From: Pseudorhodoplanes sp. | GTDB taxonomy: Bacteria; Pseudomonadota; Alphaproteobacteria; Rhizobiales; Xanthobacteraceae | DNA length: 44,339 bases | Direction: 5' to 3' | Assembly: GCA_022843165.1 (NCBI GenBank) | Contig: JALHOD010000025.1 | Coordinates: 1 to 44,339, forward strand | In this document: piece by piece, positions 1 to 44,339 of the stretch | Position numbering within the stretch: the stretch's first letter is position 1 | Layout: every line of letters starts with the position of its first letter | Translations under genes and position numbers: made by a program | The notes under the pieces: model-generated | Databases searched by the model: none | Told to the model about the DNA's origin: nothing | What the model saw: only the letters and a program-made list of their open reading frames with translations

Positions 1-7
1 GAAAAAA

Positions 8-84
8 TGGCGCGCCCGAAGAGATTCGAACTCCTGACCCCCAGATTCGTAGTCTGGTGCTCTATCCAGCTGAGCTACGGGCGC
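8..84 (-). tRNA. tRNA-Arg (anticodon ACG)
   Basis: On the minus strand the sequence folds as a complete cloverleaf. The acceptor arms GCGCCCG (84-78) and CGGGCGC (18-12) pair over 7 bp. The anticodon stem CCAGA/TCTGG encloses the loop CTACGAA, which gives anticodon ACG. A T-arm with GTTCGAATC is present. The discriminator base G is followed by a genome-encoded CCA at 10-8. Just beyond the CCA the minus strand runs into a T tract, a plausible transcription end. ACG reads CGN arginine codons after A34 is deaminated to inosine. No integrase or att-like repeat lies beside it within the window. Confidence 0.97.
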
Positions 85-123
85 GTATCGCGTGCGACCA
101 TAACGCCGGCGCGCGACGGGCGA

Positions 124-152
124 TAGCTATAGCCCGGGCCTCCTATTGGCAA
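124..152 (-). promoter_or_regulatory. Predicted sigma-70 promoter of the tRNA-Arg gene
   Basis: Minus strand: -35-like TTGCCA (152-147), a 17-bp spacer, and -10-like TAGCTA (129-124). This would start transcription about 30 bases before the tRNA 5' end. The match is by eye to the sigma-70 consensus only. Confidence 0.35.
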
Positions 153-167
153 GGGATTTTGAACGTT

Positions 168-1631
168 TCAGGCCCGTGCGCGCTCGGGCCGGTGCGCGTC
201 CAGATCGACCGCCCGATCGGGAATGCTGAACTGGAACGTCGCCCCGATGGTGCCGTCAATCAGCCGGATTTCGCCGCCATGGGCATGCACCAGTTCGGCC
301 GCGATGGCGAGGCCGAGGCCTGATCCGCCCATGCGGGTGGAGCCCTGGAAGGCCTCGAACAGATGTTCGCGCGCACGCGGCGGCAAGCCCGGACCGGTAT
401 CCGACACCTCGATCACTACCACGGCGCCCTCGCGCCGGCCGGTCATCCGGATCTGATCGCGTGACGGATCGTTGGGGGCGCGGCTTTCCAGCGCCTGAGC
501 GGCATTGCGCGCAAGATTCAGCAACACGCGCAGAAGCTGATCATGGTCGGCATCGACCTCGATGCCGCGTTCGATGGCTGTGATCCACGCGATCCCACTG
601 TCCTCCATCAGACCGAGAGTCTCTCGTACCTCCTCGACCAGCGATTCAAGGCCGACCATTCTGCGATCGGGCGGCGGTTCCTGGGCGCGGCCGTAAGACA
701 ATGTCGACTGACAAAACGCGATGGCGCGCTCCAGCGCGCGCACCAGCTTGGGTGCGAAGCGCTGTACGCGCGGATCCGGCAAGGTCGACAATTGATCGGA
801 CACCAGCTGCGCCGAAGCCAGCAAATTGCGAAGATCGTGATTGATCTTCGACACCGCCAGCCCCAGCGCCGCCAGCCGGTTCTTCTGATGCAGCATGGAT
901 GCCAAATCGCGCTGCATCGTCGCCAATTCGCGCTCCGTCGTTCCGATTTCATCCTCGCGCTTGGAGGCCAGCATGACACGGGAGAAATCTTCCGGGTCGG
1001 CGCGGAACCACACCATGTTGGCCGTAATCCGCCGCATTGGACGCACAAAGAGATAATGAAGCGCGAGATAAACCAGGGCCGCCGTGATCGCCGAGATAAT
1101 CAGAGACAAGAGCAGAATGTTCCAGGAGAAGCGCAACATCGCCCGTTGCAAAGGCGCGTTGTCGATGACGATTTCAACAAACTCCCCGCCGCGCGGCGCC
1201 GGGCCGATGACTCGCAAAATATAATCGCGGGGATCAGTCATGGCGTGAAACGCGTCCACGATCGCGCCAACCCATGACACATCGCGCATATCGAAATCGC
1301 GATGAATTTCCTGCGGCATATCGGAGACGGCCAGCAACCGCCGCTGCTGACCCGTCTTCATCGCAACCGCACGCGCCCCGATGCTGCTCAGGATCTGCCG
1401 CGCCAGGCTTTCCGGAACCATGCCGCTGGGTGCCGCGTCCAGGACCAGCGCCGCGGTATGCGCAGCCGCCAGCCGGTCGTTGAGCCAGTTCACGCGGAAA
1501 TTGGCGACCGACGGCACATAGATCAGGACTTCCGCCATCATGATGAACAGCGTCGTCAGGACAAGCAGTTTGCCCGAAAGCCCGAAACGCGGCTCGCGCG
1601 GAGGACTGATATGTTTGCGTCTGCGTGCCAT
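168..1631 (-). CDS. Membrane sensor histidine kinase
   Basis: A 487-residue protein. Transmembrane segments lie at about 21-43 and 171-192, around a roughly 125-residue probably periplasmic sensor region. A HAMP-like linker follows to about 245. The dimerisation/phosphoacceptor helix carries SKINHDLRNLLAS, with His265 as the likely phosphorylated residue. The HATPase domain shows the N box LNLARNAAQAL (371-381), G1 DTGPGLP (411-417) and G2 GGSGLGLAI (435-443). The ATG is preceded by AGGA at good spacing. No response regulator is adjacent, so it is an orphan kinase here. It starts 24 bases after the flavoprotein gene and is probably the last gene of a three-gene operon. The signal it senses cannot be read from the sequence. 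Confidence 0.93.
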   Translation of the reverse strand: MARRRKHISPPREPRFGLSGKLLVLTTLFIMMAEVLIYVPSVANFRVNWLNDRLAAAHTAALVLDAAPSGMVPESLARQILSSIGARAVAMKTGQQRRLLAVSDMPQEIHRDFDMRDVSWVGAIVDAFHAMTDPRDYILRVIGPAPRGGEFVEIVIDNAPLQRAMLRFSWNILLLSLIISAITAALVYLALHYLFVRPMRRITANMVWFRADPEDFSRVMLASKREDEIGTTERELATMQRDLASMLHQKNRLAALGLAVSKINHDLRNLLASAQLVSDQLSTLPDPRVQRFAPKLVRALERAIAFCQSTLSYGRAQEPPPDRRMVGLESLVEEVRETLGLMEDSGIAWITAIERGIEVDADHDQLLRVLLNLARNAAQALESRAPNDPSRDQIRMTGRREGAVVVIEVSDTGPGLPPRAREHLFEAFQGSTRMGGSGLGLAIAAELVHAHGGEIRLIDGTIGATFQFSIPDRAVDLDAHRPERARA

Positions 1632-1655
1632 CGTGTTCCTGCGGCGACCGGAAAA

Positions 1656-3104
1656 TCAGCCGAACCGGCGCAGCAAGTTTATGATGCGGCGCAGCAAGGG
1701 ACTCGTCAAACTGGCCGCAAAAAAGTCAATGGCCGCGCGCTTTCCGGCTTCCGCACGGGTCGGGTAAGGTAACACCACCGACGTCATGGCGCGGATATTC
1801 AGCCCTTGGTTGACCGCGAGCGACCAGGTCGAAATCAGTTCCCCGGCCTGCGTCCCGACAATGGTGGCCCCCAATATCCTGCCGCGTTTGGTGGTAACGA
1901 CCTTTACATGGCCCCGCGTGTCGCGTTCGGTTTGCGCGCGATCGTTGTCGCAAAATGGCCATCGCAGTATACGGATCGATGCATGCCGCTGCCGTGCGTC
2001 GGCTTCCGTCAGTCCCACATGCGCAAGTTCCGGATCGGTGAACGTCACACGCGGCACGATATCGTCGTTGACCGACACCGGGAGCCGGAACACGGCGTTC
2101 CTGATCACAAGCCCTGCATGATAATTGGCAAGATGGGTGAATTGCTGTCCGCCGGCGGCGTCTCCGATGGCATAGACACGCCTGTTGGTGGTCTGCAACC
2201 CCTTGTTCACAATGATGCCCGCAGGCCCGGCCTTCACGCCGGCTTTGTCGAGATCGAGCCCGTCAACGACAACGCGCCGCCCGGTCGCAACCAGCAAGTG
2301 ACTGCCTTCGAGCACTTCGCTGCCGTCCGGTATCTCGACCGTGATTTTCACACTGCCGCCTTTGATGCGCGACATGCGCGTGACCTTGGCGCCCGGACGG
2401 ATGATGACGTCTTCCCGTGCAAGCTGGTCAAGAATGACCCGCGCGCATTCCGGATCTTCTTTCGTCAGCGGCCTCGCCGCTTCGAGCACCGTCACCCGCG
2501 CGCCGAGCCGCCGATAGGCTTGCGCCAGTTCGAGTCCGATCGGTCCACCGCCGATCACGATCAGATGCGATGGACATTCCTTCAGGTCGAAGATCGTTTC
2601 GTTGGTCAGATAAGGCGTCTTGTCGATGCCGGGAATGGGCGGAACAGCAGGAGACGAGCCGGTGGCAATGACAAAGCGGCGCGCTTTCACCAGCCATTTG
2701 GTTCCCGCGGCAACGGTATCAGCGTCAACGAAGCGCGCTTCGGCTGTCAACACTTTCACGCCCATCCCGGTGAAGCGCTGGACCGAATCGTTCGGTGCAA
2801 TCGCCGCAATGACCTCGTGGATGTGGCGATGGAGCCGATCGAAAGCGATGTCGGTTCCTTTCACAGTTACGCCGAGACCACCGCCGGTGCGGGCATCATG
2901 AGCACGCTTCGCCGCTGCGATCAGCGCCTTGGACGGCACGCAACCGGTATTCAGGCAGTCGCCGCCCATCCTGGCCTTCTCGATCAGCACAACCGGCACG
3001 CCGAGGACCGCGGCCGCCGCCGCAACCGAAAGGCCGCCGGAACCGGCGCCGATCACGCAGATGTCGGGTGTTAGGATTTCGGGCATCCCGGCTGCTTTCA
3101 CCAT
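1656..3104 (-). CDS. FAD-dependent disulfide oxidoreductase, mercuric-reductase-like
   Basis: A 482-residue class I flavoprotein disulfide reductase. It has an N-terminal FAD Rossmann motif VIGAGSGG (17-24), the redox-active disulfide CLNTGC with Cys50 and Cys55, and an NAD(P)H motif VIGGGPIGLELAQ in the middle. The dimer interface contains PYPTRAEAGK near the C terminus. Lipoamide dehydrogenases have His-Pro-Thr-x-x-Glu there; this protein has Tyr in place of the catalytic His, as MerA does. It lacks both the N-terminal metal-binding domain and the C-terminal Cys pair of true MerA, so mercury reduction is not supported and the substrate is unknown. ATG at 3104 with AGGA five bases upstream is preferred; the downstream ATG at 3086 is possible. 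It lies 10 bases after the TVP38 gene. Confidence 0.9.
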   Translation of the reverse strand: MVKAAGMPEILTPDICVIGAGSGGLSVAAAAAVLGVPVVLIEKARMGGDCLNTGCVPSKALIAAAKRAHDARTGGGLGVTVKGTDIAFDRLHRHIHEVIAAIAPNDSVQRFTGMGVKVLTAEARFVDADTVAAGTKWLVKARRFVIATGSSPAVPPIPGIDKTPYLTNETIFDLKECPSHLIVIGGGPIGLELAQAYRRLGARVTVLEAARPLTKEDPECARVILDQLAREDVIIRPGAKVTRMSRIKGGSVKITVEIPDGSEVLEGSHLLVATGRRVVVDGLDLDKAGVKAGPAGIIVNKGLQTTNRRVYAIGDAAGGQQFTHLANYHAGLVIRNAVFRLPVSVNDDIVPRVTFTDPELAHVGLTEADARQRHASIRILRWPFCDNDRAQTERDTRGHVKVVTTKRGRILGATIVGTQAGELISTWSLAVNQGLNIRAMTSVVLPYPTRAEAGKRAAIDFFAASLTSPLLRRIINLLRRFG

Positions 3105-3114
3105 CCGGTCCTGA

Positions 3115-3954
3115 TCATGGCCGGGCTGTCGGGCCGCGCAGCCGCTTGACGACGACCGGAATCAGCGCGAGCAGCCCGAGCACAGCAAAGGCCGCCAGCA
3201 AGTGCGGAGTCAGCGCCGCGCCAATGTCGAAATCGATCCTGCAATCGCCTCGCCCTGCCGCCTCGCAATCGTGAAAGCTTTGCGCCTGCGACTCGATCAC
3301 GCTGTTGAGTCCGACGCCGACAAACGCGAACGCGAATGTCGCCGGAATGATACCCAGCGCTGTTGCGGCGACAAAGGGTGCCAGACGCACGCCGACCAGG
3401 GCGGGTGCAAGATTGACCAGAAAAAAGGGGAAAACCGGCACCAGCCGGAGAAACAACAGATAGTTGAACGCGTCTTCGCGAAAACCCTGCGCCAATTTTG
3501 CAAGGCGCGGTCCCGCGCGACGCGTCAGGATTTCGCCAAAGGCGCTGCGGGCGATCAGGAAGAGAAGAGTCGCGCCGATCGTCGCACCGATCAGCGCCGT
3601 CACCCCGCCCCAAAGACAGCCGAACAGCAATCCGCCGGTGACGCTGAGGATCGTACCGCCCGGCAGCGACAGCGTCACGACCGCCACATAGATCGCGACG
3701 AACGCCGCCAGCGCCACCACGAAATGGCGCCCAACCAGATCCGCCAGCGTGGCGTGGTGGCGAGCGAGATTTTCCAGCGACAGGGCGCGATGCCAGCCCA
3801 TGGCGAAAATCACCAGCGCCAGGATCGCGATCAGCACAAGCGGAGCGAACCGGCGCGAGGCGTCTGCAGGCTTTTCCGCTCTCCCCGAAGGCATGTCCGT
3901 TTCCAGGTCCCGCATGCCGTCCTCGCCGCTGCCTTGGGGCCATAACCCGCCCAT
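3115..3954 (-). CDS. TVP38/TMEM64 family (VTT domain) membrane protein
   Basis: A 279-residue polytopic membrane protein. A first hydrophobic helix lies around residues 38-55. It is followed by the VTT/SNARE-associated domain with the pattern LSLPGGTILSVTGGLLFG, an ARSAFGEIL segment, and VPVFPFFLVNLAPALVGV. The family (DedA superfamily) includes membrane scramblases and putative transporters; the substrate here is unknown. The first 13 residues may be an over-extension, because a second ATG at 3915 (MRDLETD) is also plausible. It is the first gene of an apparent operon with the downstream flavoprotein and kinase, a gene pairing I recall from other bacteria. Confidence 0.85.
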   Translation of the reverse strand: MGGLWPQGSGEDGMRDLETDMPSGRAEKPADASRRFAPLVLIAILALVIFAMGWHRALSLENLARHHATLADLVGRHFVVALAAFVAIYVAVVTLSLPGGTILSVTGGLLFGCLWGGVTALIGATIGATLLFLIARSAFGEILTRRAGPRLAKLAQGFREDAFNYLLFLRLVPVFPFFLVNLAPALVGVRLAPFVAATALGIIPATFAFAFVGVGLNSVIESQAQSFHDCEAAGRGDCRIDFDIGAALTPHLLAAFAVLGLLALIPVVVKRLRGPTARP

Positions 3955-4111
3955 CTCACGAAAGTCGCAGCGATCTATACACTCCCCCCATCCGGCTCCA
4001 TGTCACTGTTTTTTGAGGACAAACGTGAACGAAACCGCCTCAGGCCGCCTGAACCCACTCGGCCCGGCGCCAAATTCGGGCAACCAAATACGGTTAAAGA
4101 GCCCGTTTGCA

Positions 4112-4140
4112 TTGACGAAAGCGGCCTGCCTCCCTTATAA
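4112..4140 (+). promoter_or_regulatory. Strong sigma-70-type promoter for rpmH-rnpA-yidC
   Basis: TTGACG (4112-4117), a 17-bp spacer, and TTATAA (4135-4140). This predicts a start near 4147 and a leader of about 100 bases before the rpmH GTG. It is among the best consensus matches in the window, as expected for a ribosomal protein gene. Confidence 0.7.
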
Positions 4141-4250
4141 GCCGCGTGAATTTGAGCGCCGGTGCCCCTGCGGAAAAGCAGGCGAAAACCGCCCCGGCGA
4201 CGGCACCCTCACCATCCGGCGTTACGCCGCGACCAGCGGAGACCATACGC

Positions 4251-4385
4251 GTGAAACGGACCTATCAACCGAGCAAGCTCGTGCGGAAGCGCCGTCACGG
4301 ATTCCGCGCCCGCATGGCCACCGTCGGTGGCCGCAAGGTCGTCGCCACCCGCCGCGCGCGCGGTCGCAAGCGCCTCAGCGCCTGA
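4251..4385 (+). CDS. rpmH: 50S ribosomal protein L34
   Basis: A 44-residue, very basic protein that starts [17 protein letters not shown] and ends [11 protein letters not shown], which is the complete L34 family sequence and length. The start is a GTG at 4251 with GGAGA upstream. The same frame stays open back to another GTG at 4146, but that would add 35 residues foreign to L34 and would sit on the predicted transcription start, so it is rejected. L34 is a late-assembling protein of the large subunit. It is followed directly by rnpA, the usual bacterial arrangement. Confidence 0.97.
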
Positions 4386-4416
4386 CATGGCGGGCCGAAA
4401 AGCCGGCCCTGCTGCA

Positions 4417-4794
4417 ATGGAACGTTTGAGGCAACGGGCGGATTTTCTGGCCGCTGCGACGGGCATCAAGGTTCCGTCCGCCGCCTTTGTCCTGCAAGCC
4501 CGCAAACGCCAAGACCAAGGTCGGGTTCGGGTCGGCTTTACGGTATCCAAAAAGGTCGGCAATGCAGTCGAGCGTAATCGCGTCCGGCGCCGGCTGCGCG
4601 AGGCGGTCAGGCTGAGCGGTGGCATACATTTCCAGGCCGGACACGACTATGTCCTGATCGGGCGGCGAACGGCGCTGGGACTGAATTTCGACCGGATCAG
4701 GCAGGATTTGGAAATCGCGGTAAAGCGGGTCCATTCCCGCAAAGCCGCCACGGCCGGCAGGCAGCCGGCCCCCTCTATCGAGAGTGCAGGATGA
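4417..4794 (+). CDS. rnpA: Ribonuclease P protein component
   Basis: A 125-residue basic protein with the RNase P protein signature NAVERNRVRRRLREAV and the upstream VGFTVSKKVG strand. It assists the catalytic RNA in removing 5' leaders from pre-tRNAs. The start MERLRQRADF aligns with the family N terminus. An in-frame ATG at 4387, two bases after the rpmH stop, would add ten residues and cannot be excluded, because neither start has a clear ribosome-binding site. The stop overlaps the yidC ATG by four bases (ATGA), suggesting translational coupling. Confidence 0.94.
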   Translation: MERLRQRADFLAAATGIKVPSAAFVLQARKRQDQGRVRVGFTVSKKVGNAVERNRVRRRLREAVRLSGGIHFQAGHDYVLIGRRTALGLNFDRIRQDLEIAVKRVHSRKAATAGRQPAPSIESAG

Positions 4795-6632
4795 ACGACC
4801 AAAAGAACATGCTGCTGGCCATCGGGCTCTCCGCCTTGGTTCTGATCGTGTGGCAATATTTCGTCGGCCTGCCGCAGATGGACAAGCAGCGCCAGGAAGC
4901 GCAGCTCAAGCAACAGCAGACCCAGCAGCAGCAAGTGCCGGGCGCACCAGGCGCACCGGCCGCCCCCGCGCAACCGGGCAGCGCCGCACCGCAAGTGCCC
5001 GGACAGTCGGCCGCCATTCCCGGCGCGCAACTGACCCGCGAGGCGATCATTGCCGCCTCTCCTCGCGTCGCCATCGACACCACCGACATCAAGGGCTCGA
5101 TCGCGCTCAAGGGCGCCCGCATCGACGACATCGCGCTGGTAAAGTTCCGCGAGACCGTCGATCCGAAATCGCCGCCAATCTTCTTGCTGTCGCCGTCAGG
5201 CTCGCCACATCCGTTCTATTCGGAATTCGGCTGGGTCGCCGGCAGCGGCGCCAAGGTGAAACTGCCGAATGCCGATACCGTCTGGACCCAGCAAGGCGCC
5301 GGTCCCCTGGCCGTCGGACGCCCGGTCACGCTGACCTACAATAACGGCGAGGGGCTGGAATTCCGCCGCGTCATCACGGTGGACGACAAATATCTCTTCA
5401 CCATCGAGGACAGCGTCGCGAACAAGACCGCCGCACCGATTTCGCTGTTCCCTTATGCGCTGATCTCCCGTCACGGTCTGCCGCCGACGCTCGGCTATTA
5501 CATCCTGCATGAAGGCCTGATCGGCGTGCTGGGCGAACAGGGCCTGAAGGAAGTCACCTATTCCGATATCGAGAAAGCAAAAGAGCAGACCTTCAAGGTC
5601 ACCAATGCCTGGCTCGGCATCACCGACAAATACTGGGCGGCGACATTGCTGCCGGAGAACACCGCCAACCTGCAGGCCCGCTTTTCGGCCGGCACGCTGG
5701 GCACGCTCAAGACCTTCCAGACCGATTATCTGCTCGACCAGCAGACCATCGCGCCGGGCGCGACCGGCACCGCCAAGGCCCGCCTGTTCGCCGGCGCCAA
5801 GGAAACCAACGTCGTCGACAACTACGACAAGACACTCGGCCTCAACCGTTTCGAACTCCTGATCGACTGGGGCTGGTTCTATTTCATAACCAAGCCGCTG
5901 TTCTGGGTGATCGACTGGCTGTTCCGCTATCTCGGCAATTTCGGTCTGGCCATCCTCGCCGTTACCGTCATCATCAAGCTGGTCTTCTTCCCGCTCGCCA
6001 ACAAATCTTACGCTTCGATGGCGAAGATGAAGGCCGTGCAGCCGGAAATGACGGCGATCCGCGAGCGCTACGCCGAGGACAAGGTCAAGCAGCAGCAGGC
6101 GCTGATGGAACTGTACAAGAAAGAGAAGATCAATCCGTTGGCCGGCTGCTTGCCGATCCTGGTGCAGATCCCGGTCTTCTTCGCGCTCTACAAGGTGCTG
6201 TTCGTCACCATCGAGATGCGGCATGCGCCGTTCTTCGGCTGGATCAAGGACCTGGCCGCGCCCGATCCGACTAACCTATTCAGCCTATTTGGACTATTGC
6301 CTGAACCAACGGCGTACCTTGGAGTGGCCATAGGGTCGTTCCTAGCACTCGGCATCTGGCCGATCATCATGGGTGTCACGATGTGGTTCCAGATGAAGCT
6401 CAACCCGTCGCCGCCGGACCCGACCCAGAAGATGATCTTCGACTGGATGCCACTCATCTTCACGTTCATGCTGGCGAGCTTCCCGGCGGGTCTCGTGATC
6501 TACTGGGCCTGGAACAACACGCTCTCGGTGCTGCAGCAATCTTACATCATGAGCAAGCACGGCGCCAAAATCGAGTTGTGGGACAACATCAAAGAGCTGT
6601 TCGGAAAGAAGAAAGCGCCGCCCGCCTCCTGA
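4791..6632 (+). CDS. yidC: Membrane protein insertase YidC/Oxa1
   Basis: A 613-residue insertase of the Gram-negative type. TM1 lies at about 6-24, followed by a Q/P/A-rich linker (about 37-75), a large periplasmic beta domain to about 345, and then the conserved insertase helices. These include the PLANKSYASMAKMKAVQPEM coiled-coil region, NPLAGCLPILVQIPVFFALY, and a C-terminal FPAGLVIYWAWNNTLSVLQQ. It inserts and folds inner-membrane proteins, alone or with SecYEG. Its ATG overlaps the rnpA stop. A 26-codon stretch at 6270-6347 uses codons that are rare in the neighbouring sequence (four CTA, one ATA, two GGA, CTT, TTG). It encodes the loop between two of the conserved helices and is discussed as a finding. 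Confidence 0.98.
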   Translation: MNDQKNMLLAIGLSALVLIVWQYFVGLPQMDKQRQEAQLKQQQTQQQQVPGAPGAPAAPAQPGSAAPQVPGQSAAIPGAQLTREAIIAASPRVAIDTTDIKGSIALKGARIDDIALVKFRETVDPKSPPIFLLSPSGSPHPFYSEFGWVAGSGAKVKLPNADTVWTQQGAGPLAVGRPVTLTYNNGEGLEFRRVITVDDKYLFTIEDSVANKTAAPISLFPYALISRHGLPPTLGYYILHEGLIGVLGEQGLKEVTYSDIEKAKEQTFKVTNAWLGITDKYWAATLLPENTANLQARFSAGTLGTLKTFQTDYLLDQQTIAPGATGTAKARLFAGAKETNVVDNYDKTLGLNRFELLIDWGWFYFITKPLFWVIDWLFRYLGNFGLAILAVTVIIKLVFFPLANKSYASMAKMKAVQPEMTAIRERYAEDKVKQQQALMELYKKEKINPLAGCLPILVQIPVFFALYKVLFVTIEMRHAPFFGWIKDLAAPDPTNLFSLFGLLPEPTAYLGVAIGSFLALGIWPIIMGVTMWFQMKLNPSPPDPTQKMIFDWMPLIFTFMLASFPAGLVIYWAWNNTLSVLQQSYIMSKHGAKIELWDNIKELFGKKKAPPAS

Positions 6633-6645
6633 CCGGCACAACATC

Positions 6646-7290
6646 ATGACGGCCGACTTCACCCGCGGAGAAATGGAAGCCGGCCGCGCGCTGTTCGCGG
6701 CCGACTGGCAATTTGCTTGGGCGGCGCGCTCGATGGAGACGCTGCCCAAGATGACGGGCATCGAGATCGCCTTTGCCGGCCGCTCCAATGTCGGCAAGTC
6801 GAGCCTGATCAACGCGCTCACCAATCGCAAGGCGCTGGCGCGCACCTCCAACACGCCGGGCCGCACCCAGGAAATCATCTTCTTCGAGAGCGGCGGAGAT
6901 CTGCGTATCGCCGACATGCCCGGCTACGGCTATGCCGAGGCGCCGAAGGAAAAGGTGAAGGCCTGGACCGCACTGATCCATTCCTATCTGCGCGGCCGTT
7001 CCAATCTCGCCCGCGTTTATATGCTGGTCGATTCCCGTCACGGCCTGAAAAGCGCCGACATCGAAACGCTGGACCTGCTGGGACAAGCCGCGGTCAGCCA
7101 CCAGATCGTGCTGACCAAATGCGACCAGCCGAAAGCTGCTGAACTGGAAGTGCGCATCACCGAAATCGAGGCCGTGACCAGGAAGCGTGCGGCGGTGTTT
7201 CCGGGTATCCTGACGACATCCTCGCGCGAGGGCGCGGGCATCCCGGAATTGCGCGCGGCCATCGCCCGGCTGATCAAAGAACGGCTCTAG
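6646..7290 (+). CDS. engB: Ribosome biogenesis GTPase EngB (YihA/YsxC)
   Basis: A 214-residue small GTPase. G1 is GRSNVGKSS (45-53), the switch region holds TSNTPGRTQ, G3 is DMPGYG (90-95) and G4 is TKCD around residue 157. Length and motifs match the TRAFAC-family EngB group needed for large-subunit assembly. It lies 13 bases after yidC on the same strand, an arrangement common in alphaproteobacteria and consistent with one operon. Confidence 0.96.
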   Translation: MTADFTRGEMEAGRALFAADWQFAWAARSMETLPKMTGIEIAFAGRSNVGKSSLINALTNRKALARTSNTPGRTQEIIFFESGGDLRIADMPGYGYAEAPKEKVKAWTALIHSYLRGRSNLARVYMLVDSRHGLKSADIETLDLLGQAAVSHQIVLTKCDQPKAAELEVRITEIEAVTRKRAAVFPGILTTSSREGAGIPELRAAIARLIKERL

Positions 7291-7295
7291 TTTTT

Positions 7296-7333
7296 TCGCG
7301 AAATCGGACGGAAAATCGGTATCCACTTTTCCT
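7296..7333. repeat. Degenerate copy of the rhizobial-type intergenic palindrome
   Basis: The stretch after engB shares the core blocks CGGAAAA, CGGT and TCCACTTT(T)CC with the complete element at 7766-7814, but it lacks the outer inverted arms. It is probably a decayed or partial copy of the same repeat family. Confidence 0.45.
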
Positions 7334-7356
7334 GCTTTCACTTGGGGACCACAACC

Positions 7357-7722
7357 ATGATCCTGCAAATCCTGATCGCGCTGGCCGCCGTGATGGGAGC
7401 CGCGGGGATCGTGCTGGCCGCCGCCGGCGCGCATGCCAAGCCCGGCGCCGGGCTCGAAAGCGCGAGCCAGATGCTGCTGTTTCACGCCCCGGCCGTCATC
7501 GCCGCCTGCGCCGCGATCGCGCAGGGCCTGCTGTCGCGCCCGGTCGCGCTGGTCGCCGTGATCGGCCTGATCTGCGGTGTCGCGTTGTTTTCCGGCGATT
7601 TGGTGCTGCGCGCCTATGCCGGACACCGGCTGTTCCCCATGGCCGCGCCGGCCGGCGGCACCATCCTGATCGGCGCATGGATATTGCTGGCGATTGCCGC
7701 GCTCGCCGCCTTGCGATCCTGA
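7357..7722 (+). CDS. DUF423-family small membrane protein
   Basis: A 121-residue, four-helix hydrophobic protein. It has an N-terminal AAVMGAAGIVLAAAGAHA segment, a conserved Q(M)LLFHAPA segment, ALFSGDLVLRAYAG, and a C-terminal PAGGTILIGAWILLAI. These match the DUF423 (YgdD-like) pattern of GAxGAH, QxxxxHA and FSG...GG..L.GW. The ATG at 7357 is chosen because GGGGA precedes it at suitable spacing; a TTG five codons upstream is less likely. No function is known. It stands alone between two palindromic repeats. Confidence 0.8.
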   Translation: MILQILIALAAVMGAAGIVLAAAGAHAKPGAGLESASQMLLFHAPAVIAACAAIAQGLLSRPVALVAVIGLICGVALFSGDLVLRAYAGHRLFPMAAPAGGTILIGAWILLAIAALAALRS

Positions 7723-7765
7723 ACGCCCTGCCCCTTGCGCATCGAATCCCACCCCGCTTTTGCTT

Positions 7766-7814
7766 GAGCATGATCTTGTCGGAAAACCGGTTTCCACTTT
7801 CCGGGATCATGCTC
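7766..7814. repeat. Palindromic intergenic repeat with 10-bp inverted arms
   Basis: GAGCATGATC (7766-7775) and GATCATGCTC (7805-7814) are perfect inverted arms. They surround a core with GGAAAACCGG and TTTCCACTTTCCG that is itself partly palindromic. I recall this element as a common dispersed repeat in Bradyrhizobium, Rhodopseudomonas and relatives; that recollection is not checked. It lies upstream of argB and may form a cruciform or an RNA hairpin. Confidence 0.8.
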
Positions 7815-7848
7815 TAAAAGGTCCGCCGTAGCTGCAAGGACCGACCGC

Positions 7849-8724
7849 ATGACCACGAGCCCCCAAGAACAGGCCCGCATTCTCTCGGAAGCTCTGCCGC
7901 ATATGCAGCGCTATGACGAGGAAACCGTGGTCATCAAGTATGGCGGCCACGCCATGGGCGAGGAGGAAAGCGCCCGGCTGTTCGCGCGCGACATCGTCCT
8001 GCTGGAGCAGACCGCGATCAATCCCGTCGTGGTGCATGGCGGCGGACCGCAGATCGCGGCGATGCTCGACCGGCTCGGCATCAAGTCGCAATTCTCCGGC
8101 GGCCTGCGCGTAACCGACGCCGCAACCATCGAGATCGTCGAGATGGTGCTGGCCGGCTCGATCAACAAGCAGATCGTCAGCCACATCAACCAGGCCGGCG
8201 GCAAGGCCGTCGGGCTGTCCGGCAAGGACGGCAACATGGTGATCGCCCGCAAGGTCAACCCGCAGGCCGGCTCGCCCGCCGCCGATCTTGTCGATCTTGG
8301 GTTTGTCGGCGAGCCGGAAAAGATCGACACCACCGTGCTCGACCAGATTATCGGCCGCGAACTCATTCCGGTGCTGGCGCCGGTCGCCTCCGGCCCGAAC
8401 GGCGAGACCTTCAACGTCAATGCCGACACCTTTGCCGGCTATATCGCCGGTGCGCTCAAGGCCAAGCGCCTGCTGCTGCTCACCGACGTGCCCGGCGTGC
8501 TCGACAAATCGAAGAAGCTGATCGAGAAAATGTCGGTCAACGACGTGCGCAAGCTGATCGCCGACGGCACCATTTCCGGCGGCATGATCCCGAAGGTGGA
8601 GACCTGCATCACTGCGCTCGAACAGGGCGTGGAAGGCGTTGTCATTCTCGACGGCAAGGTGCCGCATGCGGTGCTGCTGGAATTGTTCACCGACCACGGC
8701 GCGGGCACGCTGATTCACAAGTGA
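7849..8724 (+). CDS. argB: Acetylglutamate kinase
   Basis: A 291-residue amino-acid kinase family enzyme that phosphorylates N-acetylglutamate, the second step of arginine synthesis. Visible motifs are the ATP-site VIKYGGHAM (28-36), [10 protein letters not shown] for substrate binding, a central NVNADTFAG, and [21 protein letters not shown] near the C terminus. The ATG is preceded by AAGGA. The gene is separated from engB-DUF423 by a palindromic repeat, so it probably has its own promoter. It is followed by the long structured gene-free region. Confidence 0.97.
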
Positions 8725-8756
8725 TCTGTCCAGCCTCCCCCTTTTCATCTTGCGTC

Positions 8757-8835
8757 ATGGCCGGGCTTGACCCGGCCATCTCGTTTAGGAATGCACTGCC
8801 CGCCTAAGCGGGATCGCCGGCTCAAGCCCGGCGAT
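8757..8835. repeat. REP-like palindromic cluster after argB
   Basis: Three hairpins in 79 bases. ATGGCCGGG/CCCGGCCAT (8757-8765 and 8771-8779, loop CTTGA) has 9 bp. CCCGC/GCGGG (8799-8803 and 8808-8812) has 5 bp. ATCGCCGG/CCGGCGAT (8813-8820 and 8828-8835) has 8 bp. The first resembles the 'cgtcatggccgggcttg' element that I recall as dispersed in Bradyrhizobium-like genomes. It may also act as a terminator or mRNA 3' stabiliser for argB. Confidence 0.75.
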
Positions 8836-8902
8836 AACGGCGGAGAAAAGGCGCGCGTCATCGCCCGTATTGTTTGAGGCGCCGGGATCGCCTTCAGTCT
8901 CG

Positions 8903-9324
8903 GTCCCTCTTTTCACGCGCGCGTCGGGTGTTCCCGATTTCGCGCCACGTAAAAAGTGAGGGGGGACGGCGCGCCGAAAGACGCAGGGCCGTTCCTGATA
9001 ATGCCGCGTTGCGCGAACAACGCAGCCGCCTCTCGGCGCGCCATCGCGGCGAACTCCTTGCGGCGCCGGGCCGCGCTTTTGACGGAGGCCGACCGGGGCC
9101 TCCTGCCATCAGCCAGCTCCTGGCAGAGGCCCGTCAGTGGCCTCGGGCGGAGCCCCGACGCCGCCCGGGTGCGTGGCTGCGAACCACGCCCGCGGGCGCC
9201 GCACCGGCCGAGGGCGGGAATTGCCCGCCGCCGTCCAGGACGGCGATGCGGCGAATCTCCACCGCATCCCGTCCTTCGTCCCGCTCTCACGACGCCTCAT
9301 GACAGCGCCCCTCGGCGGACGAGG
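8903..9324. other. Array of about a dozen perfect hairpins; candidate structured RNA or mobile palindromic element
   Basis: The hairpins (stem arms) run in order. A long imperfect arm pair 8903-8916/8956-8967 encloses TCGGG/CCCGA (8924-8937). Next is 8968-8977/9033-9042 (10 bp) enclosing GCGTTG/CAACGC (9006-9023). Then come GGAGGCC/GGCCTCC (9084-9103), TGCCA/TGGCA (9104-9125), GAGGCC/GGCCTC (9126-9144), CGGGCGG/CCGCCCG (9144-9167), GCGTGG/CCACGC (9171-9189), GGCGGG/CCCGCC (9213-9229), GCCGTCC/GGACGGC (9230-9244), GATGCGG/CCGCATC (9245-9268) and CCTCG/CGAGG (9310-9324). Between 9084 and 9268 almost every base belongs to a perfect stem or its loop. The strand of any transcript is unknown. Function is not assigned. 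Confidence 0.7.
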
Positions 9325-9423
9325 TGACAGGAATATAGTCCGATCCATGAGAAATGTCAACGGGGGCATCTCAAGTCAGCATCATAATTCATATCTGGGA
9401 ATTGGCCGCCGATGGAGGAAACG

Positions 9424-9762
9424 ATGCGCAGGGTTCTTCAAGTATGTGCGATTGCCATTTTCGCATTTTTGGCATCTCAGACAGATTCTCTTGCCGCAAC
9501 ATTCTGTGCAAAATATGCGGACGGATCAGCACTATGTGGCTTCAGTTCGCGTCAAGCCTGCAGCAAGGCGCTGCCGGGAGTCTCGCTTCCCTGCGTTCAG
9601 GTTCAAGCCGGTGCGGAGAAGAAGGCTTCTTTTCGTCTCGCGGCCGATGAGGGGCCGCCCACCGTCCATGGCTGTGGGTGCCGTATTGTCGGCTATGATT
9701 GTGGACCGACACTGAGCGGACTAACGCTGTGCTTGCCAATTCGCGAATGTGGCTGTTGGTAA
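9424..9762 (+). CDS. Small secreted cysteine-rich protein, DUF3551-like N-terminal part
   Basis: A 112-residue protein with a clear signal peptide (MRRVLQVCAIAIFAFLASQ, likely cleaved near SLA-A, residue 25). The start is the ATG at 9424 because GGAGGA lies five bases before it; the ATG at 9412 is part of that ribosome-binding sequence. The mature part holds ten cysteines. The first four follow a pattern like DUF3551 (FCAKYADGSALCGF...QAC...PC). The C-terminal 31 residues contain six (HGCGC, YDCG, TLCLP, ECGC) and are not a DUF3551 feature. Codon usage (TGT, GGA, CTA, ATT) is more AT-rich than its neighbours. It is probably an exported disulfide-rich protein of unknown role. Confidence 0.72.
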   Translation: MRRVLQVCAIAIFAFLASQTDSLAATFCAKYADGSALCGFSSRQACSKALPGVSLPCVQVQAGAEKKASFRLAADEGPPTVHGCGCRIVGYDCGPTLSGLTLCLPIRECGCW

Positions 9763-9834
9763 CGCTTCGATTCCATCACGCGGCAGATCTCACGCCCCGA
9801 CGGAAATTCGGCAAAGTGTCTCCGCAGAATGCGA

Positions 9835-9870
9835 AGCCGCAGACGCGCTCGTGCAAGCGCGCCTGCGGCT
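9835..9870. terminator. Bidirectional hairpin between convergent genes
   Basis: AGCCGCAG (9835-9842) pairs with CTGCGGCT (9863-9870), and an inner GCGCT/AGCGC extends the stem. It lies between the ends of the cysteine-rich protein gene and the TIGR02594 gene, where a shared terminator is expected. No T tract follows on either strand, so termination is inferred from position. Confidence 0.5.
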
Positions 9871-9915
9871 CCGGTCAGCTCGGATTGTCAGAGTGACAAC
9901 GACGTCGCGAGGACG

Positions 9916-10557
9916 TCAGTTCGGCATCACATACGCATAGACGCGGCTGCGCGGATAGGTCGCTTCCGCCACGCGCTTGTTGTGATTGCCGGAGATGACG
10001 ATCGGATTGCCCGATGCGTCGATGCCGGACACGACGCCGACATGGCCGCCGCGCTTGCCGCGCGACATGACCGCGATGGCGCCGACCTGCGGGCCGGAAA
10101 TACGCCGGCCATAGGAGGCGAAGGAATTCGCCATGTTTGAGCCAGTGCCCTGCCTGCCCGAGCGCTCCAGAACCATGTTCATGAAGCGCGCGCACCAGAG
10201 CGCGCCCATGCCGGTCGGATTGGTGCCGAGATAGCGCCGCGCCTCCGCGACGATGCCGGCGCCACCGAAGCCGCCGAAGCTGCCCACGCCGGTGGTGGCC
10301 GACGCCTGCGCGTTGCGCGCCGCGCGCGACAGGCGCGGCGTCTCCACCGCCGCATTCTGATAGGCCGGCATCAGGTTGGAGAAGCGGTCACCGCCCATCA
10401 TGCCGGGCGCCTGCGCCATCACCTGTTGCTGCATCTGAGGGCGCACGATTTTCTTTTTGTAGCGGCGTGCTTCCGCCGGAGCCGAGAAAAGGAAGGCTCC
10501 ACAAAGTCCGATAGTGCATGCCGCCCATACGGCGGTCTTTTTCGAGCTGAGATTCAT
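9916..10557 (-). CDS. Secreted TIGR02594-type (NlpC/P60- or CHAP-like) peptidoglycan hydrolase
   Basis: A 213-residue protein. The signal peptide ends at about AEA (residue 30), followed by a basic, Gln/Met-rich linker to about residue 98 and then a C-terminal cysteine-peptidase-like domain. The likely nucleophile is Cys122 in ALWCARFMN. The likely catalytic His is His172 in GGHVGVVSG, and ISGNHN (189-194) is typical of the TIGR02594 group. Such proteins cut peptide stems of peptidoglycan, but the substrate here is not proven. The ATG has GGGA upstream. It is separately transcribed from the metX-metW operon that ends about 280 bases upstream. Confidence 0.8.
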   Translation of the reverse strand: MNLSSKKTAVWAACTIGLCGAFLFSAPAEARRYKKKIVRPQMQQQVMAQAPGMMGGDRFSNLMPAYQNAAVETPRLSRAARNAQASATTGVGSFGGFGGAGIVAEARRYLGTNPTGMGALWCARFMNMVLERSGRQGTGSNMANSFASYGRRISGPQVGAIAVMSRGKRGGHVGVVSGIDASGNPIVISGNHNKRVAEATYPRSRVYAYVMPN

Positions 10558-10628
10558 CAGTTCGTCCCATGTTGTTGATCCGAATCGCGCGTGCCGCCAG
10601 CGCGCCCCCGCTGAACGGCACTCACGAA

Positions 10629-10658
10629 GACGCCGCCGTGGCGAGCCGCGGCGGCGTC
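10629..10658. repeat. 10-bp perfect inverted repeat upstream of the TIGR02594 gene
   Basis: GACGCCGCCG (10629-10638) and CGGCGGCGTC (10649-10658) with a 10-base loop. It lies between metW and the hydrolase gene, about 70 bases before the hydrolase start. It could be the metX-metW terminator or a hairpin in the hydrolase leader; no T tract decides between them. Confidence 0.6.
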
Positions 10659-10727
10659 GTGGGTGCGCGATGACGGTGGAAGGGGGCGAGAATGCGACGA
10701 CAATCCGGCGATGCGGTCAATTCGCAG

Positions 10728-10745
10728 CAATGTTTCGCAACATTG
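10728..10745. promoter_or_regulatory. Operator-like palindrome CAATGTT-TCGC-AACATTG
   Basis: A perfect 7-bp inverted repeat around a 4-base centre in the intergenic region between metW and the hydrolase gene. It is much less GC-rich than its surroundings, which suits a transcription-factor site rather than a terminator. The regulator is unknown. A TTGACC that could act as a -35 element for the hydrolase gene lies close by on the minus strand, just downstream of the palindrome. Confidence 0.4.
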
Positions 10746-10834
10746 AAACGAGCGAACGATTGTTGCGCGTTAACCCGCCGGTATTCGCGCAACGCAGGTG
10801 CGCCATTCGCCGAATCGCATGATTCTAAAAGGGG

Positions 10835-11500
10835 TTAACGCCCGCGCGAGAGGCGGAACACAGCCTGTTCCCCGAACAGGTTCCAGAACCACCACGGCAC
10901 GTTGATGCGCAGCCGCGCGCCCCAGGCGTTGAGCGCCACGGCGGTCTCGATCTCGGCGCCGATCTCGTCGCAGAGCTGGCGGAAATCGCGGATGGTGCAG
11001 AAATGGATGTTGGGCGTGTCGTACCAGGTGTCCGGCAGATTGTCGGTGCGCGGCATGCGGCCGAGGAACAGGAGCTTCAGCCGGATCTTCCAGTGGCCAA
11101 AATTCGGGAACGACACGATGGCAAAATGGCCGATGCGCAGCATGTGCTCCAGCACCTGACGCGGCTGCCATGTCGCCTGCAAGGTCTGCGAGAGGATCAC
11201 GTAGTCGAAGGCGTCGTCCGGATAATCGGCAAGGTCGGTGTCGGCATCGCCCTGGATCACGGCGAGCCCCTTGGCGACACACTGGTTGACGCCTTCGCGC
11301 GAAATCTCGATGCCGCGGCCGTCGACGTCTTTCGTCTCGGTGAGAATCTTCAGCAACTCGCCATCGCCGCAGCCGACGTCCAGCACGCGTGCGCCGTGAT
11401 CCACCATCTGCGAGACCACGAGCAAATCGACGCGCGCCGAACCCGGCATGCGGTTGGTGTTGGCTTCGCGCTGCTGCGGCGGGCGGGCGAGCAAGGTCAT
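10835..11500 (-). CDS. metW: Methionine biosynthesis protein MetW
   Basis: A 221-residue methyltransferase-fold protein with the SAM-binding motif [12 protein letters not shown] (about 39-50), the acidic loop GRGIEIS, and the MetW-typical [11 protein letters not shown] and [10 protein letters not shown] segments. In proteobacteria MetW is encoded with MetX and is needed for, or modulates, homoserine O-acylation. Its ATG overlaps the metX stop (11497-11500), indicating tight co-expression. Length and motif order are full for the family. Confidence 0.95.
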
Positions 11501-12690
11501 GGTGCCACCTTGAGGCCGCGCGCATGCGCGGCGCCGTCGAGGAAGCCGCGCACGATGGCGAACAATTCCGGCTCGTCGAGCAGGAATGCGTCATGACCCT
11601 TGTCGGTGACGATCTCGGCAAATGAGACGCGCGCGCCCGACGCATTCAGCGCATGCACAATGGCGCGCGACTCGGAGGTCGGAAACAGCCAGTCCGAGGT
11701 GAAGGAGACGACGCAGATCCGGGTTGGCGAATTCTTGAACGCGTTGGCGAGAATGCCGTCGTAATCGGCCGCCAGATCGAAATAGTCCATCGCGCGCGTC
11801 AGATAGAGATAGGAATTGGCATCGAAGCGCTCGACGAACGAAATGCCCTGATGGCGCAGATAGCTCTCGACCTCGAAATCGGCATCGAAGGAGAATGTCG
11901 GATTCTCGCGATCCTGGAACTTGCGGCCGAATTTTCGATGCAGGGCGGCGTCGGACAGATAGGTGATATGCGCGCCCATGCGCGCGACCGCGAGGCCGCG
12001 GCGCGGATTGGTGTTCTCGATGAGATAGCGGCCGCCGCGCCATTCCGGATCGGCCATGATCGCCTGGCGTCCGACTTCGTGGAAGGCGATGTTCTGTGCC
12101 GAATGACGCGTGGCGCAGGCGACCGGCAAGGCCGCGAACACCCGCTCGGGATAGCTCGCCGCCCATTGCAGCACCTGCATGCCGCCCATCGATCCGCCGG
12201 CGACCGCGAATAGCGTGCCGATGCCGAGATGATCGAGCAGCATCGCCTGCGCGCGCACCATGTCGCGGATAGTGATAACCGGAAATTCCAGCCCCCAGGG
12301 CTTGCCGGTCTTCGGATTGGTGGAAGCTGGCCCAGTGGTGCCCATGCAGGCGCCCACCACATTGGCGCAGATCACGAAATAGCGCTCGGTGTCGATCGGA
12401 CGGCCGGGGCCGACCATGGTCTCCCACCATCCGTTCTTCTTCGTGACCGGGTGGACGCTGGCGACGTGGTGGTCGCCGGTCAGCGCATGGCAGATCAGCA
12501 CCGCGTTCGAGCGCGCGGAATTGAGTGTGCCATAGGTCTTGTAGGCGATCTGGAAGGGCGACAATTCAACGCCGGCATCGAGCTTGAGCGGCTTGTCGGG
12601 GCCGAAGTGGACGACAAGGGACTCGCGCGGATTGTCGGCCTCGCTGGTCCCCGGGGCGTCCTGGGCCACGTTTAAATGTGCCTCAACCAT
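11497..12690 (-). CDS. metX: Homoserine O-acetyltransferase (MetX family)
   Basis: A 397-residue alpha/beta-hydrolase-fold acyltransferase. The nucleophile is Ser167 in [12 protein letters not shown]. The Asp lies in [15 protein letters not shown] and the His in [15 protein letters not shown] near the C terminus, completing the triad. NALTGDHH-like ([12 protein letters not shown]) and [12 protein letters not shown] motifs are typical. It activates homoserine for methionine synthesis. Some MetX proteins use succinyl-CoA, and the sequence read here does not settle the acyl donor. It is transcribed divergently from chorismate mutase, with a predicted promoter and a very short leader. Confidence 0.95.
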
Positions 12691-12710
12691 ACTCTTCGTA
12701 AACCCGGCTC

Positions 12711-12727
12711 GCCCCCTGTCTGGGGGC
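12711..12727 (-). promoter_or_regulatory. 5'-terminal hairpin of the metX leader
   Basis: GCCCCC/GGGGGC with loop AGACA (minus strand), 6 bp. With the promoter predicted at 12733-12760 the transcript would start within or at the base of this hairpin and reach the metX ATG after only about 35 bases. The hairpin could block or stabilise the mRNA 5' end. Confidence 0.45.
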
Positions 12728-12732
12728 TGTCT

Positions 12733-12760
12733 TAGGTAGGCTGCCGGGCATTTCTGTCAA
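12733..12760 (-). promoter_or_regulatory. Predicted metX promoter
   Basis: Minus strand: TTGACA (12760-12755), a 16-bp spacer, TACCTA (12738-12733). The -35 hexamer matches the consensus perfectly. It is the only good match in the 146-base divergent region between metX and the chorismate mutase gene. Confidence 0.6.
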
Positions 12761-12836
12761 TGTTTTCTTTGATTTCGGGACCTGCCCACCCTATCAAGGC
12801 TGCGCTGCGCCTGCAGAAACCCCGTAAAGCCGCGCC

Positions 12837-13718
12837 ATGTCGAATCCGCCCAAACCCGCCCCCTCCCTTGCCGACCTGCGCGCGGAGATCGATCGCATCG
12901 ACGAGGGCATGCACAAGCTCCTGATCGAGCGCAGCCAGATCATCGAGAACCTGATCAAGGTGAAGGGCACGCAGGATTCCGGCTCCGCCTTCCGCCCGGC
13001 GCGCGAGGCGTCGATGATGCGCAAGCTGGTGGAGCGCCATCGCGGGATTCTTCCGCTCGACACCGTGGAGAGCATCTGGCGCGTGATCATCGCGACCTTC
13101 ACGCATGTGCAGGCGCCTTATTCCGTTCATGCCGACATGACCGCAGGCGAGCCCGAGATGCGCGACAGCGCGCGCTTTCATTTCGGATTCACGGTGCCGT
13201 TCGTGCCGCATAAAAGCGCGGCCGGCGTGGTGGCGGCAATCGCGTCGTCGAAAGGCGATCTCGGACTGGTGCCGGCCAAGGACGTGGCGGGCGCGGGTGC
13301 CTGGTGGACGGCGCTGGAAGCCGACGCTGCGCCCAAGATCATCGCCCGCCTGCCATTCGTGGAGCGGCCCGATCATCCGGCCTCGCTGCCGGTCTTCGCG
13401 ATCTCGCGCTCGGCGCCGGATGCGCTGGCGACCGAAGTGCAGGTCCACAGCGTGCGGGTCTCCGGCTGGAGCGCCAAAGTTGCGAAAGTATTGGCCGCGA
13501 AGACCCTGGCCGGCCTCGCCGACGCGGTGGCAGTGCCGGACGGCGCCTATGACGGAGCGGCTTTGCTGATTTCGGTACCGCAAGGCCAGAATCTCGCCGA
13601 TATCACCGATGCGCTGGTCAAGGCCGGCGTCTCGATCCGTTCGACGGCCCTCGTCGGAAGCCACGCGACCCGCTATACGGTCACCGGCGGCGGGCAGCCG
13701 CATCCGGCCGCCCGCTGA
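12837..13718 (+). CDS. Chorismate mutase (AroQ type) with a C-terminal prephenate-dehydratase-like domain
   Basis: A 293-residue protein. Residues 10-88 form an all-helical AroQ chorismate mutase: LADLRAEIDRIDEGMHKLLIERSQ, then K-containing IKVKG, FRPAREASMMRKL, and IWRVIIATFTHVQ. It converts chorismate to prephenate for Phe and Tyr synthesis. Residues 105-285 resemble a degenerate prephenate-dehydratase fold (GDLGLVPAKD in place of the usual gvvPieNs), then an ACT-like end (YDGAALLISVPQG...VSIRSTALVGSHATRYTV). The Thr-Arg-Phe catalytic motif of prephenate dehydratase is not visible, so the second activity is doubtful. It sits 24 bases before hisC and is the first gene of an aromatic amino-acid operon. 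Confidence 0.87.
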   Translation: MSNPPKPAPSLADLRAEIDRIDEGMHKLLIERSQIIENLIKVKGTQDSGSAFRPAREASMMRKLVERHRGILPLDTVESIWRVIIATFTHVQAPYSVHADMTAGEPEMRDSARFHFGFTVPFVPHKSAAGVVAAIASSKGDLGLVPAKDVAGAGAWWTALEADAAPKIIARLPFVERPDHPASLPVFAISRSAPDALATEVQVHSVRVSGWSAKVAKVLAAKTLAGLADAVAVPDGAYDGAALLISVPQGQNLADITDALVKAGVSIRSTALVGSHATRYTVTGGGQPHPAAR

Positions 13719-13742
13719 TCTTCAAGTCCCTGGAGTGTTGCA

Positions 13743-14843
13743 ATGACTGCCCCCCTGCGTCCACAGCCGCGTCCCGGCGTGCTTGACATCGCGGCCTATG
13801 TGCCGGGAAAGAGCACGGCGCCCGGCGTCGCCAAGGTGTTCAAGCTGTCGTCGAACGAGAGCCCGCTCGGTGCGAGCCCGAAGGCGATCGCGGCATATCG
13901 GCATTGCGCGCAGCATCTTGAGGACTATCCGGACGGCTCCGCGACCGAACTGCGCGAGGCGATCGGGCGCACCTATGGTCTCGACCCCGACCGTATCGTC
14001 TGCGGCGCGGGTTCCGACGACATTCTGAATCTGCTGGCGCGCGCCTATCTCGCCGACGGGGATGAAGCGATCCACACCACGCACGGCTTTCTGGTCTATC
14101 CGATCGCAACGCTCGGCGCGGGCGCAAAGCCCGTGGTCGCGGCGGAGAAGAATTTCACCGCCGATATCGACGCCATGATCAAGGCGGTCACGCCAAAAAC
14201 CAAGATCGTGTTCCTGGCCAATCCGAACAATCCGACCGGCACCTATGTCCCGTTCGACGAAGTCAAGCGCCTGCACCGCGCATTGCCGCCGCATGTGCTG
14301 CTGGTGCTCGACGCCGCCTACGCAGAATACGTGACCAAGAACGATTACGAATCCGGCATTGAGCTGGTGGCGACCTCCGAGAATGTCGTGATGTGCCGCA
14401 CCTTCTCGAAGATCCACGGCCTCGCGGCCTTGCGGCTCGGCTGGCTGTATGGACCCGCGCATGTCGTGGACGCGCTCAACCGCATCCGCGGGCCATTCAA
14501 CGTCAACGCGCCGGCGATCGCCGCCGGCGCGGCCTCGCTCGCCGATACCGCTCATCTGGAGAAAGCGCGCGCGCACAATGAAAAATGGCTGGGCTGGCTG
14601 ACCGACGAGATTTCCAAGCTCGGACTCAAGGTGACGCCGAGCGTCGGCAACTTCCTGCTGATCCACTTCCCGGAGACGCCGGGCAAGACGGCGGCGGACG
14701 CCGACAGGCTGCTCACGTCGAAAGGCTGCGTGCTGCGTGCTGTGAAGGCCTATCACCTGCCGAACGCCTTGCGCATGAGCGTGGGCACCGAAGAGGCCAA
14801 CCGCCTCGTGGTGAAGACGCTCGCCGAATTCATGTCGAAGTGA
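13743..14843 (+). CDS. hisC: Histidinol-phosphate / aromatic aminotransferase
   Basis: A 366-residue fold-type I PLP aminotransferase. It has [14 protein letters not shown] near the N terminus, [26 protein letters not shown], a cofactor-contacting LDAAYAEY, and the PLP-lysine motif [15 protein letters not shown]. These are HisC signatures. The position between chorismate mutase and tyrC suggests it also transaminates prephenate or phenylpyruvate/hydroxyphenylpyruvate, as reported for HisC enzymes in similar operons. GGAG precedes the ATG by about nine bases. Its stop overlaps the preferred start of tyrC by four bases. Confidence 0.94.
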
Positions 14844-15820
14844 ACGGCGTGAGCACGGACACACCCCTCGTCGGCAAGCTCGCGCTGATCGGCACCGGCC
14901 TGATCGGTGGCTCGATCGCGCGCGCAGCACGCGCCTCGGGCGCGGTCAAAGGCATCGTCGCCACCGCGCGCTCGGCGGAAACCCGTCGGCGCGTGGTCGA
15001 ACTCGGATTCGCCGACCAGGTGACCGAGACCAATGCCGAAGCGGTGAAGGATGCCGACCTTGTCATCGTGTCGATTCCGGTCGGCGCCAGCGGCACGGTG
15101 GCCAGGGAGATCGGCCCGCATCTGAAGCCCGGCGCGATCGTCTCCGACGTCGGCTCGGTCAAGGCTTCGGTGGTGCGCGACATGGCGCCGTTTATTCCGG
15201 AAGGCGTACATTTCATTCCGGCGCATCCGGTCGCCGGCACGGAAAATTCAGGACCGGATTCCGGCTTCGCCGAACTGTTCGTCAACCGCTGGTGCATTCT
15301 CACGCCGGTGGAAAACGGCGACGAGGCCGCTACCGAGAAGCTGAAAGCGTTCTGGGAAGCGCTTGGCGCCAAGGTGCAGACCATGACGCCGGAGCACCAC
15401 GATCTGGTGCTGGCGATCACCAGCCATCTGCCGCATCTGATCGCCTATACCATCGTCGGCACCGCCAATGAGCTCGGCGAGGTGACGGAATCGGAAGTGC
15501 TGAATTTTTCCGCCGGCGGCTTCCGCGACTTCACCCGCATCGCGGCTTCGGACCCGACCATGTGGCGCGACGTGTTCCTGCACAACAAGGACGCGGTGCT
15601 GGAAATGCTCGGCACCTTCAACGAGGATCTGGCCAAGCTGACGCGCGCGATAAGGCGCGGCGACGGCGAGGCCCTGTTCGAGCATTTCACGCGCACGCGC
15701 GCCATCCGGCGCGGCATCGTCACCATCGGCCAGGATTCGGCGGCGCCTGATTTCGGCCGCAAGCACGCCCCTCTCCCGGGCGCGCCGATCGCGCGGCCCT
15801 ATGCGATGGATGAAGATTAG
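14840..15820 (+). CDS. tyrC: Prephenate / cyclohexadienyl dehydrogenase
   Basis: About 326 residues if the GTG at 14840 is used (it forms GTGA with the hisC stop); a GTG at 14849 is an alternative. The NAD(P)-binding Rossmann motif [15 protein letters not shown] lies at the N terminus. [15 protein letters not shown] is the conserved substrate-binding segment of the TyrA group, and the C-terminal helical part contains [13 protein letters not shown] and the [16 protein letters not shown] signature. It oxidises prephenate or arogenate to give tyrosine. No C-terminal ACT domain is present. The open frame extends upstream within hisC, but that part is an overlap artefact. Confidence 0.93.
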
Positions 15821-16428
15821 GGTGGCATGACCACGAGCGTCAGGTGATCCCACCAGGGGTTGGCCTTGATGCGGTGATTCACGACGCGAAAACCTGCATT
15901 CGCGACTTCGGCTTCAATCTCGGAACCGGGCTTCAAGGTCCGATACGGTCGCCCGTGATCCAGCAATGCACGCGCATCACAATCGAATTTCGCGCGTGCG
16001 TCGTCAGATTTCGGGTCTCCGCACATTGTACTTACGACGAAAACGCCCTCCGGCCGCAAAATCCGGCGTACTTCCTCCAGACACTTCCGGCGGTCGTCGC
16101 CGAAAATGCAATGCAGGCAGTTTCCGTCGATCACGATATCAAACAGGCTGGCGGCGAAGATCGGCATCGCGCGCACATCGCCGCGATGAAACGACGTCAC
16201 AAGCCCCGTCGACGCGGACCGCTCTTGCGCCCATGCGATCGCCTCGCCTGAAATGTCGATGCCGTCGACGCGATAGCCCCGGCGCGCAGCCTCCAGAGTC
16301 ACCATTCCGTTTCCGCAGCCAAGTTCAAGAAGCCGTCGCGGCGCCGGCGGGATGAGTTTGTTGTCCTGGAGCCAGTCGAAGGTTTCGATCCAGCCGTCGC
16401 GGCGCCGATCAAAATTCAACCGCCCCAT
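15817..16428 (-). CDS. Class I SAM-dependent methyltransferase, probably N-terminally frameshifted
   Basis: A 203-residue open frame beginning MGRLNFDRRRDGW. The SAM-binding motif LLELGCGNGMVTLEAARRG lies at about 33-51, followed by the acidic loop GIDIS, DIVIDGNCLHCIFGDDRRKC and VFVVSTMCGDPKS. It looks like a stand-alone Methyltransf_25-type enzyme of unknown substrate. The ATG at 16428 sits inside a sequence whose other frame encodes a natural-looking N terminus (see 16416-16490), so the intact gene may begin at 16490. The gene is convergent with tyrC, and the two stop codons share the tetranucleotide TTAG. Expression and activity are uncertain if the shift is real. Confidence 0.8.
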   Translation of the reverse strand: MGRLNFDRRRDGWIETFDWLQDNKLIPPAPRRLLELGCGNGMVTLEAARRGYRVDGIDISGEAIAWAQERSASTGLVTSFHRGDVRAMPIFAASLFDIVIDGNCLHCIFGDDRRKCLEEVRRILRPEGVFVVSTMCGDPKSDDARAKFDCDARALLDHGRPYRTLKPGSEIEAEVANAGFRVVNHRIKANPWWDHLTLVVMPP

Positions 16429-16490
16429 CCTAGCTCGGCTTCCTGTCTCAGCCGGGCATATTCAGCGTCGATGTCGGAGAGGCTCTGCAT
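16416..16490 (-). pseudogene. Out-of-frame N-terminal fragment of the methyltransferase gene
   Basis: An ATG at 16490, 11 bases after the DUF2125 stop codon, opens a 24-codon frame encoding MQSLSDIDAEYARLRQEAEL then GWGG, ending in TGA at 16418-16416. The methyltransferase frame continues with NFDRRRDGW. Inserting one base or deleting two near 16417 would fuse them as GWGG-NFDRRRDGW, a natural-looking continuous sequence. I infer a frameshift (biological or a sequencing error) rather than a separate small gene. Confidence 0.55.
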
Positions 16491-16501
16491 GCGGGCTCGC
16501 T

Positions 16502-17653
16502 CTAGAACAGCGGCGCCACTTTTCCGAGCTTGAGCGGTCCGAGCTGAATGTCGCCGTCGACAAACTTCAGCGGCAGACGTACCGCCTTGCGGCCTTCGAG
16601 TTCCGCCGGCTGGCCAAGCAAGGCCGCGCCGACGGCGACGCCGATGCCGGCTTTCTGACGGGCGAAGCCGCCGAGTCCCGGGATGACGCGATCCAGCGAA
16701 TTGAGCGCCGAATCCAGCTTCTGGCCGGCGGCGCTGTCAGGTCGCACCAGCTGGTCGGCACCGAGCGCCGGCAGCAGCTTATCGAGGCCCGCGACCGTCA
16801 CCTGCAATTCGCCGTTCAGATGCCCGGTTTCGGTCAGTCCCAGATTGCCCGCGGCGACCGCGAGCGCGTCGCCTTGCCGGAGACGGGCGTTGCGAACCTC
16901 GATACGACCGCCCGCCTGCTGGATCTCGCGGAAGCGCTGCACCCAGGGCTTGGGATCGAAATTCCGCAACCCGACAAGCTGGGTATCGATGTCGGCGTCG
17001 AACGGCTGCGCTGCCAGCGGATGTAGCGCCGGCGCGATGGCCGCAACAAGATTCACGGCAATGTCGATCACCGGCTTGTCGCGCACGGTGCCGGAGGCGA
17101 TGCGGCCGTGCAGTTCGGCATGCTTGCCGGAAAACGCGCGCTCGGGCGCGGAGCGATCATTGCGGTCGAGCACCGGATTGTCGAACACCAGCGACACCCG
17201 CTCCGGATTGCGCGGCGTGCCGCGCACGGACGCGCGGCCGAGCGACCAGTTGGCGGTGAATTTCGCGGGCTCGCCGGGATCGGCCATGGTCAGCGGTCCG
17301 GAAAATTCCGAAATCAGCAGATTGGGCTGATAGATCTGCAGCGCGACCAGGAGGTCGGCGGCGCGCAGCGCCATCGGCGGACGCATGGCGCGGAATTCCG
17401 CCTGCGGATCGGAGCAGCGCACCTCGATGCGGAACGGAAAACCCCCGATGGTCTGTTCGGCGCAGGCATACAGCCGGCTGGCCTTGGCTTCGCGGTCCAG
17501 CCAGCCGGCGATGGTCTCTTTCGCGCGGGCGGCCGCATAGAACCAGAACGCGCACCAGGCGCCCGCGAGAATCACCAGAATCAGGAGTGGGACCAAAATG
17601 GGCCAGGACCGGCGCCGGGCCGGTTCGGGATAGTCCATCCTGTAAGAATCCAT
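16502..17653 (-). CDS. DUF2125 domain-containing membrane-anchored protein
   Basis: A 383-residue protein with one N-terminal transmembrane helix (about 18-38, WPILVPLLILVILAGAWCAFW) and a long exported domain. It contains IGGFPFRIEVRCSDP, a phrase typical of DUF2125 proteins, and repeats of beta-strand-like segments (LRAADLLVALQIYQPN, LQVTVAGLDKLLPALG). It ends with DGDIQLGPLKLGKVAPLF. This family is restricted mainly to alphaproteobacteria and has no established function; AsmA-like lipid handling in the envelope is a guess. The ATG at 17653 has GGGA upstream. It precedes the methyltransferase on the same strand. Confidence 0.88.
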   Translation of the reverse strand: MDSYRMDYPEPARRRSWPILVPLLILVILAGAWCAFWFYAAARAKETIAGWLDREAKASRLYACAEQTIGGFPFRIEVRCSDPQAEFRAMRPPMALRAADLLVALQIYQPNLLISEFSGPLTMADPGEPAKFTANWSLGRASVRGTPRNPERVSLVFDNPVLDRNDRSAPERAFSGKHAELHGRIASGTVRDKPVIDIAVNLVAAIAPALHPLAAQPFDADIDTQLVGLRNFDPKPWVQRFREIQQAGGRIEVRNARLRQGDALAVAAGNLGLTETGHLNGELQVTVAGLDKLLPALGADQLVRPDSAAGQKLDSALNSLDRVIPGLGGFARQKAGIGVAVGAALLGQPAELEGRKAVRLPLKFVDGDIQLGPLKLGKVAPLF

Positions 17654-17804
17654 GGGGCATTCCCGCGATAGAAGATATTGCTGTGAGGGCCCTTAAATGC
17701 GGCGTTTCAATGAATAGCTGGGCAGAATGTCGGCCCGGTTGCAGGAACAGCATCCTTCCTGTTACCCGAAGCTCAACGCCTTTTGCGGACTATTTTTCCG
17801 TCTC

Positions 17805-18392
17805 ATGACCCTCCCGATCGACGAAATTCCCGAGGATTTGTGGGTGTTCGGTTATGGCTCGCTGATGTGGCGGCCGGATTTTCCGTTTGTGGAAAAGCGG
17901 CCCGCACGCATGACCGGCCTGCACCGCTCGCTCTGCGTCTATTCCTTCGTACATCGCGGGACACCGGAACGGCCGGGACTCGTGCTGGGGCTGGATCGCG
18001 GCGGCGCCTGCCGCGGCGTGGCCTTTCGGGTCGCTGCCGCCGAGCGGCCGGGCACCATCCGCTATCTGCGCCAACGCGAACAGGTCACCGCCGTGTATCG
18101 GGAAACCCTGCGCGGCGTCTGGCTCGACGGCCAGCCCGAGCGCCGCGTGGAAGCGCTCACCTACATCGTGGATCGCGGCCATCCGCAATATGCCGGACGG
18201 CTCACGCTCGACCAGCGCCTGCATCACATCCGGCAGGGCCATGGGCAGTCGGGCGCCAACCGCGACTATGTGCTGGCGACCGTCGACGCGCTCGAATCCA
18301 TGGGATGCCGCGATGCCGAACTCCATGCGCTGGCGGAGCGGCTGAAAGGCGTGCATGATGCTCACACGGCCGCGGCCGTCAACACCCGCTAG
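17805..18392 (+). CDS. chaC: Gamma-glutamylcyclotransferase, ChaC family
   Basis: A 195-residue protein with the family hallmark WVFGYGSLMWRPDFPF near the N terminus (the gamma-glutamyl binding loop). SFVHRGTPERPGLVLGLDRGG and YRETLRGVWL follow, then an AGRLTLDQRLHHIRQGHGQSG...NRDYV C-terminal region. ChaC enzymes release 5-oxoproline from glutathione. The ATG at 17805 is chosen because it gives the family N terminus; the frame is open further upstream but without family sequence. It ends in the tetranucleotide CTAG shared with the stop of plsC on the other strand. Confidence 0.9.
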   Translation: MTLPIDEIPEDLWVFGYGSLMWRPDFPFVEKRPARMTGLHRSLCVYSFVHRGTPERPGLVLGLDRGGACRGVAFRVAAAERPGTIRYLRQREQVTAVYRETLRGVWLDGQPERRVEALTYIVDRGHPQYAGRLTLDQRLHHIRQGHGQSGANRDYVLATVDALESMGCRDAELHALAERLKGVHDAHTAAAVNTR

Positions 18393-19129
18393 CGGGAGCG
18401 CGGACCCGCAAGGTCGCTCCGGCCTTCCTCCACCAGCCGCGCGGTGGCGGCCTCGATCTTGTCCTGCAGGCGCGCCGAAAATTCCGGCTTGTCGAGCCCC
18501 GGCGCGATCGGATCGAGGATCTCGACGCGGACGATTCCCGGATAGCGCATGAACGAGCGACGCGGCCAGAACAGGCCGGAATTCAGCGCCACCGGCACGC
18601 AGGGAACGCCCAGTTCGGAATACAGATGCGCGACGCCGAACTTGTATTTCGGTTCGGCGCCGGGCGCGCGTCGCGTGCCTTCCGGGAAGATGATGATCTG
18701 GCGGCCACGCGCGGCCTCGACCTTGGCATGTTCGGTCATGCGGGTCAGCGCCTGCGACCGCGCGCCGCGATCGACCGGGATCATCTCCGCCTTGCGCGCG
18801 CACCAGCCGAAAAACGGAATCCACATCAGTTCGCGTTTCAGCACATAGGCCGGGTCGTCAAAGATCGTGATCAGCGCGAAGGTCTCCCAAAGCGACTGAT
18901 GCTTGGACGCGACCAGCACCGCGCCCGATGGAATTTTCTCAAGTCCCCGGAACTCGGCCTTCACGCCGCAGATCAGCCGCAACAGCCCGAGATTGACCTG
19001 GCTCCAGTTCCGCACCAGCCGGAGCAGTGCGCGGCGCGGCAGCAGCAACGTCGGCATGGCGACGATGAGATAGACTAACAGCACCAGATAGAAGGCGAGA
19101 TTGAACAGAAGAGAGCGGATGGCGATCAC
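18389..19129 (-). CDS. plsC: 1-acyl-sn-glycerol-3-phosphate acyltransferase (PlsC-like)
   Basis: About 246 residues from the GTG at 19129; a TTG at 19147 would add six. An N-terminal membrane helix is followed by the acyltransferase motif KHQSLWETF, in which the usual H(X)4D is H(X)4E, a variant I recall in a subfamily of alphaproteobacterial LPLATs. Then come VLKRELMWIPFFGWCARKAE, IPVDRG and the motif III IIFPEGTRR. These enzymes make phosphatidic acid by acylating lysophosphatidate at the inner membrane. It is probably the last gene of the ftsE-ftsX-ydcF-plsC run, starting about 30 bases after ydcF. Confidence 0.88.
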   Translation of the reverse strand: MIAIRSLLFNLAFYLVLLVYLIVAMPTLLLPRRALLRLVRNWSQVNLGLLRLICGVKAEFRGLEKIPSGAVLVASKHQSLWETFALITIFDDPAYVLKRELMWIPFFGWCARKAEMIPVDRGARSQALTRMTEHAKVEAARGRQIIIFPEGTRRAPGAEPKYKFGVAHLYSELGVPCVPVALNSGLFWPRRSFMRYPGIVRVEILDPIAPGLDKPEFSARLQDKIEAATARLVEEGRSDLAGPRSR

Positions 19130-19158
19130 GGAAGGGATTCCAGACAAGGACAGGGCCG

Positions 19159-19806
19159 TCAGGCCATCAACATGGGCAGCCGCATGCGCGCGACGGCGAC
19201 GATATACTTCACATATTCCAGAAAGAGGAGCCGCATTGTGGGTCCATTCGACCAGCTCGCCTTCAGCTGGTCGGCCACCACCGGGAATGGAATTAGCGCA
19301 ATGTCGGGAAGCTGGTGCCGGAGTTCGGCCATGGCACGCGGCATATGGTAATTCGACGTCACCACGATCAGCGAGGTGAAGCCGCGCTCATGCGCCCAGC
19401 GCTTGGTCTCGGTGGCGTTGCCGATGGTGTTGACGGCCGACCGGTCAAGATCCACGCAGCAGGTGAAGGCGCGGTTGTGTTCCGGTTTCAGCCGCGCGAT
19501 CTCGCGCTCGCTGGTCAGGCGGTGCACGCCGGTGATCAGAAGCCTGCGGCCGCGGCCGGAGGCCAGCAACTCGACGGCGTCCTCGATGCGGGACGCGCCG
19601 CCCGTCAGCACCACGATGCCGTCGGCATTGCGCTGGAGCGCGATTTCCTGCGGCGGCACGTTCAGGAGGAACAGGCCGAACCCCGCCCCGAAAGCGAGCA
19701 GGACGCAGCCGACCACGACCGCGGCGACAAGGATCAGCCGCACCAGACGACTGCGCCGGGGGCCCTGCCCCGCGCCATTATCGATCTGCGAGCTCGTGGC
19801 CAGCAT
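19159..19806 (-). CDS. YdcF/DUF218 family membrane protein
   Basis: About 215 residues from the ATG at 19806 (a TTG six bases upstream is less likely). An N-terminal transmembrane helix (about 22-46) is followed by the DUF218 core: DGIVVLTGGASRIEDAVELL, GRRLLITGVH, DRSAVNTIGNATETKRWA and SLIVVTSNYHMPRAMAEL. These are the conserved DUF218 segments shared with SanA, ElyC and YdcF, proteins tied to envelope integrity; biochemical activity is unproven. It lies 50 bases after ftsX and just before plsC on the same strand, so a common transcript is likely. Confidence 0.88.
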   Translation of the reverse strand: MLATSSQIDNGAGQGPRRSRLVRLILVAAVVVGCVLLAFGAGFGLFLLNVPPQEIALQRNADGIVVLTGGASRIEDAVELLASGRGRRLLITGVHRLTSEREIARLKPEHNRAFTCCVDLDRSAVNTIGNATETKRWAHERGFTSLIVVTSNYHMPRAMAELRHQLPDIALIPFPVVADQLKASWSNGPTMRLLFLEYVKYIVAVARMRLPMLMA

Positions 19807-19856
19807 GTTCAACCCCGACCGATCATAGCGCGAAATCCGGCGGACACATGACCTCC

Positions 19857-20813
19857 TCAGAACCCGTCCAGCGTCTGATAGACGGTGCGTCGGGACGTGA
19901 TGGCGGCGATCGCGGCGATCAGCGCGATCTGCGCGAAAATCGCCATGTAGCCGGTCATCCCGATTGAGAAGCTGCCGAACAGGGCCTCGAACTGATCGGC
20001 CCAGGCTGTGCCGGCGAACAGCGTGCTGCCCGAACCGAAAATCAGGAACAGCAGGATGGCGGCGCCGCCGCCGATCAGGCCGCCCTTGAGGCCGAGCAGC
20101 AGAAAGTGGCGCTGAAACTGGCCGGCGATGAAGCCATCCCGGGCGCCGATCAGATGCAGCACCTCCACGATCGAGCGGTTGGCCGCCATCGCGCCGCGGG
20201 TGGCGAAGGTGACCGAGAGGATGGTGGCCGCGAACATCAGCCCGAGGATGACAAGCCCGGCGATCACCGCGCTGCCCGACATGGCGCGCATGCGGTCGAC
20301 CCAGCCGCGATGATCATCGAGCGTCGCGCCGGCAACCCGCTCGGCGAGCTGACGCCGCAGGCCCGCGAGATCCGCACTCGCACCGGGCACCAGCTTGACC
20401 ACGATCATGCGCGGCATCGGCAGGTCGTCGAGCACAACGCCGCTGCCCAGCCAGGGCTCGAGCAATTGCGCCGATTCCTCCTTGCTGAATACCCTGACCT
20501 CGGAGATTCCGGGATGGCCGCGCACCAGATCGGCCGCGCGCTTCACCTCGACTTCGACATCCCGGCCGCTTACCGGCCGCACCTGCACCGTGATCTCGCG
20601 CGCCACATCCGATTGCCAGTCGCTCGCCGTCGCCCGCACCAGCATGACCGCGCCGGTGGTAAGCGACGCCAGAAAGGTCATGATCGCCACCACCGCCACC
20701 AGCGCGCGGCCGCTGATGGAATCCCTAGGCACGATCGGGCTCTCGACATGCAGGGCGGCGCCGCGCGGCGGCCCCTGCGATGTGCCCGGAAGATGATCGT
20801 GCGGATGGCTCAT
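19857..20813 (-). CDS. ftsX: Cell division ABC transporter permease FtsX
   Basis: A 318-residue FtsX-type permease. It has a cytoplasmic His/Pro-rich N terminus and TM1 (about 42-62). A periplasmic domain with ITVQVRPVSGRDVEVEVKRA and GISEVRVFSKEESAQLLEPWLG follows, then three C-terminal helices. Together with FtsE it controls division-site peptidoglycan hydrolases in the inner membrane. The ATG at 20813 (MSHPHDH) lies seven bases after the ftsE stop; the frame is open 20 codons further upstream, but that would overlap ftsE. The C terminus ends RRTVYQTLDGF. Confidence 0.93.
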   Translation of the reverse strand: MSHPHDHLPGTSQGPPRGAALHVESPIVPRDSISGRALVAVVAIMTFLASLTTGAVMLVRATASDWQSDVAREITVQVRPVSGRDVEVEVKRAADLVRGHPGISEVRVFSKEESAQLLEPWLGSGVVLDDLPMPRMIVVKLVPGASADLAGLRRQLAERVAGATLDDHRGWVDRMRAMSGSAVIAGLVILGLMFAATILSVTFATRGAMAANRSIVEVLHLIGARDGFIAGQFQRHFLLLGLKGGLIGGGAAILLFLIFGSGSTLFAGTAWADQFEALFGSFSIGMTGYMAIFAQIALIAAIAAITSRRTVYQTLDGF

Positions 20814-20820
20814 GACGGTC

Positions 20821-21480
20821 TCAATCGTAAAGATGCAGGCGGCCTTCGTGAAGCACGAGGCGGCGCGCGTCATATTGGTCCATCAGCGCGATATCGTGGG
20901 TCGCGATCACGACCGCGGTGCCGGTCTTGTTCAGTTCGACAAACAGCCGCAGCAGCCTTTGCCCCAGACTGGGATCGACGTTGCCGGTCGGCTCGTCGGC
21001 CAGCAGCAATTCGGGCCGCGCGATCACCGCGCGCGCGATGGCCGCACGCTGCTTCTCGCCGCCCGACAGGACCGGCGGCAACGCCCACATGCGTTCGCCG
21101 AGACCGACCCATTGCAGCAATTCCACCACCTGATAGCGGTAGCTCGCCTCCTCGCGACCCATCACGCGGAACGGCAGAGCCACATTCTCGTAGGTGGTCA
21201 TGTGGTCGAGCAGGCGGAAGTCCTGGAACACGATCCCGATGCGCCGCCGCAATGCCGCGAGATCGTCGCTGTCCAGCGTCGCGATATCGTTGCCGAACAG
21301 CGTGATCAGCCCTCGTGTCGGCTTGATCGACAGATAAAGCAGCTTCAGCAGCGAGGTCTTGCCGGCGCCCGAGGGACCCGTGAGAAACTGGAAAGAGTGC
21401 GGCGCGATGCGGAAACTGAGGTCGCGCAGCACCTCCGGCCCCAGTCCGTAGCGCAATCCCACATTCTCGAATCGGACCAA
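20821..21480 (-). CDS. ftsE: Cell division ATP-binding protein FtsE
   Basis: A 219-residue ABC ATPase with Walker A GPSGAGKTSLLKLL (about 36-49), a Q-loop in IGIVFQDFRLLDH, signature LSGGEKQRAAIARA, Walker B LLLADEPTGN and a switch His in VIATHD. These fit FtsE. The family N terminus (M-V/I-RFENVGLRYG) begins here with a TTG codon at 21480. No ATG or GTG is available at that position, and GGAG lies about nine bases upstream. It is the first gene of the ftsE-ftsX-ydcF-plsC run and diverges from the zinc-ribbon protein gene. Confidence 0.93.
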   Translation of the reverse strand: MVRFENVGLRYGLGPEVLRDLSFRIAPHSFQFLTGPSGAGKTSLLKLLYLSIKPTRGLITLFGNDIATLDSDDLAALRRRIGIVFQDFRLLDHMTTYENVALPFRVMGREEASYRYQVVELLQWVGLGERMWALPPVLSGGEKQRAAIARAVIARPELLLADEPTGNVDPSLGQRLLRLFVELNKTGTAVVIATHDIALMDQYDARRLVLHEGRLHLYD

Positions 21481-21678
21481 GCCCCCGCTCCTGCTCTGCC
21501 GGCCGCCACCCGCCGGATGATTCGGGCGTTTTTCGCCGATCCTTGTGACTTTTACAGGATTGCGGGAGCGCGGCCAGACCGGGCGCGTCCGCCACGCCCT
21601 ACCATCCCGGCTTTCATGGTTTCCGATGCATTAACGGTCCGCTGCTAGGGTTTCAGGTCAGAAGGCAGTGGCGTAGCG

Positions 21679-22602
21679 ATGATATTGATCGTTTGTCCCC
21701 AATGTGCGGCGTCCTACCAGGTCTCGCCGGCGTCCCTTGGCGCCGACGGCCGCTCGGTCCGTTGCGTGAATTGCCAGACGATCTGGTTTGCGACCGCCCC
21801 GGAGCCAGCGCTGGAAATGGTCGCCGCGGTCGATCCGCAGATGGCCGCAGCCGATCCCGGACAGGACATGTCCGCTGACGCCGGCGCCTATCCGGCCCCC
21901 GAGACGAATGCTTTCGACATCCCGCCCCCCGGCTCGGACGGAATCGCGCCCGGCATACCGGGAGACAATATCGACGCGGCCGCGGTGCCCGTTATCGACC
22001 AAGCCGAGCCCGCCATGATGGGGGATTCGCCCTCGATCGTTCCGCCGATCGAGGATGCCAGCGTGCCGACCCGGGCCGCCTTCGCCCTGCCGGGCGAAGA
22101 CATCGAAAGCCTCGCCGCCCGGCGTCAGGCCGAACTGGACCGGCGCCGGTGGCGGCTCCGCGTGCCGAGCCTGGCGACCGGAATCGTTCTGCTGGGCGGC
22201 ATCGTGCTAGTGCTGGTGTCCGCTCGCAACTTGGTGGTCCAGTACGCGCCGCAGACCGCGTCGTTCTATGCCGCGATCGGGTTGCCGGTGAACCTGCGGG
22301 GGCTGGATTTCGAGAATATCCGCGTCACGCGCGACGTCCATGAGGGCGTGCCGGTCATGGTGGTGGAAGGCAAGATCGTCAGCACCAACAAGGGCATTGT
22401 CGAGGTGCCGCGGTTGCGTTTTGCGATCCACGACGCCACCGGCCGGGAAATCTACACCTGGACCATGATGCCGAGCCGGACCCTGCTGGCGGGCGGCGAG
22501 ACGCTCCCGTTCCGCTCCCGCCTGGCCTCGCCGCCGGTCGAGGGCAAGGACGTCAGTTTACGCTTTTTTAACCGTCGCGATGTGATGACCGGCTTCCGCT
22601 GA
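21679..22602 (+). CDS. MJ0042-type zinc-ribbon membrane protein (DUF3426-like C terminus)
   Basis: A 307-residue protein. The N-terminal zinc ribbon is CPQC...CVNC (Cys6, Cys9, Cys29, Cys32) with the MJ0042 pattern ...CPxCxxxYxV...VRCxxCxxxW. A long acidic, proline-rich linker (about 45-145) follows, then one transmembrane helix (about 166-190) and a roughly 115-residue outer domain (NLRGLDFENIRVTRDVHEG...VVEGKIVSTNKG) that resembles DUF3426. Function is unknown; such proteins may sense redox state or protein traffic at the membrane. The gap to the response regulator gene is nine bases, so the two are likely co-transcribed. Confidence 0.86.
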   Translation: MILIVCPQCAASYQVSPASLGADGRSVRCVNCQTIWFATAPEPALEMVAAVDPQMAAADPGQDMSADAGAYPAPETNAFDIPPPGSDGIAPGIPGDNIDAAAVPVIDQAEPAMMGDSPSIVPPIEDASVPTRAAFALPGEDIESLAARRQAELDRRRWRLRVPSLATGIVLLGGIVLVLVSARNLVVQYAPQTASFYAAIGLPVNLRGLDFENIRVTRDVHEGVPVMVVEGKIVSTNKGIVEVPRLRFAIHDATGREIYTWTMMPSRTLLAGGETLPFRSRLASPPVEGKDVSLRFFNRRDVMTGFR

Positions 22603-22611
22603 GAATCGCCG

Positions 22612-22989
22612 ATGGCCCGCATCCTCCTCGCTGAAGATGAAGACTCGCTGCGCACCCTCGTGGAACGCGCGCTCCGGCAGGACGGCCACGACGTCGTCCC
22701 CGCCAGCGACGGCGCGGCCGCGCTCGACCGGCTGGTGCGCGACAAGGGCCATTTCGACCTGCTGCTGACCGACATCCGCATGCCGATCATGGACGGGATC
22801 GCGCTGGCGCTCACCGCAAGCCGCGACTATCCGGGCCTCACGATCCTGCTGATGACCGGCTATGCCGACCAGCGCGAACGCGCCCACGGCCTCAATATCC
22901 TGATCCACGACGTGATCACCAAGCCGTTCACGCTTGCCGCCATCTGCGGGGCCGTGAACGAGGCCCTGACCGAGCGCAAGGTGCACTAG
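22612..22989 (+). CDS. Single-domain response regulator, CpdR-like
   Basis: A 125-residue receiver domain with no output domain. The acidic pocket is ILLAEDED (4-11), the phospho-acceptor is Asp54 in LLLTDIRMPIMDGI, and the conserved switch residues are Thr82 (MTGYAD) and Lys104 (VITKPFTL). The start MARILLAEDEDSL resembles CpdR, the Caulobacter adaptor for ClpXP proteolysis. The C-terminal half (GYADQRERAHGLN) differs from the CpdR sequence I recall, so it may be a paralogue. Its kinase is not adjacent. The stop codon is three bases from the convergent TIGR02302 stop. Confidence 0.85.
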   Translation: MARILLAEDEDSLRTLVERALRQDGHDVVPASDGAAALDRLVRDKGHFDLLLTDIRMPIMDGIALALTASRDYPGLTILLMTGYADQRERAHGLNILIHDVITKPFTLAAICGAVNEALTERKVH

Positions 22990-22992
22990 CTC

Positions 22993-25563
22993 TCAGAAAT
23001 CCCGCAGCAGGCGCTCGAGATAATCGAGTTCGATCTGCGGGCGCGCGGGATCGGAGAAACGTCGGCGCAGTTCCTCAAGAATGCGGCGCGCCCGCTGTAC
23101 GTCGATCTCGCCCGGCACCTTCACCGTGACGTCGTCATTGTAGCCGCGGGTCGGCCGTCCGAGCGGATCGGTTTCCTGGCCAGCGCGCTGCTGGCCGGTG
23201 CGGCCCGGCTGGCCCGGTCCCTGCCCCATGCCCTGTTGCTGCTGCATCGCCTGCGCCATGCCTTGCGCGCCGCGCCGCAACGCCTCGAGGGCGCGGCCTT
23301 GCGAATCGACGGCGCCATCGGAATTGCCATCGCCCAGCGAGCCTTCGGCCTCGCCCATGGCGTCGCCGGCGCGGCCCAGTTGCTGCATGCCGCCATCGCC
23401 CGGCTGGCCCTGTTCAGCCTGATCGCCCGGCTGCTGTCCCAGACCGCGCTGGCGCAATTGCTCCAGCAGCTTCTGCAATTGCTCGCGCAAGGCTTGCTGG
23501 TTCTGACGCAATTCGCCGAAATTCTGTTCACCCTGCTGACCGCGCTGGCCCTGCTGGCCGCGCTGGCGTTCGCGCCGCTGATCCTGTCCCTGACGGAATG
23601 TGCGGTCGCGCAATTGCTGCTGTTCGCGGATCATGTTGCCGAGCTCGTCTAGCGCCGACATCATGTCGTCCCCGTCCTCGCCGTCCTGCTGCTGGCCGGG
23701 ACGCGCCATCTGCAAATTCTCGAGCATCGACTGCAACTGTTCGAGCAGCCGCCGTGCGGCGTCCTTGGCGCCGGACTTCGCGAGATCCTCGAGCCGATCG
23801 ATCATGCTCTTGAGATCCTGCGAGCGCAGCATGCGGGTATTGGGATCGAGTTGCCGCGCCTGGCGCTGCGGATTTTTCCGCATCTCCTCCGCCAAGGCCT
23901 GCAGGAACTTGTCGAGCGCCGCGCGCAGATCGTCGGTGAGCTTCTTGATCTCCTCGTCGCTGGCGCCGCGCTCCAGCGCCTGGCGCAGCGCCTCCTGCGC
24001 GGCGCGCAAGGCGGCCTCGGCTTCGGACACATTGCCGTCCTCGATCGTTAGCGCCATGTCCCAGAGCCGGACGACCACGTCGCGCAGCGCATCGTCGGTG
24101 CGCGCGCGCGACAATTGCCAGTAGATGGAGCGCAGACCGAGATAGACGCCCGACTCGATCTTGAAGACTTCCGGCGCAATCACCAGCGCATCGAGCGCGG
24201 TAAGCACGCGGCTCTTGGCATCGGCATCGAGCGCCAGAATGCGGCGCTGCTCGACCAGGGCGCGCGCCATCGGCTTGCTGAAGGGGCGTTCCGGCAGCCG
24301 CATCTCGTGCGGATCGGAGCGGCCTTCATTGCCGCCCTCGTCGCGCGCCACCAGCGTCATGACAACGTCGGCGCCGGCCCAAGGATGATCGGAAATGTCT
24401 TTTGTGGTCTGGCCATTGCCGGTGCGGGTGCGCGCCTGCGGCAGCACCAGCGCGAAATCGGGAGCGCCATACAGCGCGCGCGGCACGCGGCCCTGATTGT
24501 CCGGCGTCTCCTTGCGCGTAAACGACGCCTGCGCATCGACCACGCCGTAATCGTCGTCCATCTTGTAATTGAGCAACAACGATCCGCGCAGTTGCGGCTC
24601 CGGATCCTTGTTGAGCGCGATCGCGGGCGCGCGATCGGCGACCGCGGCGAACGGCCATGACACGTCGCGACCCAACCCGCGCAGCACGACTTCGCCCTCA
24701 TGTTCGATCACGAAGCGGCGCTCGCTGGTTCCGGCGACGGCGGAAGCCTGCGCCTCGCTCTTGTCTTCGGTGAGCCCGCCTTTCAGCACGACCTCGAAAT
24801 TCGACACGCCGGTGGCGCGGATCACCAGGATCGAACCGGTCGGCACGGTGATCGGCGCCGTGACGCGCGCGGGCTCGCCGGGACGCAGTCCTGGCAGGAT
24901 GACCGGCGGCCGTGCGGTGTAAGGCGGCGGGGTCACCCAGGCATCGACACGGTAATTGGCCGGCGCGACCACGCCCTGCCAGTCAAAGGCCATGGCAATA
25001 CGGCGATTGCGGTCGCCACCGGCCGCAAAGTAGCTCGCGGCCAGAAGCACCAGCACCAGCGCACGCAGCGCATAGGGATCGCGCACAACCAGACGCGGCG
25101 ACGGCCAGCCGGCCTTGAGATTTCGGGCTGCGCCGAGGGCGCGCTCCAGATGCGCACGCCATAGCGCCTGGGACATCGGATCGCTCTGCGCGGGCGCCAG
25201 ACGGTCGGCGACGGCAGTGGCCGGGCGATGGCGCAGACCGCTGACGCGATCGAGCCGGCGCAATCCCTCGATCACGCCGGGCGTCCGGACCCGGATGAAC
25301 GGGAAGGCTACGACCAGGGCCAGAACGGCGAACAGCGCGACGCCGACGGCGCGTCCGACCGGCGGTAGCCAGAGCCAGATACCGATCCATGACAGCGCGA
25401 GGAAAAGACCGAACACGGTGGCCAGAGCGGCGAGCGGCGGCCACATCCGCTCCCAGAGAATCGATTTGCGCGCCCGGGCGACCGCCCGATCCAGCCCGGA
25501 TGGCCCCGTTTTCCGATCGGAATGTTTCGCTATTTCAGAGCCTTGGGGCGGTGTCTCGCTCAC
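22993..25563 (-). CDS. TIGR02302-family large membrane protein
   Basis: About 856 residues from the GTG at 25563, which has GGAG six bases upstream; a GTG at 25575 would add four. Two N-terminal transmembrane helices (about 42-90) are followed by TPGVIEGLRRLDRVSGLRHRPA, a third helix near 170, and an exported domain with WVTPPPYTARPPVIL. A long helical region follows, with TDDALRDVVVRLWDMAL and MRKNPQRQARQLDPNTRML. A Gln/Gly/Arg-rich low-complexity segment covers about 23150-23650. The end is GYNDDVTVKVPGEIDVQRARRILEELRRR. The family is alphaproteobacterial and its function is unknown to me. It is last in the argH-lptM-lysA run, about 100 bases after lysA. Confidence 0.88.
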   Translation of the reverse strand: MSETPPQGSEIAKHSDRKTGPSGLDRAVARARKSILWERMWPPLAALATVFGLFLALSWIGIWLWLPPVGRAVGVALFAVLALVVAFPFIRVRTPGVIEGLRRLDRVSGLRHRPATAVADRLAPAQSDPMSQALWRAHLERALGAARNLKAGWPSPRLVVRDPYALRALVLVLLAASYFAAGGDRNRRIAMAFDWQGVVAPANYRVDAWVTPPPYTARPPVILPGLRPGEPARVTAPITVPTGSILVIRATGVSNFEVVLKGGLTEDKSEAQASAVAGTSERRFVIEHEGEVVLRGLGRDVSWPFAAVADRAPAIALNKDPEPQLRGSLLLNYKMDDDYGVVDAQASFTRKETPDNQGRVPRALYGAPDFALVLPQARTRTGNGQTTKDISDHPWAGADVVMTLVARDEGGNEGRSDPHEMRLPERPFSKPMARALVEQRRILALDADAKSRVLTALDALVIAPEVFKIESGVYLGLRSIYWQLSRARTDDALRDVVVRLWDMALTIEDGNVSEAEAALRAAQEALRQALERGASDEEIKKLTDDLRAALDKFLQALAEEMRKNPQRQARQLDPNTRMLRSQDLKSMIDRLEDLAKSGAKDAARRLLEQLQSMLENLQMARPGQQQDGEDGDDMMSALDELGNMIREQQQLRDRTFRQGQDQRRERQRGQQGQRGQQGEQNFGELRQNQQALREQLQKLLEQLRQRGLGQQPGDQAEQGQPGDGGMQQLGRAGDAMGEAEGSLGDGNSDGAVDSQGRALEALRRGAQGMAQAMQQQQGMGQGPGQPGRTGQQRAGQETDPLGRPTRGYNDDVTVKVPGEIDVQRARRILEELRRRFSDPARPQIELDYLERLLRDF

Positions 25564-25661
25564 CGGGATCTCCACGCTTCCTGCATATTATCAGCTTACC
25601 ACGCCTGCAATGTCCGCACATCACGAAGCAAGGAGCAGGCCAGATATGCCGCGCCGCAGGG

Positions 25662-26927
25662 CTACAGCCAGTCCGGCAGGCGATCGAGCGCGATCAATGC
25701 GTCCACTTCGAGGCGGGGCCGCACCAGGGACCATTTGCCGCCATGAACCAGCACTTCCGGCACCAGCGGCCGGGTATTGTAGGTGCCGGCTTGCACGGCG
25801 CCGTAGGCGCCCGCCGACATCACCGCAAGCAGGTCGCCGGGCTTGGGTTCCGCCAGATCGCGGTCCAGCGCGAGGTAGTCGCCGGTCTCGCAGACCGGGC
25901 CGACCACGTCAGCACGCAGCCGCGGCGCCTGCGCGGATGTTTCTGCCACCGGCCAGATTTCATGATGCGCCTCGTACAGGGTCGGGCGCACGAGATCGTT
26001 CATCGCCGCATCCACGATGACGAAATGCTTGGCTTCACCGTGCTTCACATAGAGCACCCGCGTGACCAGAATGCCGGCATTGCCGACGAGCAGGCGCCCC
26101 GGCTCGAAAAACAGCCTGCAGCCGAGATCGCGCGTGGCGCGCTTGACGATGTCGGCATAGTCCGCCGGCAGCGGCGGCGCCTTCTCGGACTCGCGATAGG
26201 GAATCCCCAGGCCTCCGCCAAGATCGACATGCTCGATCTCGTGGCCGTCGCTGCGCAATTCACGCACAAAATCCGACAACAGGGCGAAGGCATTGGCAAA
26301 GGGCACAAGATCGGTGATCTGACTGCCGATATGCATGTCCACACCATGCACGCGGATACCCTTGAGCTTTGCGGCATGCGCGTAGACCGCGCGTGCACGG
26401 CTGATCGGGATGCCGAACTTGTTTTCGGATTTTCCGGTCGCAATCTTGGCATGGGTCCTGGCATCGACATCGGGGTTGACCCGCACCGACACGTCGACAC
26501 GCTTGCCTTTCGACGCGGCGATCTCGGAGAGCAGTTCCAGTTCCGGCTCGGATTCGACATTCACGCACAGAATGTCTTCGTCGACCGCCAGCGCGAGTTC
26601 CTGCGCGGTCTTGCCGATGCCGGAGAACATGATCTTCTTGGCCGGAATTCCGGCGGCGCGGGCGCGTTTCAATTCTCCGGCCGAGACCACATCGGCGCCG
26701 GCGCCAAGCTTCGCAAAAGTCCTGATCACCGCCTGATTGGAATTCGCCTTAACCGCGTAACAGATCAGCGCGGGAACGTCGGCGAAGGCTTCCGCGAAAA
26801 CGCGGTAATGACGCTCAAGCGTCGCGGTGGAATAGCAATAGAATGGCGTGCCGACCTTGCCGGCGAGCGTGACGAGATTGACCGCCTCGGCATGCAGAAC
26901 GCCGTCGCGATAGGCGAAATGATGCAT
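25662..26927 (-). CDS. lysA: Diaminopimelate decarboxylase
   Basis: A 421-residue fold-type III PLP decarboxylase that makes L-lysine from meso-diaminopimelate. The PLP lysine is in ICYAVKANSNQAVI near the N terminus. Other motifs are HMHIGSQ-like VDMHIGSQITD, the phosphate-binding DLGGGLGIPY, EPGRLLVGNAG, and the C-terminal GPVCETGDYLALDR with the Cys-Glu used at the dimer active site. The ATG at 26927 (MHHFAYRDG) gives the family N terminus. It lies seven bases after lptM, in the common argH-lptM-lysA order. Confidence 0.96.
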   Translation of the reverse strand: MHHFAYRDGVLHAEAVNLVTLAGKVGTPFYCYSTATLERHYRVFAEAFADVPALICYAVKANSNQAVIRTFAKLGAGADVVSAGELKRARAAGIPAKKIMFSGIGKTAQELALAVDEDILCVNVESEPELELLSEIAASKGKRVDVSVRVNPDVDARTHAKIATGKSENKFGIPISRARAVYAHAAKLKGIRVHGVDMHIGSQITDLVPFANAFALLSDFVRELRSDGHEIEHVDLGGGLGIPYRESEKAPPLPADYADIVKRATRDLGCRLFFEPGRLLVGNAGILVTRVLYVKHGEAKHFVIVDAAMNDLVRPTLYEAHHEIWPVAETSAQAPRLRADVVGPVCETGDYLALDRDLAEPKPGDLLAVMSAGAYGAVQAGTYNTRPLVPEVLVHGGKWSLVRPRLEVDALIALDRLPDWL

Positions 26928-26934
26928 CGCTGTC

Positions 26935-27195
26935 TCAGTTGAGCAGGACGTCGAGCGGGATACGCTTGTCTTCGCCCCGCACCACCGGCAACCCGCTCGC
27001 GCCACCGCGGCTAATCAGATTGTTCCCGGAATTCTGCTGCTGGCCCTGCTGGCCCGATTCTGCGGGCTGGCTCGTCACGGCCGCCCCGGGCGGGGCATCG
27101 AGCGGACCCTTGCGGCCGCAGGCACCGAGCGCCAGCGCCGCACACAGCGCGGCCAGCACGGCAAGACGGGAAAACGGGCGGTTGGTACAGGTCAC
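26935..27195 (-). CDS. lptM: LptM-like small lipoprotein
   Basis: An 86-residue lipoprotein. The signal sequence ends in the lipobox LALGAC, followed by the family hallmark CGRKGPLDAPP; the rest is a Gln/Asn-rich unstructured tail. LptM (formerly YifL) assists maturation of the LPS translocon LptD in E. coli. The identity here rests on the short CGxKGPL motif and the lysA neighbour. It starts with GTG at 27195, preceded by GAGGAG. It lies between argH and lysA on the same strand. Confidence 0.85.
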   Translation of the reverse strand: MTCTNRPFSRLAVLAALCAALALGACGRKGPLDAPPGAAVTSQPAESGQQGQQQNSGNNLISRGGASGLPVVRGEDKRIPLDVLLN

Positions 27196-27276
27196 ACAAG
27201 GCTCCTCAGCGCGGCGGGGACCATATCAGATCGGTCAATCAAGGCGAAATTTCTTCGGGAATTCAGGAGCGCCGCG

Positions 27277-28668
27277 TCAGCGGTGCTCTTTTTCCAGTTT
27301 CCTGAGCCATTTTTTGGCCTGCGTCCGGACGTTTCTCGGCGCGGTGCCGCCATAGCTGGTGCGGCTCTTAACCGAGCGGTCGACCGACAGCACCGAAAAC
27401 ACCTCATCGGTGATGCGTGGTTCCACTGCCTGCATCGCTGCGAGCGGCAGCCGGTGCAGCGGCGTGCCGGACCTTGCCGCCTCTGCGACGATCCGGCCGG
27501 TGACGTGATGGGCATCGCGGAACGGAATCTTCAGCGTGCGCACCAGCCAGTCGGCAAGGTCGGTGGCGGTGGCATAACCCTCGCCCGCCGCCTTCTTCAT
27601 GCGGCCCGCGTCGGGGACGATGTCGCGCACCATGCCGGTCATCGCCGCAAGCGACAGCGAGAGCGCGGAGAAGGCGTCCATCGCTCCCTCCTTGTCCTCC
27701 TGCATGTCCTTCTGATAGGCGAGCGGCAGACCCTTCATCACGATGACCAGCGCATTCAGCGCCCCGGCGATGCGACCGGCCTTGGCGCGCACCAGTTCGG
27801 CGGCGTCGGGATTGCGCTTCTGCGGCATGATCGAGGAGCCGGTGGTGAACTTGTCGGACAGCCGCATCAGGCCGGTGAGCGGAGAGGTCCAGATCACGAT
27901 CTCTTCCGCCAGCCGCGACAGATGCACGGCGCAGATCACCGCCGCCGCCAATGTCTCAAGCACGAAGTCGCGGTCGGAGACCGCGTCGAGCGAGTTCGCC
28001 GACGCCCGGTCGAAGCCGAGCGCCCTAGCGGTCATGTCGCGATCGAGCGGGAACGACGTGCCCGCGAGCGCGGCGGAGCCGAGCGGCGATTCGTTCAGCC
28101 GCCGACGCGCGTCGGCAAAACGGCCGCGGTCGCGCGCCGCCATCTCGACATAGGCCAGCAGATGATGCCCGAAGGTCACCGGCTGGGCGGTCTGCAGATG
28201 CGTCAGACCGGGCATCACGGTGCCGGCATGTTCGAGCGCCTTATCGACCAGCGCGCGTTGATAATCGGCCAGCGTGTGATCCAGCGCATCGACGGTGTCG
28301 CGCACCCAGAGCCTGAAATCGGTCGCCACCTGGTCGTTGCGCGAGCGCGCGGTATGCAGCCGCCCGGCGGCCGGGCCGATCAGCGCCGCAAGCCGGCTTT
28401 CGACATTCATGTGAATGTCTTCCAGCGCGCGCTCGAAGGTGAACTTGCCCTGCTCGATCTCTGACAGGATCGTGTCTAGACCGTGAGCAATCTTGGCGGC
28501 ATCGTCCGCCGTAATAATGCCTTGCTGAGCCAGCATGGCCGCGTGGGCCTTGCTCGCCACGATGTCCTGGCGGTAGAGGTGCCGGTCGACGTCGATCGAG
28601 GCGTTGATTGCCTCCATGATCGCGTCGGGGCCCGACGCAAAGCGTCCGCCCCACATCTTGTTGCTCAT
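27277..28668 (-). CDS. argH: Argininosuccinate lyase
   Basis: A 463-residue fumarase/aspartase superfamily enzyme that splits argininosuccinate into arginine and fumarate. It shows [11 protein letters not shown] at the N terminus, [38 protein letters not shown] and the superfamily signature [12 protein letters not shown]. The ATG at 28668 has GGAG five bases upstream; the frame is open another 100 codons upstream, but that part is antisense to the tlpA-like gene. Only 24 bases separate its start from the divergent thioredoxin-like gene. With argB it gives two arginine genes in this window. Confidence 0.96.
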
Positions 28669-28692
28669 CACTCCACCGAAGGTTTTCCGGCC

Positions 28693-29361
28693 ATGACGTC
28701 CCAGACCCCTGACACAGCCCGCAGCCTGGCAAAAAAGCGGCTGGCGGTGATCCTGGCGGGCGGCGCGGCCGGCGTCGCGTTTGGGCTGGTGGCGGTATAC
28801 GGGATAGCCACCCTGACACGCAATGCGGCGGGCGACCCGGTCTGCCGCCCGGCGGCGGAGATGGCTAACAGGCTGAAACCGCTGATCAGGGGGGAGATCG
28901 CGGCACTGGCCCCGGCGGCCAGCCCGGTGCGGGTCAACGGCCTCACCTTCAAGGATGCCACCGGCCAAGACCGTAAATTGTCGGACTGGAACGACCGGCT
29001 GGTGCTGCTCAACCTGTGGGCCACATGGTGCGTGCCCTGCCGCAAGGAAATGCCGGCGCTCGACGCCCTTCAGCAGAAGCTGGGCGGGCCGGGATTCGAG
29101 GTAGTGGCGGTGAACATCGACACCCGCGATCCCGACAAGCCCAAGGCCTGGCTGAAGGAGGTCGGCATCAACGGCCTCACATACTACGCCGACCCGACCG
29201 CCAAGATTTTCCAGGATCTGAAATCGCTCGGCAAAGCCTTCGGCATGCCGACCACGTTGCTGGTCGACGGCAAGGGCTGCGAGGTGGCGACACTGGCCGG
29301 CCCCGCCGAATGGGCGAGCGAGGACGCGGTGAAGTTCATTGAGGCGGCGTTGAAAAAATAG
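28693..29361 (+). CDS. tlpA: TlpA-family membrane-anchored thiol:disulfide oxidoreductase
   Basis: A 222-residue protein with one N-terminal transmembrane helix (about 17-40) and a periplasmic thioredoxin fold. The active site is [16 protein letters not shown], a Cys-Val-Pro-Cys pair. [18 protein letters not shown] and the cis-proline loop [13 protein letters not shown] follow. TlpA-type proteins reduce periplasmic thiols, for example in cytochrome c or cytochrome oxidase assembly; the target here is unknown. The ATG at 28693 is chosen to start just before the membrane helix. The gene is divergent from argH. Confidence 0.93.
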
Positions 29362-29388
29362 CCGGCACCGGATACGCGCTGCGCGCGG

Positions 29389-29583
29389 TCACACCGACAT
29401 GTCGAGATTGCCGCCGATGCCGGGCGCCACGGCGGCCTGCATGCTGGCCTGCGCGGCTTCCAGAACCTGCACGATCGAACCGGCGGCTTCCGCGTTCATC
29501 TTCAGCATGGCCGCGCCCAGCGCAATTTGGGTCTGGCTGGCGCTGGAGGATGCAAAGGCGGACGCGAGCGCGGCGACGTTCAT
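29389..29583 (-). CDS. YjfB-family putative motility protein
   Basis: A 64-residue protein, MNVAALASAFASSSASQTQ, followed by an Ala/Met-rich helix and ending GGNLDMSV. The N-terminal M(N/D)VxxLAsalss pattern and small size fit the YjfB 'putative motility protein' family, whose role is poorly known. It starts 25 bases after the stop of the 92-residue gene upstream on the same strand, and both may be read from the promoter with CtrA-like boxes at 29936-29969. The stop lies 27 bases from the convergent tlpA stop. Confidence 0.7.
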   Translation of the reverse strand: MNVAALASAFASSSASQTQIALGAAMLKMNAEAAGSIVQVLEAAQASMQAAVAPGIGGNLDMSV

Positions 29584-29608
29584 ACTTCACTGAATTCCCG
29601 AATGGCGG

Positions 29609-29887
29609 TCACAACAGCGCGTCAAGCCGCGCCTTGGATTGCGCTTTCTCCGCGGCCGCCAACTTGGCCTTGGCCACATCCTGATTGCGCTTGATGGCGG
29701 CCTTCACGGCGAGCGAACCGGATTCGGAAATATTGTTCAGGGCTGCATTGCTGAAGCCGGAATTGGCGGCATTCAGCTTCTCCATACGCTCGGCGGAGCG
29801 CAGCTGCTTTTCCTTCCATTGCATGGTCTGTTCCCATGCCGTCGGCATACGGATCCAGCCCATCTTCCTGATCTGAATTCCGGCCAT
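29609..29887 (-). CDS. Conserved-looking small hypothetical protein
   Basis: A 92-residue protein with no signal peptide or membrane helix. It begins MAGIQIRKMGWIRMPTAW, has a central SGFSNAALNNISESGSLAV segment, and ends in a Lys/Ala-rich predicted helix (AKAKLAAAEKAQSKARLDAL). I do not recognise a family. GGAG precedes the ATG by about ten bases. Because it is followed by a YjfB-like gene and preceded by CtrA-like sites, a link to motility or the flagellar cell cycle is inferred, not shown. Confidence 0.65.
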   Translation of the reverse strand: MAGIQIRKMGWIRMPTAWEQTMQWKEKQLRSAERMEKLNAANSGFSNAALNNISESGSLAVKAAIKRNQDVAKAKLAAAEKAQSKARLDALL

Positions 29888-29906
29888 GGAAAAGTGCTCC
29901 GCGCCG

Positions 29907-29912
29907 ACTATA
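29907..29912 (-). promoter_or_regulatory. -10-like element TATAGT of the small motility-linked genes
   Basis: On the minus strand TATAGT (29912-29907) lies 20 bases before the ATG at 29887. The position 17 bases further upstream holds no good -35 hexamer. CtrA-like half sites start immediately upstream, which is the layout of an activator-dependent promoter. Confidence 0.4.
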
Positions 29913-29935
29913 GCCGGGGGCGCGTTAGCAAAAAC

Positions 29936-29969
29936 TTACCGGGCGATTAATCGGTTAACGGAACGTTAC
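29936..29969. promoter_or_regulatory. Two CtrA-like boxes (TTAC-N7-TTAA and TTAA-N7-TTAC)
   Basis: TTAC (29936-29939), seven bases, TTAA (29947-29950). Then TTAA (29955-29958), seven bases, TTAC (29966-29969). The CtrA consensus in alphaproteobacteria is TTAA-N7-TTAA; each pair has one mismatch. The sites sit at about -36 to -69 relative to the start expected from the TATAGT element. Confidence 0.45.
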
Positions 29970-29973
29970 CGGC

Positions 29974-30855
29974 TCAGCGCGTCGGCACCGGCTTTTCGCC
30001 GCGATAGTCGTAGAAGCCGCGCTGGGTCTTGCGGCCAAGCCAGCCGGCTTCGACATATTTCACCAGCAGCGGACACGGGCGATACTTGGTGTCGGCGAGA
30101 CCGTCATGCAGCACCTGCATCACCGACAGGCAGGTATCGAGCCCGATGAAATCGGCGAGCTCAAGCGGACCCATGGGATGATGCGCGCCGAGCTTCATCG
30201 CGGTGTCGATGCCCTCCACATTGCCGACGCCTTCGTAGAGCGTGTAGATCGCCTCGTTGATCATCGGCAGCAGGATGCGATTGACGATGAAGGCCGGAAA
30301 ATCTTCCGACACCGCGATCGTCTTGTGCAGCTTGGTGACGAATTCCTTGCTCGCCTCGAAGGTCTGGTCGCCGGTGGCGATGCCTCGGATAAGCTCGACC
30401 AGTTCCATGCGCGGAACCGGATTCATGAAGTGAATGCCGATGAAGCGCTCTGGCCGGTCGGTGGTCGCGGCCAACCGCGTGATCGAGATCGACGAGGTGT
30501 TGGTGGCGAGAATCGCGTCCGGTTTCAGCGACGGGCACAGGTCGCCGTAGATCCTGCGCTTGACGTCTTCCTTTTCGGTGGCGGATTCGATGACCAAATC
30601 GCAGTCGCCGAGATCGTCGAGCTTCTCCGCGCTCTGGATGCGCTTGAGCGCCGTCTGCCGCTGATCCTCCGTGATCACCTGTTTGGAGACCTGACGCGCC
30701 AGATTGCCATTGATCGTGGCCAGCGCCTGCTTGATGCGCTCGGGCGATACATCGTTGACCTTCACGTCGAAGTCCGCCAGCGCGCAGACCTGGGCGATGC
30801 CGCTGCCCATCTGTCCTGCGCCGATGACACCGATTTTTCGAATGCTTTGCGCCAT
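29974..30855 (-). CDS. hbd: 3-hydroxybutyryl-CoA dehydrogenase
   Basis: A 293-residue short-chain 3-hydroxyacyl-CoA dehydrogenase. The NAD-binding motif is IGVIGAGQMGSGIAQVCALA (8-27), then DLVIESATEKEDVKR and ATNTSSISITRLA. The catalytic His is in HFMNPVPRMELVE, and the C-terminal domain carries AFIVNRILLPMINEA and HHPMGPLELADFIGLD. It interconverts acetoacetyl-CoA and 3-hydroxybutyryl-CoA in PHB or butyrate-type metabolism, upstream of the crotonyl-CoA used by Ccr. It is 100 bases downstream of etfA on the same strand and probably co-transcribed. GGA lies about eight bases before the ATG. Confidence 0.95.
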   Translation of the reverse strand: MAQSIRKIGVIGAGQMGSGIAQVCALADFDVKVNDVSPERIKQALATINGNLARQVSKQVITEDQRQTALKRIQSAEKLDDLGDCDLVIESATEKEDVKRRIYGDLCPSLKPDAILATNTSSISITRLAATTDRPERFIGIHFMNPVPRMELVELIRGIATGDQTFEASKEFVTKLHKTIAVSEDFPAFIVNRILLPMINEAIYTLYEGVGNVEGIDTAMKLGAHHPMGPLELADFIGLDTCLSVMQVLHDGLADTKYRPCPLLVKYVEAGWLGRKTQRGFYDYRGEKPVPTR

Positions 30856-30955
30856 GATGTTCCGTCCAGAGGACCCCAGTTCGCGTCGTCGGCCGCCGTT
30901 TTTACGCCGATCCGCAGCGAGTTGCTACCGCAAGCCTCTCATGCCTTTCTTAAGA

Positions 30956-31900
30956 TCACCGCTTGACCTTGGCCAATTCGGCGTCGAGTTCGGGCAGGGC
31001 CTGATAGAGATCGGCCACCAGACCGTAATCGGCCACCTGAAAGATCGGCGCTTCCTCGTCCTTGTTGATCGCCACAATGACCTTGGAATCCTTCATGCCG
31101 GCCAGATGCTGGATGGCTCCCGATATGCCTACCGCGATATAGAGCTCCGGCGCCACGACCTTACCGGTTTGCCCCACCTGCCAGTCATTCGGGGCATAGC
31201 CGGCATCGACGGCGGCCCGCGACGCGCCCATCGCCGCGCCCAGCCTGTCGGCCACCGGCTCGATATATTTGGTGAAGTTTTCCCGGTTCTGCATCGCGCG
31301 GCCGCCGGAAATAATGATCTTGGCCGAGGTCAGTTCGGGACGGTCGGATTTCGACAATTCCTCGCCGGCGAAGCTGGATATGCCGGGATCGGCAGCAGCA
31401 ACCACGTTCTCGACCGACGCGGAGCCGCCCTCGCCCGCCGCCTGGAAGGTCGAGGTGCGCACCGTGATGACCTTCTTCTTGTCGATCGACTTCACTGTCT
31501 GCAGCGCGTTGCCGGCATAGATCGGCCGCTCGAACGTGTCGGGCGCGATCACCTTGACGATGTCGGATATCTGCATCACGTCGAGCAGGGCGGCGACGCG
31601 CGGCATGAAATTCTTTCCGGTCGTGGTCGCCGGCGCAACGATGGCGTCATAAGAGCCCGCGAGCGAGACGACAAGTGCGGCCAGCGGCTCGGCGAGCGCA
31701 TGCTCGTAGGCATCGCCGTCCGCCAGCAGCACCTTCTTCACGCCGTCGAGTTTGGCGGCTGCGTCGGCAACCGCCTTTGCATTCTTCCCAGCGACGAGAA
31801 TGTCGACATCGCCGCCCATAGCCTTCGCGGCGGTGAGTGCCTTGCTGGTCGCGTCCTTGAGAGACTTGTTGTCGTGTTCGGCGACGAGAAGCGTTGCCAT
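30956..31900 (-). CDS. etfA: Electron transfer flavoprotein alpha subunit
   Basis: A 314-residue protein with an N-terminal ETF domain ([20 protein letters not shown]) and the C-terminal FAD-binding domain. The latter holds [15 protein letters not shown], the [20 protein letters not shown] signature and [20 protein letters not shown]. With EtfB it passes electrons from acyl-CoA dehydrogenases to ETF:ubiquinone oxidoreductase. It starts one base after the etfB stop, so the pair is a tight operon. Confidence 0.97.
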
Positions 31901-31901
31901 G

Positions 31902-32651
31902 TCAGAGAACCCCCGCTTCGTTCTTCAGCTTCTCGACCAGTTCGGCGACCGAACCGACTTTCACGCCGGCCTTGCGGCCGCCCGGTTCCGTCGTCTTCAG
32001 TACTTCCAGCCGCGGCTTAAGATCGACGCCATAACTGTCCGGCGTCTTCTCATCGATCGGCTTTTTCTTGGCCTTCATGATGTTGGGCAGGCTGGCATAG
32101 CGCGGCTCGTTCAGGCGCAAATCTGTGGTCACGATGGCCGGGCCTTTCAGCTTCACGGTCTGCAGGCCGCCATCGACCTCGCGCGTCACCGAGACATCAT
32201 TGCCCTCGATCACGACCTTCGAGGCGAAGGTGCCCTGCGGCCAGCCGAGCAACGCCGCCAGCATCTGGCCGGTCTGGTTGCTGTCGTCGTCGATTGCCTG
32301 CTTGCCCATGATGACAAGGCCGGGCTTCTCTTCATCGACAATGGCCCTGAGGATTTTGGCGACCGCTAGCGGCTCGACCGCGGCGTCGGTCTTCACCAGG
32401 ATGCCGCGGTCGGCGCCCATGGCGAGTCCGGTGCGGATGGTCTCGGCGGCCTGCGCCGGTCCGATCGACACGCAGACGATTTCGGTGGCCTTGCCCGCTT
32501 CCTTCAGCCGGATCGCCTCTTCGACGGCGATCTCGTCGAAAGGATTCATCGACATCTTGACGTTGGCGAGTTCCACGCCGGAGCCGTCGGATTTGACGCG
32601 GACTTTGACGTTGTAGTCGATCACCCGTTTCACGGGCACCAGGATCTTCAT
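31902..32651 (-). CDS. etfB: Electron transfer flavoprotein beta subunit
   Basis: A 249-residue protein that starts [20 protein letters not shown]. It contains the AMP/adenine-binding ETF region ([24 protein letters not shown]), [20 protein letters not shown], and the ETF-beta signature around [45 protein letters not shown]. The ATG at 32651 gives the family N terminus; the frame is open upstream, but a promoter lies there. It is the first gene of etfB-etfA-hbd. Confidence 0.97.
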
Positions 32652-32684
32652 GTCCCATCCTTCGCAGGTGCGAAATCGGCGGCT

Positions 32685-32713
32685 ACCTAAGGGCGGGAAT
32701 GCGCGGGTGTCAA
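32685..32713 (-). promoter_or_regulatory. Predicted etfB promoter
   Basis: Minus strand: TTGACA (32713-32708), 17 bp, TTAGGT (32690-32685). Perfect -35, weaker -10. A palindrome directly upstream (32718-32736) may bind a regulator. Confidence 0.6.
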
Positions 32714-32717
32714 CGTG

Positions 32718-32736
32718 CCCATTGACGATCAATGGG
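32718..32736. promoter_or_regulatory. Perfect palindrome CCCATTGA-CGA-TCAATGGG upstream of etfB
   Basis: An 8-bp perfect inverted repeat with a 3-base centre, centred near -48 of the predicted etfB start. No T tract follows on the minus strand, so it is a poor terminator for the rhomboid gene and a better operator candidate. Confidence 0.5.
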
Positions 32737-32787
32737 TCCTGCGTCGATCCAGCCGGCCTTCCCCTGTCGGCGTCGCCTGACGGCCTG

Positions 32788-33459
32788 TCACTGCAGGATC
32801 GGAATGCCCGGCTTCCGCAGGACAAGGATCAGGGCCGCTCCCGCCAGCAAGCCTCCGATATGGCTCCAATAGGAGATTTCGAAGGTCTGGAACAGCATGA
32901 CGCTCGCGACCTGCCACGCGATCCAAGCGCCGAGCACCCAATAGGCCTGAAGGGTAAAGGTCATGAATCCGAGCACAAGCACGGTGATGCGCGCCCAGGG
33001 ATGCAGCAGGAGATAGGCCCCGACCACGCCCGCAATCGCTCCCGACGCGCCGACAAGCGGGACGGCCGAGGCAGGCATGCCGGCCACATGCGCAAGTCCG
33101 CCTGCGACACCGCACAGCAGATAAAAGACGACGAACGAGACATGGCCGATGGCGGACTCGATATTGTCGCCGAGAACCCACAGAAAGATCATATTGGCCG
33201 CCAAGTGAACCCAGCTGCCATGCACGAACATGTAAGTCAGCAGCGTCAGATAGGGCCAAAGCGCGAGCCGGGCGTCTGCCATGGCGCCCGAGATAAAGGC
33301 GGGGACCAGACCGAGGGCATAGGTGAAGAGAACGGCTGCGTCGCTTTGCAGGAGCGTGACATAAGCCAGCACGAGGACATTCAAGCCGACGAGAAGCCAG
33401 ACGGACCAGGGCCGCGATATATGATAGACGTGGTTCTCGTCATAGACCGGTATGACCAC
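32788..33459 (-). CDS. Rhomboid-family intramembrane serine protease
   Basis: A 223-residue polytopic protein. The catalytic Ser139 is in GASGAIAG, the partner His200 is in SHIGGLLAG, and the oxyanion-loop residues lie in [11 protein letters not shown] (80-90, Asn89). All residues needed for activity are present. It starts with GTG at 33459, preceded by GGAG at seven bases. It follows pduO by 14 bases, so it likely belongs to the tspO-HIG1-pduO group rather than to etfBA. The substrate is unknown. Confidence 0.92.
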
Positions 33460-33473
33460 GATCTATCTCCGGC

Positions 33474-34052
33474 TCAGCGGTTCTGTCCTGGCGCCCACAG
33501 CACATCCTTCGCACCCTTGTCATTGGCATGACGACCGGCCACGAAAAAGAAGTCCGACAGCCGATTCACATATTGAAGGGCCTGCGGAGTCAGGCTCTCT
33601 CCCGGCTGGTCGCGCAACTGCACCATCAGACGCTCGGCACGACGGCAGACGGTGCGGGCCAGATGCAGATAGGCCGCCACCGGCGTGCCGCCCGGCAGGA
33701 TGAAGGACCGCAACGGTGCGAGCCCTTCGTTGAGCAGATCGATCTGGCTTTCCAGCCACGTCACCTGCATATCGGTGATCGTCAGCTTGGCGCCGCCCGG
33801 CCCCTTGCCCTTGTCCACGATGCAAAGATCGGCCTCGACATCAAACAGGTCGTTCTGGATCCGCGAGAGCATGGCGTCGAGAGCCGGTTCGTCCGCCGTA
33901 TGCAGCCGCACGAGACCGACCACCGCGTTGAGTTCGTCGAGCGTGCCGTAGGCTGTGACGCGCAGATCGTATTTCTTGCGGCGTTCGCCGGAACCGAGCG
34001 AGGTGGTGCCGTCGTCTCCGGTGCGCGTGTAGATGCGGTTGAGGACGACCAT
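33474..34052 (-). CDS. pduO: Corrinoid adenosyltransferase, PduO type
   Basis: A 192-residue ATP:cob(I)alamin adenosyltransferase. The ATP-binding N-terminal stretch YTRTGDDGTTSLGSGERRKK and AYGTLDELNAVVGL are hallmarks. The C-terminal part shows ARTVCRRAERL and QYVNRLSDFFFVAGRHAN. It converts cob(I)alamin to adenosylcobalamin, the cofactor of Ecm encoded at the end of the window. Its ATG directly follows the HIG1 protein stop codon (TAG-ATG). Confidence 0.95.
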   Translation of the reverse strand: MVVLNRIYTRTGDDGTTSLGSGERRKKYDLRVTAYGTLDELNAVVGLVRLHTADEPALDAMLSRIQNDLFDVEADLCIVDKGKGPGGAKLTITDMQVTWLESQIDLLNEGLAPLRSFILPGGTPVAAYLHLARTVCRRAERLMVQLRDQPGESLTPQALQYVNRLSDFFFVAGRHANDKGAKDVLWAPGQNR

Positions 34053-34244
34053 CTATTTCCCCATCAGCCAGATCGTGATCATAATGACGACGAGAGCGAC
34101 GAATTGCAGCACGACCCGCAGCCGCATCAGCTTCTGCGAGGTATAGGGTGACCCGCCGCGCATCATGTTGACGAGACCGAACAGCAGCACGATCGCGACG
34201 GCGCCGATGGCGACGGGCACAAGATGATAGAAGACACTCGTCAT
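34053..34244 (-). CDS. HIG1-domain twin-transmembrane small protein
   Basis: A 63-residue protein with two membrane helices and the loop motif MRLRVVLQ, which matches the (R/Q)xRxxxQ signature of the HIG1 family. In mitochondria HIG1 proteins tune respiratory complexes; a similar role in alphaproteobacteria is plausible but inferred. AGGG precedes the ATG. It sits between tspO and pduO on the same strand. Confidence 0.85.
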   Translation of the reverse strand: MTSVFYHLVPVAIGAVAIVLLFGLVNMMRGGSPYTSQKLMRLRVVLQFVALVVIMITIWLMGK

Positions 34245-34287
34245 GGTTTTTCCCTAGCAGCAATGCCGGCCGGACGCTATCGCGCCA

Positions 34288-34788
34288 TCAATTCAGCACC
34301 ACGATCGCGGCATTGAGCAAAGTCGCGAACGCCACCCATGCGAAATAGGGCACCAGCAGCAGCCCCGCAATGCGATCGATCCGCCAGAACGCGGCGGCGG
34401 TCAGCGCCAGCGCCGACAGCAGCGCCAAGATGATAAACAGCGCAAGACGCGGGCTCTCCAATCCGAAGAAGGCCGGAGACCAGATCGCATTCAGTCCGAG
34501 CTGGCCGAGGAAGGCCAGCATCGCGCGCTTGCGCATCTCGGCGTCGGCGCCGCTTGTCGAGACCCGCCAGACCGCCACCGCCATCATGATGTAGAGCAAC
34601 GTCCAGACCGGCGCGAAAATCCAGTTGGGCGGATTAAAGGCCGGCTTCACCAATCCCGCATACCAAGTTGGAATTTGCGACGCGGTCACCAGCGAGCCGA
34701 CCATGCCGACGGCGAGGCACAAGGCCAGCCAGAAGGCGAGCCAAAGCCAGCGGCGTACCGGCGCTCCGCCCGAGACCATGGTCGTCAT
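34288..34788 (-). CDS. tspO: TspO/MBR family tryptophan-rich sensory protein
   Basis: A 166-residue protein with five predicted transmembrane helices. The TspO signatures are PTWYAGLVKPAFNPPNWIFAPVWTLLY and LGQLGLNAIWSPAFFGLESPRLAL, with the aromatic-rich substrate groove. TspO binds porphyrins and affects tetrapyrrole metabolism and stress responses. GGAG lies before the ATG at good spacing. It is the first gene of a minus-strand group with the HIG1 protein, pduO and rhomboid. It diverges from the metC-like gene across 96 bases. Confidence 0.93.
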   Translation of the reverse strand: MTTMVSGGAPVRRWLWLAFWLALCLAVGMVGSLVTASQIPTWYAGLVKPAFNPPNWIFAPVWTLLYIMMAVAVWRVSTSGADAEMRKRAMLAFLGQLGLNAIWSPAFFGLESPRLALFIILALLSALALTAAAFWRIDRIAGLLLVPYFAWVAFATLLNAAIVVLN

Positions 34789-34884
34789 CCAATTCTCCCT
34801 TCAGGAGTTCATGCGATCTTGGCATAACCAACAAAGGCCCGAAAAGATCGCGTTCCGGCCGCGCATATTCCCTGGAGACAATGC

Positions 34885-36033
34885 ATGACAGATCCCGCCC
34901 CTCTCAAGGCCCGCACATTGGCCGTACAGGCGATGGGAACCGGCGATCCTGCCACCAAGGCCGTGGTGCCGCCTGTCCATGTCTCCACGACCTATATTCG
35001 CGATCCCGACAATCAATACCGGTCGGGTTACATCTATGGCCGGCCCGACAATGCCACCGTCCGGCAGGCCGAAGCGGTGATCGCCGCACTGGAAGGTGCG
35101 CCGCAAGCCCTGCTGTTCGGTTCCGGCGTGGCGGCCTCGACCGCGGTCGTTCTCGCACTCGACAGACCGACGCACATTGTGGCGTCGCAGATCATGTATT
35201 GGGCGTTCCGCAAATGGCTGGCGAGTGCCACGCGCTTCGGGCACCGCATTGATTTTGTCGACAGTTCCGATCTCGACGCCATGCGCGCCGCCGTGAAACC
35301 CGGCGAGACCGGACTGGTCTATATCGAGACGCCGGGCAATCCGCTCTGGACCATCACCGACATCGCAGCGGTGTCGGAAATCGCGCACAAGGCGGGGGCG
35401 GCCGTCTGCGTCGATTCGACGGTCGCGACACCGGTGTTCACCCGTCCGCTCTCGCTCGGCGCCGACATCGTGATGCATTCGGCGAGCAAGTATCTCAACG
35501 GGCATTCCGACGTGATCGCCGGTGCGCTCGCCACCGCGCGCGAGGACGATTACTGGTCACGCATTCAGGCCGTTCGCGCGCAGCATGGCGCCATCCTCGG
35601 CCCGTTCGAAGCCTGGCTGCTGCTGCGCGGATTGCGCACTCTCGATACGCGCGTGCGCGCGCAGACCGAATCCGCGATTCTGCTCTCGACCTGGCTCGGC
35701 AAGCATCCCGCGATCGCGCAGGTCTTCTATCCCGGCCGTCACGATCATCCCGGCCATGCCGTCGCGGCGAAACAGATGGCCGGCGGCTATGGCGCGATGC
35801 TGTCGATCCGCGTCAAGGGCGGCGAACAGGCCGCGATCGGCGCCGCCGCGCGCGTGCAATTGTGGAAACGCGCCACCTCCCTCGGCGGCGTCGAAAGCCT
35901 GATCGAGCATCGCGCCTCGGTCGAGGGACCGGACACGCCCTGCCCGGCCGATCTGTTGCGGCTGTCGGTCGGTCTTGAGGACGCCGAAGATCTCTACGCC
36001 GATCTCGACCGCGCCCTGCGCGCGGCCAACTGA
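34885..36033 (+). CDS. metC: Cystathionine beta-lyase (Cys/Met metabolism PLP enzyme)
   Basis: A 382-residue fold-type I trans-sulfuration enzyme. It shows PPVHVSTTYIRD, YIYGRPDNATVRQAE, the PLP-stacking LFGSGVAAS, YIETPGNPLWTI, VDSTVATPVFTRPL, and the PLP lysine in MHSASKYLNGHSDVIAG. The family includes cystathionine beta-lyase, gamma-synthase and gamma-lyase. Beta-lyase is a tentative choice because metX is in the window; the exact reaction is not decided. GGAG lies about nine bases before the ATG. Its stop is three bases from the convergent host-attachment gene. Confidence 0.85.
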   Translation: MTDPAPLKARTLAVQAMGTGDPATKAVVPPVHVSTTYIRDPDNQYRSGYIYGRPDNATVRQAEAVIAALEGAPQALLFGSGVAASTAVVLALDRPTHIVASQIMYWAFRKWLASATRFGHRIDFVDSSDLDAMRAAVKPGETGLVYIETPGNPLWTITDIAAVSEIAHKAGAAVCVDSTVATPVFTRPLSLGADIVMHSASKYLNGHSDVIAGALATAREDDYWSRIQAVRAQHGAILGPFEAWLLLRGLRTLDTRVRAQTESAILLSTWLGKHPAIAQVFYPGRHDHPGHAVAAKQMAGGYGAMLSIRVKGGEQAAIGAAARVQLWKRATSLGGVESLIEHRASVEGPDTPCPADLLRLSVGLEDAEDLYADLDRALRAAN

Positions 36034-36036
36034 AAA

Positions 36037-36486
36037 TTATCCGCCGACCAGATGCTTCTCGATTTCATGCACCGGCATTTTCAGGAGATCCTTGTGCAGT
36101 TCCTCCCGCACGGCCTGTTTCACCTGCGCTGAATAGGCCTGCCGGATAATTCCCAGCGCCTTCGGTGGGGCCACCATAATGAAAGACGTCGTGTCGCCGG
36201 CGCCGAGCGCAGCATCGAGCCGGCCCGCCAGATCAATCAGAAATTCGCGCTCTGCCTGTTCGTGCCAGTCGGTCTGTTCCATGGAACTGCGCGCACTGCC
36301 GAATGACTGAAAGGACCGCCCCGGTGCATCGGTGCCCTGGCTGCGCGTGGGAGGATTCTTCTGTTCGAACACTTCCCTGGTTCGCAGATTGGGAAACTTC
36401 TCGTCACCCTTGTTCTCGAGAATGAGTGCCTTTGTTCCGTCGCACACCACAACCCAATCGCCTTGCGCAATCGACAACTTCTTCAT
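36037..36486 (-). CDS. Host attachment family protein
   Basis: A 149-residue soluble protein that begins WVVVCDGTKALILENKGDE and contains FPNLRTREVFEQKNPPTRSQG, FLIDLAGRLDAAL, IMVAPPKALGIIRQAYS and VREELHKDLLKMPVHEIEKHL. This matches the host-attachment family (related to bacterial eRF1-like proteins), first described in Agrobacterium; the real function is uncertain. The ATG at 36486 follows a strong GAGGAG; the 11-codon upstream extension is rejected. Confidence 0.9.
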   Translation of the reverse strand: MKKLSIAQGDWVVVCDGTKALILENKGDEKFPNLRTREVFEQKNPPTRSQGTDAPGRSFQSFGSARSSMEQTDWHEQAEREFLIDLAGRLDAALGAGDTTSFIMVAPPKALGIIRQAYSAQVKQAVREELHKDLLKMPVHEIEKHLVGG

Positions 36487-36567
36487 TGAAAACTCTCCTC
36501 GCAGGCGGCCATTCCACAATTATAGCCTTGGCCGCGCTTTGCGAAAGGTCAACGCACGAGAGAGTGT

Positions 36568-38244
36568 TCAGTTGCTGCCGTCCAGCAGCCTGCGGGCGAT
36601 GACCTGCGCCTGGATTTCGGCCGCGCCCTCGAAAATATTGAGGATGCGGGCATCGCACAGGATGCGCGAGGCCGGGAATTCCAGAGCGAAACCATTGCCG
36701 CCGTGGACCTGCACGGCATTGTCGGCGGCCGCCCAGGCCACACGTGCGGCCAGCAATTTAGCCATACCGGCTTCCAGATCGCAGCGCCGTCCGGAATCCT
36801 TCTCGCGCGCGGCAAAATAGGTGAGCTGGCGCGCAATGGTGACCTCGACCGCCATCATCGCCAGCTTGTCGGCGACGCGCGGGAATTCCACGATCGCGCG
36901 CGCGAATTGCGACCGCTGCTGGGCATAGGCCAGCGCCTGATCCAGTGCCGCCTGCGCCACCCCGACCGCACGCGCCGCGGTCTGGATGCGGGCGGACTCG
37001 AAGGTCTGCATCAGTTGCTTGAAGCCGGCGCCCTCGATGCCGCCGAGCAGGTTTTCCGCCTTAACCTCGAAGCCGTCGAAGGCGATCTCGTATTCCTTCA
37101 TGCCGCGATAGCCGAGCACTTCGATCTCGGTGCCGGACATGCCGGGCGCCGGGAACGGATTGTCGTCGGTGCCGCGCGGCTTCTCCGCCAGCAACATCGA
37201 CAGCCCGCGATAGCCGGCTTCCTTCGGATCGGTGCGCACCAGCAGCGTCATCAGGTCGGCGCGGACGGGATGGGTGATCCAGGTCTTGTTGCCGTAGACC
37301 TTGTAGACATCGCCTTCGCGCACAGCACGCGTCTTCAGCGAGGCAAGATCGGAGCCTGTGTTGGGCTCAGTAAAGACAGCGGTCGGCAGGATTTCGCCGG
37401 AGGCGAGCTTGGGCAGCCATTTGCGCTTCTGGTCTTCGGTGCCGCTGCCGAGAATAAGCTCGGCGGCGATTTCCGAGCGCGTGCCGAGCGAGCCGACACC
37501 GATATAGCCACGCGACAATTCCTCGGAAACCACGCACATCGATTCCTTGCCCAAAGCCAAGCCGCCGAAATCTTCCGGAATGGTCAGGCCAAACACGCCG
37601 AGTTCGGACATGTGCGAGATGATATCGAGCGGGATATATTCGTTCTCGAGATGCCAGCCCTGCGCATGCGGGATCACTTCGCTGAGCGCGAATTTGCGCA
37701 TCTCCTCGCGGATGGTTTCCAGCGTGTCGTCCAGGCCGCTATTGCCGAAGGTCGCGCCGTGATGCTCGCGCAGCAGCGCCACAAGTCGGGCGCGGCGCGC
37801 GGCATTGTTGCCGTCGGCGATCAGGGCTTCGACCGCGGGCGTGAGGCGTGCGGCGACATCTGAAACGGACAATCCGAGATCGGACAGGCGCACAATCTCG
37901 CCCTGGCTCATCGGGATGCCGCCGACGATCTGCGCCAGATATTCGCCGAGACCGATGGCGACGATCAGTTCCTCAACCTCGCCGAAGGTGCCGGCCTCCT
38001 GCATGCGCTCGGCATAGGACGCCAACTGGCGCAAAGCTTCGACATAGGTCGCCAGCCAGGCCAGGCCGTGAGTGGCGCGCTGTTCGCGGTCGAACAGCTG
38101 GCCGGCCGGACCGCCCTCGGCCATCACGCGCTTGCGGACGCCAATGGTGGCATCGGCCAGCAAAGCCTCGGCCACGCCGACCGCCTGCCGCGCCTGCACG
38201 GCGATTTGATCACCATCGTCCTGGCGGGCGGTTGCGAGCGGCAT
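36568..38244 (-). CDS. Acyl-CoA dehydrogenase with a long N-terminal extension
   Basis: A 558-residue protein from the ATG at 38244, which has GAGGTG at proper spacing. Residues 171-558 are a full acyl-CoA dehydrogenase: LDDTLETIREEMRKFALSEV, FGLTIPEDFGGLALG, AVFTEPNTGSDLASLKTRAV, GNKTWITHPVRADLM and the C-terminal HGGNGFALEFPASRILCDAR. The active-site Glu lies in NIFEGAAEIQAQ. Residues 1-170 are an all-helical extension absent from standard 380-residue enzymes. Electrons would pass to EtfAB, encoded a few kilobases away. The acyl substrate is unknown. It diverges from the chemoreceptor gene. Confidence 0.93.
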   Translation of the reverse strand: MPLATARQDDGDQIAVQARQAVGVAEALLADATIGVRKRVMAEGGPAGQLFDREQRATHGLAWLATYVEALRQLASYAERMQEAGTFGEVEELIVAIGLGEYLAQIVGGIPMSQGEIVRLSDLGLSVSDVAARLTPAVEALIADGNNAARRARLVALLREHHGATFGNSGLDDTLETIREEMRKFALSEVIPHAQGWHLENEYIPLDIISHMSELGVFGLTIPEDFGGLALGKESMCVVSEELSRGYIGVGSLGTRSEIAAELILGSGTEDQKRKWLPKLASGEILPTAVFTEPNTGSDLASLKTRAVREGDVYKVYGNKTWITHPVRADLMTLLVRTDPKEAGYRGLSMLLAEKPRGTDDNPFPAPGMSGTEIEVLGYRGMKEYEIAFDGFEVKAENLLGGIEGAGFKQLMQTFESARIQTAARAVGVAQAALDQALAYAQQRSQFARAIVEFPRVADKLAMMAVEVTIARQLTYFAAREKDSGRRCDLEAGMAKLLAARVAWAAADNAVQVHGGNGFALEFPASRILCDARILNIFEGAAEIQAQVIARRLLDGSN

Positions 38245-38398
38245 GGGCGTCACCTCGTGCGGAGAAAAAGGCTGAATTTGCCCGACAGTAATGGTGCGTT
38301 GCACAAAAGCAACGACCTTCGCGCGCCCCGCCGTAGTTACTGAATTCTTTACTTTTTTCGGCTCTTTTGGCGTGAATGCCATTTCCCCAGGCAGCCTC

Positions 38399-40441
38399 AT
38401 GAACGGCGCCCCGTCAGCGAGCAAACCCACCGGTCCGGCCGGGACACAGCACTGGTCGCTGTGGCGGATGATTTCATCGCTGTCGGTCCGGACCCGAATC
38501 ATCGCCATCGCGCTGATCCCGGTCGTCGGCTTTCTGGCCAACGGCTATTCCTTCACCGCCGGCGAAAAGGGCGTCGAAAGCGCCTTCGATCGCTTCAAGA
38601 TAGCGGCGGCCATCGCCGATGCCAGCCGGGATTTCAAGGAAGACATCGGCAGCATGCGCATCAGCGCACGCGATTTCGCGGCGCGGCCGAGCAACGAGAT
38701 GATCGTTGAATTCGAGAACGCCAATGCGAGTGCGCTGCGAAACCTGCACGCGATCGAGATATCGATCGACGAGGAACAGCGCACGCGGCTGGCCTGGCTC
38801 AACGAAAGGCTGAACCAGGTCAAGACCAATTTCCAGAGAGTCGTCGAAGAACAGCACGTGCTCGGCTTCACCGACGACGAAGGCCTGCGCCGCAGCATCC
38901 GCGATGCGGGAAATGCCGTCGAGCGCGTCATCAACGAGAAGATGACATGGCTCGGCGAGGCGGACGCAAAGAAGCTCCTGATCTCGCTGTTGACCATGCG
39001 CCGTTACGAGGCGGAACAAAGGCTGCGCACCAGCGGCCTAGCGCACACGATGTTCTTTGAAGAATACAAGGCCTTCAATCAGATGTTCGACAACATCGAC
39101 GGCACACCGGAGATGCGGTCCACTCTTGAGAGTCAGATCAAGCATTATGCCGACACCTTCGCCACATGGTCGGCGAGTTCGAACAGACTGTGGCCGCACC
39201 TGAACCTGATTGATCTCGACACCAAACAAATGATGCCCGCAGCGGACGAGATCATTGTCGCGGCCGTCGAGCGCGCCAGCCGTGCCTCCACCGAACTGGC
39301 CGAGTCGCAGAAGCGCACGAGGCTGACCATCATTTCGGTTGGCGCGGCCGCCGTTCTGGTCGGACTGGCCTTTTCCTGGCTGATCGGCCGCAGCATTACC
39401 GGACCACTCGTCGGCCTCGCCAATGCGATGAAGCGGCTCGCGGCCGGTGACACGTCCGCGAAAATTCCGGCGACCCGTTCGCGCGATGAAATCGGCGAGA
39501 TGGCGCGCACCGTGATCGTGTTCCGCGACACCATGATCGAACGCGAACGCCTGACCGCCACCCAGGGTGAACAGAGCCGGGCCCGCGAGCAGCGCAGCGA
39601 AACGATCGCGGCGACGATTGCCAGCTTCGAGCGGTCGATCGACGAGGTGCTGGCCAAGGTTCGCGACGCGGCGGAGCGCCTTGAAGCGGCTTCCGGCAAT
39701 CTCAACAGCGCGGCCGACGCGGTCTCGGGCGAGGCCCGTCAGGCCGAAAGCCGCGTCCGCGCGGCCTCCAGCAACGTCACCGCCGCCGCGAGTTCGGTGG
39801 AAGAACTGGCCGCCTCGATCGGCGAGATTTCCAGCCAGGCACACAAATCGACCGAAGTGGCGAGCCGGGCCGTGGCGGAAGCGCGCCGCACCACCACGAC
39901 CATGTCGGAACTGGCGAAAGCCGCCACCCGCATCGGCGAAGTGGTCAGCCTGATCCAGGCGATCGCCGGGCAGACCAACCTTCTCGCACTCAATGCGACC
40001 ATCGAAGCCGCCCGTGCCGGCGAGGCCGGCCGCGGCTTTGCCGTGGTCGCCTCCGAGGTCAAATCGCTCGCTGGACAAACTGCGCGCGCCACCGAGGATA
40101 TCGCGGGCCAGATCGGCGCCATCCAGTCGGCCGCTGCCGACGCCGCGCAGGCGATCACACAGGTCAACGCCATCATCGAGGACATGTCCGCTATCGCCTC
40201 CAGCGTCGCGGTCACCGTCGAGGAGCAGAATTCGGCCGTCTCCACCATCGCCGAAGGCGTCAACAACGCCTCGGGCGAGGCGCGTACAGGCGCCGAGGCC
40301 ATGAGCCGCGTGGCTAGCGCCATCACCGATGCGCGCGCAACATCGACCGACGTCAAGTCGCTGGCGGACGCGCTGGCCATCGAGGCCGAAGGATTGGAAA
40401 GCCAGGTGCGGCGCTTCCTCGCGCAGGTCCGGGCGGCTTGA
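38399..40441 (+). CDS. Methyl-accepting chemotaxis protein with an all-helical (HBM-like) sensor
   Basis: About 680 residues from the ATG at 38399. TM1 lies at about 33-52. The roughly 255-residue periplasmic region is predicted helical and contains [20 protein letters not shown], similar to the helical bimodular (HBM) sensors that bind small organic acids. TM2 (about 309-332) ends in SWLIGRSI and is followed by a HAMP domain ([20 protein letters not shown]). The signalling tip is intact at about 520-555 ([38 protein letters not shown]). No CheR-binding pentapeptide is at the C terminus. No che gene is nearby. The ligand is unknown. Start choice is moderately certain, since the ribosome-binding site is weak. 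Confidence 0.92.
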
Positions 40442-40525
40442 ACCGCCTCACGTTTTCGCAGGCTGTGGCTTTTTCGTCTCTCCCGGCATTTTCATCGTCG
40501 GCTATATGATGGGCCCGATCGGAGG

Positions 40526-41392
40526 ATGCAGGCGTTGTTGATTCTGAAGAAAACGTGGACCGTCGTGCTTGACGCCTTCTGGCAGTTCAACGCCGACGAC
40601 GGCTGGGCGATTGCGAGCCATATCGCGCTGTCCACGCTGATGGCGATGTTCCCGTTCTTCTTGGTGCTGACGGCGTTGGCCGGCATGATCGGCTCGCAGG
40701 GTCTGGCCGACGAGGCCGCCAATCTCCTGCTGGAAGCCTGGCCGGAAGAGGTGGCCGGTCCGGTCGCCCGCGAGATCCATAACGTTCTGAGCAACGCGCA
40801 AGGCCAGGTGCTGACCGTCGGCGTTGTGCTGGCGCTCTATTTTGCGTCCAGCGGCATCGAGAGCCTGCGTATCGGACTGAACCGCGCCTACACCGTCATC
40901 GAGACCCGCTCGATGTGGCTGTTGCGGCTGGAATCCATCGGCTACGTCATTCTGGCGGCCATCGGCCTGCTGGCGCTGTCCTTTCTGGTTCTGCTGGCGC
41001 CGCTGATCTGGACCACCCTGCTGCGGCGTTTTCCGCGCATCGAACCGTTCGGCGACGTCATCACCTTTGTGCGGTTCTCGGTCGCCACCGTGCTGCTGAT
41101 CGTTCCGCTGATCGTGGTGCATAAATGGCTGCCGGCCGGACGCCGCAGCTTCGGCCAGATCGCGCCCGGCATTCTGGCGACGCTGGCGCTCTGGCTGGTG
41201 GCCGGCATCACATTCGGGCGCTATCTCGCCGACTTCGCCTTCACCTATTCCATTTATTACGCCGGCCTCGCCTCGCCGATGATCGCGCTGGTCTTTCTTT
41301 ACTTGACCGCGTCGATTTTCATTTACGGCGGCGAACTGAACGCGGTGATCCTGAAGATGCGGGAGCGGAAGGAGCTGGAGCCAGCCGATTAG
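40526..41392 (+). CDS. YihY/virulence factor BrkB family membrane protein
   Basis: A 288-residue protein with about six membrane helices. The family phrases are DDGWAIASHIALSTLMAMFPFF, ASSGIESLRIGLNRAY, FLVLLAPLIWTTLLRR, RSFGQIAPGILATLALWLV and YAGLASPMIALVFLYLTAS. These match YihY/BrkB (formerly annotated ribonuclease BN). Function is unresolved, possibly transport or envelope maintenance. The GGAGG ribosome-binding sequence abuts the ATG at 40526 with no spacer, so a TTG nine bases later is an alternative start. It converges on ccr, with stops sharing TTAG. Confidence 0.88.
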   Translation: MQALLILKKTWTVVLDAFWQFNADDGWAIASHIALSTLMAMFPFFLVLTALAGMIGSQGLADEAANLLLEAWPEEVAGPVAREIHNVLSNAQGQVLTVGVVLALYFASSGIESLRIGLNRAYTVIETRSMWLLRLESIGYVILAAIGLLALSFLVLLAPLIWTTLLRRFPRIEPFGDVITFVRFSVATVLLIVPLIVVHKWLPAGRRSFGQIAPGILATLALWLVAGITFGRYLADFAFTYSIYYAGLASPMIALVFLYLTASIFIYGGELNAVILKMRERKELEPAD

Positions 41393-42657
41393 CCGCCCGC
41401 CGCCTCGATCACATCCTCGAAATTGCGCAGGCCCGGACGCGGCGCATTGACCAGCACCGCCATGTTGCCGGGCGCATGCTGGTTCTTCCACATCTTCTGA
41501 TGAGCGAGCGGGATCTGCTCCCAGGCGAAAACCTCGCTCATGCAGGGATCGATGCGGCGGTCGAGCACGAACTGGTTGGCGGCGCTCGCTTGCTTGAGAT
41601 GCGCAAAGTGCGAGCCCTGGATGCGCTTCTGCCGCATCCAGACATAGCGCGCGTCGAAGGTGATGTTGAATCCCGAAGTGCCGGCGCAGAACACCACCAT
41701 GCCGCCGCGCTTCACCACGAGGCACGACACCGGAAAGGTCGCCTCGCCGGGATGCTCGAACACGATATCGACGTCCCGCTTGCCGGTGATGTCCCAGATC
41801 GCCTTGCCGAACTTGCGGGCTTCTTTCACCCAGTCATTGTATTCGGGCGTGTTCACCGTGGGCATCTGGCCCCAGCAATTGAAGTCCTTGCGATTGATGA
41901 CGCCCTTGGCGCCGAGACCCATCACGTAATCGCGCTTGCTCTCGTCCGAAATGATACCGATGGCGTTTGCGCCGGAGGCAGCCGCAAGCTGCACGCCGAA
42001 CACGCCAAGCCCGCCGGACGCGCCCCAGACCAGCACATAATCGCCCGGCTTCAGGGTATGCGGCGCGTGTCCGAACAGCATGCGATAGGCGGTGGCCAGC
42101 GTCAGCGTGTAGCAGGCCGCTTCTTCCCAGGTGAGGTGCCTGGGCTTCTGCATCAATTGCCGCGACTGCACGCGGCAGAATTGCGCGAACGAGCCGTCCG
42201 GCGTCTCGTAGCCCCAGATGCGCTGCGAGGGCGAGAACATCGGGTCGCCGCCATTGCATTCCTCATCGTCGCCGTCGTCCTGGTTGCAATGCACGATGAC
42301 TTCGTCGCCGACCTTCCAGCGCTTCACCTTGGCGCCGACCGCCCAGACGATGCCGGACGCATCCGAACCCGCAATGTGATAGGGGTTCTTGTGCACATCG
42401 AGTGGCGAGATCGGCTGACCGAGCCCGGCCCAGATGCCGTTATAGTTGACGCCCGCCGCCATCACGAACACCAGCACCTCGTCCTCGCCGATCGGCCAGG
42501 TCGGTACCACCTCGATCTGCATCGAGGATTCGGGCGGTCCGTGGCGTTCCTTGCGGATCGCCCAGGCCTGCATCTGCTCGGGAATATGACCAAGCGGCGG
42601 GATTTCGCCCACCGTATAGAGTGATTTCAGTGCCTTGAGTTTGGGTACGGCGGACAT
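41389..42657 (-). CDS. ccr: Crotonyl-CoA carboxylase/reductase
   Basis: A 422-residue medium-chain dehydrogenase/reductase. It shows MQIEVVPTWPIGEDEVLVFV, AAGVNYNGIWAGLGQPISPL, the long AGSDASGIVWAVGAKVKRW segment, HCNQDDGDDEECNGGDPM (an insertion specific to Ccr), NADPH site VLVWGASGGLGVFG, and RYVWMRQKRIQGSHFAHL. It reductively carboxylates crotonyl-CoA to ethylmalonyl-CoA, the defining step of the ethylmalonyl-CoA pathway for acetyl-CoA assimilation. The ATG at 42657 (MSAVPKLKALKSLY) gives the family N terminus. It diverges from glsB-ecm, whose mutase acts in the same pathway. Confidence 0.96.
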   Translation of the reverse strand: MSAVPKLKALKSLYTVGEIPPLGHIPEQMQAWAIRKERHGPPESSMQIEVVPTWPIGEDEVLVFVMAAGVNYNGIWAGLGQPISPLDVHKNPYHIAGSDASGIVWAVGAKVKRWKVGDEVIVHCNQDDGDDEECNGGDPMFSPSQRIWGYETPDGSFAQFCRVQSRQLMQKPRHLTWEEAACYTLTLATAYRMLFGHAPHTLKPGDYVLVWGASGGLGVFGVQLAAASGANAIGIISDESKRDYVMGLGAKGVINRKDFNCWGQMPTVNTPEYNDWVKEARKFGKAIWDITGKRDVDIVFEHPGEATFPVSCLVVKRGGMVVFCAGTSGFNITFDARYVWMRQKRIQGSHFAHLKQASAANQFVLDRRIDPCMSEVFAWEQIPLAHQKMWKNQHAPGNMAVLVNAPRPGLRNFEDVIEAAGG

Positions 42658-42705
42658 GTCCGTTCTCCGGCTTGGGACGGCATTGCACCAAGTCTGCCGC
42701 AGAAT

Positions 42706-42729
42706 ATGTTGCATCGCAACGGGCAACAT
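42706..42729. promoter_or_regulatory. Nested palindromes GTTGC-ATC-GCAAC and ATGTTGC-N10-GCAACAT upstream of ccr
   Basis: GTTGCATCGCAAC (42708-42720) is a perfect 5-bp inverted repeat around ATC. ATGTTGC (42706-42712) also pairs with GCAACAT (42723-42729). The sites lie 50-70 bases before the ccr ATG. The TGC-N3-GCA core is like sites I recall for PhaR-type regulators; this is unverified. Confidence 0.5.
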
Positions 42730-42769
42730 GAATACGCCATCTCATTACCTTGGCGAATACCGGGCGGCG

Positions 42770-42798
42770 CTGACTTGTGCGATCAAATAGGATATGGT
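42770..42798 (+). promoter_or_regulatory. Predicted promoter of glsB-ecm
   Basis: CTGACT (42770-42775), a 17-bp spacer, TATGGT (42793-42798). Both hexamers match four of six consensus bases. The predicted start near 42805 overlaps the palindrome at 42805-42817. Confidence 0.4.
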
Positions 42799-42804
42799 TC
42801 CCGC

Positions 42805-42817
42805 GCTGCAATGCAAC
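42805..42817. promoter_or_regulatory. TGC-AAT-GCA element at the predicted glsB start site
   Basis: GCTGCAATGCAAC: CTGC, three bases, GCAA. It shares the TTGC/GCAA half-site with the palindrome near ccr and lies where a repressor would block initiation of glsB-ecm. Confidence 0.4.
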
Positions 42818-42871
42818 AAGCCGCGGGGGCGAGGCTTTAGCGTGCTCCCGCATCATGGGGAGGAGGACGTT

Positions 42872-43123
42872 ATGGGGATCGAAAGTCTGATCGTTTGGCT
42901 GATCGTGGGTGGCGTGGCCGGCTGGCTCGCCGGTCTCATCGTCAAGGGCTACGGCTTCGGCATCATCGGCAACATCGTCGTCGGCATTGTCGGCGCCTTC
43001 ATCGCCGGCTGGCTGCTGCCGCGTCTGGGCATCGCGATCGGCGGCGGCATCATCGCGGCCATCATCAACGCCGTGATCGGCGCTGTCATCCTTCTGGTGA
43101 TTATCGGATTGATCAAACGCTGA
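42872..43123 (+). CDS. GlsB/YeaQ/YmgE-family small membrane protein
   Basis: An 83-residue, Gly-rich protein with three membrane helices. The transglycosylase-associated/GlsB pattern is GVAGWLAGLIVKGYGFGIIG, NIVVGIVGAFIAGWLLP and GGGIIAAIINAVIGAVILL. The family is linked to envelope or acid stress; a mechanism is unknown. A strong AGGAGG precedes the ATG at 42872. It is followed 25 bases later by ecm on the same strand, so it probably shares that transcript. Confidence 0.92.
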   Translation: MGIESLIVWLIVGGVAGWLAGLIVKGYGFGIIGNIVVGIVGAFIAGWLLPRLGIAIGGGIIAAIINAVIGAVILLVIIGLIKR

Positions 43124-43148
43124 TTGCATCTGGTCTGGGTCGGAGTGA

Positions 43149-44339
43149 ATGGTCGACAAGCCGAAACGCGACAAACCCTGGATTTTCCGCACCTATGCCG
43201 GTCACTCGACGGCTGAAAAGTCGAACGCGCTGTACCGTCAGAATCTGCTGAAAGGCCAGACCGGCCTGTCGATCGCCTTCGACCTGCCGACCCAGACCGG
43301 CTACGATTCCGATCATCCGCTCGCGGCCGGCGAGGTCGGCAAGGTCGGGGTGCCGGTCTCGCATATCGGCGACATGCGCGCGCTGCTCAAGGATATTCCG
43401 CTCGACGCTATGAACACGTCGATGACGATCAACGCGACGGCGGCGTGGCTGCTGTCGCTCTACATCGCCACCGCCGACGAGCAGAATGTTGCGCGCAACC
43501 TGCTCCAGGGCACCACCCAGAACGACATCATCAAGGAATATCTCTCGCGCGGAACCTATGTGTTTCCGCCCGCGCCCTCCATGCGGCTGATCAAGGACGT
43601 GATCCTGTTCACGACCACCGAGATGCCGAAATGGAATCCGATGAATGTCTGCTCCTATCATCTGCAGGAAGCCGGCGCGACGCCGGTGCAGGAGCTGAGT
43701 TATGCGCTCGCCACCGCCATCGCGGTGCTCGACACGGTGAAGGCGTCGGGCGAGGTGCAGGGCGAAGCGTTCGGCGACGTGGTCGGACGAATCTCGTTTT
43801 TCGTGAACGCGGGACTGCGCATCATCACCGAAATCTGCAAGATGCGCGCCTTCTGCGAATTGTGGGACGAGATCACCGCCACCCGCTACGGCATCAACGA
43901 TCCCAAACAGCGCCTGTTCCGCTACGGCGTGCAGGTGAACTCGCTCGGCCTGACCGAGCAGCAGCCGGAAAACAACGTCTATCGCATCCTGCTGGAAATG
44001 CTGGCGGTCACGCTGTCGAAAAAGGCGCGCGCCCGCGCGGTGCAGTTACCGGCCTGGAACGAGGCGCTCGGCCTGCCGCGGCCGTTCGACCAGCAATGGT
44101 CTTTGCGCGCACAACAAATCCTCGCCTATGAGACCGACCTGCTCGAATACGGCGACATCTTCGACGGTTCGATCGAGATGCAGAAAAAGGTCGATCAGCT
44201 CAAGCGCGAGGCAAAAGACGAACTGGCGCGCATCGACAAGCTGGGCGGCGCAGTCGCCGCCGTCGAGATGGGCTACATGAAACAGCAGCTGGTGGAGAGC
44301 AACACCCGGCGGCTGGAATCGATCGAAAGCGGCGACAGC
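43149..44339 (+). CDS. ecm: Ethylmalonyl-CoA mutase (MeaA/Ecm type), 3' end outside the window
   Basis: 397 codons of an adenosylcobalamin-dependent acyl-CoA mutase, open to the end of the window. N-terminal barrel motifs are PWIFRTYAGHSTAEKSNALY, GLSIAFDLPTQTGYDSDHPL, the substrate segment MNTSMTINATAAWLLSLY, GTTQNDIIKEYLSRGTYVFP and NVCSYHLQEAGATPVQELSY. The LPTQTGYDSDHPLAAGEVGK variant and the ccr neighbour favour ethylmalonyl-CoA mutase over methylmalonyl-CoA mutase. The C-terminal B12-binding domain lies beyond the window. The ATG at 43149 has GGAG upstream. The product is methylsuccinyl-CoA. Confidence 0.94.
   Translation, partial: MVDKPKRDKPWIFRTYAGHSTAEKSNALYRQNLLKGQTGLSIAFDLPTQTGYDSDHPLAAGEVGKVGVPVSHIGDMRALLKDIPLDAMNTSMTINATAAWLLSLYIATADEQNVARNLLQGTTQNDIIKEYLSRGTYVFPPAPSMRLIKDVILFTTTEMPKWNPMNVCSYHLQEAGATPVQELSYALATAIAVLDTVKASGEVQGEAFGDVVGRISFFVNAGLRIITEICKMRAFCELWDEITATRYGINDPKQRLFRYGVQVNSLGLTEQQPENNVYRILLEMLAVTLSKKARARAVQLPAWNEALGLPRPFDQQWSLRAQQILAYETDLLEYGDIFDGSIEMQKKVDQLKREAKDELARIDKLGGAVAAVEMGYMKQQLVESNTRRLESIESGDS

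Follow-up and report, generated by a model that had tools for sequence, protein, structure and literature searches.

What do the hairpins crowded into positions 8903-9324 of this 44,339-nucleotide stretch of Pseudorhodoplanes DNA (the window, meaning the whole stretch that was analysed) represent? A preliminary description, made by a model from the letters alone, offered among other readings a large structured non-coding RNA and a non-autonomous mobile element, left the strand of any transcript unstated, and named BLASTN searches and covariation among homologues as checks. The comparative analysis described here indicates that the locus is one copy of a conserved structured RNA, running on the minus strand from about 9325 to 8850 and ~480 nt in length. 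That an RNA gene lies at this locus is very probable; that it is also a resident gene whose product acts in trans is the reading preferred here, at a probability of roughly 0.7 for the two propositions jointly.

Fold, strand and covariation of the RNA

The run of perfect hairpins reported between 9084 and 9268 is real: inverted repeats, exact or near-exact, were found at the stem positions given (9084-9103, 9103-9126 at 82%, 9126-9144, 9144-9167, 9159-9201 at 83%, 9229-9245 and 9245-9268), and 8895-9330 holds 25 inverted-repeat pairs in total. The contention that base composition alone would not suffice was likewise borne out, since on both strands the segment 8903-9324 has a better fold than any of 100 dinucleotide-preserving shuffles, with a z-score of -8.51 (-268.1 kcal/mol) for the minus strand and -3.60 (-229 kcal/mol) for the plus strand. 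Among ten other copies of the class to which the window RNA belongs (class A; 25 shuffles each), the RNA strand has the lower energy in all ten and the lower z-score in eight, the opposite strand having the lower z-score in two.

The hairpins do lie within 8903-9324, but the true feature is longer, reaching from a promoter at 9360-9332 to a conserved 3' pseudoknot at 8894-8854. Read on the minus strand, the sigma70-type promoter consists of the -35 element TTGACA (9355-9360) and, after a 17-base spacer, the -10 element TATATT (9332-9337); transcription would start near 9325, and the RNA would end near 8850. The 5' module (9276-9323) is an outer stem, CTCGTCC/GGGACGA, enclosing an inner hairpin; the window version differs from one other aligned copy (L134) solely in flanking bases, and the sister class B has a like module. 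Two class A copies of the sister species (L097 and L098, genome G007) bear extra hairpins inserted in this module. Next come hairpins confined to the long variant of the RNA (9207-9274) and the conserved core (9108-9206), which is defined by alignment A1 and covariance model R1 (40 copies) and is made up of a variable hairpin, a CGGGGCTCCG element, a covarying hairpin at 9126-9144 and a hairpin at 9112-9124 with a conserved GGAGC loop; the window core scores 105 bits against R1. A variable hairpin (9084-9103), a motif AAAGCGCGGCCCG (9067-9079) that by eye is strongly conserved across class A copies, a long 3' stem-loop predicted by RNAalifold (8965-9045, arms 9034-9045 and 8965-8976) and a variable hairpin region recognised by eye (CCCCCTC...GAGGGA, 8904-8964) lead to the 3' pseudoknot (8854-8894), common to classes A and B, in which the loop CCCG of a GGCG-loop-CGCC hairpin pairs with a downstream CGGG. 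The extra hairpins, the hairpin at 9084-9103 and the long 3' stem-loop carry no formal pair count, several modules being delineated by eye or by folding alone. At the window locus no clear terminator was seen past the pseudoknot. Immediately downstream of the RNA lies a separate element (8752-8841) of REP-like inverted repeats (GATGGCCGGG.../...GCCGGC), pieces of which match ~twenty further places in the genome.

Compensatory change among homologues is strong in the 40-core alignment. In A1, 97.7% of cells are paired, vs 82.6% after shuffling and 28-50% for slid structures, and double changes occur in 13 of 23 pairs, with 128 double-change cells vs 36.0 in shuffles; the slid controls are the more telling, because kinship of the sequences inflates shuffle-based counts. 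The core could be located in 56 of 63 class A copies and not in the other 7; A1 comprises 40 non-redundant sequences of 50 extracted cores, 10 having been removed at >=97% likeness, with L143a, L146a and L110b set aside and L148a, L149a and L151a failing the end pattern. One constant GGGC segment of the core admits an alternative pairing that scores equally well. In the 5' module (A3, 39 copies), 97.4% of cells are paired vs 84.8% in shuffles, and there are 76 double-change cells vs 20.8, counts that may be flattered in that six apparently mis-anchored or divergent rows were cut by eye and seven near-duplicates taken out to leave 39 of 52 anchored 5' ends. For the 3' pseudoknot (A2, 39 sequences from both classes), pairing between loop and partner is 100%, the variable position being G-C in 25, C-G in 13 and a gap in one; these are 39 of 40 tails chosen by regular expression, with the loop as CCC[CG], the partner as [GC]GGG and the two sides fixed independently.

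The same alignments indicate the strand. Over 24 core pairs there are 26 G-U cells and a single A-C cell, and because of this 26 to 1 excess the minus strand is taken to be the RNA; in the 5' module, 33 of 39 copies have a G-U at one of the inner pairs. A repeat acting purely as DNA, through protein-binding palindromes and with no RNA function, would suit the high-GC palindromes and a genome in which REP-like repeats are common, but DNA palindromes would not favour one strand, and both wobble counts make such a repeat extremely improbable.

A protein-coding reading is rejected on the grounds of frame-breaking indels and stops among the copies: of 74 indels counted between the members of 17 close pairs (the same indel may count in several pairs), 68 have a length not divisible by three, and each frame contains stops in 20 to 22 of 23 copies. 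A basic peptide can be read in one frame around AAAGCGCGGCCCG; inserted hairpins and frameshifts among the copies tell against it. Several hundred nucleotides in length, with a multi-helix covarying fold and no conserved frame, the feature has the makings of a large structured non-coding RNA, and this part of the preliminary description thus gains support from covariation, strand-specific wobble pairs, a promoter and non-coding indels.

The remark that no known structured RNA could be recognised also agrees with the database searches, Rfam 15 giving no gathering-score match for either class. Over the whole window the gathering score was reached solely by a tRNA at 11-84; 8700-9450 gave seven sub-threshold matches (E up to 10), the best at E 0.058, and nine loci of both classes gave none. 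No account of this RNA family was found in the portions consulted of the open-access main texts (PMC4842269 included), and the family is apparently undescribed so far.

Copies, classes and promoters

A DNA-level search found similar copies in the window's own genome (G000) and in relatives. With 8725-9420 as DNA query, the own genome gave nine further strong matches (E 3e-56 or better) and weaker ones; some of the strong matches may be halves of one copy, because four sit at or near contig ends. DNA-level matches occur in 50 of 150 related genomes (own included) and 31 of 103 genera, and ten genomes scored more deeply contain 2 to 17 DNA-matching pieces and, by covariance model, 4 to 16 class A cores each. 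By covariance model the own genome has 13 class A cores and 8 class B cores.

Class B was discovered through a search for TTGACAATATTCCTA sites. Its promoter is of the class A type, and its 5' module and tail are class A-like; the core differs, being a predicted three-way junction (A4: 24 of 29 class B cores, 35 pairs, 11 of them with double changes). Sister RNAs of this class in the own genome include L201 (G000:C19:47630), L296 (G000:C4) and one at G000:C6:209086.

Among 198 genomes of Xanthobacteraceae, model R1 (class A) finds matches in 107, spread over 32 of 47 genera, and model R2 (class B) in 101, over 25 of 47 genera; either class is present in 142 and both in 66, and in several genomes all 16 of the candidates scored were matched by R2. 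The RNA does not appear essential to the family, because 56 of the 198 gave neither class at the threshold used, with filters that lose weak matches. On 297 genomes sampled from the order, R1 matched five: besides the own genome and its family member G033, three genomes from other families. One of these three, the 2.5 Mb genome G334 (L297), has eight class A copies, which suggests transfer or ancient presence. An exact-pattern scan of named genomes returned 20 stretches, two of which held the RNA (L059, Pseudorhodoplanes sp.; L060, Alphaproteobacteria AP_29). In genus g25 (6-9 Mb genomes), probably Bradyrhizobium, in whose genomes such a repeat occurs, R2 matches 10 of 10 sampled members and R1 none of 10. 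Two class B copies of this genus (L279 and L280) have different upstream sequence, a third type with AAAATATTC ... CTCCGCC.

The promoter at 9360-9332 is not peculiar to the window. A strict pattern (TTGACN, 16-18 bases, TA[TAC][AT]) precedes 30 of 46 anchored class A copies, 17 of the 63 copies having resisted anchoring, vs 11 of 18,900 random windows; of the other 16 of the 46, some are near misses, and in some genera the copies share a different upstream sequence (AAAAAAAGTTATCCCCGC and variants). At six class A loci (L116, L118, L127-L129 and L297) the TTGACA promoter is replaced by this second type, in which AAAAAAAGTTATCCCCGC or a variant is followed by CTTATC or a similar sequence. In copies with near-identical bodies the flanking and spacer bases differ. 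The TTGACAATATTCCTA sequence has 26 sites in four genomes of the genus (<=1 mismatch), with none for a reversed control, and 23 of the 26 precede RNA copies (8 of 11 sites read directly, 15 by coordinates). Two of the remaining sites have no RNA, and one (L212, G005:C1:3882205) places the RNA promoter and a truncated 5' module before a ROS/MUCR regulator gene at 1501-2118 (Pfam PF05443, E 1.9e-50). Some RNA promoters are overlapped by a palindrome, TTCCTA-N0-3-AGGANTATA, which has 26 sites, 25 of them assigned to RNA copies by coordinates and the other, L321, by its tail, vs one site for the control, and which is present in 7 of 20 genomes only. Because the palindrome overlaps their promoters, the RNA genes bearing it may answer to a common regulator.

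Neighbours, positions and homogenisation

A minor rival reading is that the RNA serves its neighbours in cis, as an attenuator, terminator or processing signal. The window RNA is convergent to argB and lies beside a small divergent ORF, and the L212 promoter and truncated module precede a regulator gene, arrangements that a cis-acting role would accommodate. Most anchored copies, however, have a promoter of their own, neighbours are unrelated between copies, and the RNA is, in our judgement, too long and elaborate for a terminator, so that a cis-acting role is highly unlikely. The divergent ORF (9412-9762, plus strand) encodes 116 aa, is cysteine-rich and has no Pfam match.

When the ORFs surrounding the 63 class A copies (60 loci) were clustered, no neighbour family reached more than six loci, except for spurious ORFs within the RNA and for a cluster of 13 loci, scattered in place, that resembles ABC ATPases. 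Among the 120 nearest flanking ORFs of these class A copies, chosen by length and some of them spurious, no Pfam family occurs more than twice in the best 25 of 95 families, and no recurrent transposase, integrase or reverse transcriptase was found beside class A copies. An integrase-core (transposase-type) gene, the sole such gene among the families listed, is the nearest upstream ORF of one G007 copy (L092, 8655-9578). Plasmid and phage collections gave no match for one class A copy and none for one class B copy, and two exact-pattern scans of viral contigs were likewise negative. A class B 20-mer did hit 13 viral contigs; these share one sequence with no other feature of the RNA, by eye a phage structural gene, and a phage link through it was discarded.

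The main rival to a resident, trans-acting RNA gene is a selfish non-autonomous element, whose RNA would be the active part, slowly copied by an enzyme encoded elsewhere and keeping its structure for the sake of copying. Multiple, dispersed copies with a patchy distribution, eight of them in a genome of another family, and the copy adjoining an integrase-core gene would fit such an element. So would the argB-CHAP site, at which the RNA is present in G000 and its sister species G007, the interval is short (about 50-130 bases) in G001, G003, G004 and G005, and other sequence occupies it in G006, G002 having no argB match. Because this site has no RNA in five congeners, positions of the RNA must turn over in the longer term; by eye, no clean junction could be aligned in the comparison with these five.

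Of ten G007 loci compared, six have two or more neighbours in common with a G000 copy, in two cases on both sides, and copies are for this reason regarded as positionally common to the two genomes. Mean identity of the RNA bodies is 86.6% within G007 and 83.7% within G000, and between the two genomes it is 74-81% at five shared positions and 76.9% at other pairs. In a tree, class A copies group by genome, with 10 label changes vs 32.2 after shuffling (one each for G007, G005 and G062, two for G019 and three for G000); G003 is scattered, 24 of 500 shuffles being as low, and the tree, whose bootstrap had not stabilised, omits L143a, L146a, L148a-L151a and L110b. Copies resemble others of their own genome more than their counterparts at shared positions; the pattern is that of concerted evolution, in which copies would be homogenised within genomes.

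Recent spread of a selfish element could also explain likeness within genomes. At the five shared places, however, upstream flanks differ and promoter hexamers are largely kept, which fits conversion of resident genes and not new insertions; the shared neighbours of the six G007 loci, the lack of any recurrent neighbour gene family and the empty plasmid and phage searches weigh in the same direction. The selfish element is a doubtful reading, though the weightiest of the rivals, and the mobile-element claim of the preliminary description survives in part: the feature is multi-copy and one of its sites has no RNA in five congeners, but active mobility is not borne out, given six copies at positions common to two species and neighbours without a recurrent gene family.

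At the level of sequence, the fold, strand, promoter, multi-copy state, positional sharing (in one species pair), homogenisation and a sister class with like ends can be regarded as established. On the preferred reading of a resident RNA gene, the housekeeping RNA polymerase would read it leftwards from about 9325, probably strongly, to give the ~480-nt untranslated structured RNA; this would act in trans, either as a free molecule or by scaffolding a ribonucleoprotein or an RNA assembly, and many copies would be kept for dosage, like ribosomal RNA genes. Bacterial regulatory RNAs are not usually maintained in multiple, homogenised copies, and such maintenance suggests a structural role that depends on dosage. 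More tentatively, and with slightly less than even confidence, we propose a so far undescribed RNA superfamily in which two types of core are set between similar 5' and 3' ends. Each genome would keep some four to upwards of twenty homogenised copies under dedicated, partly operator-controlled promoters, and the product would form an abundant RNA or ribonucleoprotein of structural function in Xanthobacteraceae and relatives, probably including Bradyrhizobium. Provided that transcription is as predicted, these genes would rank among the more numerous of those for non-ribosomal RNA in a very large group of soil and plant-associated bacteria, apparently overlooked so far because they resemble GC-rich intergenic repeats. 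The two covariance models, R1 and R2, offer handles for RNA-seq, probing and pull-down.

Comparison with known systems

Repeated structured elements have been described in related bacteria. Br-REP1, Br-REP2 and BjsR1-10 of Bradyrhizobium japonicum are structured intergenic elements or sRNAs that are repeated or present in multiple copies, the consensus units of Br-REP1 and Br-REP2 being 20 and about 40 bases long (PMC5082802). Neither full consensus was present, within the allowed edits, in 56 class A copies or eight class B loci; a 15-base piece of Br-REP2 occurs in one copy and two whole loci. One of the BjsR RNAs may be identical with class B. The present family shares its order of origin with the Rhizobiales-1 motif, another candidate RNA (PMC2864571).

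In a 50-genome survey of non-coding RNAs, mobile or repeat candidates are often associated with transposases, integrases and the like, and the example quoted is a single long stem (PMC11109978). These candidates resemble the present family in being structured motifs with multiple copies per genome, but here one integrase-core gene occurs among 120 flanking ORFs (in the best 25 of 95 families). Sponges of the CsrB/RsmZ type are marked by many repeated GGA hairpin loops; in the core of the present RNA, inspection by eye picked out one conserved GGAGC-loop hairpin.

The large RNAs OLE, GOLLD and ROOL are several hundred nucleotides long, with many helices and no coding function, and they are usually single-copy or linked to particular genes or to phages. 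Carriage on phages or plasmids in the manner of GOLLD and ROOL was not found with one copy of each class as query. In length, number of helices and non-coding character the present RNA is like all three (PMC12286853), and it differs from them in having no gathering-score Rfam match, in its many dispersed copies per genome and in their concerted evolution.
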